Below, one piece after another: positions 1 to 64,000 of a stretch of 64,000 nucleotides of DNA. Position 1 is the stretch's first letter. Every line of letters starts with the position of its first letter. The stretch comes from Actinobacillus seminis. Its GTDB lineage: Bacteria; Pseudomonadota; Gammaproteobacteria; Enterobacterales; Pasteurellaceae. A program made the translations under genes and the position numbers. Location of the stretch: the NCBI RefSeq assembly GCF_002263215.1, contig NZ_NLFK01000001.1, positions 310,001-374,000 of the forward strand. Direction: 5' to 3'. Below the pieces are notes generated by a model. It did not search any database and was not told the DNA's origin. It worked only from the letters and a program-made list of their open reading frames with translations.

Positions 1-826
1 ACTAAAAGAGATACCCGATGCGATATTTTCCGGCAATTTACCGACAATTTTCCAAGTACCGTTTTTTCCAAGTAATGTTATCTTTGCCAATTGTTCCTAA
101 TTCTGTGGTTGGAGTACGTAAGCCGGCTTTTATTTCACCATTCACGACTAACAATGTACCATCTTTCAAGCCAACCACTGCACCGGCACGCGGTAAGAAT
201 GGGAATATACCCTCATTACGCCATACATTGGTCGCAGGTTCATAGCTTGCGATTTCCGGCGAAAAGAAGAAATCTTGTGCGCGCAGATTGAAATAAGAAT
301 CAAATATCGCTTTTTCTTTCTCTTTATCACCACCTGCGGAACCAACATCTTGAAATAGAACATTCCAGATTTCTTGATTTACTCCTCCAACAAAATAGAT
401 TTTTTTGCTATCTGCAACCGCACTTGTTCCCGCCGTTGCCCCTTTTGGTGAACGAGTTTGTAATTTTGTCCAAGTATTGTTAGCCGGATCATAAACATAA
501 GCATCATTAATACTTTCGCTTTTATTATTTACAGTATCTTGAAAACCACCAAATACATAGAGCTTACCGTTCACACCCGCTGCACCGGCTTGATTACGCA
601 CCCCTCCCGGGAATGCGGCAATTTCTTTCCATTGTGCATCTTTTTCTTTTAAATTCAATGCGTAAAATTTATCACCACCGGAGCCTAAGCCTACATAAAT
701 AGTATCACCAATTAATGCTCCGGCACCTCCTTTGATCCCTATGGGCAAATCAGGATAGACGGCTTGTGCAGAAAATGCGGTTAAGCCTAAAATGAATGTT
801 GCTAAAAAAGATTTTGTCATTTTCAT
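1..826 (-). pseudogene. nanM: N-acetylneuraminate epimerase (mutarotase), frameshifted and cut by window edge
   Basis: Periplasmic enzyme that speeds interconversion of alpha- and beta-sialic acid so that the TRAP system can take it up. The start at 826 has an AAGGTG ribosome site and encodes a signal peptide of about 22 residues ending SAQA. Kelch-type repeats follow (YVGLGSGGDKFYAL, YVFGGFQ, YFVGGVN), typical of NanM/YjhT. The frame ends early at position 38 after ITWKK. Removing one A from the A6 run (T6 on the plus strand, 62-67) restores WKNGTWKIVGKLPE and an open frame to the window edge. It lies just downstream of siaT on the same strand. The identity is well supported; whether the frameshift is real or a base-calling error is not known. 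Confidence 0.85.
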
Positions 827-875
827 AGAAATACACCTTATTGTTTTAGAAAAGTTTCATTGTTATAAACACACT

Positions 876-2723
876 TTAAGGCATTAATAAGTCAGGTATA
901 AATGTAATAATCTGTGGAAACAGGGTAATTAACACTAATGTGACAAAAATCGGCACTAAAAAAGGTAATACACCTTTAGTTACAGTGGAAACGGTCATAT
1001 TACCTACACGTGCCACTACAAACAACGCCATTCCCATTGGTGGTGTAAGAATACCAATCATCATATTCAACGTAGTCATCACGCCAAAAAACACAAGATC
1101 TATACCAAATTGTTGAGCAATTGGAATAAGCATTGGTAACACAAGGAATTGCAATGCAAGCGCATCAATAAACATTCCTAAAAATAAGAGTAATAGATTG
1201 ATCATCACCAATACCATTGTCGGACTGTCTGCAATCGCAACAAAGGCTTCCCCAATTCTCATGGCAACTTGTTCACGGGCAATCATATCACCGAAGAATG
1301 TTACGGTCATTACCATTAACGCAGTGACGCCTGTAATAGAAATGGTTTCCACACAGCTTTTAAATAAACTTTGCAAGTTCAACTCTTTATAAACAAATTT
1401 CCCCACAATAATGGAGTACGCTGCAGCAAAAACTGCCGCCTCAGTCGGGGTAAATAAACCTGAAAAGATACCAACAATAATAAGAATTGGAGTTAAAATT
1501 GCCCAAACACTTTCTTTAAACGCCTTGCAGAGTTCCTCTCTCGTTGCTTTACGTGTTTTTGGATAACCTCGTTTTTTGGATACGAAATAATTCATTATCA
1601 TTAAAGCTATCGTCACCAGCACGCCGGGTACAAACCCCGCGACAAAAAGTTTCGCAATACTTTCATTAGCAATAACACCATAGATAATCATTGCAATACT
1701 TGGCGGCACTAATGGACCAATGATACAAGATGCTGCTGTGATGCCGCCACAAATGTCATCATCATAACCGGCATCTCGCATGGCTTTAATCTCTAATTGC
1801 CCCAAACCACCGGCATCAGCAAGCGCAGATCCTGACATCCCTGAGAAAATCAAGCTCGCCCCGATATTCACGTGCCCCATACCTCCTGTGTAATGTCCTA
1901 ATAACGCTTTCGCAAAGGTAAATATTTTTGTGGTAATCCCCCCTGTATTCATCAAAATCCCTGTAAGAATAAAGAACGGTACACTTAATAATGGGAAACT
2001 GTTAAGACTATCGACTAATTTATTAGATGCAGAATTAACCACATTCCAACGAGTCATGGCGAAATAAAGCAAGGTAGCAATAAATAACGACCAACCCACA
2101 GGGGTACCAAGGAACATAATAATCAACCAAACCGCTAAAACAACATAAACAGCTGAACTTCCCAATTTTATATAATTGGAAATACGAAGCATCTTGAACC
2201 ACTCCGGTTGAAAGAACAAAATCGCAAAAATAATGACCGCACTTATGACATAAAATATCGCAGGCAAGTAGGTGAATTTATTATTATAGTTTTCAGTTTG
2301 TGCCTGTAAAAAACGATAAAACATCAAAATAGAGATGAAAGGTAAACCGGCATACAACCATTTTTCGGAAATACCTAAAGAAACCATTTCAAAACTCGCA
2401 TCTGCCCAAGTTTTAAAACCAAGATGTACAAATAGCACAACAGAAATAAATATCAAAGTTTGCACAAAAGAGTTTGCTGCTCGGCGAATTCTTTCAGACA
2501 TTAAGTTCGTGATAAAATCAATATAAACATGCTGTTGACTTCGGATCGCCATACTTATGCCGAACAAACCCGCATAGATAAACAACAAACGCGCCAACTC
2601 TTCACTCCAAATAATAGGAGAATCAAAAATCTGACGAGCAACAATTTGCGCTACGAGAATGGCAAAAATGATAAGAAGTAACCCACCACCAAGCCATTCT
2701 TCTACTTTGTTGATAAATTTCAT
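876..2723 (-). CDS. siaT: Sialic acid TRAP transporter, fused small and large membrane subunits (SiaQM)
   Basis: Inner-membrane part of the sodium-driven TRAP transporter for N-acetylneuraminate; it receives substrate from SiaP. At 615 residues it is a DctQ-like domain (about 1-165, with [16 protein letters not shown]), a linker helix, and a DctM-like domain of many membrane segments (about 195-615, with [21 protein letters not shown] and [14 protein letters not shown]). The fusion is characteristic of Haemophilus-type SiaT. I chose the ATG at 2723 because GGAGGT lies directly upstream; a longer frame from 2753 adds ten unlikely residues. The gene follows siaP after an intercistronic hairpin and precedes nanM. 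Confidence 0.95.
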
Positions 2724-2769
2724 AATACCTCCGAAATTGGACTGATTAATCAATATTGGGGATGATATT

Positions 2770-2793
2770 TAGGGCGTGACTCACCACACCCTA
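2770..2793 (-). promoter_or_regulatory. Intercistronic hairpin between siaP and siaT
   Basis: A 9-bp stem (TAGGGCGTG with CACACCCTA, one G-U pair) and a 6-base loop occupy most of the 90-bp gap after the siaP stop. There is no T run, so it is not a standard terminator. By position it could protect the siaP 3' end and keep the binding protein in excess over the membrane subunit, a pattern seen in other binding-protein operons. That role is inferred. Confidence 0.55.
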
Positions 2794-2813
2794 CGTTCTA
2801 ACTTAATCGTCTA

Positions 2814-3839
<1,026 letters not shown>

Positions 3840-3950
3840 TTAGAAAGTACGGTATAAAAATTTGTTACAATTCATATTTGCTTATCTGGGCTATCGTTAT
3901 AAAGCAAATAAATCATTTTTTCAAATAAAAATGGAGCTTTATTTCAAAAA

Positions 3951-3966
3951 TGTGAGCAATATCACA
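3951..3966. promoter_or_regulatory. CRP-binding site in the siaP/nanE control region
   Basis: TGTGAGCAATATCACA is a perfect TGTGA-N6-TCACA palindrome in the middle of the divergent siaP/nanE gap. In H. influenzae this intergenic region is known to be controlled by CRP with SiaR, so a site here fits catabolite control of both arms. It lies about 157 bp upstream of siaP and 257 bp upstream of nanE. Confidence 0.85.
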
Positions 3967-3982
3967 ACTTGGAGATCTTTTG

Positions 3983-4004
3983 AAATAATTCTCCAAAATT
4001 ATTT
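3983..4004. promoter_or_regulatory. Candidate SiaR operator (inverted repeat)
   Basis: AAATAATT and AATTATTT form a perfect 8-bp inverted repeat around a 6-base spacer, centred 35 bp from the centre of the CRP palindrome. SiaR is an RpiR-family dimer and would need such dyad symmetry, and its known operator in H. influenzae lies close to the CRP site. The assignment rests on symmetry and position only, and AT-rich sequence can form such repeats by chance. Confidence 0.4.
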
Positions 4005-4026
4005 TTATTTTTAGAAGTAAGAGGCG

Positions 4027-4032
4027 TATAAT
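4027..4032 (+). promoter_or_regulatory. Possible -10 element for the nanE operon
   Basis: TATAAT occurs about 190 bp upstream of nanE, just downstream of the CRP site and inverted repeat. No good -35 is visible at the normal spacing, as expected for an activator-dependent promoter. This would leave a leader of about 185 nt in which I see no convincing gene. Confidence 0.35.
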
Positions 4033-4222
4033 TCCTTTACCTTAATTGAATGCTTCAAGATAGTGCTTACATGTCATGCTTAAAAGAAGAACGTGTTACA
4101 ACCATACGCTGTCTTGCTCAACATGAAATTTAATTTCTGTGTATCTTGGTCATTTATAGTTAAAAGAATATATTCATAATCGCTTAGAAACGATAAATAA
4201 CCAAGTCAAATTTGGAGTAAAT

Positions 4223-4912
4223 ATGTCAAAATTGAGTCATAAAGATAAAGAAGTGCTAAACAAAATCCGTTATGGATTAATTGCATCTTGTCAACCTGTT
4301 GATAATGGTCCGATGGATAAACCCGAAATTGTTTCAGCGATGGCGCAAGCATCAATCGTTGGCGGTGCTGTAGGATTACGAATTGAGGGGATTGAAAATT
4401 TAAAAGCAACACGCCCAACAATTTCCGCCCCCATTATTGGTATCATAAAACGAGATTTGCCCGATAGTCCTGTACGTATCACTCCTTTTTTGCAAGATAT
4501 TGAAGATTTAGCTGCTGCCGGTGCAGATATTATTGCGGTAGATGGTACAGATCGCCCACGTCCTATAGACCTTAAACAAGCTGTCGCAAAAATTCATGAA
4601 TTAGGTTGTCTTGCCATGGCAGACTGTTCAAATTTGGCAGAAGGATTGTATTGCCAAAAATTAGGTTTTGATATTATCGGCAGCACTATGTCCGGTTATA
4701 CGGGCAACGAAGTGCCTGATAAACCGGATTACCAATTAGTCAAAGACTTAAAGGCTGCGGGTTGTTTTGTTATGGCTGAAGGACGCTATAACACACCGGA
4801 ACTTGCACGCTCTGCAATTGAAATAGGTGCTGACTGTATAACCGTAGGTTCCGCCCTAACACGCTTGGAACATATTGTAAATTGGTTCGTTACCGCTGTT
4901 AAGCAAGTATAA
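4223..4912 (+). CDS. nanE: N-acetylmannosamine-6-phosphate 2-epimerase
   Basis: Cytoplasmic TIM-barrel enzyme that converts ManNAc-6-phosphate to GlcNAc-6-phosphate, the step after NanK. The 229 residues match the family length. The likely catalytic lysine is Lys76 in GIIKRDLP, and a conserved acid is Glu186 in VMAEGRYNTP; the phosphate-binding end carries ITVGSALTR. The ATG follows TTGGAG. It is the first gene of the rightward sialate operon, with nanK 42 bp downstream. Confidence 0.96.
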   Translation: MSKLSHKDKEVLNKIRYGLIASCQPVDNGPMDKPEIVSAMAQASIVGGAVGLRIEGIENLKATRPTISAPIIGIIKRDLPDSPVRITPFLQDIEDLAAAGADIIAVDGTDRPRPIDLKQAVAKIHELGCLAMADCSNLAEGLYCQKLGFDIIGSTMSGYTGNEVPDKPDYQLVKDLKAAGCFVMAEGRYNTPELARSAIEIGADCITVGSALTRLEHIVNWFVTAVKQV

Positions 4913-4954
4913 GCTTATGCCGCTACTATAAAAAATAAACAAAAGGAAGAAATT

Positions 4955-5857
4955 ATGCGCTGTTTAGCCATTGATATTGGAGGGACTAAAATTGCTACCG
5001 CCCTTGTTGAGAATAACCAAATATCACAACGCCACCAAATTACCTCCCCACAAGAAAATACAGGTATAGCAATGTGCAATACGCTAGCTTGCTTGGTGCA
5101 ACAATATCAAGGGCAATTTGATTATATTGCTGTCGCTTCTACCGGCATAATTAATCAAGGAAGGTTGACTGCATTAAACCCTAAAAACCTTGGTGGCTTA
5201 GCTGAGTTTCCTTTATACAAAGGTTTGGCATCAGTGTCTGATAAACCTATTTTTTTACTTAATGACGTACAAGCGGCTGCTTTTGCAGAATATCAACAGG
5301 AAGACCCAAATACGGTACAAAATTTCGTTTTTATTACTGTTTCTACCGGTGTTGGCGGCGGTATTGTACAAAACGGTCATTTACTGACCGAACCAAATGG
5401 TGTAGCAGGCCATATTGGACACACTCTTGCCGATCCAAATGAAGTGATGTGTGGTTGTGGTCGCCGTGGTTGTGTAGAAGCTGTTGCGTCCGGGAGAGCG
5501 ATTGAAGCCATTTCCAGTCAATGGGAGAATCCTTGTTCTCCGAAACAAGTTTTTGAATTATTCCGTAAAAATGATGAAAAAGCGACCGCACTTGTAGAAC
5601 GTTCTGCTAAGGCTATTGCGAACTTAATCGCTAATTTACGAATTAGTTTAGATACACAAAAAGTCGTCATTGGCGGTAGTGTAGGGTTAGCTGATGGCTA
5701 TTTATCATTAGTTAAAAAATTTATGCAAAACCAACCGCACTTTTATCATTGTTCAGTACGACCGGCAAAATTTGGCAATGATGCCGGATTAATCGGCGCC
5801 GCTGCCTGGGGCAATGCGCAACTGTTACAAAAACAATCTCAAGATACTGGATACTAA
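4955..5857 (+). CDS. nanK: N-acetylmannosamine kinase (ROK family)
   Basis: Phosphorylates ManNAc, released by NanA, to ManNAc-6-phosphate with ATP. The N-terminal phosphate loop is DIGGTK (7-12), the catalytic base is Asp104 in LLNDVQAAA, and the zinc site is His156 with the cysteine cluster CGCGRRGC (166-173), all standard for ROK kinases. The 300 residues match the family. AGGAAG precedes the ATG at 4955. It lies between nanE and nanQ on the same strand. Confidence 0.95.
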   Translation: MRCLAIDIGGTKIATALVENNQISQRHQITSPQENTGIAMCNTLACLVQQYQGQFDYIAVASTGIINQGRLTALNPKNLGGLAEFPLYKGLASVSDKPIFLLNDVQAAAFAEYQQEDPNTVQNFVFITVSTGVGGGIVQNGHLLTEPNGVAGHIGHTLADPNEVMCGCGRRGCVEAVASGRAIEAISSQWENPCSPKQVFELFRKNDEKATALVERSAKAIANLIANLRISLDTQKVVIGGSVGLADGYLSLVKKFMQNQPHFYHCSVRPAKFGNDAGLIGAAAWGNAQLLQKQSQDTGY

Positions 5858-5896
5858 TCTTTGTATCTCAACACATAACATGAAATAGAAGGATAA

Positions 5897-6370
<474 letters not shown>

Positions 6371-6402
6371 AAGTACACTTGCTGACTAAAGTAGGAGTTT
6401 TT

Positions 6403-7266
6403 ATGGCAAATAATCATATTTTAGAGCGTATTGCCGCTTTGCAGGCAAGTTTAACCAAAACGGAAAAACGTATCGCCGAACACATATTACAAGATCCGGA
6501 ACTGCTGAATAACTGTTCATTAGCAGAGATTGCGAAAAATATAAAAGTGGGTGAAGCCACAGTAATCCGTTTTTGCCGCACCCTTGGTTTCAAAGGATTT
6601 AGTGATTTTAAAATGGATTTTGTCATTGAGCTCGCTACGCAAGAGCAATCTATAACAACCTTGTTAGATACCGATATTTCAAATGATGATGAACCCGAGC
6701 TGGTCGCAAATAAAATTCAAATAGCGTTAAATAAAGTCATCAGTGAAACCATTAATCTATTGGATTTCAACGTACTTGAACAAGTCGTTAAGGAAGTGCG
6801 TCTTGCCAAACGAATTTTTTTATATGGTGTAGGATCCTCAGGCTTGGTTGCAGAATGGGCAAAAAATAAATTAATGCGGATTGGCATACAAGTTGATGCC
6901 GCTAGCGATAATCATTTTATGTATATGCAAGCATCCTTAATGCGTAAAGGTGATGTAGTTATTGGATTAAGTCACTCCGGGCAATCTGCCGAAACAACAC
7001 ACGCACTCGCTATATCTCGTAAAGCCGGCGCAACCACTATTGCAATTACTCATAATTCTCGCTCACCAATCACCAAAGAGGCTGATTATGTTTTGCATAA
7101 TGGAAATCGACAATATTTGTTACAGGGCGATTCTATGGGAACACAAACCGCACAATCTTTTGTATTAGACTTAATTTACACATTGCTCGTTCAAGCAGAA
7201 GAAGAAAAAGCACTGATTGCAAAACAAAAAACCCTTAGTGTTATTTTAGAACAACGTCAAAAATAG
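6403..7266 (+). CDS. siaR: Sialic acid operon transcriptional regulator (RpiR family)
   Basis: RpiR-type regulator of 287 residues: an N-terminal helix-turn-helix (about 1-80, with SLAEIAKNIKVGEATVIRFC) and a C-terminal SIS sugar-phosphate domain (about 120-260, with YGVGSSGLVA and GLSHSGQSAET). In H. influenzae, SiaR represses both nan arms and responds to glucosamine-6-phosphate. The ATG at 6403 has TAGGAG seven bases upstream, so it is preferred over the TTG at 6379. It lies inside the catabolic operon, between nanQ and nanA. Confidence 0.92.
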   Translation: MANNHILERIAALQASLTKTEKRIAEHILQDPELLNNCSLAEIAKNIKVGEATVIRFCRTLGFKGFSDFKMDFVIELATQEQSITTLLDTDISNDDEPELVANKIQIALNKVISETINLLDFNVLEQVVKEVRLAKRIFLYGVGSSGLVAEWAKNKLMRIGIQVDAASDNHFMYMQASLMRKGDVVIGLSHSGQSAETTHALAISRKAGATTIAITHNSRSPITKEADYVLHNGNRQYLLQGDSMGTQTAQSFVLDLIYTLLVQAEEEKALIAKQKTLSVILEQRQK

Positions 7267-7275
7267 GAGAACGTT

Positions 7276-8153
7276 ATGAAAAACTTAAAAGGCATTTTTA
7301 GTGCTTTATTAGTTTCATTTAATGAAGATGGTTCCATTAATGAAAAAGGGCTGCGCCAAATTATCCGTCATAATATTGATAAAATGAAAGTAGATGGACT
7401 ATATGTTGGCGGCTCTACCGGTGAAAACTTTATGCTTTCTATATCAGAGAAAAAGAAATTTTCCGTATTGCAAAAGATGAAGCAAAAGACGATATTGCAT
7501 TAATTGCACAAGTAGGTAGTGTAAATTTACATGAAGCGATTGAATTAGGTAAATATGCCACGCAATTAGGTTATGATAGCTTATCTGCCGTGACGCCATT
7601 CTACTACAAATTCAGTTTTGCTGAAATCCAACATTATTACGATACCATCATCGCAGAAACAGGTAATAATATGATTGTATACTCTATTCCGTTCTTAACC
7701 GGCGTGAATATGGGTATTGAACAATTTGGTGAACTTTATAAAAATCCGAAAGTACTCGGCGTTAAATTCACTGCCGGCGACTTCTATTTGTTAGAACGCC
7801 TAAAAAATGCCTATCCAAACCATCTTATTTGGGCCGGCTTTGATGAAATGATGTTACCTGCTGCTGCATTAGGTGTAGATGGTGCTATCGGTAGTACATT
7901 CAATATTAATGGCATTCGAGCTCGTCAAATTTTTGAACTTACTCAATCAGGTAAACTTGAAGAAGCCCGTTCTCTTCAGCACATCACTAACGATTTAATT
8001 GAAGGAATTCTTGCCAATGGTTTATATTTAACGATTAAAGAAATTTTGAAATTACAAGGTGTTGATGCCGGCTATTGTCGTGAACCAATGACCAAAGCGG
8101 CAACGGAACAACAGCTTGCTATCGCAAAAGCGTTGAAAGAGAAATATTTATAA
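7276..8153 (+). pseudogene. nanA: N-acetylneuraminate lyase, single-base frameshift
   Basis: Sialic acid aldolase that splits Neu5Ac into ManNAc and pyruvate, the committed step of catabolism. The first 60 residues ([23 protein letters not shown]) are in one frame, which then runs into an early stop at 7503. Adding one A to the A5 run at 7450-7454 restores [14 protein letters not shown] and an open frame to 8153. The restored protein has 292 residues with the catalytic tyrosine (MIVYSIPF) and Schiff-base lysine (LGVKFTAGD) present. Everything except one base is intact, which suggests a recent change or a homopolymer miscall. Confidence 0.9.
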
Positions 8154-8165
8154 AGTTAACCGCAC

Positions 8166-8203
8166 TTTCTATAAGGACTGGTTTTGGGCTCGCCCTATAG
8201 AAA
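8166..8203 (+). promoter_or_regulatory. Compound hairpin in the nanA-nagB gap
   Basis: TTTCTATA (8166-8173) pairs perfectly with TATAGAAA (8196-8203), and a smaller hairpin GGG-CTCG-CCC (8186-8195) stacks inside it. It ends about 18 bases before the nagB start codon and has no T run. It overlaps the end of an uptake signal at 8159-8167. Possible roles are an mRNA processing or stability element, or control of nagB translation; nothing in the sequence decides between them. Confidence 0.45.
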
Positions 8204-8221
8204 TATTAAAGGAGTATTGCT

Positions 8222-9027
8222 ATGCGTCTAATCCCCTTACAAACCGAACAACAAGTGAGCCTTTGGGCTGCTCGTCATATTGTAAATAGAATTAATCATT
8301 TCAAACCGACAAAAGATCGTCCCTTTGTGCTTGGCTTACCTACAGGCGGCACTCCCCTCAAAACTTATAAGGAATTGATTGCACTTTATCAAGCCGGCAA
8401 AGTGAGTTTTGAGCACGTAGTTACTTTCAATATGGACGAATATGTAGGACTGCCGAAAGCACATCCCGAAAGTTATCATTCATTTATGTATAAAAATTTC
8501 TTTAACCACATCAATATTCAAGAAAAAAATATCCATATCCTCAATGGTAATACAGATGATCATGATGAAGAATGTCGCCGTTATGAAGAAAAATAAAATC
8601 TTACGGTAAAATCCATCTATTTATGGGGGGCGTCGGACAAGACGGGCATATTGCATTTAATGAACCGGCTTCATCTTTAGGCTCTCGTACTCGCATTAAA
8701 ACTCTGAACACTGATACGCTTATCGCCAACTCTCGTTTCTTTAATAATGACATTAATCAAGTGCCTAAATATGCCCTCACTATCGGTGTAGCAACGCTAT
8801 TGGATGCCGAAGAAGTAATGATTTTAGCCACCGGTTATAATAAGGCGTTAGCAGTACAAGCCGGTGTAGAGGGAGCAATCAATCACCTTTGGACGATTAG
8901 CGCATTGCAACTGCATCGTCATTTCCTATTAGTATGTGATGAACCGGCACAACAAGAATTGAAAGTAAAAACAGTGAAATATTTCACTGAATTAGAGCAA
9001 CGGGCAATTCATAGTGTATTAAGTTAA
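8222..9027 (+). pseudogene. nagB: Glucosamine-6-phosphate deaminase, single-base frameshift
   Basis: Converts glucosamine-6-phosphate to fructose-6-phosphate and ammonia, the last step of amino sugar use. The 5' part encodes [12 protein letters not shown] and FNMDEYVGL, holding the catalytic Asp of E. coli NagB. It stops at 8596 within RRYEEK. One extra A in the A5 run at 8589-8593 gives [13 protein letters not shown] and joins the 3' part, which carries [17 protein letters not shown] with the active-site Asp, His and Glu. The restored length is 268 residues, near the family norm. GGAGTA lies upstream of the ATG. Confidence 0.9.
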
Positions 9028-9044
9028 ACAGAGAGAAAATAATT

Positions 9045-10190
9045 ATGACTTATGCATTAATTAATAGCGTAACTTACACCGGGAGAGAAGTGCTACGAGA
9101 TTACGCTGTTGTCGTTGAGCAAGATAAAATTAAAGCTATTATTCCCCAACAAGATTTGGACAAAGATATTGAAGCAATTGATTTAAAAGGCAATAATCTC
9201 ACTGCCGGTTTTATTGATTTGCAACTTAATGGATGTGGCGGAGTGATGTTCAATGACCAAACTTCGCTACAAACCTTGGAAATTATGCAAGAAACCAACT
9301 TGAAGTCAGGTACAACAAGTTTCCTACCGACGTTCATTACTTCTCCTGATGAAGACATGAAAAGTGCGGTCAAAATTATGAGAGAATATCTTGCCAAATA
9401 CAAAAACCAAGCTCTCGGTTTACATTTGGAAGGTCCTTATATTAGCGTTGAAAAGAAAGGGACGCACCAACCACAATATATTCGTACCATCACCCCGGAA
9501 ATGAAACAATTTTTGCTTGATAATGCAGCTGTGATTACTAAAATCACACTTGCTGCAGAAAATCCAACAGCAGAATTTATCCCGGAGTTTGTGGAAAATG
9601 GCATTATTGTATCTATAGGTCATTCAAACACCAATTATGACGTTGCAAAAAAAGCGTTTCGCCGTGGCGCAACATTCGCAACACACTTACATAACGCAAT
9701 GTCCCCCATCAGCTCAGGTCGAGACATGGGCGTAGTTGGTGCAGTATTAGACTCTTCTAATGTTTATACCAGCGTTATTGTCGACGGTGTTCACGTTTCC
9801 TTCGGTAATATACGCATTGCCAAAACGCTCAAAGGAAGCAAACTTTGTATTGTTACTGATGCGCTTGCCGCTGCAGGTTCTAATATTGAATCCTTTACGT
9901 TTGTTGGCAAACAAATTTTTGTGAAAAACGGACGCTGTTATGATGCTCATGGCGCATTGAGCGGCTCCTCAATCACAATGATTGAGTCTGTTAAAAATGT
10001 GGTAGAACATGTAGGTATTCCATTAGATGAAGCGTTAAAAATGTGTAATCTATACCCTGCCGAAGCGATTAATGTAGAAAATAAACTTGGTTCTGTTGAA
10101 ATAGGTAAAGTGGCTAATTTGACTGCATTTACACCAGATTACAAAATAATTGGAACAGCGGTAAATGGTCAATGGAAAGAATGCCAATAA
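9045..10190 (+). CDS. nagA: N-acetylglucosamine-6-phosphate deacetylase
   Basis: Amidohydrolase that removes acetate from GlcNAc-6-phosphate, feeding NagB. The 381 residues show the family motifs in order: GFIDLQLNGCGG, the metal-site HLEGPYIS, IGHSNTNYD, THLHNAMSP, VDGVHVSFGN and the catalytic aspartate region IVTDALAAAG. It starts 17 bp after nagB and is intact, unlike its two upstream neighbours. It appears to be the last gene of the sialate operon: the probable terminator follows but has been split by an insertion sequence. Confidence 0.96.
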   Translation: MTYALINSVTYTGREVLRDYAVVVEQDKIKAIIPQQDLDKDIEAIDLKGNNLTAGFIDLQLNGCGGVMFNDQTSLQTLEIMQETNLKSGTTSFLPTFITSPDEDMKSAVKIMREYLAKYKNQALGLHLEGPYISVEKKGTHQPQYIRTITPEMKQFLLDNAAVITKITLAAENPTAEFIPEFVENGIIVSIGHSNTNYDVAKKAFRRGATFATHLHNAMSPISSGRDMGVVGAVLDSSNVYTSVIVDGVHVSFGNIRIAKTLKGSKLCIVTDALAAAGSNIESFTFVGKQIFVKNGRCYDAHGALSGSSITMIESVKNVVEHVGIPLDEALKMCNLYPAEAINVENKLGSVEIGKVANLTAFTPDYKIIGTAVNGQWKECQ

Positions 10191-10226
10191 AGCAACCAAC
10201 ACTTAAGATAAATCGCCTTTCTGATC

Positions 10227-11184
10227 TGCCCCCCAAAGTTGGACTAAACAGCCAACAGATTAAGGTGCAGATTTTTTATGACTAAATACAACCAATCTTT
10301 CAAACAACAAGTGCTCGAATTTTATTTTCAAAACGGGAAAAATGGCTCACTCACTCGTCAGCATTTTCAGCTGGAGAAAAGCACATTACGTCATTGGATT
10401 AACCAATATCATCACTATGGTTTCAATGGGTTAGCTGTTTTAGGTAAGAAGCAAACCTATTCGCCCGAATTTAAATTATCTGTGATACAAGCGGTTAAAA
10501 ATGGGCAATTTTCTGCAAGAAACGCTTGCTTTCATTTTGGGATTGCCAATTCAGGTATTGGCAGTCAATGGTTACAAGCCTTCGATAAACACGGTATAAA
10601 AGGTTTATTACCCAAACCAAAAGGGCGTCCGTCAATGAAACCGAAATACCCGAAAATGCCACCCACCAAAAACTGAGGAAGAACGCTTGCGTTACCGTAT
10701 TTTAGAGCTTGAAGCGGAGAATGCGATTCTAAAAAAGTTGCAAGAATTCAACCTATGGCTATCGTCGTATCACGCTGATATTGAGAAAAATCCGGACAAT
10801 CAACCATAAAAAAGTCCAAGCGATAATGCAAAAATTGGGCTTGAAAGGGAAATGCAAACGTCGAAAATATAGTTCGTATCAAGGTAAGGTGGGCAAAATT
10901 GCAGATAATTTATTGAAAAGAGATTTTTCGGCTACCGCCCCGAACGAGAAATGGGCGACAGACATCACGGAATTCAAATGTGCGGAAGGTAAGCTCTATT
11001 TATCACCGATTAAGGATTTATTTAATGGGGAAATCATCGCCTATGACTTGGCAGAAAGCCCAAACTTTGATGAGTACATTCATTACTACAACAATGAGCG
11101 TATTCAAGTGAAATTAAAAGGACTAAGTCCTGTAGAATACGGAATTCAGTCCTTAAGTTAAAGCAGTCTAACTTTTTGGGGGCA
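10227..11184 (+). mobile_element. Defective IS150-like (IS3 family) insertion sequence with intact ends
   Basis: The element starts TGCCCCCCAAAGTTGGACT and ends with the inverted counterpart AGTCTAACTTTTTGGGGGCA. It is flanked by a 4-bp GATC direct repeat (10223-10226 and 11185-11188), as expected for IS3-family insertion. At 958 bp it is about 0.4-0.5 kb shorter than full IS150-type elements. The ends and target duplication are preserved while the transposase is damaged, so it could move only with help from an intact relative. A separate right-end fragment of the same type lies at 40909-41017. Confidence 0.85.
10278..11161 (+). pseudogene. IS150-type transposase remnants (orfA and internally deleted orfB)
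   Basis: The 5' frame (10278-10676) encodes the orfA helix-turn-helix domain (FYFQNGKNGSLTRQHF). It is frameshifted near 10660, after which EEERLRYRILELEAENAILK continues in another frame. OrfB begins without its start and resumes at about 10757 (YGYRRITLILRK). It runs through EKWATDITEFKCAEGKLYLS, which holds the first catalytic Asp, and then jumps from LAESPNF straight to EYIHYYNNERIQ near 11070. That second deletion removes the remaining DDE residues. No active transposase can come from this copy. Confidence 0.85.
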
Positions 11185-11233
11185 GATCTTTCCAGGCGAT
11201 TTTTATATAAGAAATAGCTCAATCTATTGTGTA

Positions 11234-11380
11234 ATGCACGCTAAATTAATGGAAAAAATGCCTCGGTCAGTAAAATCAAATGTCCCTATTTTATATGACG
11301 ACTATCCTTATATTACAATAGATAACAAAAATGTAGCAAAAAGCCGAGTTAAATCTTTATGTAAGGCGACACATACTTAA
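11234..11380 (+). pseudogene. Unidentified ORF fragment (48 codons) between IS and ubiG
   Basis: An open frame beginning ATG at 11234 and ending TAA at 11380 encodes a peptide containing NVPILYDDYPYITIDNKN. The frame is also open upstream to the IS boundary. It has no clear ribosome site, so it is probably the 3' end of a lost gene rather than a small protein gene. The pattern RNSSIYCV followed by YPYITIDN loosely recalls the C-terminal end of acylneuraminate cytidylyltransferases, which would fit the neighbourhood, but I cannot confirm this. An uptake signal follows at 11386. Confidence 0.3.
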
Positions 11381-11396
11381 TTTTGACCGCACTTTT

Positions 11397-12110
11397 TTAC
11401 AATTTCAGCCCAAAACTCGCCATATAATTGGCGCTAACATCATTGTTCAGCCGGAAATTTCCGGTCAGCGGATTGTAGTGATACCCCACCATATTTCGAC
11501 ATTCTAAATTAGCACGATCCGTCCAATGCAATAATTCCGCAGGTTTGATAAATTTGTCATAATCATGCGTACCTTTCGGTAGCATTTTAAGCACATATTC
11601 CGCCCCCAACACCACCAGCATCCACGCTTTGAAGGTACGATTGATAGTGGATAAAAACAGGGTTCCATTAGGTTTTAACAAGGCTTTGCAAGCATTGATA
11701 ACGGAATCCGGATGCGGAACATGTTCCAGCATTTCCAGGCAGGTGATTACATCAAATTTTTCCGCTTGAAGTGCGGTTCGTTTTTGTAAAAAATCTTCGA
11801 CCGTGGTTAATTGGTAATCAATTTGTAAACCTTGTTCTTGCGCATGTAATTTCGCCACGTCCAATGGCGCAACACTCATATCAATTCCGCTCACATTTGC
11901 ACCGCACTTTGCCATCGCTTCCGACAAAATTCCGCCACCACAGCCCACGTCCAGTACCATTTTGCCTTGTAACTCCTTGGCTTGCTGTTGAATATAAGCT
12001 AAACGCAGCGGATTAAGTTGGTGAATAGGTTTAAAATCGCCTTGCGGATCCCACCAACTTTTCGCCATTTTCTCAAATTTTTCAAGTTCTTGAGGATCAA
12101 GATTTTGCAT
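11397..12110 (-). CDS. ubiG: Ubiquinone biosynthesis O-methyltransferase
   Basis: SAM-dependent methyltransferase that carries out both O-methylation steps of ubiquinone synthesis. The 237 residues contain motif [17 protein letters not shown] (about 54-69), the acidic loop after GIDMS, and [11 protein letters not shown], typical of UbiG. The N-terminal region includes [19 protein letters not shown], a family signature. It lies on the minus strand, back to back with gyrA. Two uptake signals (11769 and 11901) lie inside the gene. Confidence 0.95.
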
Positions 12111-12186
12111 GATTATCCTTTTGTTTTTCGCCGTTTACATTCCCTCTATTATTCCCTAAGTGCGGTAAAAATTCACTATAAAATTA

Positions 12187-12213
12187 GAGGAACAGCATAA
12201 TTTATGCTATAAT
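12187..12213 (+). promoter_or_regulatory. gyrA promoter with extended -10
   Basis: TGCTATAAT at 12205-12213 is a perfect extended -10 about 37 bp before the gyrA start. It overlaps the inverted repeat AGCATAA/TTATGCT just upstream. Gyrase promoters in enterobacteria are sensitive to supercoiling through their -10 region; a similar dependence here is only a possibility. Confidence 0.6.
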
Positions 12214-12249
12214 TTCGCTAATTTTTTGTATGTTATTAGGAAATTCTAA

Positions 12250-14895
12250 ATGGCGAGTTTAGTCCCAAATGTCACTCCTGTAAGTATTGAGGAAGAATTA
12301 AAATCTTCCTATCTTGATTATGCCATGTCCGTGATTGTCGGACGGGCGTTGCCTGATGTGCGTGACGGTTTAAAACCGGTTCACCGCCGCGTATTATATT
12401 CAATGGATCAAAATGGCAATACCTATAATAAAGCTCATATTAAATCTGCGCGTGTGGTTGGGGATGTTATCGGTAAATACCATCCTCATGGCGACAGCGC
12501 GGTATATGATACTATTGTACGGATGGCGCAACCATTTTCTCTACGTTATATGTTGGTTGATGGGCAAGGTAACTTCGGTTCGGTGGACGGTGACTCGCCG
12601 GCGGCAATGCGTTATACCGAAGTACGGATGCAAAAAATCACCCAAGAATTATTGACCGATCTAGACAAAGAAACCGTGGATTTCTCGCCAAATTATGATG
12701 GCAAAGAAATGATCCCTGATGTATTGCCAACTAAAATTCCAACCCTTTTAGTCAATGGTTCTTCCGGGATTGCCGTCGGCATGGCAACCAATATTCCGCC
12801 ACACAATTTAGCAGAAATATTGGACGGATGTTTAGCATATGTGGATAACGAAGAAATTACCATTGACGAATTAATGCAATATATTCCGGGTCCGGATTTT
12901 CCAACTGCTGCGCTCATCAACGGACGCAAAGGGATTGAAGAGGCTTATAAAACAGGGCGCGGAAAAGTTTATGTGAGGGCGAAAGCGGAAATTGAAAAAA
13001 ATGATCGTGACCACGAACAAATTGTGATTACGGAATTACCTTATCAAGTCAATAAAAAAACCTTAATCGAAAAAATTGCTGATTTGGTCAAAGATCGCAA
13101 ACTGGAAGGCATTAGCGAAATCCGCGATCTTTCCAAAGAAGATATTCGCGTAATCATTGAAATTAAACGTGATGCGGTTGCCGAAGTGGTACTCAACCAC
13201 CTTTACTCATTAACCCAAATGCAAGTTACCTTTGGGATCAACATGGTCGCGTTGGATCATGGTCAACCAAAATTATTGAATTTAAAACAAATTATCGCCG
13301 CCTTTATTAAACACCGTCGCGAAGTTATCACGCGCCGCACCGTGTTTGATTTGCGCAAAGCCTGCGATCGGGCGCATATTTTAGAGGGGTTAGCGGTTGC
13401 ACAAGCAAATATTGATAAAATCATTGATTTAATCCGTAACTCCAAAACACGTGCTGAAGCGGAACAAAAACTGTTGGATACAAAATGGAGTGCAGGCGAT
13501 TCTGCCCAAATGTTAGCATTTGCTGAACGGATCAAATATCCACAAGGACTGCCAACTAAATTAGGAAAAGAAGGCAATGTTTATTGTTTGTCAGAGGTAC
13601 AAACTAAAGCAATTTTAGAATTGCAATTACACCGTTTAACCAGTTTGGAAAAAGAGAAAATCTTTGATGAATACAATGAAATTATCGATATCATCAATGA
13701 ATATTTATATATTCTCAACAGCGCTGAACGCTTAAAAGAAGTGTTATGCGAAGAATTGGAAAAAGTAAAAGCAGATTTTGCCGATAAACGTCGCACGGAA
13801 ATCACTACAGCATCCAGCGATATTAATTTAGAAGACTTAATCGCTCAAGAAGACGTTGTGGTTACCCTTTCTCACGAAGGCTATGTCAAATATCAACCGC
13901 TAACCGTCTACGAAGCACAACGCCGTGGCGGTAAAGGAAAATCGGCAACGAAAATGAAAGAAGAAGATTTTATTGAGCGCTTATTGGTCGCCAATACGCA
14001 CGATACGATCTTGTGTTTCTCCAGCCGCGGACGCTTATATTGGTTAAAAGTATATCAGTTGCCGCAAGCCAGCCGCGGTTCGCGCGGGCGTCCAATCGTC
14101 AATATTTTACCGTTGAACGAAAATGAGCGTATTACTGCGATCTTACCGATTACAACTTATGAAGAAAATAAATTTGTCATTATGGCAACCGCTGGCGGTA
14201 TGGTGAAAAAAATCGCCTTAACAGAGTTCAGTCGTCCTCGTTCCAGCGGCATTATTGCCCTGAATTTGCGTGATGAAGACGAATTAATCGGCGTAGATAT
14301 TACAGATGGTAACAACGAAATTATGTTGTTTTCATCACAAGGTCGCGTGGTTCGTTTCAACGAAAATGCGGTGCGCGCCATGGGACGTGCCGCCACCGGG
14401 GTACGCGGAATTAAATTGGCATTAACCAATGAGATTTCAGATGATGAAAGTGCGGTCGAAAATGAAGACGTTTCGGAAGAACATGACGGCACCTTAGATT
14501 TAAATATCGATAAAGTCGTCTCTTTAGTCGTACCGAAAAATCAAGGCGAAATTCTCACTGCCACACAACATGGTTATGGTAAACGTACCGCCTTAGACGA
14601 ATACCCGACAAAATCGCGGAACACCAAAGGAGTGATTTCGATTAAAGTCAGCGAGCGTAACGGAAAAGTGGTCGCCGCAACGCAAGTTGAAGAGAATGAT
14701 CAAATCATGCTGATTACCGATGCCGGTACCTTGGTCAGAACGCGTGTCAACGAAGTCAGTATCGTCGGACGCAATACTCAAGGGGTTCGCTTAATTCGTA
14801 CTGCTGAAAACGAACAATTAGTCAGTTTGGAACGAATCTGTGAAGTGGACGAAGACGAATGTGACGAAAATGCGGTTGAAAATTCGGAAGAATAA
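12250..14895 (+). CDS. gyrA: DNA gyrase subunit A
   Basis: Breakage-reunion subunit of the type II topoisomerase that introduces negative supercoils with GyrB. The 881 residues cover the winged-helix and tower region, the catalytic Tyr122 (AAMRYTEVR), the coiled-coil segment, and a six-bladed C-terminal domain. The GyrA box QRRGGKG appears in [15 protein letters not shown]. The quinolone-resistance region reads [13 protein letters not shown], with the usual Ser83 and Asp87, so no target resistance mutation is seen. An acidic tail ends the protein. It is monocistronic, with a terminator 15 bp after the stop. Confidence 0.98.
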
Positions 14896-14909
14896 TCACT
14901 TTTTACCTA

Positions 14910-14936
14910 CGGTTAGCATTGTGCTAACCGTTTTTC
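14910..14936 (+). terminator. Rho-independent terminator of gyrA
   Basis: CGGTTAGC and GCTAACCG form an 8-bp stem with a 5-base loop, followed by TTTTTCTCTTT. It lies 15 bp after the gyrA stop codon and just before the sirB-like gene. Confidence 0.9.
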
Positions 14937-14958
14937 TCTTTAATGACTTGGGTTAAAT

Positions 14959-15312
14959 ATGTCAATTTTCTTACTTGTTTATGTGCATCTTATTTGCGCT
15001 ATTATCAGTTTATTGTTACTGCTTATCCGTGGCGTAATGCAATTGTCCGACAAAAATTGGCGGGCGATAAAACTGCTGAAAATTCTACCGCACTTAAGTG
15101 ATACCTTATTAATTTTAAGTGGCATGGGCATTATCGCCATGTTTGGTTTTCATGTACCGCCGTGGGGGCTCATTAAAATTGCCTTATTGATATTATATAT
15201 TATTTTCGCAGCTAAATTTTTCGGCAAAAACAGCATACAACCTAAATCAACTCATTTTATACTCGCGCTTGTCAGCTTCGCCTTGGCGGGTTTAGTTGGA
15301 TTTTTCCACTAA
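14959..15312 (+). CDS. SirB-family integral membrane protein
   Basis: A 117-residue hydrophobic protein with four likely membrane helices and the SirB family pattern (LVYVHLICAIISLLLLLIRG at the start, ILPHLSDTLLILSGMG in the middle). Relatives were named for effects on Salmonella invasion gene expression, but the biochemical role is unknown. The ATG at 14959 has only a weak ribosome site. It lies after the gyrA terminator and has its own hairpin downstream, so it is probably transcribed alone. Confidence 0.75.
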   Translation: MSIFLLVYVHLICAIISLLLLLIRGVMQLSDKNWRAIKLLKILPHLSDTLLILSGMGIIAMFGFHVPPWGLIKIALLILYIIFAAKFFGKNSIQPKSTHFILALVSFALAGLVGFFH

Positions 15313-15330
15313 AATTTTCCCTAAAAGACA

Positions 15331-15366
15331 AAAATGTTTGTAGGTTACCCTACAAACATTTTTTAT
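15331..15366. terminator. Bidirectional terminator between sirB-like gene and yciH
   Basis: AAAATGTTTGTAGG pairs with CCTACAAACATTTT around a 4-base loop, with A and T runs on both sides. It sits between two convergent genes and can end transcription from either side. Confidence 0.9.
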
Positions 15367-15400
15367 TTCAGCTTCGCCATATAACTTGTGGTAGTCTTGC

Positions 15401-15721
15401 TTAGCCGCCAGCCAATTTCACTTTAAAGCCTTTCTGTTCCAACAACTGTTTCAACAATTCCCTTTTATCGCCTTGAATTTCAATTCCACCTTCTTTCACC
15501 GCACCGCCACATCCGCAACGTTTTTTCAGTTCAGCAGCCAACTGTTTCAACTCTGCTTCCGGTAAATCCAATCCGTTGATCACACAAACACCGCTGCCTT
15601 TACGACCGCTAGTCTGGCGCTGAATGCGCACAATACCGTCGCCCTTTGGGCGTGCTACCGGTTGCGGTGCCGCTTTTATTTTGCCGCTTTCGGTAGAATA
15701 AACCAATACACTTTCTGACAT
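15401..15721 (-). CDS. yciH: SUI1/eIF1-like translation factor YciH
   Basis: The 106-residue protein has an SUI1 fold in its C-terminal two thirds (KGSGVCVINGLDLPEAELKQ, then KRCGCGGAVKEGGIEIQGD). The latter is the family signature. E. coli YciH has been described as an inhibitor of translation initiation under stress. It lies 16 bp downstream of pyrF on the same strand, the conserved lapA-lapB-pyrF-yciH order of gamma-proteobacteria. Confidence 0.93.
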   Translation of the reverse strand: MSESVLVYSTESGKIKAAPQPVARPKGDGIVRIQRQTSGRKGSGVCVINGLDLPEAELKQLAAELKKRCGCGGAVKEGGIEIQGDKRELLKQLLEQKGFKVKLAGG

Positions 15722-15737
15722 GGCTTCCTCAATTCAA

Positions 15738-16433
15738 TTAGTCAGCAATAGAAGCATTGATTGCGCGTAATACTTCCACCGGATTATCTGCTTGCGTAAT
15801 CGGGCGGCCAATAACTAAATAATCGGACCCCGATTGAATTGCCGCATTTGGCGTCATCACGCGGCGTTGATCACCAAAATCGCTACCAATTGGGCGAATG
15901 CCCGGCGTCACTAATTTGAAATCTTTTCCGCATTCCGCACGTAAAATTTCCACTTCTTGTGGCGAACAAACCACCCCATCTAAACCGGCACGCTGGCTTA
16001 ATCTCGCCAAACGAATGACTTGTTCCATTGGCGATGCATTAATACCGATTTGTAATAAATCTAAATCTTCCATACTGGTAAGTACAGTAACACTAATTAA
16101 AATCGGTGCATCTTTACCATAAGGTTCAAGAATTTTTTTCGCCTCTTCCATCATGTGGAAACCACCGCTGGCGTGTAAATCCACCATCCATACTCCCAAA
16201 TCAGCGGCAGATCTGACCGCTCTTGCGACCGTATTCGGAATATCGTGAAATTTCAAATCTAAAAATACATCAAAATTACGTTGATGAAGTTGTTTAACAA
16301 ACTGGGTTCCCAATGTTGTAAACATTTCTTTACCCACTTTCAAGCGACATAATTGCGGATCAATTTGATCCACTAATGCCAAGGCATGCTCTTCTTTTTC
16401 ATAATCCAGTGCAACGATAATTTTGCTGCTCAT
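15738..16433 (-). CDS. pyrF: Orotidine 5'-phosphate decarboxylase
   Basis: Last enzyme of de novo UMP synthesis, converting OMP to UMP. The 231-residue TIM barrel carries the catalytic tetrad region [16 protein letters not shown] and the phosphate-binding end LVTPGIRP and [11 protein letters not shown]. It is of usual length. It lies 15 bp after lapB and 16 bp before yciH, so co-transcription is likely. Confidence 0.97.
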
Positions 16434-16448
16434 ATTATTTTCCTCTCA

Positions 16449-17636
16449 TTAATTATGCTCAATTCCACGAATCGGTTTGATACTTTCCCATTGACGACAA
16501 GACGGACAACACCAAACTAATTTATGGGTTTGATAACCGCAATTGGTACAACGATAATCAAACCCTTGTTTGATACGCTCCCCTACCATTTTATGTAATA
16601 AAATCAAACTCTCTTTTGCCCGCCCTTGTTCGGCAGTATCAATTTGGTACTTAATAAAGCGATGGAACAAAAAGGTACTCGGATTTTGTGTCAACCGATG
16701 ATAAAGCTTGCCTTGTGCGGCAGAGATCCCGTCTTTTTTCGCAATCAAATCCACTAAAGCTAAATCCACATCACTATCGTTACAACTGCTCGCTTTAATT
16801 AAAAATAATTCAAAATTATCTAATTGCGCCAATTGTTCATAGCAATATTTCAACGAAGGCAAAATCTCACTAACATAATTTGCATTATGCGTTAAAACAT
16901 TCTCTAAGTTTCTGATCGCACTTTGATAATCTTGCTCGGCAATAAAACACTCGGCTAATAAAATCGAGGCGCGAACACAAGTTGGTGACACCTCCAAGGC
17001 TTTTTGTAATAGAGCTTTTGCTTTTTCTTTATCGGTATGTGAAATGTTTAAGGAATATTCGCAGTAATAATGTGCCAATTCCACATTATTAGCGATGTGT
17101 GAGATTTTGGCTAATTTCTCTGCCACATTAATCGCTTTTTTCCACTCTTTCGTTTTTTGATAAACCACCGCTAATTGCTGCAATGCATTTTCAGCAAACT
17201 CCGGCTCATCCACTAAAGCAATATAAAAGTTTTCGGCACGATCAAAAAAACCAACTGCCATAAAATCTTTGGCAAGCTGTTGTTTTGCCAATAGTTTTTG
17301 CTCAAAAGAATAATTTGGACTACGTTCTAAAGCTTGGTGAATACGCAAGGCTTTATCCACTTCACCGCGTGAACGGTACAAATTTCCCAACGTCAATTCC
17401 GCTTCAAATTGCGAATGGCTTTCGATTTCGTTTTCTTCTTCTTGTTTTTGCAACATATTCAAAAATAAATCAACCGCTTTATCAGGTTGATTTGACAAAA
17501 GAAGATTAACCCCTGTCACATAGTCACGAGAAAGTTTATTACTAACATCATCTTGGTCTCTTTTTGCACTACGATGCCCCATATACCAACCGTAAGCAGC
17601 AGCAATAGGCAAAAGTAAAAAGAGCAATTCAAGCAT
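16449..17636 (-). CDS. lapB: Lipopolysaccharide assembly protein B
   Basis: Inner-membrane-anchored TPR protein that with LapA controls LPS synthesis, in E. coli by bringing LpxC to FtsH. The 395 residues show an N-terminal membrane anchor (LLFLLLPIAAAYGWYMG), six or more TPR units, and a C-terminal rubredoxin-like zinc ribbon (YRCTNCGYQTHKLVWCCPSC). Its start codon overlaps the lapA stop by one base (TAATG), indicating translational coupling. Confidence 0.95.
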   Translation of the reverse strand: MLELLFLLLPIAAAYGWYMGHRSAKRDQDDVSNKLSRDYVTGVNLLLSNQPDKAVDLFLNMLQKQEEENEIESHSQFEAELTLGNLYRSRGEVDKALRIHQALERSPNYSFEQKLLAKQQLAKDFMAVGFFDRAENFYIALVDEPEFAENALQQLAVVYQKTKEWKKAINVAEKLAKISHIANNVELAHYYCEYSLNISHTDKEKAKALLQKALEVSPTCVRASILLAECFIAEQDYQSAIRNLENVLTHNANYVSEILPSLKYCYEQLAQLDNFELFLIKASSCNDSDVDLALVDLIAKKDGISAAQGKLYHRLTQNPSTFLFHRFIKYQIDTAEQGRAKESLILLHKMVGERIKQGFDYRCTNCGYQTHKLVWCCPSCRQWESIKPIRGIEHN

Positions 17637-17932
17637 TACTGCACTGCCTTATCTCGACTTGTCGTTAATTCGTTAATTTGTAAAGTTTGACGCTTAATTT
17701 GACGAGTTAAAGAAAGATTTTTTAATTTTAATTTTAGGTAAAATAATCCAGTAATCAACCACCCTAAAATCAATCCTAAACCAAATAAAATGGCAACCAA
17801 TGTAGAAAGCTGAAATTCACTTTGTGCAACGATATAATTGAAACTGATCACTTGATCGTTATTTGCTCCAATCGTGATCGCCACCAGCACCACCGCCAAT
17901 AATACGATAAATCCTAAAATGTATCTGATCAT
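17636..17932 (-). CDS. lapA: Lipopolysaccharide assembly protein A
   Basis: The 98-residue protein has two membrane helices (about 3-20 and 42-65) and a basic cytoplasmic tail, the YciS/LapA layout. It works with LapB in setting LPS levels. The stop overlaps the lapB start. It lies downstream of the ihfB terminator, so the lap operon probably has its own promoter in the 17933-17990 gap. Confidence 0.9.
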   Translation of the reverse strand: MIRYILGFIVLLAVVLVAITIGANNDQVISFNYIVAQSEFQLSTLVAILFGLGLILGWLITGLFYLKLKLKNLSLTRQIKRQTLQINELTTSRDKAVQ

Positions 17933-17990
17933 ACTATTCTTCTATCCTTCTTAGAATACAAACAGGTCTCATTATGCCAAATTTTACTAT

Positions 17991-18014
17991 AAAAAACGAC
18001 ACTTAAAGTGTCGT
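17991..18014 (-). terminator. Terminator of ihfB
   Basis: On the minus strand ACGACACTT pairs with AAGTGTCGT and runs into a T stretch (TTTTTTAT). It lies 20 bp after the ihfB stop. Confidence 0.85.
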
Positions 18015-18034
18015 TATTGTTAGTAAAAAGCAAA

Positions 18035-18319
18035 TTATGATTGAACGTCAACACGTTCTCTAAGTTCTTTACCCGCCTTAAAGTGTGGTACACTTTTGGC
18101 TTCTAATCTAACCTGATCGCCTGTTTTCGGGTTACGCCCGACTCGAGGTTGACGAAAATGTAGGGAAAAACTGCCAAATCCGCGTACTTCAATACGATCT
18201 CCTTTCTCTAAAGTATATGACATTTGCTCTAAAATATTCTTTACCGCAACTTCCACATCTTTTACTGATATTGTTGGATTTTTTTTAATCAAATTTTCAA
18301 TCAGCTCTGACTTAGTCAT
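18035..18319 (-). CDS. ihfB: Integration host factor beta subunit
   Basis: Pairs with IhfA to form the DNA-bending heterodimer IHF. The 94 residues show the HU/IHF fold with the DNA-binding arm signature [21 protein letters not shown], including the conserved proline that intercalates at the bend. It lies 67 bp after rpsA on the same strand, with a strong hairpin between them, the usual rpsA-ihfB order. Confidence 0.97.
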
Positions 18320-18353
18320 ATTCTCTTTCTCCTAACTTTGCGCCATATAGGTT

Positions 18354-18373
18354 GGTGCGGAAAATTCCGCACC
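18354..18373 (-). promoter_or_regulatory. Hairpin between rpsA and ihfB
   Basis: GGTGCGGAA and TTCCGCACC form a perfect 9-bp stem with a two-base spacer. No T run follows on the minus strand, so it may cause partial termination or mark an mRNA end between the abundant rpsA message and ihfB. Confidence 0.6.
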
Positions 18374-18386
18374 ACAAGGGAATTAA

Positions 18387-20030
18387 TTATTCACCTTTAG
18401 CCGCTTTAAAAGCTTCAGCCATTGCATTTGGAATAGCAACTTCTTCTTTATTCACACTTGCAACTGCTGCAGCTTCTTCTGCCTGATCTTTCGCTTTTAC
18501 AGATAAGTGAACGATACGTGCTTTACGATCTACTCCAGTATATTTCGCTTCAACCACATCACCTACAGCCACTTCTTCTGTTAAATCAGATGCACGGATA
18601 TAACCTTCTACACCGTGGTCTAATTCAACTTTCACTCCTTTGCTATCAGCTTCAACAACTTTAGCACTTAATACCGCACCTTTTTTGTTTACTGCAACAA
18701 AGTTGTTAAACGGATCTTCTTCAAGTTGTTTGATGCCTAAAGAAATACGTTCTTTTGCTGAATCCACTTGTAAAACTACTGCAGAAACTTCATCACCTTT
18801 TTTGTAGGTACGAACAGCTTCTTCGCCCGGCATACTCCAAGAAATATCGGATAAATGAACTAACCCGTCGATTCCACCTTCAAGACCAATGAAAATACCA
18901 AAATCAGTAATAGATTTGATTTTACCGGAAACTTTGTCACCTTTATTGTGAGTTTCAGCAAATTGTAACCATGGGTTAGGTTTACATTGTTTTAATCCTA
19001 AAGAAATACGACGACGTTCTTCGTCAATTTCCAATACTATTACATCAACAATATCACCTAAACTTACTACTTTAGACGGATGAATATTTTTGTTGGTCCA
19101 ATCCATTTCGGAAACATGTACTAAACCTTCAACGCCATCTAAAATTTCAACGAAACAACCATAATCAGTTAAGTTAGTCACTTTACCGGTTAATTTGCTG
19201 TTAACCGGATGATTTTCAGCAATTGCAACCCAAGGGTCTTGACCTAATTGTTTTAAGCCTAAAGATACGCGAGTACGATCTTTGTCGAATTTCAATACCT
19301 TAACAGTAATTTCATCACCTACATTCACGATTTCGCTCGGATGTTTAACACGTTTCCACGCCATATCAGTGATATGTAATAAACCATCAACACCACCCAA
19401 ATCGACAAATGCACCGTAGTCTGTTAAGTTTTTGACGGTACCTTTTACTTCAGAACCCTCGGCAAGATTGGCTAAAAGCTCTTCACGATCTTGGCTGCTC
19501 TCAGATTCAATTACCGCACGACGTGAAACAACCACATTGCTACGTTTTTGATCAAGTTTGATCACTTTAAATTCTAATTCTTTACCTTCAAGGTGTAAGG
19601 TATCGCGTACAGGACGAGTATCGACTAATGAACTCGGTAAGAATGCACGAACACCGTTTAACTCAACTGTGAAACCGCCTTTCACTTTACCGTTGATTAA
19701 ACCTACTACTGTAGCTTGTTCTTCGTATGCTTTTTCTAACTCGATCCAAGATTCGTGACGAACTGCTTTTTCACGAGAAAGTTTAGTTTCACCGTAACCG
19801 TCTTCTACTGCGTCTAAGGCAACATTGATAACGTCGCCTACTTTAACATCTAATTCGCCTTGTGCATTTTGAAATTCTTCAGCCGGAATACGCGCTTCAG
19901 ATTTCAAGCCGGCATCTACATACACGAAGCCTTTTTCAATAGCAACAACGGTACCGTTAACGATAGAACCTAAACGGGTTTCAAGGTCTTTTAATGATTC
20001 TTCAAATAGTTGAGCAAAAGATTCTGACAT
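18387..20030 (-). CDS. rpsA: 30S ribosomal protein S1
   Basis: The 547-residue protein has six S1 repeats; signatures such as [49 protein letters not shown] and [25 protein letters not shown] are the second to fourth. S1 brings mRNA to the 30S subunit and in E. coli represses its own translation through the rpsA leader. Only a weak AGAAG precedes the ATG, as in other rpsA genes, and the leader carries the expected hairpins. It is full length, including a short C-terminal tail. Confidence 0.98.
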
Positions 20031-20136
20031 AATTAATCTTCTAAATTTAAGTTAATAACGTCCACTTCTTATCCATCAAAAAGTGGGGCTGATAATAAAA
20101 GTTTATTCATTCCATGAATAAACGGAACTATATAAT
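20031..20136 (-). promoter_or_regulatory. rpsA leader with GGA-loop hairpins (S1 autoregulation element)
   Basis: On the minus strand the leader has a perfect 10-bp hairpin, GTTTATTCAT-GGA-ATGAATAAAC (20101-20123). A second stem, CCACTT/AAGTGG (20062-20086), has a loop that also contains GGA. A weak ribosome site precedes the ATG. In E. coli and relatives the rpsA leader has no strong Shine-Dalgarno but has stacked hairpins with GGA/GAA in the loops, which S1 needs for efficient initiation and for feedback repression. The match in layout is good; function here is inferred. Confidence 0.7.
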
Positions 20137-20823
20137 TTAAGCTATAATATCAAGACGTTGTCTGATATAAGCGAAAGCTTGAGCAATCATCTCATCAATA
20201 CTTAATTCGGTACTGTCAAGAAGTAACGCATCTTCTGCCGGTTTCAGCGGCGCCACCTCGCGATTTCTATCGCGAAAATCACGCGCTTTAATCTCGGACA
20301 AAATCTGTGCAAAGTTACCACTAATCCCATTATTTTGCAACTGTTTATAACGTCTTTTCGCTCTTTCTTCCGCGCCGGCATCTAAAAACAGTTTGACTTG
20401 CGCCTCAGGAAATACAACCGTTCCCATATCTCGCCCGTCAGCAATCAATCCCTTCCCTTTCTCAGCGAAGTCTTGTTGCACTTGTAATAACGCGGTTCTC
20501 ACCCGTGAAAACACCGCCACTTTTGACGCCGCTTCTGCCACATCTTGAGTACGAATTTGTTGGCTGACATTCTCCCCGTTCAACACAATTTGCACTTCCC
20601 CATTTTGCGGAACAAATTGAATAGCCAAATTTTTAGCTAATTGTTCTAATGCTATTTCATCATTTAAATCGACCGCACTTTTTAGCGCCGCCAAAGCGGT
20701 TACTCGATAAATCGCGCCACTGTCTAATAATTCAAAGCCCAATTTTTCCGCTAACGCATAACAAAGCGTCCCTTTTCCCGCACCGCTCGGACCATCTACT
20801 GTAATAATGACACGTTTTTGCAT
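20137..20823 (-). CDS. cmk: Cytidylate kinase
   Basis: Phosphorylates CMP and dCMP with ATP. The 228 residues contain the P-loop [16 protein letters not shown] (10-25), the NMP-binding region LLDSGAIYR, and the signature [14 protein letters not shown] with [13 protein letters not shown] near the C-terminus. It lies directly upstream of rpsA, the conserved cmk-rpsA-ihfB order. About 150 bp separate it from hisB. Confidence 0.97.
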
Positions 20824-20975
20824 AACTCTCTTCTATGAAAACTAAAAATAGCCATATTCTATGCTTGAAACAGAAAAATGGCAAAATGAAATATATTTAA
20901 TTTTTCATAACGCTTGCTAAGCAAAAATATTAACCCCATTAAAACCTACTGTTCTCTTTATTTCCAGTACAGAAA

Positions 20976-22070
20976 TCATAGTACCCCTTTCGAACTTGGC
21001 ATCTCGTTTCCTTCGATACGAATCGCTTGTCTTAATGTACGTCCAAATACTTTAAATAAACTTTCAATTTTATGGTGATCATTATCACCTTTGACTTTCA
21101 GATGCAAGGTAGCAAGCATAGTAAATGCAATAGATTGGAAGAAATGCTCGGTTAATTCCGTACTGAAATCACCCACTTTATCCCGTTTAAATACGGCTTT
21201 AAATTTGATAAATGGACGACCGGAAAGATCCATAGCACATTGCGCTCGGCATTCATCCATAGGGAGAACAAAACCAAAACGCGCAATGCCGCGTTTATCG
21301 CCGATAGCTTGTTTTAACGCGCAACCCAACGCTAGCGCAGTATCTTCAACGGTATGATGTTCATCAATCCAGAGATCACCTTTGCATTGCACATTCATTC
21401 TAAAACCGCCATGAGTGGCAATTTGATCAAGCATGTGATCAAAAAAACCAACACCGGTATTGATTTGGTTAATACCGGTTTCATCCAGCCAAACTTGTAC
21501 TTTGATATCGGTTTCTTTAGTTTTACGGACCACTTCCGCATAGCGCGGCGTACGCTCACCAATATTGGTCACCGCCTCCCCCAGCAATTTTTCACTAATC
21601 AAATCCCAATTTAATTTTTCGGGATGATACTGAAGCGCACGAATACCTAAGTTTTCCGCCAATTGCACATCTGTCGCACGATCGCCAATCACAAAACTGG
21701 TTGCCGGCTCAAACAATTTGCCATCAATATATCGTTGCAATAATTTGGTTTTCGGTTTGCGGCAATCACAATTATCTTCCGGCTTGTGCGGACAAATCAA
21801 CACCTCATCAAATTCAATGCCTTGCGAGCGAAACAGCGCTATCATTGCATTATGCGGTTTATCAAAATCTTCCTGTGGAAAAGAATCCGTCCCTAAACCG
21901 TCTTGATTACTCACCATCACAAAACGGTATTTCTGTTTTAATTTAAGCAATGCCGGAATCACATTCGGCTCAAAATTCAGCTTCTCAAGGCTATCAATTT
22001 GAAAATCCGTTTTCGGTTCATCAATTAACGTACCATCACGGTCGATAAATAAAATAGATTGTTGTGTCAT
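20976..22070 (-). CDS. hisB: Bifunctional histidinol-phosphatase / imidazoleglycerol-phosphate dehydratase
   Basis: Fused enzyme for two steps of histidine synthesis. Residues 1-165 form a HAD phosphatase ([12 protein letters not shown], zinc-binding cysteines in [14 protein letters not shown]). The rest is the dehydratase, with the manganese histidines in [30 protein letters not shown] and [12 protein letters not shown]. The 364 residues match the enterobacterial HisB. In this window it is the last his gene: hisH, hisA, hisF and hisI, which normally follow, are absent, and cmk comes next. Confidence 0.96.
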
Positions 22071-22171
22071 TTTGTTTCCTCGTAGGATAGACTTACTCGC
22101 CCACCATCAATATACATAAAGTGCGGTTAATTTTTGAATTTTTTTGGAAGGTTAACAAAGCCATTTTACAA

Positions 22172-23251
<1,080 letters not shown>

Positions 23252-24532
23252 TTAAGCGAGTTTCGCTAAACGAATACTCACCGCCTGTTTATGCGCATCC
23301 AACTGTTCGGCAGCTGCCATTAACTCCACCGTTTTCGCCAGATCTTTAAACCCTTGCGACGAGAGTTCTTGTACGGTCATGCGCTTACTGAAATCCGCTA
23401 AACCAAGGCTGGAATAAGTTTTGGTGTAACCGTAAGTTGGCAAAACATGGTTAGTTCCGCTAGCATAATCACCCATACTTTCCGGACTGTATGCACCTAA
23501 GAAAATTGAGCCGGCATTATCCAAACTGTCCAATAAAGCACGCGGATTTTCGGTTTGTACAATCAAATGTTCCGGTGCATACTGATTACTGATATCCACC
23601 GCTTGTACCAAATCTTGCGCAATAAACGTACGGCTGTGCGATAAGGCTTTACGAGCAGTTTCCACACGAGGCAAAGAGGCTAATTGTTGTTCCAATGCCA
23701 CATTCACCGCCTCCGCCAAGGACTGGCTTGGTGTAACCAAAATCACTTGGCTATCAGCGCCATGTTCTGCTTGGGAAAGCAAATCACTTGCCACAAAATC
23801 CGGATCAGCAAATTCATCCGCAATCACCAACACTTCCGACGGACCTGCCGGCATATCAATGGCTGTTCCTTTTTGCACCACTTGACGCTTCGCTTCTGTC
23901 ACAAACGCATTGCCCGGTCCAAAGATTTTATCCACTTTTACTACGGTTTCCGTGCCTTTTGCCATGGCAAAAATCGCCTGCGCCCCACCAACGGGATAAA
24001 TTGTTTCGACACCGCAAAGATTGGCGGTATAAAGAATTTCATCAGCAATCGGCGGCGGTGAACAAAGTACAATTTTTTTACAGCCAGCAATTTTTGCCGG
24101 AACAGCAAGCATCAATACGGTCGAAAAAAGTGGCGCCGAACCGCCCGGAATATATAAACCGACACGGGAAATCGGGCGTGTCACCACTTGGCAACGCACG
24201 CCTTTTTGTGTTTCAATATCTACGCCTGACGCTTGCTGCGCACGGTGAAAAATTTCGATATTTGCTTTGGCATTTTGAATAGCTTGTTTCAATTCTGCCG
24301 GAATGCGCTTACCGGCTTGCTCAATTTGCGTTGCGGAAACCACTAAACTTTCCAGCGTTGTTTTGTCAAATTTTTCCGCTAATTCAAATAATGCCGCATC
24401 CCCACGGCTTACTACTAAATTCTCAATATTTTCCACCGCACTTTTAATTTCATCAGATGCGGAAATCGCCGGACGTGTCAAAGCTTGCTGTTTTTCCTTT
24501 TCGGTTAATGTATTCCAAATTAAGGTTTGCAT
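23252..24532 (-). CDS. hisD: Histidinol dehydrogenase
   Basis: Catalyses the last two oxidations to histidine with NAD. The 426 residues contain the zinc-site region [11 protein letters not shown], the C-terminal signature [16 protein letters not shown], and [13 protein letters not shown] with the second zinc histidine. Family length is about 430. It lies 15 bp after hisG. Confidence 0.97.
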
Positions 24533-24547
24533 ATTTTTTCCTTTCCT

Positions 24548-25447
24548 TTATTCCATCATTTTCTCAATTGGCAACACTAAAATCGAGCTGGCGCCGGCTT
24601 CTTTCAATTTTTCCATGGTTTCCCAGAACAGATTTTCTTGGCTCACCACATGCATTGCGACTTTGCTGCCATCATGTGCCAACGGTAAAATGGTTGGATT
24701 TTCTACGCCCGGTAAAAGTGCGGTGATTTCTTCTAATTTTTCTTTTGGTGCGTGCAACATAATATATTTTGATTCGGCAGCTTGTTGCACACCTTGGATA
24801 CGCGTCAATAATTTATCGATAAGCGCCTGTTTTTCATCAGAAAGGGCAGCTGCACGTTGAATTAAACAAGCTTTAGATTGATAAATCACTTCCACTTCTT
24901 TCAATCCGTTAGCTTCTAATGTAGCGCCGGATGACACTAAATCGCAAATGGCACCGGCAAGTCCCGCCGTCGGCGCAACTTCAACGGAACCCGTGAGCAA
25001 ACAATTTTTGAAAGGAACGCCCTCTTCTTGCATATAGCGTTTAAGTAGGTGAGGATAAGAGGTAGCAATGCGGGCGTCGGCTAAATCTTGAACCCCGTTG
25101 TATTGCATATCGCGAGGAACTGCAATGGAAAGGCGACAACCACCAAACTCCAGACGTTTCAACATTTTATATTGCACATTTTCCCCGCCGGACAAACGTC
25201 CAAGTTCTTCTTCCTCCAAAATGTTTTCGCCGATAATCCCAAGATCCACCACGCCATCAAAAACCAACCCCGGAATATCATCATCACGTACGCGAAGAAT
25301 ATCAATGGGCATATTTTCGGAATAAGCAATGAGGCGCTGTTCATTCCAATTAATTTTTACCCCGCATTGTTTTAATAATTCCTGGGACTCTTTACTCAAG
25401 CGACCTGATTTTTGCATGGCAATACGTAATCTGCTGTTGTTTGACAT
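24548..25447 (-). CDS. hisG: ATP phosphoribosyltransferase (long form)
   Basis: First and feedback-controlled enzyme of histidine synthesis. The 299 residues include the catalytic domains with the PRPP-binding [16 protein letters not shown] and the C-terminal regulatory domain (about 225-299) present only in the long HisG_L form, which does not need HisZ. It is the first structural gene after the hisL leader and attenuator. Confidence 0.97.
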
Positions 25448-25479
25448 AATGTTTTCCTGTTTATTGAAATTAAAAGCAT

Positions 25480-25561
25480 AAAAAACCCCTCAGAACGTGC
25501 TTCCGAGGGGTTGTGAATATTGGATGTTATTTCATTTGTTCTCGGAAGTTTCATCTTCCGA
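25480..25561 (-). promoter_or_regulatory. his operon transcription attenuator
   Basis: On the minus strand three segments follow the leader peptide. TCGGAAG (25555-25561) and CTTCCGAG (25541-25548) form the first hairpin. CTCGGAAG (25500-25507) can pair with the second segment over 8 bp as antiterminator. The terminator is ACCCCTC/GAGGGGT followed by six Ts (25480-25511). This is the classical alternative-pairing layout: a ribosome stalled at histidine codons favours the antiterminator. The structure ends about 30 bases before hisG. Confidence 0.9.
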
Positions 25562-25586
25562 CCACACCGAAATGCCCGAAAGATAT

Positions 25587-25628
25587 TCAGGAAATATGGT
25601 GATGATGGTGCACACGAACAAAAAACAT
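25587..25628 (-). CDS. hisL: his operon leader peptide with five consecutive histidines
   Basis: ATG at 25628 is preceded by GGAGAAG and encodes MFFVRVHHHHHIS followed by TGA. The five consecutive histidine codons are the sensor for histidyl-tRNA supply, and the gene lies directly ahead of the attenuator hairpins. It is shorter than the E. coli leader (16 residues, seven histidines) but of the same design. Confidence 0.92.
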   Translation of the reverse strand: MFFVRVHHHHHIS

Positions 25629-25667
25629 AAACTTCTCCAAAAACTCAAGTGTTTTTAAACTACCTTA

Positions 25668-25707
25668 AAAAATAGAAAAACGCAAATACTTTTTTGCTAT
25701 TTTTTCA
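25668..25707 (-). terminator. Probable dnaX terminator
   Basis: On the minus strand AAAAATAG and CTATTTTT pair around an AT-rich centre, and the second arm runs into a T stretch, right after the dnaX stop at 25710. It separates dnaX from the his operon on the same strand. The stem is AT-rich and therefore weak. Confidence 0.5.
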
Positions 25708-25709
25708 TG

Positions 25710-27799
25710 TTAAACCGGACGAATACTCTCTAAATCCAGAGCTCCGTCAAACTCACGTTGTAATAGCAAAATTTGCGGATCTATTTGCAGCTCTTGCTTC
25801 GCTTGTTCATAAAATTGTTGATACACTTTATGACGATAAGCTGCCGGTGTCATTTTGTCCTCTTGCCTATCGCTGACCAACTGAATCTCCAGCCGAAGCG
25901 GTTTTTGATAAAATTCGCTGATAATTTCTTGTAATTGCTGCGTATTTTTTTCTTTGGACAAATGGGATTTTTTTTCAACCAATCCAAGAACCAGTGTATC
26001 TTCTGTTTGTCGCAAAATAAAACTATGCAACGCCATTTCTTTCAACAAGCCCGAAATTCCGATTTTTTCAATCAAATTTGTCCATTCATCCAGCTGACAA
26101 GCAGTATCAATAATGCGTTGTTGCAACGCTGCGGTCATATTTTGCAAAATCGCCTGCTTAATTTCTGACGGGCGAATAGCTTGTGCCTCTTCCGCCATTT
26201 CCGGATTTATCCATTCCCAACGGTAGGTTTCCGCCGATAGCATTTCTTCAGTATCCGAATTATCGGCGTTATCAATAGGATCTTCATTTTCCGCCTCATC
26301 AGGCGATATCTTAGCATTGGCAACAGAAGATGATGCGGATAAGGTTTTTTCCGCTTTTGTCGGCGGCATATCTACTACAGAAAGTGCGGTCAAATTTTCA
26401 GTTTTTTGCTCTTGGCTATTTTGCGGTGTATTTAACCCGCTAGAGTTTTTTTTTCTAACTCATCCGAGGTCAATATCGTCGGTTTTTCCAGCCGGTTTAA
26501 CGCCTCTAACACATCAAGAGTAGTCGCGGATAGTGCCGCGCTTGAATGAGGCGGTGCCGACGGTTTTTTCGCCGGAGTACTAGCCGGTGTCGGCGTCAAT
26601 TTCGGCTGATATGTAGCTTTTATGGTTTGAGAAACAACCGGCACTTCAAAAATTTGCGAATTTTTGAGTGTACTTTGTGTCGCCACATGGCTTGTATCCG
26701 TTACAGCCGGCGCGGTTTCGGCAAGCAATTTGGGATGAAACGCCAACGCCCGCAATAACACCATTTCCACGCCCATTTGACGATTGGGTGCCAACGCTAC
26801 TTCTTGGCGTCCGTTGAGGATAATTTGATAATAAAATTGCAAATCTTGCGGCGCAATATGTTTGGCAAGAAAACCTAAAGGCTGCTGTTCGTCAATATTA
26901 CTCGGCAATAATTGCAGCATGGCAATGTGATATAAATTTTCGGCAACCGCCGCCAATAATCTATCCCAATCCGCACCACGCTCACCCGCTTGTCGTACCG
27001 CTTTCATCAAGGCTTCGCCATTGCCCGCCTGCAACGCATATAAAATCTCAATCGGTTGATTATCATCCAATAATCCCAACATCTGATTGACAACCTCTTT
27101 GCTCACTCGACCATTTCCCATGGCAATGGCTTGATCGGTTAAACTAAGGCTGTCGCGCAAACTTCCCTCTGCCGCTTTGGCTAATTTCTCCACTGCCAAC
27201 TCGTCAAAAGCAATATTTTCTTGCGTTAAAATATGCGCTAAATGTTGAGCAATTTGCGTCTGTTCCAGCGCTTTTAGATGAAATTGCATACAGCGGGATA
27301 AAATGGTTACTGGCAATTTTTGCGGATCAGTAGTCGCCAGCAAAAATTTGACATATTCCGGCGGTTCTTCCAAGGTTTTCAACAAGGCATTGAAAGAATG
27401 CCGCGACAGCATATGCACTTCGTCGATCAAGTAGACTTTATATCGCCCCTGCGCCGGTTTATATTGCACATTATCCAGCAATTCCCGCGTATCTTCCACT
27501 TTGGTACGAGACGCCGCGTCAATCTCGATCAGATCAATAAATCTTCCTTCTTCAATGGCTTTACAATGTACACAAACGCCACAAGGTTCAGCACTGACGC
27601 CTTGCTCACAATTCAATCCTTTAGCAAAAAGGCGAGCAATAGAGGTTTTGCCCACGCCACGAGTACCGGAAAACAAATAAGCATGGTGCAAGCGATTTTC
27701 ACGCAAGCTATTAGCAAGCGCGGTCAGCACGGGAGCTTGTCCGACAACTTCCGCAAAGGTTTTTGGCCGCCATTTTCTTGCTAATACTTGATAACTCAT
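25710..27799 (-). CDS. dnaX: DNA polymerase III tau/gamma subunit, frameshift at an A9 run
   Basis: Clamp-loader ATPase. Residues 1-455 (27799-26432) carry Walker A FSGTRGVGKTS, the zinc cysteines LNC...CGVCVHC, Walker B VYLIDEVHMLS and the SRC motif. That frame ends at TAA (26432-26434) four codons after GAA AAA AAA. A -1 shift on A-AAA-AAA (26446-26454) continues through NSSGLNTPQNSQ into the C-terminal tau domain, ending at 25710. The joined product is 696 residues, close to H. influenzae tau (about 688); the short product would be 455, like gamma. E. coli makes gamma from A-AAA-AAG. Here programmed slippage and a missed A are both possible. Confidence 0.9.
26423..26454 (-). promoter_or_regulatory. 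Candidate -1 frameshift signal in dnaX
   Basis: Nine consecutive A bases on the coding strand contain the slippery heptamer A-AAA-AAA in the correct phase (GAA AAA AAA). Five bases downstream GCGG and CCGC can pair (26423-26440, 10-base loop), and the zero-frame TAA falls in that loop. An upstream Shine-Dalgarno-like stimulator such as in E. coli dnaX is not clear. The stem is short. Confidence 0.45.
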
Positions 27800-27824
27800 G
27801 TTTTCCCTTTGAATAAAAAATTAA

Positions 27825-28367
27825 TTAATGACCGGCAAAATCTACCAACGTAAAGGGTTCTACGCCTAATTGATGTAAACGCGCTTCGCCGCCAAGATCC
27901 GGTAAATTAATCACAAATGCGGCGTGTTTGACGTGCCCTTGCAAGCGTTCAACTAATTTAACTGTTGCTTCCACCGTTCCGCCAGTTGCTAATAAATCGT
28001 CAATAATCAATACGTTATCGCCGGCTTGAATAGAATCCACATGGATTTCCAAGGTATCTTGTCCGTATTCTAATTGGTAAGATTGTGCAATGGTTTCGCG
28101 TGGTAATTTACCCGGTTTACGCACCAATACAAAAGGCACCCCTAGAGCCAAGGCAACCGGCGCACCAAAAATAAATCCGCGACTTTCGGTACCGATTACT
28201 TTACTAATCCGTTTATCTTGAAATTGCGCCACAATCAGATCAACAGTTGTTTTAAAAGCGATCGGCACTTCCGTTAAACCGGTAATATCGCGAAAAATAA
28301 TCCCCTCTTTAGGGTGATTTGGAATAGATTTAATAGAAGATTTAATAAGATCTAATGGATTATTCAT
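27825..28367 (-). CDS. apt: Adenine phosphoribosyltransferase
   Basis: Salvages adenine to AMP using PRPP. The 180 residues contain [31 protein letters not shown] and the PRPP-binding [16 protein letters not shown], both diagnostic. It lies 25 bp upstream of dnaX on the same strand, the usual apt-dnaX pair of gamma-proteobacteria. Confidence 0.97.
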
Positions 28368-28380
28368 TTTTCTACCTAAA

Positions 28381-28410
28381 AAGTGCGGTCAAAATTTTAA
28401 TATTTTGACC
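28381..28410 (-). terminator. Probable lpxM terminator containing an uptake signal
   Basis: GGTCAAAAT and ATTTTGACC form a perfect 9-bp stem with a 6-base loop in the lpxM-apt gap. Read on the minus strand the second arm continues into GCACTTTTT, which is the uptake signal ACCGCACTT plus a T run. Uptake signals used as part of terminators are well known in Haemophilus. It may also separate apt from lpxM transcription. Confidence 0.6.
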
Positions 28411-28449
28411 AAAATCAAACGCTATGCATCTTATCACAAATCGCAGAAA

Positions 28450-29406
28450 TTAACGATAAATATCCTCACCGTCTTTACGCGTTTTCAGCAAACGCAAAAT
28501 CCATACATATTGCTCCGGATAAGGTGTTACAAAATGTTCAATTTCAGCATTCATCGCACGTGCCGATTGCTCAGAATCCTCGCTTAATTCCATTATTGGA
28601 TGAATTTCCATTTCGTATCGACCACGCCCGGCATGATAGCGCGGAAACATAGGGATCACTACCGATTTAGATAACTTTGCCATTTTATTTAATCCCGGCA
28701 AAGTAGCTTTGTACGTGGCAAAAAAATCACTATAAACACTTAATTCCGAACCATAATCTTCATCCGGCAAATAATAGCCTATTTCGCCCTGACGTACTGC
28801 GCTTAAAAAAGGTTTGATACCATTTTGGCGCGCGTGCATTTTACCGCCAAAACGTTGACGAGTGATTGTCCACAACCAATCCACGAGTGGATTGCGATGC
28901 GGATTATACATTGAGGTCATCGGCATTCCGTAGGAATGCAAGATAATGCCTGATGCATCAATCGCCCAACCGTGCGGTACCATTAAAATAATATTATATC
29001 CCGCCGCCTTCGCTTGTTGAATATGTTCAATCCCGATAAAGCGACTGCGCGCTTGTAAATGTTGCTTGGAACGCAAGGCAATTTCGCCAATGCCCAACAT
29101 CACTTGGGTGACCGTGACGAACATTTTATCAATAATCTTTTCCCGCTCCGCATCAGATAAATAGGGAAAACAATAGCGCAAATTGACATTCGCTCGATAG
29201 CGCTGTCTTTTTGCTTTACGCCCGATAATCACGCCTAATTTTTCCGCCAATTTATCGCGCCAACGGAAAGGCACAAACGCCAATATCCCCAGTAAAAAAA
29301 TACCGCACCAAACGCCCCAATATTTCGGTAACAAATACGACCAAGACCAATGCGCGTCGTATCCTACGCGCGCGGTTAAACGTAGATTTTCATTTTGTTT
29401 ACTCAT
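28450..29406 (-). CDS. lpxM: Lipid A late acyltransferase (LpxM/MsbB type)
   Basis: Inner-membrane enzyme that adds the second secondary acyl chain to Kdo2-lipid A. The 318 residues include one N-terminal membrane helix (VWCGIFLLGILAFVPF), the HX4D catalytic motif in MVPHGWAID (His and Asp), and LPDEDYG. Length and context match the H. influenzae MsbB homologue, which lies next to the same TSUP, mepA and aroC genes. The exact acyl specificity is not visible from sequence. Confidence 0.92.
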   Translation of the reverse strand: MSKQNENLRLTARVGYDAHWSWSYLLPKYWGVWCGIFLLGILAFVPFRWRDKLAEKLGVIIGRKAKRQRYRANVNLRYCFPYLSDAEREKIIDKMFVTVTQVMLGIGEIALRSKQHLQARSRFIGIEHIQQAKAAGYNIILMVPHGWAIDASGIILHSYGMPMTSMYNPHRNPLVDWLWTITRQRFGGKMHARQNGIKPFLSAVRQGEIGYYLPDEDYGSELSVYSDFFATYKATLPGLNKMAKLSKSVVIPMFPRYHAGRGRYEMEIHPIMELSEDSEQSARAMNAEIEHFVTPYPEQYVWILRLLKTRKDGEDIYR

Positions 29407-29418
29407 TATTACCTACTG

Positions 29419-30183
29419 TTAACTAAACCAACCTTGTTCATACGCCATTTTCGCGGTCATCATAAAGGACATCATCACTACCGTCGGTCTAATCAATGTT
29501 TTTCCTTTGGTTAAGACCATTTTTGCCCCTAAATTTCCGCCAATAAATTGTCCAACCATCATCACCAAGCCCACCGACCAAATCACTTTGCCGCCGATTA
29601 AAAAGAACATCAGCGAGGCAATGTTAGAGGTAAAATTTAGGACTTTGGCATGAGCTGTGGCTTTTGCTAAATTAAAGCCTAATAAGGTCACAAACGCCAA
29701 ACTAAACATTGACCCCGTTCCGGGACCGAAAAAACCGTCATAAAACCCAATACCAAAGCCGGCAGTAAACGCAAAAACACCGTAAGAAACGCGTTTTTGT
29801 CGATCTTCTTCCCCTAATGATGGCGTGAGTAAAAAATATAAACCGATAGCTAAAACCAAAAATGGAATGGCGCGTTTAATCAACGAGCTATCAACCAATT
29901 GAATTAAAATCGTCCCCAGTACCGCGCCAATAAAGGTCATCAAAATCAGCAGCCAAACCTCCTTTAAGTTGACCGCTTTTTGGCGCAAAAAATAAATACT
30001 GGCTGAAAATGATCCGCCGCAAGCCTGCAATTTGTTGGTTCCCAATGCCATTGCCGGCGGTAACCCTGTCATTAATAATGCCGGAATAGTAATTAAACCA
30101 CCGCCACCGGCTATCGCATCAATAAATCCGGCAACCAACGCTACCACAAATAAAATCGCCAAAATTTGCAGGCCGAGTTCCAT
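29419..30183 (-). CDS. TSUP (TauE/SafE) family membrane permease
   Basis: The 254-residue protein has about eight membrane helices and the family repeat pattern, with GFIDAIAGGGGLITIPALL near the N-terminus and FYDGFFGPGTGSMFSLAFV in the second half. Members export sulfite, sulfoacetate or related anions; the substrate here is unknown. It lies 10 bp after mepA and 12 bp before lpxM, apparently in one operon. Confidence 0.88.
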   Translation of the reverse strand: MELGLQILAILFVVALVAGFIDAIAGGGGLITIPALLMTGLPPAMALGTNKLQACGGSFSASIYFLRQKAVNLKEVWLLILMTFIGAVLGTILIQLVDSSLIKRAIPFLVLAIGLYFLLTPSLGEEDRQKRVSYGVFAFTAGFGIGFYDGFFGPGTGSMFSLAFVTLLGFNLAKATAHAKVLNFTSNIASLMFFLIGGKVIWSVGLVMMVGQFIGGNLGAKMVLTKGKTLIRPTVVMMSFMMTAKMAYEQGWFS

Positions 30184-30193
30184 TATTTCTCTC

Positions 30194-31050
30194 CTATTCT
30201 AACCACTCGCTACGATTGGGTGCATCCATCACTTGTTGACATAAAGCCGGCTCCGGCGGAACAACTTTTGGCTTAGAAACCGAGGGCGTCGGTTTTGCCG
30301 GTTCAAACCAAGAATACAACTCTGCACCACAGCCTTCTCCAGCCGGAATTGGCGCTTGGTTTTCACAATACGCCGCTCCTTGTGGGCAAGTTAAACGCAC
30401 ATGAAAATGGGAGTCATGCCCAAACCAAGGACGGATTTTATGCAACCAACTGCGATCGCCTTTTACGGTTTGACATAATTTAAGTTTAATCGCCGGATTA
30501 ACAAAAATCCTGTTTACTTGCGGATCTTCCGCCGCCAAACGAATAAGTTCTACATGATTGGTCGACCAAAGGCGATCATCTACTCGCTGCGCTTTACGAT
30601 TGACGACCAATAATCCCATACCTGACGGATCTTGCGCCTCTTTTGCCGACAAACGTCCCATACGTAGCCAAATATCCGCGTCTAATCCCATTTGATGGCT
30701 CGCATGTCCCGTAAGAAAACGTCCACCACCCGGCATCGCGATATCGCCAATCAACATGGTCGGCAATCCGGCTTGACTGACTTTTTTGCCTAAACGCTGT
30801 AAATAATGGATCATATCCGGGTGACCGTAATATCGATTTTTACCGGTACGAATAGCTTGATAACCCTCGCCTTCAAACGGCAAGGCCTGTGCGCCAATAA
30901 TACAACCATTGCTATAAGAACCGATCGGCATTGGGTCACCCGGAATAGGACGTTTAACACGTTGCCAATACTCCGAGTTTGCAAAAGATACTGAGCTCAA
31001 AACAATAAAAAAATAACCGCACTTAAAGCAATTCTAAAATAATTAAACAT
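30194..31050 (-). CDS. mepA: Penicillin-insensitive murein endopeptidase, frameshift in signal peptide
   Basis: Periplasmic LAS-type zinc peptidase that cuts cross-links in peptidoglycan. The catalytic region GGRFLTGHASHQMGLDADIW and the distal zinc histidine in PWFGHDSHFHVRL are intact. The natural start is ATG at 31050 (MFNYFRIALSAVIF), but that frame hits a stop after 17 residues. Adding one T on the coding strand to the run at 31007-31013 joins it to VLSSVSFANSEYW, giving a proper signal peptide and 285 residues. Without that base, only a TTG start at 31000 is available and export would fail. An uptake signal lies within the signal-peptide codons (31016). Confidence 0.9.
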
Positions 31051-31058
31051 AAATTCCA

Positions 31059-32141
31059 CTATTTGCACTGTGCTTTAAAACGTAACAAATGATCCAGCAA
31101 TACAATGGCTACCATTGCTTCTGCAATCGGCACCGCACGAATACCTACGCAAGGATCGTGGCGACCTTTAGTCACCACTTCCACCGGTTGATTATCCAAA
31201 TTCACCGATTGCCCCGGAATAGTAATGCTGGAGGTCGGTTTTAACGCAATGGTGGCAATAATCGGTTGACCGGAACTTATTCCGCCTAAAATACCGCCTG
31301 CATGATTGGAACAAAATCCTTCCGGCGTCATTTCATCACGATGTTCAGTCCCTTTTTGTGTCACCACAGCAAACCCGTCGCCAATCTCCACCGCTTTCAC
31401 CGCATTAATGCTCATCAGCGCGTGCGCCAAATCCGCATCCAAACGATCAAATACCGGTTCTCCCAACCCAACCGGCACATTCTCTGCCACTACGGTGAGT
31501 TTCGCGCCGATAGAATTGCCCTCTTTTTTCAACTCGCGAATCAATTCATCAAATTTTTCCACCGCACTTTGATCCGGACTAAAAAACGGGTTACTGTTCA
31601 CTTGCTGCCAATCAATTTGAGCAACATCCGCCACTGTTGCCGGATCTATTTGTACTTGCCCGATTTGTGACAAATAGCCACGCACTTTAATACCGAAATG
31701 TTCACGCAGGTATTTTTTGGCAATCGCTCCCGCCGCTACACGCATTGCCGTTTCACGCGCGGAAGAACGACCGCCGCCACGATAATCACGCAATCCATAT
31801 TTCTGCTGATAGGTATAATCTGCATGTCCCGGGCGAAAACGATCTTTGATTTCACTATAATCTTGCGAACGCTGATCGGCATTTTTGATGATCATACCAA
31901 TACCGGTTCCCGTCGTTTTGCCCTCAAAAATACCGGATAAAATCTGTACTTCATCATCTTCACGACGCGGTGTGGTATAACGCGAGCTTCCCGGTTTACG
32001 ACGATCAAGATCCGGTTGAATGTCCTGTTCGCTTAACGCTAACCCCGGCGGTATACCATCAACAATACAACCTAATGCAATCCCGTGCGACTCGCCAAAG
32101 GTGGTCACACGAAAAAGTTGACCAATACTATTTCCTGCCAT
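31059..32141 (-). CDS. aroC: Chorismate synthase
   Basis: Makes chorismate from EPSP, using reduced FMN. The 360 residues show the three family signatures: [48 protein letters not shown] and the C-terminal [17 protein letters not shown]. Length is standard. It lies 8 bp from the restored mepA start. Confidence 0.98.
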
Positions 32142-32154
32142 TTATTTCACTTCC

Positions 32155-35100
32155 TTAATTTAATTTTTCAGAATTCACTTTAATTTCTTCATTAGTGGCT
32201 TGATTTTTAATAAACACATCAAGCTGGTTAAACGCAATTTCAATATTATGTTCAGCGAATAATTGATTAATTCGTCTATTTAAGAAATCAATTGTTACCG
32301 TACGATCACCTAATTTGCCCACATAAACTCGCAATTCATGATCCAATGTGCTGGCACCGAATGATAAAAAATATGCCGTCGGTTCAGGATCCTTAAGAAC
32401 CCGCTCACTTTCATTTGCTGCCTGTAATAGTAAATATTTAACTAAATCTACATCAGAGCCGTAAGCTACACCGATAGAGATAACAACCCTTGTCATTGAA
32501 TCGGCTAATGCCCAATTCACCAGACGTTCTGTTACAAATGCTTTATTCGGCACAATCACTTCTTTGTTATCAGAGTCAATCAGCGTAGTAGAACGAATAC
32601 GAATTTTCGATACGGTTCCGGAATAGTTGCCGATAGTTACCATATCGCCAATACGTACCGGTCTTTCAAATAAAATAATAATACCGGAAACGAAGTTCGC
32701 AAAAATTTCTTGTAAACCGAAACCTAAACCGACAGACAAGGCGGCGAATAACCATTGTAATTTTGACCACGACATTCCAAGTGTTGAAAACGCAACCGCC
32801 GCGCCAATGGCGATAATAAAATAGGTCAATAAGGTTGTGATGGTATAAGGCGTACCTTGCGAGAAGTTAACACGTGAGAAGATTAAAACTTCCAATAAAC
32901 CAGCAATATTACGCACTATGGCATAGGTGCCCAATAAAATCACGATTGCCAGTAACAAGTTCAATAACGTGATCGACTCCATCACCACGCCGGCGTCGGT
33001 AGTCACGGTTTGTTGCCATAAAGTTACACCTTGTAAATAAAAGGCAACCGTGATCAAATCTGCCCAAACCCAAGAAAATAGTCCAATCAACAAGCACCAT
33101 AAAAAGAGATCGACCATGCGCAAGACTTGGCTTTTAACCGAGGCAATGGTTAATTCATCTTGTTGTAAATCAATTGTAATCTCATTGTCCGTATCTTGGT
33201 TGCTATTATTTTTCATTTGCTCACGTTTTTCTTTTAAACGTCGATAGGCTAGACGTCTGGAAGATACGCTAAATCCACGATAAATGATATCTCTAAATAC
33301 CAACCACACGACAAAGACAAAGTAAGATGACATCAAATGATCCATCAAATTAAGCGCAGTATAATAATATCCCATCAGAATTAAGCTAATTAACGCCATT
33401 GGTGCCAGCACTAATGATATATGAGTAAATTTATACAACCACCCGACTTTTTGTTGATTATCTTGGTAGGCTTGTACAGCATAGCGCAAACGAGGACCAA
33501 CGATAAATAAGGACACAATCAATACGGAAATGGTCATCACTTGTCCAATCACATCATTGGTAATCCCTGAATCTAAATAAGTAAACATCCCTGCATTCAG
33601 CCACAATGCTGAAATCCAGACCGAGCGTTTTAACACGCTACGGAAAATTTCCACGTTCTGTTGCGGCATATTAAAGTGACGATGAGATAATCCATTCGGT
33701 CGGAGCATTGCCAACATGAAGGCGAAAAACAACCAATACCCCGCCATCTCCAAGCTCCACCACCAATATTTCGCCGGCGTTTCAAAGCAGATAAAGGTGA
33801 TAAAAATCAAAGCAGATAAAAATACCAAGGTACTTGGTAAACAAAGAATAATTGTCCAAAATACCGCCTCCGGCGTGTACCATTGGCTATCTGAAGTCAA
33901 CGTGCCGACTTTACCGTTAATTTCACTTAAACGTCGTTTGATATTAGGTTTACGCCAAACAATCAATCCCGCAACCAGCAACAATATCGTGATCAAGGCT
34001 GTTGCCGGTACTAAATTCTCCCGCCAATTGGTAAAATTAATTTGTGCGCTAATTTCTTTAAGCTCAAAACTCACATTGGTCAAAAAGTTTTTTACCCAAT
34101 CCATATCAATCGGCACATTACTTTTTACCCAAAAACTTTGTTGTTGCAATTTGCTTTGCAAACTGTCACTGATCGCGGTGACCTGTTGCTGGTTAAGCTC
34201 AATATTGATCGCTAAATTTAATTGATTATTTAGCGAAGTAATAGTATCGGATACGAGTTTGCGGCGATCTTGCAAGATCGTACCTAACTGCATTTTTTCA
34301 TTTGCCGAAAAACTGATGGCATTTTTTTTCTCTAAATCACTAATATAAGCGGAAGTATCGTAAAGTTGATCACGCAATTCCGTCAGATCAAAAATACGTA
34401 CGCGCAAATCGGTAATTTGCTTGGAAAGTCCACTAATAAATTGATCTTGCGGTAATAATTGCTTCTGTTTATTGATTATTTTGGATAATACCAAGGTACC
34501 TTGCAGCGCACTAATTTGCTCATTAATATTGCGCTCGGTTTGTTGCAAATTATCTAATACGTTTTTAACACGCAAATTATCTTGTGAAAGTGCATTAAGT
34601 TGCGTCGTTTGCTTCACCAAATCTTGGCTAATCATTAAATTAATGTGCGATTGCTCGCTCAAAATTGGATTATCTGCTTCGCTGTTCGATTGCGATTGGC
34701 TCAATTTTTCTACTTGCTGTTGCGTTTCTTGCAAGTTTTTTTCATTGATTGTCTCTTGAAGTGCAGTCAATTTTTTTTGTAATTGTTGCTGACGCAAGGT
34801 TTTATCTTCCGTTTGCAACGAATACAACGAAATTAAATCGTTATTTCCTTTTAATAAGGTTTGATTATAACTATTTTGCAACTCCAGCAACGCCAACTCG
34901 GTTTCCAATTTGGTTTTAGTCGTTGCACTGATGGTCGTATCAAACAATAATTTATCGATTTCCTGTCCGCGCGCCAAATTAGTACTTAATGCATTTTTTG
35001 CCCGTTCCGGCGATGAACGAAGATTGACTAATTGTGCATTGATAAAAGTCAATTCCGTCTGAACCTGTTGCAAACTTTGCTGTGTCTGTGCTAATTGCGA

Positions 35101-35445
35101 TTGTAGTTCCGATAAGGATAAATGCCCGAAGTTTAGCGTCGTCTGTTCTCCTGTATCTTTCAACTTATCCAACGCCTGCTGTTCTTTCACAATCCCTTTA
35201 GCCGCATTGCCGATTTCCGCTTCTAACGCGTTATTACTTTCTTTTTGGGTTGCAATTTTAGATAACAACACCAAAGTATCTTCTAAATTTTGTATATCGG
35301 CTTTTTTGCTTTCATCCGCTTTTGCCGCATCCAATTGCGTTTGTAAATCTTTTTCCGTCGGCAATTTCGCCCAGCCCGCCTGGCTAAAGGCAACAACCAA
35401 ACCGATAATCAAAAGCAATCGAGTTAGCACAGAAATTCTTCGCAT
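32155..35445 (-). CDS. mscK: Large-conductance mechanosensitive channel of the MscK/KefA type
   Basis: The 1096-residue protein has a signal peptide (ending SQAGWA), a long periplasmic coiled-coil region (about 25-450) rich in Gln and Leu, several membrane helices, and a C-terminal MscS domain (about 820-1085). Its pore and beta-domain signatures are GLGFGLQEIFANFVSGIIILFERPVRIGD and VPNKAFVTERLVNW. It would open under membrane tension to protect against hypo-osmotic shock. It is nearly adjacent to menE (1-bp gap) and 13 bp from aroC. Confidence 0.92.
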   Translation of the reverse strand: MRRISVLTRLLLIIGLVVAFSQAGWAKLPTEKDLQTQLDAAKADESKKADIQNLEDTLVLLSKIATQKESNNALEAEIGNAAKGIVKEQQALDKLKDTGEQTTLNFGHLSLSELQSQLAQTQQSLQQVQTELTFINAQLVNLRSSPERAKNALSTNLARGQEIDKLLFDTTISATTKTKLETELALLELQNSYNQTLLKGNNDLISLYSLQTEDKTLRQQQLQKKLTALQETINEKNLQETQQQVEKLSQSQSNSEADNPILSEQSHINLMISQDLVKQTTQLNALSQDNLRVKNVLDNLQQTERNINEQISALQGTLVLSKIINKQKQLLPQDQFISGLSKQITDLRVRIFDLTELRDQLYDTSAYISDLEKKNAISFSANEKMQLGTILQDRRKLVSDTITSLNNQLNLAINIELNQQQVTAISDSLQSKLQQQSFWVKSNVPIDMDWVKNFLTNVSFELKEISAQINFTNWRENLVPATALITILLLVAGLIVWRKPNIKRRLSEINGKVGTLTSDSQWYTPEAVFWTIILCLPSTLVFLSALIFITFICFETPAKYWWWSLEMAGYWLFFAFMLAMLRPNGLSHRHFNMPQQNVEIFRSVLKRSVWISALWLNAGMFTYLDSGITNDVIGQVMTISVLIVSLFIVGPRLRYAVQAYQDNQQKVGWLYKFTHISLVLAPMALISLILMGYYYTALNLMDHLMSSYFVFVVWLVFRDIIYRGFSVSSRRLAYRRLKEKREQMKNNSNQDTDNEITIDLQQDELTIASVKSQVLRMVDLFLWCLLIGLFSWVWADLITVAFYLQGVTLWQQTVTTDAGVVMESITLLNLLLAIVILLGTYAIVRNIAGLLEVLIFSRVNFSQGTPYTITTLLTYFIIAIGAAVAFSTLGMSWSKLQWLFAALSVGLGFGLQEIFANFVSGIIILFERPVRIGDMVTIGNYSGTVSKIRIRSTTLIDSDNKEVIVPNKAFVTERLVNWALADSMTRVVISIGVAYGSDVDLVKYLLLQAANESERVLKDPEPTAYFLSFGASTLDHELRVYVGKLGDRTVTIDFLNRRINQLFAEHNIEIAFNQLDVFIKNQATNEEIKVNSEKLN

Positions 35446-35446
35446 C

Positions 35447-36856
35447 TTACTTTCCTAATAATTTGTGTAATTCATTTTTTAATAAATGACGGGAAATTTT
35501 AATTCCTTGCTGACTATTTTCAACATTTAATGGAAAATATTTCACCGGCTGTTTAAACCGCTCTAATCGACCAGATAACCAATCTGTTAAATTTTTAACC
35601 GCACTTTGCGAGAAACTCTCCTTAAATTTTATCATTGCCGCCGGACGTTGCCCAAATTCTGCATCATCTATCGGCAAAACAAAAACCTGTTCAATATTCT
35701 CATGAGCTAAAATCACTTGTTCAACTTCTTCCGGCTGGATATTTTCGCCGCCGGAAATAAACATATTATCCATCCGCCCCAATACCAGCAATTCATTGTC
35801 TTGCCAACAGCCTTTATCTTTGGTGGCAAACCAGCCTTGCTCATTTAGCAAAGAAACCACATTACCTTGCTGCCAATAGCCTAGCGCTAATCCCGCGCCA
35901 CGCAACCAAATTTCATCATTAACGATTTTCCACTCCCGTCCTAATAACGGTTGCCCGACGCCTTGGCGTAAATCACCGGCTTTGGCAAAAACAGTGGACG
36001 CCATTTCCGTCATCCCATAACCGGAATAACTTTTAATCTTCAATGGAATTAAGGCTTGCGTCAATTTAAGGGGAATGTTAGTTCCGCCTAACAAAATATG
36101 TTGAGTTTTAAACCGGTTAATTTGCTGTGCTTGCAAATAATGTAAAAAACGCTGCAACTGGGTCGGCACTAAAGAAATATGCGAGGCTTGCGTAACTGAA
36201 TAATAAAAATCGCTTTGCGGTAAATGCAACTGTGCGCCTGCGGTTAACCAGCGCCATACAATACCTTGACCGGAAACATGATACAACGGGAGAGAAAGTA
36301 ACCAAGAATTTTCCGCTGAAAATTGCATTAATTGACACACCCCACGCGCATTATCCAAATGTGCCTGAACCGAATGCACCACCGCTTTTGGCGTACCCGT
36401 AGAACCGGAGGTAAGCGTCATGGTTGCCGGTCGCGTTTGATCCCAAGCGGCAAAAAGATCTGCCGAAACGGATTTATCACCTAAATCCACGGAAAGTGCG
36501 GTCAAACTTTGTGAAGTTTTATCTCGTTGATTGTCAAGTTGCGACGCATAATAAAATTGAATTTGATAAAGTTGGCATAACCGCTGCATTTTCTCCACAG
36601 GAAACGCAGGATTTACGCCCATCACTCGCGCGCCCAGTTGAATGGCGGCTAAATACAGTAACAAGGCAGGTAAGCTATTTTTACAGTACAACGCAACGCC
36701 TGATTGCGAAGAAACACCTTGTTGTTGGAGTGAAAAAGCAAGTTGATTGATATGAGCGGCGAGTTGTTGCCAAGTAACAGCGTTGCCTTGCTCATCACGC
36801 AAGGCAATTTTATGCTGCAAGGTTGGAGAACTTGCGTATTGTTGCCAAAGAAACAT
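35447..36856 (-). CDS. menE: o-Succinylbenzoate-CoA ligase
   Basis: Menaquinone pathway enzyme that activates OSB to OSB-CoA. The 469 residues form an AMP-binding fold with MTLTSGSTGTPKAVVHSVQAH, SGYGMTEMAS and FISGGENIQPEEVE; the C-terminal catalytic lysine is probably that in QQGIKISRHLL. Menaquinone is needed by the fumarate reductase encoded at 59875. It lies in the lpxM-to-seqA leftward run. Confidence 0.93.
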   Translation of the reverse strand: MFLWQQYASSPTLQHKIALRDEQGNAVTWQQLAAHINQLAFSLQQQGVSSQSGVALYCKNSLPALLLYLAAIQLGARVMGVNPAFPVEKMQRLCQLYQIQFYYASQLDNQRDKTSQSLTALSVDLGDKSVSADLFAAWDQTRPATMTLTSGSTGTPKAVVHSVQAHLDNARGVCQLMQFSAENSWLLSLPLYHVSGQGIVWRWLTAGAQLHLPQSDFYYSVTQASHISLVPTQLQRFLHYLQAQQINRFKTQHILLGGTNIPLKLTQALIPLKIKSYSGYGMTEMASTVFAKAGDLRQGVGQPLLGREWKIVNDEIWLRGAGLALGYWQQGNVVSLLNEQGWFATKDKGCWQDNELLVLGRMDNMFISGGENIQPEEVEQVILAHENIEQVFVLPIDDAEFGQRPAAMIKFKESFSQSAVKNLTDWLSGRLERFKQPVKYFPLNVENSQQGIKISRHLLKNELHKLLGK

Positions 36857-36864
36857 AGTTAGAT

Positions 36865-37506
36865 CTAATTTGCAATAAAATAGCTTCGAATCTCTTCAAT
36901 TAACTCATCCGGCAAATGCATGGATTGCATCGCGCCCTCCAACATCAACATTTTGCGCGCACTATTGGTGTTGGTGATCACCCAATATGGCGTATCCGGA
37001 ATTTGTTTTGGTTTGGTGTGATTACCTGCCATTAATAATGTCCCTTCATCACGTGCAAAATAAACCCGCGTCCGCCCTTGGAGCGATTCTGTCGCTTGCG
37101 CAAAACTTTCCGGATTGGTGCGATACAATGCAGTCAAAATGGATAAAAAACGCACAACCGCTTTTGTTTCCTGCTGAAAATCTTCAGAACGAAGCACTTG
37201 GCGCACACGATCAACAATTTTCCGAATCGATTCATCAGATTGTTTTTTCACCGGTTTAATCGTCACCGACGCAATTTCCGGTGTGGCAGCTTTTTCATTG
37301 CTGACGGAATAAGGAATTATCGCAGGCTCAATTGGCGTTAATTCCACCGGCGTTTTCGCTGCCACCAATTTGTCGTCAATTTTGACCGCACTTTTGGACG
37401 AAAAATGGAGCAAACGTCTTAAAATATCAGAGGCACTTTCGCCAATAGATTGCGTTTGGCTGGCAATATATTGATAAAGTTCTTCATCCACTTCAATAAT
37501 TTTCAT
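36865..37506 (-). CDS. seqA: Negative modulator of replication initiation SeqA
   Basis: Binds hemimethylated GATC sites and sequesters oriC. The N-terminal oligomerisation segment MKIIEVDEELYQYIASQTQSIGESASDILRRLL and the C-terminal DNA-binding domain (TRVYFARDEGTLLMAGNHTKPKQIP, then NTNSARKM) are both present; the linker (about 50-100) is long. Total 213 residues. It is divergent from ybfF, as in E. coli. Confidence 0.96.
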   Translation of the reverse strand: MKIIEVDEELYQYIASQTQSIGESASDILRRLLHFSSKSAVKIDDKLVAAKTPVELTPIEPAIIPYSVSNEKAATPEIASVTIKPVKKQSDESIRKIVDRVRQVLRSEDFQQETKAVVRFLSILTALYRTNPESFAQATESLQGRTRVYFARDEGTLLMAGNHTKPKQIPDTPYWVITNTNSARKMLMLEGAMQSMHLPDELIEEIRSYFIAN

Positions 37507-37586
37507 TTTTTCTCTCCACTTACTTGATCTCTTTGGAATTTTGCAACATTATAACGATTTATGCACAAATTCTCTATGCAAAAATG

Positions 37587-38366
37587 ATGTTACAACAAAA
37601 TTTACTTAACTTCCAATTTCACCAATTAAAACAAGACAATATGAAGCCAACATTGGTTTTTATCCATGGTTTATTTGGCGATATGAACAATCTGGGTATT
37701 ATTGCGCGGGCATTTTCAGAGCAATATTCAATTCTGCGCCTTGATTTACGTAATCACGGTCATAGTTTCCATAGTGATGAAATAAATTATGATCTGATGG
37801 CTCGGGATGTATTGCAAGTAATTACGCATTTGCAATTAGTAAAAGTCATTTTAATTGGGCATTCTATGGGCGGAAAAACTGCGATGCGTGCCGCCTCATT
37901 GCGCCCGGATTTGGTAGAGAAATTGGTGGTGATTGACATTGCGCCGGTGAATTACGGCAATCACGGGCATGATAGCGTGTTTAACGGCTTGTTTGCGGTA
38001 AAAGAAGCGCAAGTGAATACTCGCCAAGAGGCGAAACCGATTTTAGCGCAACATATTCGCGAAGAAAGTGTGCGACAATTTATGCTCAAATCCTTTGCCG
38101 CCGAGACGCCGCAACGATTTCGTTTTAATTTGACCGCACTTAAAGCCAATTATATGCACCTGATGGATTGGTCGCCTTGTTTTTTTGACAAACCAACGCT
38201 GTTTATCAAGGGTGGCTTGTCTGATTATATTTTGCCGGAATATACGCAAACCATTTTGGCACAATTTCCCAAAGCAACCTCATTTACCATCAATGGCAGC
38301 GGACATTGGATCCACGCTGATAAACCTGAATTAGTGATCAAAGCCATTACGCGTTTTCTGTCCTAA
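37587..38366 (+). CDS. ybfF: YbfF-type alpha/beta-hydrolase (acyl-CoA/ester hydrolase)
   Basis: The 259-residue esterase has the oxyanion motif FIHGLFGDMNNLG, the nucleophile elbow GHSMGGKTA, and the catalytic histidine in GSGHWIHADKPE. E. coli YbfF hydrolyses short-chain esters and acyl-CoA. I placed the start at 37587 (MLQQNLLNFQFHQL); 37584 is equally possible, and the TTG at 37524 adds unrelated residues. No strong ribosome site is visible. It is divergent from seqA and followed by ybfE, fldA and fur. Confidence 0.88.
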   Translation: MLQQNLLNFQFHQLKQDNMKPTLVFIHGLFGDMNNLGIIARAFSEQYSILRLDLRNHGHSFHSDEINYDLMARDVLQVITHLQLVKVILIGHSMGGKTAMRAASLRPDLVEKLVVIDIAPVNYGNHGHDSVFNGLFAVKEAQVNTRQEAKPILAQHIREESVRQFMLKSFAAETPQRFRFNLTALKANYMHLMDWSPCFFDKPTLFIKGGLSDYILPEYTQTILAQFPKATSFTINGSGHWIHADKPELVIKAITRFLS

Positions 38367-38404
38367 TTCTTACTTGATTAATAGGGTTTAAATTGTGTCG
38401 GAAT

Positions 38405-38438
38405 TATGCTATAGTTCGCCACAAAAAGAAGTTGTGGC
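38405..38438 (+). promoter_or_regulatory. Promoter and 5' hairpin ahead of ybfE-fldA-fur
   Basis: TGCTATAGT (38407-38415) is an extended -10. Directly after it GCCACAA and TTGTGGC form a perfect 7-bp hairpin (38418-38438) that would lie at the very 5' end of the transcript, a position that often stabilises mRNA. In E. coli ybfE is LexA controlled; I see no clear LexA box here. Confidence 0.45.
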
Positions 38439-38488
38439 TTATCATTCTCAATTAGCTCAACGTTAAAATAAACTCAAGTGAGTTGAAA

Positions 38489-38776
38489 ATGGCAAAACAG
38501 GATGCAGATTGCATAACGTTGGATCTGTTTGCAAATACTCCTAAGGTGGGGCGTCCCAAAACCAGCCCACTGACCCGAGAGCAACAAATTCGAGTTAACA
38601 AGCGAAATCAACTGCGCCGAGATAAATCAAGCGGGTTGAAACGAATTGAATTAAAACTGCATTTGGAATTGGTGCAAAAATTAGAGGCGCAAGCGTCAAA
38701 ACAAGGTACCAGCCGCGCAGAATTAATTGAAAATATCTTACAACATTATTTTTCGGTACAAGAAAATAGGAAATAA
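38489..38776 (+). CDS. ybfE: YbfE family protein (LexA-regulated in E. coli)
   Basis: A 95-residue basic protein starting MAKQDADCITLDLF, with GRPKTSPLTREQQIRVNKRNQLRRDK and a C-terminal helix pair resembling ribbon-helix-helix proteins (SRAELIENILQHYF). YbfE of E. coli is an uncharacterised SOS-regulated protein found in the same position before fldA. The ATG at 38489 is preferred to a TTG at 38483. It ends 3 bp before the fldA start, so translation may be coupled. Confidence 0.85.
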   Translation: MAKQDADCITLDLFANTPKVGRPKTSPLTREQQIRVNKRNQLRRDKSSGLKRIELKLHLELVQKLEAQASKQGTSRAELIENILQHYFSVQENRK

Positions 38777-38779
38777 CAC

Positions 38780-39304
38780 ATGGCTATTGTTGGTATATTT
38801 TACGGGAGTGACACAGGCAATACAGAAAACATTGCCAAAATGATTCAAAAACAATTAGGTTCCGACCTTGCTGATATTCGTGATATTGCGAAAAGCACCA
38901 AAGAAGATATCGAAGCCTATGATTTTTTAATGATCGGCATTCCAACTTGGTATTACGGTGAAGCCCAATGTGACTGGGACGATTTTTTCCCAACCTTGGA
39001 ACAAATTGATTTTACTGATAAATTAGTGGCGATTTTTGGTTGTGGGGATCAAGAAGATTACGCTGAATACTTCTGTGATGCAATGGGAACGGTACGCAAC
39101 ATTATCGAACCGCATGGCGCAATTATCGTAGGACATTGGTCAACAGAAGGCTACCATTTTGAATCTTCGCAAGCATTAATTGATGATGATACTTTTGTTG
39201 GTTTATGTATCGACGAAGACCGCCAGCCGGAGTTGACTGCCGAACGCGTAGAAAAATGGGTAAAACAAGTTTACGATGAAATGTGCTTGGCAGAGTTAGC
39301 TTAA
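38780..39304 (+). CDS. fldA: Flavodoxin
   Basis: Long-chain FMN flavodoxin of 174 residues, an electron carrier. The phosphate loop is GSDTGNTEN, the isoalloxazine loops include IPTWYYGEAQCDWDDF and GCGDQEDYAEYFCDAMG. It precedes fur by 21 bp, the common fldA-fur pair of gamma-proteobacteria. Confidence 0.97.
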   Translation: MAIVGIFYGSDTGNTENIAKMIQKQLGSDLADIRDIAKSTKEDIEAYDFLMIGIPTWYYGEAQCDWDDFFPTLEQIDFTDKLVAIFGCGDQEDYAEYFCDAMGTVRNIIEPHGAIIVGHWSTEGYHFESSQALIDDDTFVGLCIDEDRQPELTAERVEKWVKQVYDEMCLAELA

Positions 39305-39325
39305 ATTCAAATATAAGGGGCAATT

Positions 39326-39763
39326 ATGTCTGAAGAAAATATCAAATTACTGAAAAAAGCAGGACTCAAAATTACAGAACCTCGCTTAACTATTTTGGCG
39401 TTGATGCAAGAAAATCAAGTTCAGCATTTTTCTGCAGAAGATATTTATAAGATGTTGCTTGAACGTGGCGAAGATATCGGTTTGGCAACGGTATATCGTG
39501 TGCTTAATCAATTTGATGAAGCCAATATATTAATTCGACATAACTTTGAAGGCAACAAATCCGTCTTTGAACTTGCTCCGGCAGAACACCATGATCATAT
39601 TATCTGCATTGATTGTGGAAAAGTGTTTGAATTTAATGATGAAATTATCGAAAAACGCCAACGCGAAATCAGCGCCGAACATGGGATTAAACTCAAAACC
39701 CATAGCCTATATTTATACGGGAAATGCAGTGATCTCAAAAACTGCGATGAACATAAAAAATAA
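39326..39763 (+). CDS. fur: Ferric uptake regulator
   Basis: Iron-responsive repressor of 145 residues. The winged-helix part contains LKITEPRLTILALM and GLATVYRVLNQF. The metal sites include HHDHIICIDCGKVFEF with the CxxC pair, and a second cysteine pair in CSDLKNC. Start has AAGGGG upstream. The TAA stop is immediately followed by the first base of an IS1016-like element, so the protein is intact but the normal 3' untranslated region has been pushed away. Confidence 0.97.
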   Translation: MSEENIKLLKKAGLKITEPRLTILALMQENQVQHFSAEDIYKMLLERGEDIGLATVYRVLNQFDEANILIRHNFEGNKSVFELAPAEHHDHIICIDCGKVFEFNDEIIEKRQREISAEHGIKLKTHSLYLYGKCSDLKNCDEHKK

Positions 39764-40484
39764 GGGGCTGTCCTAGATAACTAGCTTAAGCTCCCCTTAA
39801 CCAATTGTTTTAAAAAGAAAACTTGAGATTTTAAGTCACTGTAATTAAAACGCCATTCGCATTCTTTCAAATACAGCTCAAAATGGGCTTTAGGAATGCC
39901 GTTAAATTTACGCAAATGGCGTTTTTGCTTGGCTCCAAAAATTCTCTATCCCGTTAATGTGATTTTGATTTTCGGCGAAGTAAGTACTGTGGTTGATGCG
40001 AAAATGATTAAATTCACTCACATCAAGCACATCATAGCTTCGATAAAAATCGGTGTAAACAATGCTGTCCGGTTTCACCTTTTCCCGAATAATCGGCAAA
40101 AGTGTGGCAGATTGCGTGTTCGGAATGACAACGGTATAAACCTTGCCGTCACGCTTTAAAAGCCCGAATACAGCAGTTTTACCGGCTGCACCACGACCTC
40201 GTTTACCTTTGCGGGTTCCGCCGAAATAGCTTTCGTCCGCTTCAATTTCGCCCTCAAACATTTCCAGATGAGGGCTATGTTGATAGATGAGCAATCGCAA
40301 ACGGTGAAAGTAATAGGCTGCGGTGCTTTTGTTTACATTTACTAACTCGGCGGCTGTTCGAGCAGTTACACCTGCCACAAACAGTTCTATGAGTTTATGT
40401 TGTTTGTACTGACTTAGACGACTTTTTTTCATTGGGTTATCTTAACCTAAATGGGGGTTTTAGTCGTTATCTAGGACAGCCCCC
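39764..40484 (-). mobile_element. IS1016-like element (IS1595 family) inserted directly after fur
   Basis: The ends GGGGCTGTCCTAGATAAC and GTTATCTAGGACAGCCCC are perfect inverted repeats bounding about 721 bp, the size of IS1016. A 7-bp direct repeat AAAATAA flanks it (39757-39763 and 40485-40491), close to the 8 bp usual for the family; its left copy includes the fur stop codon. The insertion therefore left fur intact. IS1016 elements are common in Haemophilus and Pasteurellaceae. Confidence 0.9.
39780..40432 (-). pseudogene. IS1595-family transposase, frameshifted near the C-terminus
   Basis: The frame starts at 40432 (MKKSRLSQYKQHKLIELF) and contains the ISXO2-type catalytic core, EADESYFGGTRKGKRGRG with the first acidic residues, YTDFYRSYDVL, and the end of the core at INGIENFWSQAK. 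It stops at 39908. Deleting one base from the run of five at 39922-39926 restores KRHLRKFNGIPKAHFELY and continues to a stop at about 39782. Only one base separates it from an intact transposase. Confidence 0.85.
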
Positions 40485-40527
40485 AAAATAATATATAAGA
40501 AGCGTAAACCTGTAGAAGAACAAGCTC

Positions 40528-40569
40528 AATCTGACAGACTCCGTTTAAAACCACAGTGCCTGTCAGATT
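40528..40569 (+). terminator. Hairpin downstream of the IS, possibly the displaced fur terminator
   Basis: AATCTGACAG and CTGTCAGATT form a perfect 10-bp inverted repeat around a 22-base spacer. Before the IS insertion it would have lain about 45 bp after the fur stop. Only a weak T stretch follows. A role as original fur terminator is inferred from position. Confidence 0.4.
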
Positions 40570-40571
40570 AA

Positions 40572-40689
40572 TTTATGCTTAAATCCTTTTCCACTGAAAT
40601 ATGTTTTCCATCAGTAATATTGGTATCGGTGTTGAATCCCATCGAAAATGATACATTTTCCACTATATAGGAAAAATAATTGATATTTA
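40572..40689 (-). pseudogene. Unassigned open frame next to IS remnants
   Basis: On the minus strand an open frame ends at a TAA near 40572 and reads through VENVSFSMGFNTDTNITDG and HISVEKDLSIN. It has no start of its own and abuts a transposase remnant. It may be the C-terminal end of a lost gene, but it could also be chance; I do not recognise it. Confidence 0.2.
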
Positions 40690-40905
40690 TTACTTTTGAC
40701 TTTTGGTTGCTTTTTTATTTAAAAAATCCTTATAAACAAAATATTATGCCCTCCAGTTAAACCAATATGCGAGCGTAATTTATCTTTGAGTTCTTTAAAT
40801 AAACCTTCAATTCGATTTGTTGTCTTTTCTATGCTCACTTCTGAACATTTCTCATAAGTAAAAATATATTCAAAGTGACGATTAACACTATTAGGCAATA
40901 GTATG
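40690..40905 (-). pseudogene. Transposase C-terminal remnant
   Basis: On the minus strand a fragment reads SIEKTTNRIEGLFKELKDK then LRSHIGLTGGHNILF. After a one-base gap near 40730 it continues DFLNKKATKSQK to a stop at 40690. The TTNRIEGLFKELK pattern is typical of the end of mutator/IS256-like transposases. No start, no catalytic core and no terminal repeats are present, so it is a dead fragment. The family call is tentative. Confidence 0.55.
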
Positions 40906-40908
40906 TCG

Positions 40909-41017
40909 AAATATTCATTATTACAACAATGAGCGTATTCAAGTTAAATTGAAAGGACTAAGCCCTGTACAATACAGGGCTCGATTTAAATTAAAGCAGT
41001 CTAACTTTTTAGGAGCA
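40909..41017 (+). mobile_element. Right-end fragment of an IS150-like element
   Basis: The segment encodes IHYYNNERIQVKLKGLSPVQY and ends with AGTCTAACTTTTTAGGAGCA, matching the right end of the element at 10227-11184 with scattered differences. The left part is missing; its place is taken by the transposase remnant at 40690-40905. It records an older insertion of the same IS type. Confidence 0.8.
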
Positions 41018-41064
41018 GCTCAAAATGACCGCACTTTCTATACTTAAAAGACGAGGTTACCGAT

Positions 41065-42282
41065 TTATTTATAACGTCTGAAAACCAACGCGGCGTTGGT
41101 ACCGCCAAAGCCGAAGCTGTTTGACATAACGGTTTGTAAACCGGCGTTTTCTTTGGTTTCGGTGACAATGTTCATACCAACCGCAGCTTCATCCAAGGTT
41201 TCAATATTAATGCTTGGGGCGATAAAATCGTTTTGTAACATTAATAACGTATAAATCGCCTCATGGGCGCCGGCGGCACCTAATGAGTGACCGGTCATAG
41301 ATTTCGTAGAAGAAATTGCCGGTACGTTGTCGCCAAAGACATTTTTGATGGCCCCTAATTCTTTCACATCGCCCACCGGCGTAGAAGTTCCATGTACGTT
41401 GATATAATCAATTGGTGTATCTACTGTTGACAAGGCTTGTTTCATGCAGCGCTCCGCCCCCTCGCCACTTGGTGCCACCATATCGTAACCATCAGAAGTG
41501 GCTCCATAACCGACGATTTCCGCATAAATTTTCGCACCGCGCGCAAGGGCGTGTTCCAATTCCTCCACCACTACAACAGCACCGCCACCGGCGATCACGA
41601 ATCCATCTCGGTGAGCATCATAAGCCCGAGAAGCTTTAGTTGGCGTATCGTTATATTTAGTGGAAACCGCGCCCATAGCATCAAATTCAGCGGCACATTC
41701 CCAAGATAGCTCTTCCGCACCGCCGGCAAACACAATATCTTGTTTGCCTAATTGAATTAATTCAAGGGCATGTCCGATACAGTGTGCAGAAGTTGCACAA
41801 GCGGAGCTCATACTGTAATTAACACCACGAATTTTGTAAGGTGTTGCCAAACAGGCAGAAACACTGGATGCCATGGTTTTCGTTACCGCGTAAGGTCCAA
41901 CCGCTTTCACACCGCGTGGACCGCGCACTGCATCACAAGCTACCAACTGATTATGCGCTGACCCCGTTCCGGCACCAATCACTAATCCAGTACGATCGTT
42001 GGAAACTTGATCCTCTGTTAAACCTGCATCTTCGATTGCTTCTTTCATTGAAAGATACGCATACGCCGCCGCATCCCCCATAAAACGATATACTTTGCGA
42101 TCAATTAATTCGCTCGGCGTTAATTTGATGGTACCGGCGATATGGCTACGCATACCGACTTCGACAAACGCGGGAACCGCTTCAATACCTGATTTTCCCG
42201 CTTTTAATGAAGCTAATACTTCTTCTTTGTTATTACCAATACTGGAGATAACACCGAAACCGGTGATCACAGCTCTTTTCAT
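41065..42282 (-). CDS. fabB: Beta-ketoacyl-ACP synthase I
   Basis: Chain-elongating condensing enzyme needed for unsaturated fatty acids. The 405 residues hold the catalytic cysteine in [16 protein letters not shown] and the two histidines in [11 protein letters not shown] and [14 protein letters not shown]. The C-terminal [15 protein letters not shown] is diagnostic. It is divergent from mnmC across a 150-bp gap, as in H. influenzae and E. coli. Confidence 0.97.
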
Positions 42283-42435
42283 AAATTATTCCTTTGCGTT
42301 AAATGTCAATACAACTGCTGGCTAACTTACTATGAATTGAAAATATTGCAAGTATTTCTTTGAAGGTTAGACCAATACAAAAATTTTCGCTATTATAACA
42401 AAAATCATTTACTCAACAAAGAGATAAACGACATC

Positions 42436-44451
42436 ATGTTCAACGTAAGTCAAGCAGAGATATATTTTAATCACAACAACACGCCTGTCTCTGCACAATT
42501 CGAGGACGTCTATTTTTCCAACCAAGACGGTTTAGCCGAAAGCACCTATGTTTTTCAACAAGGAAATCAATTATGGGAACGTTGGTGCCATTTTCCTCAT
42601 ACGCATTTCACCATTGCTGAAACCGGTTTTGGGACTGGACTAAATTTTTTATCGGTTACAACCCTTTTTCGCCAATTTCGAGCGCAATTTCCTCAATCAC
42701 CGTTAAAACGCTTATTTTTTATTTCCTTTGAAAAGTACCCGTTGCCGGTGGAAATTTTGCGCCAAGCACATCAAACTTACCCGCAATTTGGCGAATTAAG
42801 TCAACAATTACAAACCCATTGGCAAGCTTTTATCGTTGGTTGCTACCCATTTCATTTTGCTGAAACCCGCTTGGATTTATGGCTGGGCGACATTGCCGAC
42901 AACCTGCCACAGCTGGGCGATTATATGCAAAATAAAATTGACGCTTGGTTTTTAGATGGGTTTGCGCCGAGTAAAAATCCACAAATGTGGCAGCCTAACT
43001 TGCTCAATCTTATCTTTCGCTATACTAAGCCACAAGGCACCTTTGCCACCTTTACCGCGGCAAGTGCGGTCAGAAAAAACCTGGAATTTGCCGGATTTAA
43101 AGTTCACAAACGGGCAGGCTTCGCGAAAAAACGAGAATGTTTACACGGAATGAAACCGCAAGCCGACGAAACGCCCGCCAATACGCCATGGTATTTACCA
43201 CAGCCGGCAAAATTGGCGCAGGAGAACGCCGATATTGCCATTGTCGGCGGCGGAATTGCCTCATTATTCACCGCACTTTCCTTGTTACAACGTGGTGCCA
43301 ATGTGACCCTTTATTGCGAAGATGAGGCACTGGCGCTCAATGCATCAGGCAATAAACAAGGGGCATTTTATCCGCAACTTAGCGACGACGATCATCGCAA
43401 TATCCGTTTTTATATCCACGCCTTTGCTTACGGATTGCAACAATTACATTGGCTGATTGCGCAACAAATTGAATTTGAACATGAATTTTGTGGCGTTGGG
43501 TTATGTGCTTATGACGAAAAAAGCGCTAAAAAATTAGCCAAAATTGCTGATTATTCTTGGTCTGCGCAATTGTATCAGCCGCTCAATGCCGCCCAATTAA
43601 GCGAAAAAGTTGGTTTACCCTTGCCTTGTGGCGGCGGCTTTATCAAACAAGGCGCATGGCTTGCACCGCGTCAATTGGTGCAAAATACCTTTGCCTATTT
43701 GCAAAAGTGCGGTGTAAAAATCAAAACTTTACAAAAAATCACCGCACTGGAGCGCCAATCTCAATGGGTATTAACCAATGCCCAAGGTGAAAAAATGGTG
43801 CATGAGGTCGTCGTGCTAGCCAATGGGCATCAAATTACCGATTTTGCTCAAACGGAAAAATTGGCGCTGTATCCGGTGCGCGGTCAAGTGAGCCAAATTC
43901 TTACTTCTCCACATCTATTGAAATTGAAATCCGTCCTGTGTTACGACGGGTATTTAACGCCCGTTGACCAAGCCAAACAATCCCATTGTATCGGTGCAAG
44001 CCATGTGCGTGATAATGCCGAACGTACATTTAGCGTGCAGGAACAACAGGAAAACCAACAAAAAATTCAACACAATTTGGCATCAGTAGATTGGGTTAAT
44101 GACGTGGATACCTCCGGCAATCAAGCGCGTATCGGCGTGCGTTGCGCAACCCGCGATCGCATTCCAATGCTGGGCAATGTGTCCGATTTTGCGCAGCAGC
44201 GCCAACAATATCATAACCTATTTAACCTGCGGCGCCGAAAACAACCGATTGAAAATGCCGCTTATTTTCCTAATCTTTATCTCGTCGCTGCACTGGGATC
44301 ACGTGGATTAACCTCCGCACCTTTGTTGGGCGAAATTCTCGCCTCACTTATCTATGCCGAACCCTTACCGCTGCGGGAAGATATTCTGCAACAACTCTCG
44401 CCTAACCGAAATTGGGTGCGTAAATGGCTAAAAGGAAGCATAGTGGATTAA
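42436..44451 (+). CDS. mnmC: Bifunctional tRNA 5-methylaminomethyl-2-thiouridine biosynthesis protein MnmC
   Basis: Finishes the mnm5s2U modification at tRNA position 34. The N-terminal half (1-250) is a SAM methyltransferase with [13 protein letters not shown] and [16 protein letters not shown]. The C-terminal half (about 265-671) is an FAD oxidoreductase with [22 protein letters not shown] and the C-terminal [18 protein letters not shown]. The 671 residues match the fused form. Its end overlaps a convergent pdxR remnant by 24 bp. Confidence 0.96.
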
Positions 44452-44966
44452 CTTATTTAAGCTGCCAAATATCCAATAATAAATTGCCTCTTGTTGCAAT
44501 TGGTTTTCCGACAAATCGCTAAAGCCCAAAGAAAATAAGAGGCGTTGCTCATAATCCACCGGATAAACCACAATTCCCTTTTGCAATGCAAGTGCGGTCA
44601 ATTTTCCCTGCGTTTTTTCTTGCTCAAGAATTTCAATCAGCAAATAAAACCCGGAATGCTCCCTATAATAACGCACTTTGGATTTGCAATTTGCCAATAA
44701 TTGACAAAATAACTCCTTCTTTTTACGATAAATTTTGCGCATCCGTTGAATATGCTTGGCAAATTCACCTTGCTGTATAAAATTGGTTAAACGTTGCCGC
44801 TCAAAGCGGGAAACGGAAGAATGAAAAAATCACAATATTGATGATAGACACCAAGCAACGATTTAGGGAGTACCATAAAACTGATACGCAATCCCTGCAT
44901 AATTAATTTAGAAAAAGAGCCGAGATAAATCACTTTTCCATGTAAATCAAGCATTAAGTTCACGTT
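44428..44966 (-). pseudogene. Remnant of a PdxR/MocR-type regulator
   Basis: On the minus strand the fragment begins within the aminotransferase-like domain (LHGKVIYLGSFSKLIMQGLR, the PLP-lysine region) and runs to YQQYC-type sequence. It shifts frame at the run of six at 44824-44829 (one base short) and continues SRFERQRLTNFIQQGEFAKH to a stop at 44428. The GntR-type DNA-binding domain and about 250 residues are missing. Relatives are pyridoxal-responsive activators of PLP synthesis; no pdxS/pdxT genes are in this window. It is clearly non-functional. Confidence 0.75.
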
Positions 44967-45050
44967 TGAACGGCACTTTCTCGCCGGATTATGAGCTGAA
45001 TTTAAAAAATCGGGTCTTTTTTACTTGTTACGCCAAGAAAATATCAGAAT

Positions 45051-45998
45051 TTATGATTTCCCTATCCCATAGTTTTTTAATTTATTGGCAATAGCAGTAT
45101 GCGATACCCCCAAGCGAGCAGCAAGTTTACGAGTGCTCGGGTATTGCTCATAAAATTTACGTAATACCATGGCTTCGAAATTGCTCATAATTTCATCTAA
45201 AGTTTTATTGCCAAATTCTTCAATTTTAAGTGGTATACTGTCTTTTCTCGTCAACGCTAAATCCGCTAACCTAATCCGATTATTCTGCGCAAGCGTACAG
45301 GCACGAACAAGGGCATTATGCAACTCGCGCACATTTCCCTTCCAAGCATAGCTTTTTAAAAAAGGCAATATATTATCTTCAAGACGAGGAATAGAAATCG
45401 CTAAACTTTCACAAATTTGCCGGATAAAAAGTGTAGTGAATGCCACAATATCTTCCGGACGTTCACGCAAAGGAGGGATAGTCAAACTGAGAACATTCAA
45501 ACGGTGAAATAAATCACCACGCATTTTGCCATCTTCAACATAACGTTGTAGTGGCACTTGCGAAGTACAAATCACCCGCACATCAGCGAAATGTTCTTTT
45601 TCTTCACCAACACGACGAAAGGTGCCATCATTGAGAAAACGCAATAACTTGGCTTGTAATAACAAAGGTAATTCTGCAACACTGTCAAGCAGCACCGTGC
45701 CACCGTTGGCATATTCGAAAAAACCTATACTCTCATAACCTTTATCTACCCGTCCGAACATTTCGCTTTCCGCATCATCACTTGGCAAACCCGCACAATT
45801 TACCGCAATAAATTTTTTATCGCACCTTGCACCGGCGTTATGGCAAGCACGCGCAAGTAAATCTTTTCCGGTTCCGGTTTCGCCCTGAATAAGCAGCGGG
45901 GCATTCAAGACAGCAAATTTCTTCGCATTTTCCACTACAGAATGCATATTATTACTTTCAGCGATAAGATCATCAAAAGAGACGGTTTTGCTTTGCAT
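45051..45998 (-). CDS. tyrR: TyrR-type aromatic amino acid regulator (short Pasteurellaceae form)
   Basis: The 315-residue protein lacks the ACT and PAS domains of E. coli TyrR and consists of the AAA+ domain and a C-terminal helix-turn-helix (STRKLAARLGVSHTAIANKL), as does the short H. influenzae homologue. Walker A is GETGTGKDLL (39-48). The Walker B region reads GGTVLLDSVAEL, with Ser106 in place of the catalytic glutamate, and there is no GAFTGA loop, so sigma-54 activation is not expected. It probably acts as a repressor. Confidence 0.88.
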   Translation of the reverse strand: MQSKTVSFDDLIAESNNMHSVVENAKKFAVLNAPLLIQGETGTGKDLLARACHNAGARCDKKFIAVNCAGLPSDDAESEMFGRVDKGYESIGFFEYANGGTVLLDSVAELPLLLQAKLLRFLNDGTFRRVGEEKEHFADVRVICTSQVPLQRYVEDGKMRGDLFHRLNVLSLTIPPLRERPEDIVAFTTLFIRQICESLAISIPRLEDNILPFLKSYAWKGNVRELHNALVRACTLAQNNRIRLADLALTRKDSIPLKIEEFGNKTLDEIMSNFEAMVLRKFYEQYPSTRKLAARLGVSHTAIANKLKNYGIGKS

Positions 45999-46090
45999 AA
46001 ATTATTCTCCGGCAATATCTTTGTTCCATAACACGTTGTTCAGTAACAGATTATTATCAAACCGTAATGGATTAATTACACTTTACGCAT

Positions 46091-46124
46091 AAAAAATACC
46101 GCAGTGACTAAAAGTGCGGTATTC
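46091..46124 (-). terminator. Terminator of the MHS transporter gene, built on an uptake signal
   Basis: On the minus strand AATACCGCA and TGCGGTATT pair across an 11-base loop and lead into a run of Ts. The first arm is part of an exact uptake signal (46112-46120), the second carries a partial inverted copy. It lies 12 bp after the transporter stop at 46136. Confidence 0.85.
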
Positions 46125-46135
46125 TTTTATTTATT

Positions 46136-47530
46136 TTAAAAACCTGTTCGATCTTCGCCTTTTACTGCATCGGTAACAATAGTCATATCGCGATCCAAGG
46201 TTTCCGGCACAAATAATGTCGCCAAGAAAGAACACAGCATAGTAAAGCCAATGTAAATAGCAATAGGTAACCACGTACCGTAAGCAAGCAGTAGAAATGA
46301 ACAAATCATAGGAGCAATACCACCACCGATTAAGGACGAAATTTCACGAGCTACAGTAACTCCGGCGTAGCGATACCTTGTACCGAATAGCTCCGGGAAA
46401 TAAGCCATTTGTACGCCAACATTCCCATAAGCCGCGAAAATATAACCCAATATAACCGCAACACTGACTAAAAAGACGGATCCGCTATCCAATAAGTTGA
46501 AATAAATAAATGGCATAATCGTTGCCAATCCGGCGATCAACAAATATATGGGTTTTCGTCCAAACCGATCGGATAATGCACCCCACATAAAAGCGGAGAT
46601 CATGCCGATAAAGGCTCCGATAAGTTGGATATCGGTAATCGTAGAACGTGGAAAAAAATCGGTTGTACCGGTTAAAAAAACATGTGCTGTGACATAGGTT
46701 ACAAAAAAAGTTTGCACGGTGTAAGAATTCGTATTTGGTCCCCAATTCATTATGGCAACCTGTACAATGCGTTTCCAACCATATTTTACCGATTGAACTA
46801 ACGGAGCCTCTGTTTTGTGATTTTCTGATGTCGATCTTTTTAGTTGCTCAAATACCGGCGACTCCGCCAAATGGCGGCGAATTAACCAAGCAGCAATGGT
46901 CACAATAACAGAAAATAAAAATACAATCCGCCATCCCCAATTAATGAAATCCTGCTCAGGAATTAACCATTGGATAACGGAAAACATGAAGGTGCCACAT
47001 ACCGTTCCCGCCGCAGCACCCACCATTACCGAGGAACTTAAACGTCCACGCTGACCAATCCGAGCAGTTTCTGCTAATAATGTCGCACTACCGGATTGCT
47101 CCGCACCAGCCCCCAAACCTTGTAATAAACGTAATAGAAATAATAAAATCGGTGCTGCAATTCCAATGGATTCATAACTTGGAATACAGCCGATGAGAAA
47201 GGTAGCAACGCCCATTAATGCTAATGTCATGACCAGTACCCATTTTCTACCGTAAACCTCACCAAAATGGGCAAAAATAATGCCGCCAATAGGGCGGGCT
47301 AAAAATCCTACTGCAAACCCGGCAAATGCCATCAATGCACCGGCAAGCGGATCGGATTGCGGGAAAAAGACTTGAGGAAAAACTAATGCTGCTGCTAAAC
47401 CATAGATCGCAAAATCAAATTGTTCCAGCATAGTCCCCACACCGCCAGCCAATGCCGCAGCACGGACATTTTTTTCAGAACGGGCATGGTTATAAATATC
47501 TGTACGATTATTGTGTTCTTGTTGAGGCAC
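46136..47530 (-). CDS. MFS transporter of the metabolite:H+ symporter (MHS) family
   Basis: The 464-residue protein has twelve predicted membrane helices and the MHS pattern: AALAGGVGTMLEQFDFAIYG at the start, ARPIGGIIFAHFGEVYGRKWVL in loop 2-3, LLQGLGAGAEQSGSATLLAE, and ALSDRFGRKPIYLL in loop 8-9. Relatives (ShiA, ProP, KgtP) import shikimate, betaine/proline or 2-oxoglutarate; the substrate here cannot be read from the sequence. It has a clear terminator and lies upstream of tyrR on the same strand. Confidence 0.85.
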   Translation of the reverse strand: MPQQEHNNRTDIYNHARSEKNVRAAALAGGVGTMLEQFDFAIYGLAAALVFPQVFFPQSDPLAGALMAFAGFAVGFLARPIGGIIFAHFGEVYGRKWVLVMTLALMGVATFLIGCIPSYESIGIAAPILLFLLRLLQGLGAGAEQSGSATLLAETARIGQRGRLSSSVMVGAAAGTVCGTFMFSVIQWLIPEQDFINWGWRIVFLFSVIVTIAAWLIRRHLAESPVFEQLKRSTSENHKTEAPLVQSVKYGWKRIVQVAIMNWGPNTNSYTVQTFFVTYVTAHVFLTGTTDFFPRSTITDIQLIGAFIGMISAFMWGALSDRFGRKPIYLLIAGLATIMPFIYFNLLDSGSVFLVSVAVILGYIFAAYGNVGVQMAYFPELFGTRYRYAGVTVAREISSLIGGGIAPMICSFLLLAYGTWLPIAIYIGFTMLCSFLATLFVPETLDRDMTIVTDAVKGEDRTGF

Positions 47531-47695
47531 TATAACAACTCCATAATTAAGATTAAATTGAGTATCTCTCCTAAATCAAGAAAAAAGGCTTACCGACTTA
47601 GAATACAAAACGGAGTCTACTCTTGGCAGAAAGCTTGTGAGGGCTAAGAAATACCCGTTTAAGCCCTGTCGCTATGCCTTAACGTTAGGAGAAAC

Positions 47696-47791
47696 ATGGA
47701 AGACATCTCTGTGAAAAAATCATTGTACCAATTTTTATACCTTATATCCATATGCCCTAAAGAACGTAGTTTTTATCGCAAGTTCCGATAA
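47696..47791 (+). CDS. Possible small protein gene (31 codons)
   Basis: ATG at 47696 follows TAGGAGAAAC, a strong ribosome site at good spacing, and the frame encodes MEDISVKKSLYQFLYLIS then basic residues to a TAA at 47791. The peptide has a short hydrophobic centre and a basic end. It lies alone in the 297-bp gap between the MHS transporter and ycjF. The last codons overlap the palindrome at 47771-47793. I do not recognise it, and a chance ORF is possible. Confidence 0.25.
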   Translation: MEDISVKKSLYQFLYLISICPKERSFYRKFR

Positions 47792-47793
47792 AA
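47771..47793. promoter_or_regulatory. Perfect palindrome downstream of ycjF
   Basis: TTTTATCG and CGATAAAA form a perfect inverted repeat around seven bases (AAGTTC core). It lies 35 bp after the ycjF stop and about 240 bp before the MHS transporter start. It has no T run, so it may be an operator or a weak hairpin terminator for ycjF. Confidence 0.4.
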
Positions 47794-47827
47794 TAGCACC
47801 TTTTTTAAAACAAACGATAAGAAAAAT

Positions 47828-48907
47828 TTACACTTTTGTTTTCTCTTTGATTTTTTCGCCGCCCAACACCGTGGTTTTCAATTGACTTAATAGGTCTTTT
47901 TGAACGGTACCTAAGCGCAATTTTTCCTCTTTGCTCAATACCAACGGACGACAAAATTCTATCGTCTTAATGCCTAAACGCGCAGTTAATAATCCCACGC
48001 CGATCCCTTGCGCGATACGAGCAGATAATTTGGCGGTCATATCTTGCGATAACCAATCCATACCAATATCCTGCACGACTTCAGTCGCGCCGGCAAACGC
48101 CATGTTTAAAAACACCATACGCAATAAACGAAGTCGACTGACATAACCCGGATCAATACCATATAATCCGGCTAACCGATTGATTAAACGAATATTTCGC
48201 CATGCCATAAAAAATATATCCACCACCGCCAGCGGACTTACGGAAACGATCACAGCCGACTCCAATACACTTTTACTAATTAATTTTTTCGCTTGTATAT
48301 CCAACGGTTTTAACACAGTTTGGCTAAATAAATGCGCCACTTCTTGTGCGGAATAACTGTCGTTTAATTGCTTTTTCCACTGCTGCATTGTGGGCGATTG
48401 CACATCCAGTTTCATATTTTGCGCGATTTCCAAACAAAGTTTTTCTCCTTGTTCCGCCGTTTGCAAACCTGATGAAAAATCAACCGCACTTTCTAACATC
48501 AAACGCCCACTTTGTTGTTGCAATTGCATCCGTCGTTTAAGTTTTGCCAATTGGCGCCATTCTTTCACAATCGCGACAACACCCGACATCACCACCACAA
48601 ATCCCACCAAAGCAAAGGCGAAATAAATCCATTGATGTTGTTGCCAAGTGTCAATTAACCATTGCACCGATTGTGCAATGGTCGCACCGCCGAATAAAAG
48701 TGCGGTCAATCCTAAGCATTTTTTCCACCAACGCGGTTTAGGGCGGATAATTTGCCCCAAATTTTCCGTTATCCATTCCGCTTCCGGTTCCTCTGTATTG
48801 TCTACTTCAACGTTAGCATTGCTCAAATCAAATTCTTTTTTGGGCACAAACTCGTCATCAAGCGTTTCAACATGAGCATCATTTTGTTCAAAAATCTGTT
48901 TTTGCAT
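47828..48907 (-). CDS. ycjF: YcjF family membrane protein (UPF0283)
   Basis: The 359-residue protein has an acidic N-terminal region, two membrane helices (about 65-110), and a C-terminal domain with the family signature LISKSVLESAVIVSVSPLAVVDIFFMAWRNIRLI. Function is unknown; it is nearly always paired with ycjX, from which it is separated here by 28 bp. In E. coli the pair belongs to the phage-shock regulon; here it neighbours sapA, as in H. influenzae. Confidence 0.88.
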   Translation of the reverse strand: MQKQIFEQNDAHVETLDDEFVPKKEFDLSNANVEVDNTEEPEAEWITENLGQIIRPKPRWWKKCLGLTALLFGGATIAQSVQWLIDTWQQHQWIYFAFALVGFVVVMSGVVAIVKEWRQLAKLKRRMQLQQQSGRLMLESAVDFSSGLQTAEQGEKLCLEIAQNMKLDVQSPTMQQWKKQLNDSYSAQEVAHLFSQTVLKPLDIQAKKLISKSVLESAVIVSVSPLAVVDIFFMAWRNIRLINRLAGLYGIDPGYVSRLRLLRMVFLNMAFAGATEVVQDIGMDWLSQDMTAKLSARIAQGIGVGLLTARLGIKTIEFCRPLVLSKEEKLRLGTVQKDLLSQLKTTVLGGEKIKEKTKV

Positions 48908-48935
48908 AATTTTTTCGGTTTTCCTCGATTGTCCG

Positions 48936-50342
48936 TCAATCTAATTTATCCGCTAATAAAAATTGCAATACCGCATCCATGCGTAAGTGCGGTAGGTTTT
49001 CGCCCGGCTCTAAGCGTTGCGGTTCAAATTGATCAAATTCATATTTCTGTTGCGCCCAAAAATCCGCTGTAGGCAAGCGGCTTGGCACGGATCCGGGATA
49101 GAGGGTCACTTTTTGTTTATCGCTGGAACGAATGCCTTGAATTGCCTTAAATTGTTGGCCATTTTGCGTGATGTTCAACTGTTGCGTGGCGCGAATAGCG
49201 GCAATGGCGGTATATTCCGTTTGAATTCCCTCATATTCTACATAACGCCCACCCTCTTGCACCAGTTGACGCATTAAGCTGACCAAATTTGGCAGTTGAT
49301 CGCTGGTGATGTGATCGGCTTTGGTCGCAATAAACATCAGCTTATCAATACGCGGCGAAAATAATCGATTAAGCAAGGTGCGTTTACCATAATGGAAATT
49401 CTTAAATAATTGCTGTAAGCCCTCTTGCATATCCAAAAACGCTTGGCGGCTGTGGTTAAGCGGCGTTAAACAATCGGCTAAAATCACTTGGCGGTCAAAG
49501 GTAGAAAAATAATCCTGATAAAATCCTTTGACAATATGGCGGCGGTAGTAATCATAGCGTTGCTGCAATACGGAAAAGTAGCTGCCCTTGGCGTCTTGTT
49601 TAATTGGCTGCCATTGCTTGATACTTAAATGCGATAAGGGGAAAAATTGTAACGTCGGCGCGCCTTCCAATTCGCCGGGCAAAACAAAACGCCCCGGTTG
49701 AATAAAATGCAAGCCTTGTTGTTTGCATTGCCATAAATAAGCGGTATAGGCTTTAGCAATTTTAGCCAGCACATCTTCGTCGGCAGGCGCGCTTAAATCC
49801 AGCCGTTTTAATTGCGCCAGCCAATCAGCGCCAATGTCTGCACGCATGCCTTTAAATAACTGTTGTTGCGCCAAAGACCATTGCTGATAGCTCAAATCCA
49901 ATAGCGGCAAATCTAATAACCATTCGCCCGGATAATCAAAAATATCCAAGTATAATGTGCCTTGCTCTTTAAGATGACGCATTAAACCTTGCCGGCGTTG
50001 ATAACGAATTGCCAGGCGAGTTTCGCTGACACCGCGTGTCGACCGGCACCATTGCGGCGGCTCCGCCATGAGATCTCGTAAATTACCCTCATAATCAAAG
50101 CGTGGAATTTTCAAATCCAATTGTCCAATACGTTTTACGCCGGTAATCGATAAATTACGCGCAGGTTCAAAGAGCGGAATATGATGATTACTCACGCGAT
50201 TGATATGTAATAATTGGCTAATCAAACTGGTAATAAACGCGGTTTTCCCGCTACGACTTAATCCGGTAACCGCCAAACGCAAAGTGCGGTCAAAACTACG
50301 ATTAATTAGGCTATCCAATTCTTTTTGTATATAATTAAACAT
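48936..50342 (-). CDS. ycjX: YcjX family P-loop GTPase-like protein
   Basis: The 468-residue protein carries a P-loop near the N-terminus (VTGLSRSGKTAFITSL), DIFDYPGEWLLDLPLL as a switch-like motif, and KLMFIATKADHI resembling the GTPase TKxD motif. Members are stress-related proteins of unknown action. It is divergent from sapA, with 66 bp between starts, so the two promoters share a short region. Confidence 0.9.
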   Translation of the reverse strand: MFNYIQKELDSLINRSFDRTLRLAVTGLSRSGKTAFITSLISQLLHINRVSNHHIPLFEPARNLSITGVKRIGQLDLKIPRFDYEGNLRDLMAEPPQWCRSTRGVSETRLAIRYQRRQGLMRHLKEQGTLYLDIFDYPGEWLLDLPLLDLSYQQWSLAQQQLFKGMRADIGADWLAQLKRLDLSAPADEDVLAKIAKAYTAYLWQCKQQGLHFIQPGRFVLPGELEGAPTLQFFPLSHLSIKQWQPIKQDAKGSYFSVLQQRYDYYRRHIVKGFYQDYFSTFDRQVILADCLTPLNHSRQAFLDMQEGLQQLFKNFHYGKRTLLNRLFSPRIDKLMFIATKADHITSDQLPNLVSLMRQLVQEGGRYVEYEGIQTEYTAIAAIRATQQLNITQNGQQFKAIQGIRSSDKQKVTLYPGSVPSRLPTADFWAQQKYEFDQFEPQRLEPGENLPHLRMDAVLQFLLADKLD

Positions 50343-50408
50343 TCTTAGTTTCTAACTTAAATTAAATATCTTACAATCTGGCTATAATTTATCACAAATA
50401 TAGATTTT

Positions 50409-52109
50409 ATGTTGACTAGAAATATTATCGCCCTTTGCACATTTCTCGGTTTATTTACGCTTTGCGAAAATGTCCTTGCGGCGCCGAAAGTGCCGGAAAC
50501 GCTGACACAAAACGGTTTGGTTTATTGCACCTATCCCGGCGGATTTTCTTTTAACCCGCAAACAGCGGATTCCGGAACAGGCATGAACGTCATTACCGAA
50601 CAAATCTATAACAAATTATTTGAAATAAAAAATAATAGTGAAGTCCTCGTCCCCGTGTTGGCAACGTCTTACTCGGTTTCTGCAGATGGTAAAACTATTA
50701 CAATTCATTTACGCCGCGGGGTGAAATTTCATAAAACCCCATGGTTTACACCAACGCGAGATTTTAATGCGGATGATGTGGTTTTTTCCTTAAATCGAGT
50801 GTTGGGGCAAAATATGGGATTGCCCGAATTGGATCAAAATGTAAAAAATTACAGTAACCCACAATACAAAATTTTCCATGAACGGGCGAAAAAAGTCCGC
50901 TTTCCTTATTTTGAAAGTATTCGTTTAAATGAAAAAATCGAATCGGTTAAAGCGATTAATCCTTATCAAGTGCAAATTACCCTGTTTGCGCCCGATTCAT
51001 CCATTTTATCCCATTTAGCCAGCCAGTATGCGATTATTTTTTCACAAGAATATGCAGTGCAATTAAATTCTGACGATAATTTAGTGCAACTGGATTTGTT
51101 GCCGGTGGGAACAGGTCCTTACCAAGTGAAAGATTATTTCCATAATCAATATGTCCGTTTAATTCGCAACAATGATTATTGGAAAAAAAAGGCGAATATT
51201 GAAAACATTGTGGTTGATTTATCTACCGAGCGAAGCGGTCGCTTGGTAAAATTCTTTAATAATGAATGTCAAATTGTCTATTATCCTGAAGTGACGCAAT
51301 TAGGATTACTACAAAAGAATAATAAAAAATACAACATCAAATCGACAGAAGGAATGAACCTCGCTTATATCGCTTTTAATCTTGCGCGCCCCTCAATGCA
51401 AAATGTAGAACTTCGTCGTGCCATTTCACATGCAATTAATCGAAAAAGGATAGTTCAAACGATTTATCACCAAACCGCGACTGTCGCAAATAACATTATT
51501 CCGTCAATTTCATGGGCGGCAAATATTAATACGCCTGACTTTGACTATGATTATGACCCACTCAAAGCGCAAGCCTATTTTAAAAATCGTAAAATAAATT
51601 TAAATTTATGGGTATTAAACGAGGAACAGGTTTATAATCCTTCGCCAATAAAAACCGCAGAATTAATCAAAGCTGATTTAGCAAAGGTTGGCGTGATGGT
51701 TAATATCCGTTTGGTAACGCGCACTTACCTCATGAAACAATTAAAAAATCAAAATGAAAATTACGATATGATTTTAGCCGGATGGCTTGGCGGAAATTTA
51801 GATCCGGACAGTTTTATACGCCCTGTTTTAGGATGTGACGCCGCCAATAACCTAACAAATCTATCAAACTGGTGTTATCGCGATTTTGAAGAACAAATGG
51901 ACAGTGCATTAACAGCAACCGACTTACATGAACGGGAGCAATTTTATAATCAAGCACAAGCGATTATTTTAAGAGAATTGCCCCTTATTCCGTTAGCGAA
52001 CGTAAAACGAGTACTGGTCGTTAATGCGAAAGTACAAGGTATCGAAATGACACCTTTTGGCATAATTGATTTTTCTGCGCTCTCAATTCAAGCGGGAGAA
52101 ACACCATGA
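50409..52109 (+). CDS. sapA: Peptide/haem-binding periplasmic protein SapA
   Basis: Solute-binding protein of the Sap ABC importer. In H. influenzae, SapA binds antimicrobial peptides and haem and is needed for resistance to host peptides. The 566 residues begin with a signal peptide (ending NVLAA) and contain the family pattern VPVLATSYSVSADGKTITIHLRRGVKFH and YDMILAGWLGGNLDPDSFIRP. It is the first gene of sapABCDF; its stop overlaps the sapB start by four bases. Confidence 0.95.
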   Translation: MLTRNIIALCTFLGLFTLCENVLAAPKVPETLTQNGLVYCTYPGGFSFNPQTADSGTGMNVITEQIYNKLFEIKNNSEVLVPVLATSYSVSADGKTITIHLRRGVKFHKTPWFTPTRDFNADDVVFSLNRVLGQNMGLPELDQNVKNYSNPQYKIFHERAKKVRFPYFESIRLNEKIESVKAINPYQVQITLFAPDSSILSHLASQYAIIFSQEYAVQLNSDDNLVQLDLLPVGTGPYQVKDYFHNQYVRLIRNNDYWKKKANIENIVVDLSTERSGRLVKFFNNECQIVYYPEVTQLGLLQKNNKKYNIKSTEGMNLAYIAFNLARPSMQNVELRRAISHAINRKRIVQTIYHQTATVANNIIPSISWAANINTPDFDYDYDPLKAQAYFKNRKINLNLWVLNEEQVYNPSPIKTAELIKADLAKVGVMVNIRLVTRTYLMKQLKNQNENYDMILAGWLGGNLDPDSFIRPVLGCDAANNLTNLSNWCYRDFEEQMDSALTATDLHEREQFYNQAQAIILRELPLIPLANVKRVLVVNAKVQGIEMTPFGIIDFSALSIQAGETP

Positions 52110-53071
52110 TTTCCTCTTTCTTTCGCCATCTATTATTACTGGCAATTACCCTGTTAATTTTATCCCTGATAAGTTACAGTATTTTTCTACGCGATCCGCT
52201 CAATGAAGTGTTTGCTACGCCAAGTTTATTTTCCGGTTATCGTTTTTATATAAGTAATTTATTACAAGGTGATTTGGGAATAAGTTATGTCAGCGGAGAA
52301 TCGCTAAAAGACGTCATATTTACCCTACTCCCATCCACATTGGAACTTTGTTTTAGTGCAATTTTGCTCGCTATTCTCTTTGGTATCCCATTAGGGATAT
52401 TAGGTGCAGTTAATAGCAAGTACCTACCGGGAAAACTCATTCGTGCTTTCTCATCCCTCGGCTTATCTTTACCGGTATTTTGGGTTGCGCCTATTATCCT
52501 TTATATGGCAGCAATTTACTCATGGGAAATTTCTGCTATCGGACAGTATAATCTGTTATATGAAATCAAACCGGTCACCGGTTTTCATCTAATCGACGTA
52601 TGGTTTATCGAGCAACCCTATCGCCTTAAAGCTATCCAAAATGCACTACAACATTTAGTATTGCCGACCTTGGTATTAACCATTCTGCCAACAATGGAAA
52701 TTACCCGCATAGTCCAACAACGGGCAGAATTTTTAATTGAACAAAATTATGTCAAAATAGCGGCAACCCGAGGTTGGTCAAAATGGAAAATATTGCGTAC
52801 CCACATTATACGCAATACCCTCCCCTTACTTCTTCCCTCCATGACCCGTTTATTTACCTTGGTCATGGCACAATGTATGCTTACAGAGGCGACATTTGGC
52901 TGGTCGGGAATCGGGCGCTGGTTGATTGATGCGGTAAGCCAACAGGATTACAACAGCATTTCTACCGGCATTATCGTGATTGGATTATGTATTATTAGCG
53001 TCAACCTGATCGTATTGATCCTCACTTTTATCGTTGATCCGTTAAATAAGAAAGGCTGGTATGCAAGATAG
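52106..53071 (+). CDS. sapB: Sap ABC transporter permease SapB
   Basis: Inner-membrane permease of 321 residues with about six helices and the OppB-type signature LIEQNYVKIAATRGWSKWKIL, the EAA loop that contacts the ATPases. ATGA overlap with sapA and an 11-bp overlap with sapC indicate coupled translation. Confidence 0.95.
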   Translation: MISSFFRHLLLLAITLLILSLISYSIFLRDPLNEVFATPSLFSGYRFYISNLLQGDLGISYVSGESLKDVIFTLLPSTLELCFSAILLAILFGIPLGILGAVNSKYLPGKLIRAFSSLGLSLPVFWVAPIILYMAAIYSWEISAIGQYNLLYEIKPVTGFHLIDVWFIEQPYRLKAIQNALQHLVLPTLVLTILPTMEITRIVQQRAEFLIEQNYVKIAATRGWSKWKILRTHIIRNTLPLLLPSMTRLFTLVMAQCMLTEATFGWSGIGRWLIDAVSQQDYNSISTGIIVIGLCIISVNLIVLILTFIVDPLNKKGWYAR

Positions 53072-53948
53072 AGAACCGGAAGACTTTAGACAAACCACCG
53101 CATTGCGCGATATTTGGCAACTTTTTAGTCAAGATAAAATTGCCCTGACAAGTTTTTATCTCTTTTTATTGCTAATTTTGACCGCACTTTTTAGTCGTTT
53201 TATTGCGCCTTATCACAGCGATCAGCAATTTATCGGCTTGGAACTGCTGCCGCCCTCTTGGGTACAAGGTGGGCAAATTGCCTACTTCTTCGGCACTGAC
53301 GATATTGGTCGTGATGTATTCAGCCGTCTCATTATCGGCACCAGCTACACTTTTGGCGCGTCACTTATTGTGGTCATGTTTACTGCCATTTTAGGTAGCA
53401 TTCTCGGCATATGGGCCGGCATGTCGCAAGGCATCAAATCTCGAATTCTCAATCATATTTTCGACAGCTTTCTCACCATCCCAATTTTGCTGATTGCCAT
53501 TATTATTGCCACCCTAATGCAAGCCGGCTTGTTTAACGCCATGCTCGCCATTACCTTGGCGCTGCTCCCCTATTTTATTCATGAAATTTACAAAGCCATT
53601 CAAATAGAATTAAAAAAGGAATACGTACTGATGTTACGACTGGAAGGGGCGTCAAACTGGTTGCTGTTAAAAGAAACCATTTTGCCTAATATCAGCGCAC
53701 AATATATTCGGGAAATCTCCCGCGCATTTACCATTGCCATTCTGGATATTAGCGCGCTCGGCTTTATTTCACTCGGCGCCCAGCGCCCAACGCCGGAATG
53801 GGGCGCGATGATTAAAGATTCTATCGAACTGATTTACTTGGCGCCTTGGGCAGCAATTTTACCTGGAGTGGCAATTATCACCAGCGTACTAATCAGCTTA
53901 ATTTTTACCAATGGACTTTGTAAAGCCATGGAAAAATATTATCAATAG
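53061..53948 (+). CDS. sapC: Sap ABC transporter permease SapC
   Basis: OppC-type permease of 295 residues: an N-terminal helix ([20 protein letters not shown]), then [20 protein letters not shown], and the EAA loop [20 protein letters not shown]. It overlaps sapB and lies 8 bp before sapD. Confidence 0.95.
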
Positions 53949-53956
53949 GACGAACA

Positions 53957-55012
53957 ATGGCTTTACTTGATATTCGTAACCTGTGCATTGATATTCAAAC
54001 CAACACAGGTAAATTCAGAATTGTAGATAACGTCAGTTTAACCCTAAACAAGGGAGAAATTTGCGGTTTAGTGGGTGAATCCGGTTCGGGGAAAAGTTTA
54101 ATTGCCAAAGTGATTTGCAATGCAGTGAAAGAATCCTGGATTGTAAGTGCCGATCGTTTCCGTTTTAACGATATTGAATTATTGAAACTCAGCCCGAATA
54201 AACGTCGAAAATTAATCGGCAAAGAAATTTCCATGATTTTCCAAGAGCCGCTAAGTTGTTTAGACTCCAGTAAAAAAATCGGCAAACAAATTATCCAAAA
54301 TATTCCGGCTTGGACCTTTAAAGGACGTTGGTGGCAATGGTTCGGCTGGAAAAAACGGCGCGCCATTGAATTGCTGCATCGTGTCGGGATAAAAGATCAT
54401 AAAGAAATTATGAACAGCTATCCTCACGAAATAACCGAAGGTGAAGGTCAAAAAGTCATGATTGCCATGGCGGTCGCCAATCAACCGCGCCTGCTGATTG
54501 CTGATGAACCGACCAACTCCCTTGAGTCGATTACGCGCAGTCAAATTTTTCGCCTGCTTTCCAGCATGAATCAAAACCAAGGCACCTCTATCTTACTCGC
54601 CAGTAATGATATTAAAAGTATTAGCGAATGGTGCGACAGTTTTGTGATCCTCTATTGTGGGCAAAACGCCGAATCCGGCCCTACAGAAAGCATTTTAGAC
54701 ATGCCGCACCATCCTTATACCAAAGCCTTACTGCATTCGATTCCTGATTTTTCACAACCTCTACCGTTAAAAAGCCGGCTAAGTACCTTAAAAGGTACCG
54801 TGCCGCTATTGGAACAAATGCCAATCGGTTGTCGCTTAGGTCCACGTTGTCCCTTTGCACAAAAAAAATGTGTGGTAAAACCACCGTCTCGCCGCATTAA
54901 ACAGCATGAATATTCATGCCACTATCCGTTAAATTTACGCGAAAATCAGCGCAAAGAAAAAGAAGCGCCAATGATGCCGCTTACGGTTAATAAAACAGAG
55001 GTGAAAGAATGA
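53957..55012 (+). CDS. sapD: Sap ABC transporter ATP-binding protein SapD
   Basis: Cytoplasmic ATPase of 351 residues. Walker A is GESGSGKS (40-47), the signature is the SapD-type ITEGEGQ (159-165) rather than LSGGQ, Walker B is LLIADEP with Glu184. The oligopeptide-type C-terminal segment with clustered cysteines ([15 protein letters not shown]) is present. The switch histidine is replaced by Asn217 (LLASNDIK). It overlaps sapF by four bases. Confidence 0.94.
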
Positions 55013-55812
55013 GAGCCTTATTAGAAGTGCAAGATTTATCCAAATATTTCTTTGATACCGTCGGAATCTGGGGCGTAAATAGCTTCGCCGCCATTGAAAA
55101 TGTCAGCTTTGTCTTGGAACCTAAAAAAACCTTAGCAATCATTGGTAAAAACGGTTCCGGCAAATCGACCTTAGCAAAGATGATCGTCGGCATTATTGAA
55201 CCCACCTCCGGAAAAATTATCTTCGACGGAAAACCGCTCACTTTCGGCGATTATCAATATCGCGCCCAACATATTCGCATGGTTTTCCAAGATAGCAACT
55301 CGGCATTTGATCCAAAATTGAATATTGGACAAATTTTAGATGTACCTCTGCGTTTAACTACAAACTTAGACGAAAGACAGCGCAATGAAAAAATCTTTTC
55401 CACCCTGCGTTTGGTCGGCTTACATCCGGATCATGCCAATATCAAAATTAACACCATGTCCGCCAGCCAAAAACAACGCATTGCCTTAGCGCGCGCCTTA
55501 ATTTTAGAACCGGAAATCGTGATCACAGACGACGCTCTCGGCTTATTAGATACCACGGTAAAAACCCAACTCATAAACCTGATGTTGGAAATTCAAGAAA
55601 AACTCGGCATTGCTTATATTTATGTCGGGCAACATCTTGGCATGATCAAACATATTGCAGATCATGTGTTGGTAATGGACAACGGACAAGTGATCGAATA
55701 CGGATCAACTCGACGCTTATTCACGCAACCCCACACCGACATCACCAAACGCTTAGTAGAAGGCCATTTCGGACGACTACTGACCGAGGACTCCTGGCGC
55801 GACGAAGGTTGA
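55009..55812 (+). CDS. sapF: Sap ABC transporter ATP-binding protein SapF
   Basis: Second ATPase of the Sap importer, 267 residues. Walker [10 protein letters not shown] is standard, but the signature reads MSASQKQR and the Walker B region VITDDALG has Asp175 where the catalytic glutamate normally lies. The switch histidine (GQHLGM, His209) is kept. It closes the operon; no sapZ follows, and metX lies 296 bp further on. Confidence 0.94.
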
Positions 55813-56108
55813 AAACCAATAAAATTAAAAAAATTTACCGCACTTTTTGCCTACTTCGCTCATCCCACTTTTACCGCTTCCGCGATTTACGCATTTAAGG
55901 AAACGCAGAAATCAGATGAGTTTTTATTACGCACACGATAAGTACTCGCCGGAAATAAAATGACGCACCTTTAGCAACAAAAAGCTCTCCACATAATAAG
56001 TAGTCTAAACATCCGGAAGTTTAGACGTCTAAAATTTCTTGACATTAGATCTTTGTCGCTGTAGTTTATGAGGTCAGGAAATAATTTATTATTTTGACGG
56101 AATAATCA
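55813..56108 (+). promoter_or_regulatory. metX control region with four tandem MetJ boxes and promoter
   Basis: Positions 55999-56030 hold four adjacent 8-mers: AGTAGTCT, AAACATCC, GGAAGTTT and AGACGTCT. The last is the exact MetJ consensus and the others match at 5-6 of 8 positions. TTGACA (56039-56044) and TAGTTT (56062-56067), spaced 17 bp, form the promoter just downstream, so MetJ with SAM would block it. The upstream part (55813-55998) holds one uptake signal (55837) and no gene that I can support. Confidence 0.8.
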
Positions 56109-57197
56109 ATGGCAGTACAAAAAGCATTACTCTTTACCAATAAGTCGCTCTCTTTAGCTTTAGGCGGTGAACTGGAAAATATCGAGGTGGCTTACCAAAC
56201 TTACGGGCAGTTAAACTCGGATAAAAGTAATGCAGTGCTGATTTGCCATGCGTTGACCGGTGATGCAGAACCTTATCATGCCGCTCCCAAAGAAAGAAGC
56301 GGATGGTGGCAAAGTTTTATGGGTGACGGACTTGCCTTAGATACGTCCAAATACTTTTTTATTTGCTCCAATGTATTGGGCGGCTGTAAAGGTACTACAG
56401 GCCCATCTTCGATTAACCCGCAAACGCAAAAGCCTTATGGCAGCTTGTTTCCAAATATTGTGGTGCAAGATTTAATTCAAGTGCAACACGAATTATTGAC
56501 TTATTTACAAATTCCCCATTTACATGCCGTGATCGGCGGCTCTTTTGGCGGCATGCAGGCGACTCAATGGGCAATTGATTATCCGGATTACGTGGATAAC
56601 GTCATCAATTTGTGTTCATCTCTATACTTGAGTGCGGAAGCTATCGGGTTTAATCATGTAATGCGCCAAGCAATTATCAATGATCCGAATTTTCACGGTG
56701 GGGATTATTATGACAAAACGCCGCCGACACAAGGATTGGCGATTGCCAGAATGTTGGGGATGTTAACCTATCGCACGGATGTACAATTAGCCAAAGCCTT
56801 TGGGCGGGCAACAAAAGCGGAAGGCGAATTTTGGGGTGATTATTTTCAAGTAGAATCCTATCTTAGCTATCAAGGACAAAAATTTCTTGATCGTTTTGAC
56901 GCCAACAGTTATTTGCATTTATTACGCGCCTTGGATTTATATGATCCGGCGCTAAAATATGTCGATATTAAGACCGCACTTTCGCGCATTCAAGCGCGCT
57001 ATACCCTTGTTGCGGTCAGCAATGATCAATTGTTTAAAATCATTGATCTGCATAAAAGCAAAGCCTTGTTGGAGCAAAGCAAGGTGGATTTACAATATTA
57101 CGAATTTCCCTCCGATTACGGTCATGATGCTTTTTTAGTAGATTATGACTTTTTCGACGCGAAAATCCGTAGCGGATTAGAAAATAGCAATTCTTAA
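56109..57197 (+). CDS. metX: Homoserine O-acetyltransferase
   Basis: Alpha/beta-hydrolase-fold enzyme that activates homoserine for methionine synthesis. The 362 residues include [13 protein letters not shown], the nucleophile serine in [15 protein letters not shown], the catalytic Asp region VAVSNDQLF and the terminal histidine in YGHDAFLVD. Use of MetX rather than MetA matches H. influenzae. The upstream MetJ boxes fit a methionine-repressed gene. Confidence 0.95.
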
Positions 57198-57240
57198 TAT
57201 ATCAACGCCTTAATATCCTTGTTTTTCATATAATACCAAT

Positions 57241-57269
57241 AAAAAACCATCCGAAAAGGATGGTTTTTT
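57241..57269. terminator. Bidirectional terminator between metX and the porin gene
   Basis: ACCATCC and GGATGGT form a 7-bp stem with a GAAAA loop, flanked by A6 and T6 runs, between two convergent genes. Confidence 0.92.
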
Positions 57270-57289
57270 ATCGTTAGGATTGCTTCAAA

Positions 57290-58336
57290 TTAGAAGAATA
57301 CGCGTAAACCTGTACCATAGATATGGTCTTTTTCAGTATTACCACTGATACCTTTTTTACGTTCTTGCTCATAAATTGCATAAGCCACAACGTTTTTGTG
57401 GAATTTATAGTCTAAACCAACTTGATAACGGTTTTTGATTACATCATCCTCATTCTTAACTCTAGTACGCTCATCCGCACGTTCCCATTGCGCAAAGAAT
57501 GCAGAAGGCTCAGAGAATTGATAACGGAAGTCTGCCATTGCATAGCGACCTTTCTTATCCTCATCTGAAGAAATAGGGGACTCGTTTGAAGTTTTGGTTT
57601 GTCCATAGTTAAGCGCGAAGTAAACCGGACCGTAGGTATAACTACCGTGAACAACCCATTTACGATCTTTTTTCGTTGTTTCAGAAGTTACCAGTAAATC
57701 GTATTGGTTTTGGTTAAACGCCGCAGCAAATTCTACTTTTTGATCATCTGCGATATCATAGTTATAAAATGCTGCTACACCATAACCATTTTTATATTGA
57801 TCATTAGCTGAAGCTTTATCTGAGTGACCGAATAAGTAATCAACACCGAAGCTGAAGCCATTCCATTCTGCAGAACGGAATTTTACAGATTTATCCGCAC
57901 TACCGGTTAGCGGATTATATTCACCGGAGCGATAGTACGCGGCATCTTGAACAACATCATCTGAGTTTGTTGCTTGACGACCGAAAGTCAAAGTACCGAC
58001 ATCATCATATTTGAAACCGCCGAATAATTTACGAGTCGTTGGGTTACCAAAATTGCTTTTCGCCCCCTTTTGTTTGAAATGTTGTTCACCATCTTCAAAG
58101 CGAATTTCATAACCGGCAACCGCTGACAAACCATTACCTAAATCTTGGGCTGCCTTGATCCCGATACGGGAACTATCGTTGATCAAATCACCACGTTTGT
58201 CACCCACTTTACCTAAAAACGTACGGAAAGAACCGCCTAACTCAACTTTACTTCCATCTTGTTCATAGATAACGAATGCGTTTGCGGAAGTAGCCGCCAT
58301 TGCTGCTACTGCTAATGCTACTAATGTCTTTTTCAT
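57290..58336 (-). CDS. Outer-membrane porin of the P2/OmpH type
   Basis: The 348-residue protein has a 20-residue signal peptide (ending TSANA) and a mature start FVIYEQDGSKVELGGSFR, typical of Pasteurellaceae general porins. Alternating beta-strand pattern and a C-terminal phenylalanine (GTGLRVFF) fit a 16-strand barrel. Such porins are major antigens with variable surface loops. Upstream is a long leader region with a CRP-like palindrome. Confidence 0.93.
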   Translation of the reverse strand: MKKTLVALAVAAMAATSANAFVIYEQDGSKVELGGSFRTFLGKVGDKRGDLINDSSRIGIKAAQDLGNGLSAVAGYEIRFEDGEQHFKQKGAKSNFGNPTTRKLFGGFKYDDVGTLTFGRQATNSDDVVQDAAYYRSGEYNPLTGSADKSVKFRSAEWNGFSFGVDYLFGHSDKASANDQYKNGYGVAAFYNYDIADDQKVEFAAAFNQNQYDLLVTSETTKKDRKWVVHGSYTYGPVYFALNYGQTKTSNESPISSDEDKKGRYAMADFRYQFSEPSAFFAQWERADERTRVKNEDDVIKNRYQVGLDYKFHKNVVAYAIYEQERKKGISGNTEKDHIYGTGLRVFF

Positions 58337-58488
58337 AATAAATTCCTTTCCAGAATTAAGTTTGTTATAAGATTAGTGCCGAACTCTTCAAGAATTGAAC
58401 TGTCAAAACTTGCTTAATCCGAGGCGAGCTAATATTGGCAAAGAAATATACGCCTGTCAATAAAAAAACAACAAAGTTCAATTAATTT

Positions 58489-58504
58489 GGTGATCATGAT
58501 CACA
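58489..58504. promoter_or_regulatory. CRP-like site upstream of the porin gene
   Basis: GGTGATCATGATCACA matches TGTGA-N6-TCACA at 9 of 10 positions and is centred about 160 bp before the porin start. The remaining part of the 339-bp gap (58337-58675) holds AT-rich promoter-like sequence, an uptake signal (58639) and the hairpin at 58579-58611; I see no gene in it. Confidence 0.5.
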
Positions 58505-58578
58505 TTTCTATGTTTTATTTTCATTCTCTTTTCATACTAATGCACTTTTTGTTGTTTTTTTATTCGGCTCGATTAAAT

Positions 58579-58611
58579 CAAAGCGCTTTTTAAAATAGCT
58601 CTCGCGCTTTG
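58579..58611 (-). terminator. Probable epmA terminator
   Basis: CAAAGCGC and GCGCTTTG pair perfectly over 8 bp around a 17-base loop, 65 bp after the epmA stop. On the minus strand only a short ATTTAAT stretch follows, so it may be weak. Confidence 0.5.
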
Positions 58612-58675
58612 TTATTCATTAAAATTGCATAAAAATCGACCGCACTTTCTTTATCTTTAGCAAAGAGATAATTCC

Positions 58676-59653
58676 TTAGGCATTATTTATCGCAAAAGAA
58701 ATCACGCGGTCGATACTCTCTTCGCTAAGCGCGAGCATAATAAGGCGATCAACACCGAGGGCAACGCCGGAGCAATTTGGGACGCCGGCGTGAAGCGCGG
58801 CAAGGAACCGATAGTCAATGGCGCGCTGTGGCAAGCCCATTTTTTCTCTTAATCGATTATCTTGCTCAAAACGAATCCGTTGTTCATTACTGTCGGTTAA
58901 TTCATGGAAACCATTCGCCAATTCGATTCCTTTATAGTAGAACTCGAAACGTTCGGCAACGCGGTGATCTTCGGAGCTAAGTTGCGCTAATGCGGCTTGT
59001 GTTGCGGGGAAATGATAAATGGCAACCGGACGTTCTTTGCCGATTTGAGTCTCGACAACGCTACTAAATAAAAATTGTAATAACGTATCGCGATCCTGTT
59101 GATCGGCATCCATAAGACGGTGTTCTTTGGCTTTGCCGGCAAGTTCCGCTTTGCTTGCCGAAAGCGGATCTAACCCGACATATTCTTGGAAAGCAAATTG
59201 GTAACTTAAACTTTCCGCCGGTTCGCAATCGAGAATTTGTTGGAGCAAATCGTCTACTTCATTAATTAGGCGATACATATCAAAGTGCGGTCGATACCAT
59301 TCCAGCATGGTGAATTCCGGATTATGCTTGCGTCCCGCTTCTTCATTGCGAAATACGTGGCACAACTGAAAAATTGCGCCACTGCCTGCCGCGAGCAAGC
59401 GTTTCATGTGATATTCCGGGCTGGTTGATAACCAAAGCCGTTTGGATTGCACATTATGCGGCGCAATAAAATCCGTACTAAAAGTAGAAAGATGGACGTC
59501 GGTAACGCCAAACTCGCTTAATACCGGCGTTTCCACTTCAAGCAATCCGCGATCGGTAAAAAAGCGTCGAATATCGCTGATGATTTTGGCGCGCGCTAAA
59601 AGATTTTTGATTGGCGCACTCGGTTGCCACTGCATTTCGATATCGGTTGACAT
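58676..59653 (-). CDS. epmA: EF-P--(R)-beta-lysine ligase
   Basis: Lysyl-tRNA synthetase paralogue that attaches beta-lysine to elongation factor P. The 325 residues contain class II motifs: [44 protein letters not shown] (motif 2) and the C-terminal [14 protein letters not shown] (motif 3). The tRNA-binding domain of LysS is absent. It is divergent from frdA, the usual arrangement in gamma-proteobacteria. Confidence 0.96.
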
Positions 59654-59721
59654 GATAAAATTTCCTTCAAAAATAAAGTGCGGTCAATTATAGCCGAATT
59701 TTTAATTTCGGTTTAACTTTT

Positions 59722-59735
59722 TTGAACTAGATCAC
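59722..59735 (+). promoter_or_regulatory. Candidate FNR site upstream of frdABCD
   Basis: TTGAACTAGATCAC matches the FNR consensus TTGAT-N4-ATCAA at 8 of 10 positions, about 140 bp before the frdA start. Anaerobic induction of fumarate reductase by FNR is well known in E. coli and Haemophilus. Confidence 0.55.
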
Positions 59736-59874
59736 GAAACTGAATTATTCTTACAAGAATTTAATAAAAAAGGGTTATTTCTCTTCAAAAATAATGGCAA
59801 AATAAGAGCGTCCCTATATGGTGTCCTAACGAGACCTTAATTTTTACTTTCATATCTATTATTGGAGGAATATC

Positions 59875-61674
59875 GTGCAAACTGTTAATGTCGATATTGC
59901 AATTGTTGGTGCTGGTGGCGGTGGCTTGCGTGCCGCAATTGCAGCAGCGGAAGCAAACCCTAACTTAAAAATTGCATTAGTTTCAAAAGTGTATCCAATG
60001 CGTAGCCACACTGTTGCTGCAGAAGGCGGAGCCGCGGCGGTCATCAAAGAGGAAGACTCTTACGAGAAACATTTCCATGATACGGTTGCCGGCGGTGACT
60101 GGTTGTGTGAGCAAGATGTGGTTGAATATTTCGTTCAACATTCTCCGGTGGAGATGACTCAACTTGAACGTTGGGGCTGTCCTTGGAGTCGTAAAGCGGA
60201 TGGTGATGTCAACGTGCGTCGTTTTGGCGGGATGAAAATTGAACGTACTTGGTTCGCTGCCGATAAAACCGGTTTCCACCTGCTTCATACGCTTTTCCAA
60301 ACTTCCATTCAATACCCGCAAATTCAACGTTTTGATGAACACTTTGTCTTAGATATCTTAGTCGATAACGGTCATGCACGCGGTATGGTTGCCATGAATA
60401 TGATGGAAGGTACTTTAGTACAAATCAATGCCAATGCGGTTGTTATCGCGACCGGCGGCGGCTGTCGTGCATTCCGCTTCAATACGAACGGTGGTATCGT
60501 AACCGGTGACGGACTTTCTATGGCATATCGTCACGGTGTGCCGTTACGTGATATGGAATTCGTACAATATCACCCAACCGGCTTGCCAAATACCGGTATT
60601 TTGATGACCGAAGGTTGTCGGGGTGAAGGCGGTATCTTAGTCAATAAAGACGGTTATCGTTACTTACAAGATTATGGTTTGGGACCGGAAACGCCAATCG
60701 GTAAACCGGAAAACAAATATATGGAATTGGGTCCGCGCGATAAAGTATCTCAAGCGTTCTGGCAAGAATGGCGTAAAGGTAATACCTTGAAAACTGCTAA
60801 AGGCGTTGATGTAGTGCATTTGGATCTACGTCATTTGGGTGAAAAATATTTACATGAACGTTTACCGTTTATCTGTGAATTAGCGCAAGCCTATGAAGGC
60901 GTAGATCCGGCAAAAGCGCCAATTCCGGTACGTCCGGTAGTTCACTATACCATGGGTGGTATCGAAGTGGACTTCAATAGCGAAACCCGTATCAAAGGTT
61001 TATTTGCAGTGGGTGAATGTGCCTCTTCCGGATTGCATGGTGCAAACCGCTTAGGCTCCAACTCATTGGCTGAGTTAGTGGTGCTTGGTCGCGTTGCGGG
61101 TGAATATGCGGCGCAACGTGCGGTTGAAGCAACTTCCGTTAATCAAACCGCGGTTGATGCCCAAGCGCAAGATGTTATTCGTCGTTTAGAAGATTTATAT
61201 AACCAAGAAGGTACTGAGTCTTGGTCACAAATCCGCGATGAAATGGGCGATTCTATGGAAGAAGGCTGCGGTATCTACCGTACTCAGGAAAGTATGCAAA
61301 AAACCGTAGATAAAATTGCCGAATTAAAAGAACGTTATAAACGTATCCGTATCGCTGATCGTTCCAGCGTGTTTAATACCAATGTACTTTACACCGTAGA
61401 ATTGGGATATATCTTAGACGTTGCACAATCAATCGCCAACTCGGCAATTGAACGTAAAGAATCTCGTGGTGCGCATCAACGTTTAGACTATGTTGAGCGT
61501 GATGATGTCAATTATTTGAAACATACCCTTGCCTTCTATAATCCTGAAGGTGCGCCTCGCATTGAATACAGTGATGTGAAAATCACGAAATCTCAACCTG
61601 CAAAACGTGTATATGGTGCGGAAGCGGAAGCTCAAGAAGCCGCTGTGAAAGCTAAGGAGAATACAAATGGCTAA
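59875..61674 (+). CDS. frdA: Fumarate reductase flavoprotein subunit
   Basis: Reduces fumarate to succinate with covalently bound FAD. The 599 residues start at GTG, with GGAGGA six bases before. [16 protein letters not shown] is the FAD-binding loop; the FAD-linking histidine is in [24 protein letters not shown] and [16 protein letters not shown] are active-site regions. It overlaps frdB by 8 bp. Confidence 0.97.
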
Positions 61675-62437
61675 TCAAGCAATAATGAATGTTGAAGTAT
61701 TGCGTTACAATCCGGAAGTGGATAAAGAGCCATACTTAAGAACTTATCAAGTCCCTTACGATAGCCAAACTTCATTACTTGATGCCTTAGGTTATATTAA
61801 AGATAAACTTGAGCCTGAACTTTCTTATCGTTGGTCTTGTCGTATGGCGATTTGTGGTTCTTGCGGTATGATGGTTAACGGTAAACCAAAATTGGCGTGT
61901 AAAACTTTCTTGCGCGACTACAGTGGCCATATGCGCATTGAAGCCTTGGCTAACTTCCCGATTGAACGCGATTTAGTCGTGGATTTAAGCCATTTTATCG
62001 AAAGTTTGGAAAGCATCAAACCGTATATTATCGGCAACCAAGCGCCGGAATTAGACGGAAAACCGCATCCTTCGGCTGAATTGGCGAAAAGTCGTACAAA
62101 ACAAACGCCTGCACAATTAGAGAAATATCGTACATTCTCCATGTGTATCAACTGCGGTTTGTGCTACGCTGCTTGTCCGCAATTCGGTTTAAACCCTGAA
62201 TTTATCGGTCCGGCTGTTATTACCTTGGGGCATCGTTACAACCTTGATAACCGCGACCACGGTAAAGCTGAACGGATGAAAATCCTTAACGGTAAAAACG
62301 GGGTGTGGAGCTGTACTTTCGTCGGTTATTGTTCCGAAGTTTGTCCAAAACACGTAGGACCGGCTTCCGCAGTAAACCAAGGTAAAATCGAAAGTGCGAA
62401 AGATTACGTCATTGCGATGTTAAAACCGCAAAAGTAA
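61667..62437 (+). CDS. frdB: Fumarate reductase iron-sulfur subunit
   Basis: Carries electrons from menaquinol to FrdA through three clusters. The cysteine sets are visible: [10 protein letters not shown]...C for 2Fe-2[13 protein letters not shown] and CSEVCPKH for the 4Fe-4S and 3Fe-4S centres. Length is 256 residues. It overlaps frdA and lies 10 bp before frdC. Confidence 0.97.
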
Positions 62438-62447
62438 GGAGTGTAGA

Positions 62448-62840
62448 ATGACAACGACAACAAGTAAACGCAATCGTTATGTGCGCGAAGTAAAACCGAC
62501 ATGGTGGAAAAAGTTAGATTTTTACAAATTCTATGTATTGCGTGAAAGTACATCCTTACCGACAATTTGGTTCTGTCTTGAACTGCTTTACGGTTTAATT
62601 TGCTTAGGAAATGATACCTTTGCAACTAACTTTGTAAATTTCTTACAACATCCGCTCGTAGTAATTTTAAATATTATTACCTTAGGTGCAGTGTTACTTA
62701 ACAGCTTCACATTCTTCAGAATGGCGCCACAAATGCTGAATATTATCGTGAAAAACGAACGTATCGACACCAAATTAGTGAACCGCGTATTTTGGGGAAT
62801 CACCGCTGTAATCAGTATTATCGCCTTAATTTTGGTATAG
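62448..62840 (+). CDS. frdC: Fumarate reductase membrane anchor subunit C
   Basis: The 130-residue protein has three membrane helices and the FrdC start [25 protein letters not shown] with conserved residues facing the quinone site. It anchors FrdAB with FrdD in the inner membrane. Confidence 0.95.
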
Positions 62841-62851
62841 GGAGAAAAGAC

Positions 62852-63196
62852 ATGGAAAAAACAAATCCAAAACGTTCAAATGAACCTTCCGTATGGTTGC
62901 TATTTGGCGCCGGCGGTGCGATTAGTGCGGTATTTTTCCCTGTATTAGTCCTAATCTTAGGGTTTTTACTCCCTTTCGGCTTAGTGACCTCGGATAATAT
63001 CATTGCATTTTCGCATACTTGGATTGGAAAATTAGCCATTATTGCCTTGCTTATTTTCCCAATGTGGTGCGGTATGCACCGTGTACACTTAGGATTACAT
63101 GATTTTAAAGTTCATGTTCCTGCCGGCGGTTGGATTTTCTACGGATTATCTGTACTGTATAGCGTTATCGTATTATTTGCCGTTATCGCGCTTTAA
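62852..63196 (+). CDS. frdD: Fumarate reductase membrane anchor subunit D
   Basis: The 114-residue protein has three helices, the start [19 protein letters not shown] and [15 protein letters not shown], typical of FrdD. I chose ATG 62852, which has GGGAGA just upstream; a longer frame from 62792 overlaps frdC without a ribosome site. Confidence 0.95.
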
Positions 63197-63215
63197 TGGA
63201 TAAATGAGATAACCT

Positions 63216-63243
63216 AAAACCCTTTCAAATGAAAGGGTTTTTT
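63216..63243 (+). terminator. Terminator of frdABCD
   Basis: CCCTTTC and GAAAGGG form a stem with an AAAT loop, extended by A/T pairs and followed by six Ts, 20 bp after the frdD stop. Confidence 0.92.
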
Positions 63244-63339
63244 CTTATAAGCAAACAATACCAATGATAATAAAACGATTAAAAAAACGATCGCACTTTT
63301 CCCACTGAACTACCGACGCAAGCAAGTTTCAAATTTTCC

Positions 63340-63520
63340 GTGAAAGAAATGGTAACCAATTGCAGGAAAAAGGTAAAATTGGGTTGCCTTTCTTTCGGTT
63401 TCTTTTCATTACTCGCTGCGCTCGCACTGCGTGCTGTCGGCAAAGCCGACGTTCAAAATCTAAAGATTTTATGGCAAAACAAAGAAAAGTGACAACTAAA
63501 GAAAAATACCTCTCCCACCA
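63340..63520. repeat. Repeat-like intergenic segment with paired hairpins
   Basis: Most of the 407-bp gap between frdD and the next gene. It holds GTCGGC-AAA-GCCGAC (63436-63450), then AAAATCT-AA-AGATTTT just after, and a pyrimidine-rich stretch TTGCCTTTCTTTCGGTTTC. I recall similar sequences as dispersed intergenic repeats that often cause false ORF calls in related genomes, but cannot confirm copy number here. No gene is supported in this gap. Confidence 0.4.
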
Positions 63521-63603
63521 AGAAAACGCACAATAACACTTGAATTCCTATTCATTTTTCATTATGTTGGTGTTGGTAGTGTTTTTTTCAGTTATAAAAC
63601 CCC

Positions 63604-64000
63604 ATGTCGGTATTAACAAAAATATATTCATTCATGTTAAAAGAAAGCAGTAAAAAATATTCAAAAAAAGCTTTACATTATACTGTCGTATTTTTGTTGC
63701 TATGTTTAGGTCTTTTGATCCTAGTCGATCAATCTATCGGATTTTATGTCCGACAAGCTATTTACACCGATATTCAAAAACTCCCCTATCGCCCTTATGG
63801 CTTAGTTCTGGGCACCTCAAAATATTTTGCTAAAAATACGCTTAATCTTTTTTATTACAATCGTTTACTCGCCACACACGAATTATTTAAAGCAAAAAAA
63901 ATTGATTATTTATTGCTCAGCGGCGATAATCGAACCATTTATTACAACGAACCGGTAACAATGTATAAGGATTTGAAAAAAATGGATGTTCCGCCGGAAT
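63604..64000 (+). CDS. sanA: SanA-like DUF218 membrane protein, cut by window end
   Basis: The open frame from ATG 63604 runs past the window edge (132 codons visible). It has one membrane helix (TVVFLLLCLGLLILV) followed by the SanA pattern YGLVLGTSKYFAKNTLNLFYYNRLLA and LLLSGDNRTIYYNEPVTMY. SanA of E. coli affects envelope permeability to vancomycin at high temperature. A start at 63634 is an alternative. Confidence 0.85.
   Translation, partial: MSVLTKIYSFMLKESSKKYSKKALHYTVVFLLLCLGLLILVDQSIGFYVRQAIYTDIQKLPYRPYGLVLGTSKYFAKNTLNLFYYNRLLATHELFKAKKIDYLLLSGDNRTIYYNEPVTMYKDLKKMDVPPE

Follow-up and report, generated by a model that had tools for sequence, protein, structure and literature searches.

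A conserved A-run in Pasteurellaceae dnaX as a probable site of slippage, and its out-of-frame length in Actinobacillus seminis

Introduction

Does a single dnaX gene in Actinobacillus seminis make both a long (tau) and a short (gamma) clamp-loader protein, and by what kind of recoding would it do so? The question is raised by a window of 64,000 nucleotides (the whole stretch of DNA analyzed, positions 310,001 to 374,000 of contig NZ_NLFK01000001.1), in which dnaX is divided between two frames that meet at a run of nine As. The original prediction, made from the letters alone, read the zero frame as gamma and the -1 frame as a tau extension reached by recoding, and named a missed A (A10) as the alternative.

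Published work already describes polymerase slippage and ribosomal frameshifting at dnaX, as well as dnaX genes that span two frames. In Escherichia coli and Thermus, tau is described as the templated frame and gamma as the shifted product (PMC5009743; PMC1088944), and in Thermus half of the product is reported to be short (PMC1088944). A review places most bacteria beyond the enterobacteria and Thermus among those with no dnaX frameshift signature, which may not make gamma (PMC3290774). Antonov 2013 (PMC3711429) lists 17 two-frame dnaX genes, nine with ten As and that of Chloroherpeton with nine, and regards orthologues that shift in opposite directions as an indication of slippage. As PMC4066793 indicates, searches for longer products, such as that of Antonov 2013, would overlook A10 genes that have a single frame. 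In Blochmannia, a one-base homopolymer indel in dnaX is thought to be bypassed by slippage (PMC3017870). In searches of an open-licence library, we found nothing on the dnaX run of Pasteurellaceae; most subscription papers and supplements lay outside this search.

Results

The zero-frame product of the window gene (Table 1) has the DnaX ATPase, lid, and domain III, ends in DELEKKTLAG, and scores above the cut-offs of TIGR02397 and PRK07994. The run reads T9 on the plus strand and A9 in dnaX, where the heptamer A-AAA-AAA is in phase. No stop interrupts the -1 frame over its whole length, and it matches tau domain V (PF12170, E 2.9e-33), so that the two frames between them identify the gene as dnaX (DNA polymerase III gamma/tau). 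Joined, they come to 696 codons, as many as in congener G002. The run looks like more than a chance feature, being the sole A/T run of 9 to 12 bases across 164 kb of the genome (longer runs being outside that count) and lying at a site that the family conserves. These elements of the original prediction, namely the A9, the 455-residue zero frame, the tau frame, the joined length, and the heptamer, were all reproduced from sequence and domain matches. The GC stem that it placed downstream did not hold up: the stem 3' of the window A9 is no better than chance (MFE -8.1 kcal/mol, z -0.42, 66 of 200 shuffles folding at least as well), and a hairpin upstream of the run was unsupported too. The parallel that it drew with E. 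coli and Thermus turned out to be inverted, with the window templating gamma and needing a shift for tau, whereas the published accounts have it the other way around (PMC5009743; PMC1088944).

Table 1. Features of the dnaX locus, in window coordinates
Feature	Position	Strand	Basis
A9 slippery run (A10 in the two congeners compared)	26446..26454	-	sequence
dnaX zero frame, 455 codons, gamma-like product	26432..27799	-	ORF and domain matches
Tau part, -1 frame, 249 codons between stops, domain V at end	25713..26459	-	PF12170 match
TAA ending the zero (A9) frame; fifth codon counted from that with the first post-run base	26432..26434	-	
TAG in the third (A11-type) frame, second post-run codon; same place as the relatives' conserved stop	26440..26442	-	

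We read dnaX from the 140 Pasteurellaceae genomes returned by our search; totals combine a table of 137 genes with the three that it lacks, G012, G103, and G104, and with a separate reading of G037, a table gene that fell outside the codon range, and G003 and G133 were kept in all counts despite their poor-looking assemblies. A run of at least eight As stands at the site in 100 of the 140 genes and in 38 of 43 genera (96/137 in the table plus the four added). Of these 100 runs, 91 leave tau in frame (84 with A10, six with A11, one with A9), and the run has an out-of-frame length in the other nine (the window genome G000, G003, G007, G008, G010, G018, G024, G070, and G133). Both congeners carry A10, in single dnaX frames of 694 and 696 codons with protein 93% identical. 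Among named records, A10 is found in Pasteurella bettyae, Aggregatibacter segnis, Conservatibacter flavescens, Lonepinella koalarum, Actinobacillus vicugnae, Ursidibacter arcticus, and Glaesserella australis, with A12 in Aggregatibacter kilianii and A7 in Haemophilus haemolyticus. The A9 of the window thus departs from the usual state of the family, an A10 or A11 that keeps tau in frame. The claim that gamma and tau are recoded from one dnaX gains strongly from the conservation of the site, but its A9 form is not the norm. An uninterrupted frame in relatives that had no conserved slippery run had been named as evidence against recoding; the relatives do have the uninterrupted frame, yet they also conserve the run.

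In a tree built from dnaX alone (75 of the 137 family genes plus four enterobacterial rows, with G037 labeled run-less there), every deep branch of Pasteurellaceae carries the run, and out-of-frame lengths appear solely at the tips, with eight changes for nine rows. A clade composed of g18 (with H. haemolyticus), g21, and g38 (Rodentibacter) lacks the run, as do a few further rows; overall it is absent from 40/140 genes, including every gene of these three genera. Among the 41 genes outside the main set, an in-phase AAAAAAR, SAAAAAR, or TTTTTTY between codons 380 and 559, with a stop within two codons, was found in two, namely G037 (A9 further along) and G044, and in no g18, g21, or g38 gene. 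This is no proof that gamma was lost there, because g18 genes keep an A7 that is directly followed by TGA in the one-A-fewer frame. In the ten g18 genes (L144, L152, L155-L160, L162, and L164), the A7, at the position where others carry A10, leads directly into TGACCGCACTT, which resembles the DNA-uptake signal of Pasteurellaceae. As a separate observation, L051, titled Chryseobacterium sp., has a dnaX frameshift site of the enterobacterial type, and is probably a mislabeled record or a contaminated assembly.

The frames on either side of tau are closed soon after the run. In the one-A-more frame, which is also the frame of a -1 ribosomal shift, a stop lies exactly at the second codon in 89/100 genes, against a background of 7.1% of 21819 positions in the same genes, and in 32/36 when one gene per genus is counted; binomial figures for these hidden stops assume independent genera, though the genera are related. 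In the one-A-fewer frame, a stop occurs within 13 codons in 100/100 (background 57%) and within four codons in 74/96 (background 25%). Near stops in both alternative frames, as at the Thermus site, are thus present. All three stop codons (TGA, TAA, and TAG) serve as the hidden stop, alongside a wide variety of tau tripeptides, and the rest of the dnaX linker is poorly conserved. Among 31 enterobacterial controls, hand-picked out of 80 loci, the one-A-more-frame stop is present in 30, while the one-A-fewer frame has a stop within 13 codons in 18 and within four codons in two (70 bases read). As the controls keep the first stop and not the second, the first looks like the old ribosomal gamma stop, which, being common to Enterobacterales, gives no pointer to slippage, and the second is special to the long-run genes.

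The elements that stimulate ribosomal shifting in enterobacteria show a different distribution. A Shine-Dalgarno-like word lies upstream in 4/96 family genes (background 4.5%) versus 30/31 controls, and the mean downstream folding z, from shuffles of single bases, is -0.14 in the family (9/96 below -1.5) versus -1.49 in the controls (14/31 below -1.5). The E. coli-type combination of upstream word and downstream stem was therefore not found, as judged from the window stem and the 96 family genes. The other part of the E. coli pattern, an in-phase heptamer whose -1 frame closes at its second codon, is present in most family genes; in the window, that frame encodes tau and stays open. After the run, 51 of 87 in-frame genes have G, which leaves A-AAA-AAG in phase, and 36 have C or T. 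The run itself is of at least nine As, as at the Thermus site, in the window and throughout the 91 in-frame family genes, 90 of which have A10 or A11 and one A9.

Discussion

Its conservation strongly supports the dnaX A-run as a recoding site of Pasteurellaceae. The long pure run, the stops in both other frames, and the missing stimulators match the Thermus design and make slippage by RNA polymerase the most likely mechanism, gamma being the product of slipping. The polymerase would slip on the A10 or A11 template, so that part of the mRNA gained or lost As; messages left in the tau frame would yield tau, and all others would run into a stop within a few codons and yield gamma. The window would have these roles reversed, either by a recent loss of one A or by an assembly error in the longest homopolymer. 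On an A9 template, the unslipped mRNA would give the 455-residue gamma, and the 696-residue tau would need either an mRNA lengthened by one A or a ribosomal -1 shift on A-AAA-AAA. As an overall explanation, polymerase slippage at a conserved site with roles reversed by the window A9 seems to us probable on the sequence comparisons. The out-of-frame genes, if real, would need shifts in different directions.

Could ribosomes do all of this, by -1 frameshifting on A-AAA-AAG or A-AAA-AAA within the run, with RNA polymerase irrelevant? The heptamer is in phase, and the second-codon stop has the E. coli spacing in family genes and controls alike (89/100 and 30/31). However, the run exceeds what a heptamer needs, stops are also over-represented in a frame that no -1 shift reaches (one A fewer), and in 36/87 in-frame genes the run is followed by C or T (compare A-AAA-AAA and A-AAA-AAC as treated in PMC5009743). 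Because the Shine-Dalgarno word and stem are absent from the family genes, we do not favor ribosomal -1 frameshifting over slippage and judge it unlikely to act alone; given the G after the run in 51/87 genes, it may add to slippage. It could also be argued that the site has no function, and that a lysine-rich linker happens to use AAA codons, since AAA makes up 84% of upstream Lys codons in these genes and such linkers tolerate lysine. That the run is pure says nothing here on its own, the genes having been chosen for it. Both hidden stops lie far over background, though, the stop codon and the tau tripeptides vary, and the remaining linker is poorly conserved, and we regard this explanation as highly improbable.

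With polymerase slippage as our preferred mechanism, the next issue is whether the A9 of the window is a real, recent change in length, which we lean slightly towards accepting, or an error of assembly or sequencing. In the latter case, to which we give a little under an even chance, the chromosome would have A10 and tau one open frame, gamma would still arise by slippage, and the two-frame appearance would be an artefact. The missed A of the original prediction is backed by the ten As of both congeners, and the dnaX run is the region's longest homopolymer. Among 2546 runs of at least three bases compared over 164 kb with congeners G001 and G002, the changes private to the window genome are all losses, as undercalling would produce, but they are few (four, with six in G001 and one in G002). 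Six of 69 genes compared with G002 were flagged. Two of these are start-call effects, because an in-frame stop precedes the likely start, and the frame changes are confined to four, dnaX and three genes of an apparent sialic-acid cluster. Against G001, 2/53 were flagged, dnaX and a gene with two in-frame stops that are present in G002 too; the reverse-direction comparisons flagged in-frame stops alone (1/69, 2/54, 1/57, and 1/57) and no frame changes. A general error in A-runs across the assembly, of which A/T-run indels in other genes had been taken as a sign, was considered and set aside, being weakly supported in the 164 kb tested. Strain-level dnaX copies were sought in viral_contigs, where the seven relatives found, at best 61% identical, were not usable.

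The three neighboring broken genes, at window positions 1-826, 7276-8150, and 8222-9024, are intact in G002. They presumably belong to a pathway of sialic-acid use, one of them being mutarotase-like; the DHDPS-family lyase of the cluster scores above its Pfam cut-off, and the glucosamine-phosphate isomerase piece scores below its own (21.6 vs 27 bits). Since two of them (7276-8150 and 8222-9024) differ from G002 by the length of an A-run, in the same direction as dnaX, pathway decay and undercalling are not cleanly separable, and the difference counts in favor of error at dnaX as well.

The other out-of-frame genomes bear on the same issue. In six of them, dnaX is nearly the sole frameshifted gene nearby (Table 2), which speaks against error; in in-frame controls the frameshifted genes near dnaX number 1/17, 0/17, 2/15, 1/10, 0/9, 0/14, and 0/13. 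Two-base changes in length, up and down, also occur, including the A12 of Aggregatibacter kilianii. Two of the nine out-of-frame states are in frameshift-rich assemblies, G003 (L263) with 6/20 and G133 (L279) with 3/13 of the genes compared near dnaX. Given that the out-of-frame states are at the tips of the tree alone, error or short-lived mutations fit better than a stable reversed arrangement.

Table 2. Frameshifted genes near dnaX, dnaX included, in six other genomes with an out-of-frame run
Genome	Loci	Against first sibling	Against second sibling
G007	L182/L264	2/20	1/17
G008	L194/L265	1/21	1/17
G010	L185/L266	2/17	2/19
G018	L123/L270	1/11	1/12
G024	L099/L273	1/8	2/10
G070	L225/L276	1/9	0/8 (dnaX not listed)

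Among known systems, the family site is most like that of Thermus thermophilus, where slippage on A9 is described (PMC1088944, PMC5009743): both have a long pure A-run and near stops in both other frames, and in both tau is templated and gamma the slipped product, which in the family norm is our reading of the sequence. It differs in that the family has A10 or A11, slippage is deduced, and the window A9 templates gamma rather than tau. The ribosomal -1 frameshift of E. coli dnaX, on A-AAA-AAG, occupies the same place in a homologous gene, whereas the family has A10 and not A6G, is without the enterobacterial Shine-Dalgarno word and stem, and keeps a second stop in the other frame. As assembled, the window gene, with gamma in the zero frame and tau in a frame that overlaps it at a poly-A run, resembles the two-frame genes reported in Antonov 2013 (PMC3711429), which have gamma in the zero frame and reach tau by recoding; however, Pasteurellaceae normally have tau in frame, both congeners are single-frame, and the two-frame state of the window may be an assembly error. 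In Blochmannia, unlike the window, the indel is described inside tau, downstream of the gamma site, as a rescue from decay and no switch between gamma and tau (PMC3017870).

How this site arose can be put forward tentatively. An ancestral member of Pasteurellaceae may have exchanged the ribosomal frameshift, still used in Enterobacterales, for polymerase slippage at the same spot, with the old gamma stop kept and a stop in the other frame added. As the tract would also mutate in the DNA, lineages might flip between tau-templated and gamma-templated dnaX, heritably changing the clamp-loader ratio; we regard this scenario as possible but rather doubtful. Pasteurellaceae and Enterobacterales would then offer a natural swap from ribosome-level to polymerase-level recoding with the same output, and one that is directly testable.

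For annotation, such dnaX genes will be recorded as frameshifted or as having a single product. For the biology of the family, the site with its two hidden stops has been kept in 38 of 43 genera, which suggests that gamma is under selection in Pasteurellaceae too. One dnaX gene would make both the long and the short clamp-loader proteins, and the genome of the window would read the short form by default.
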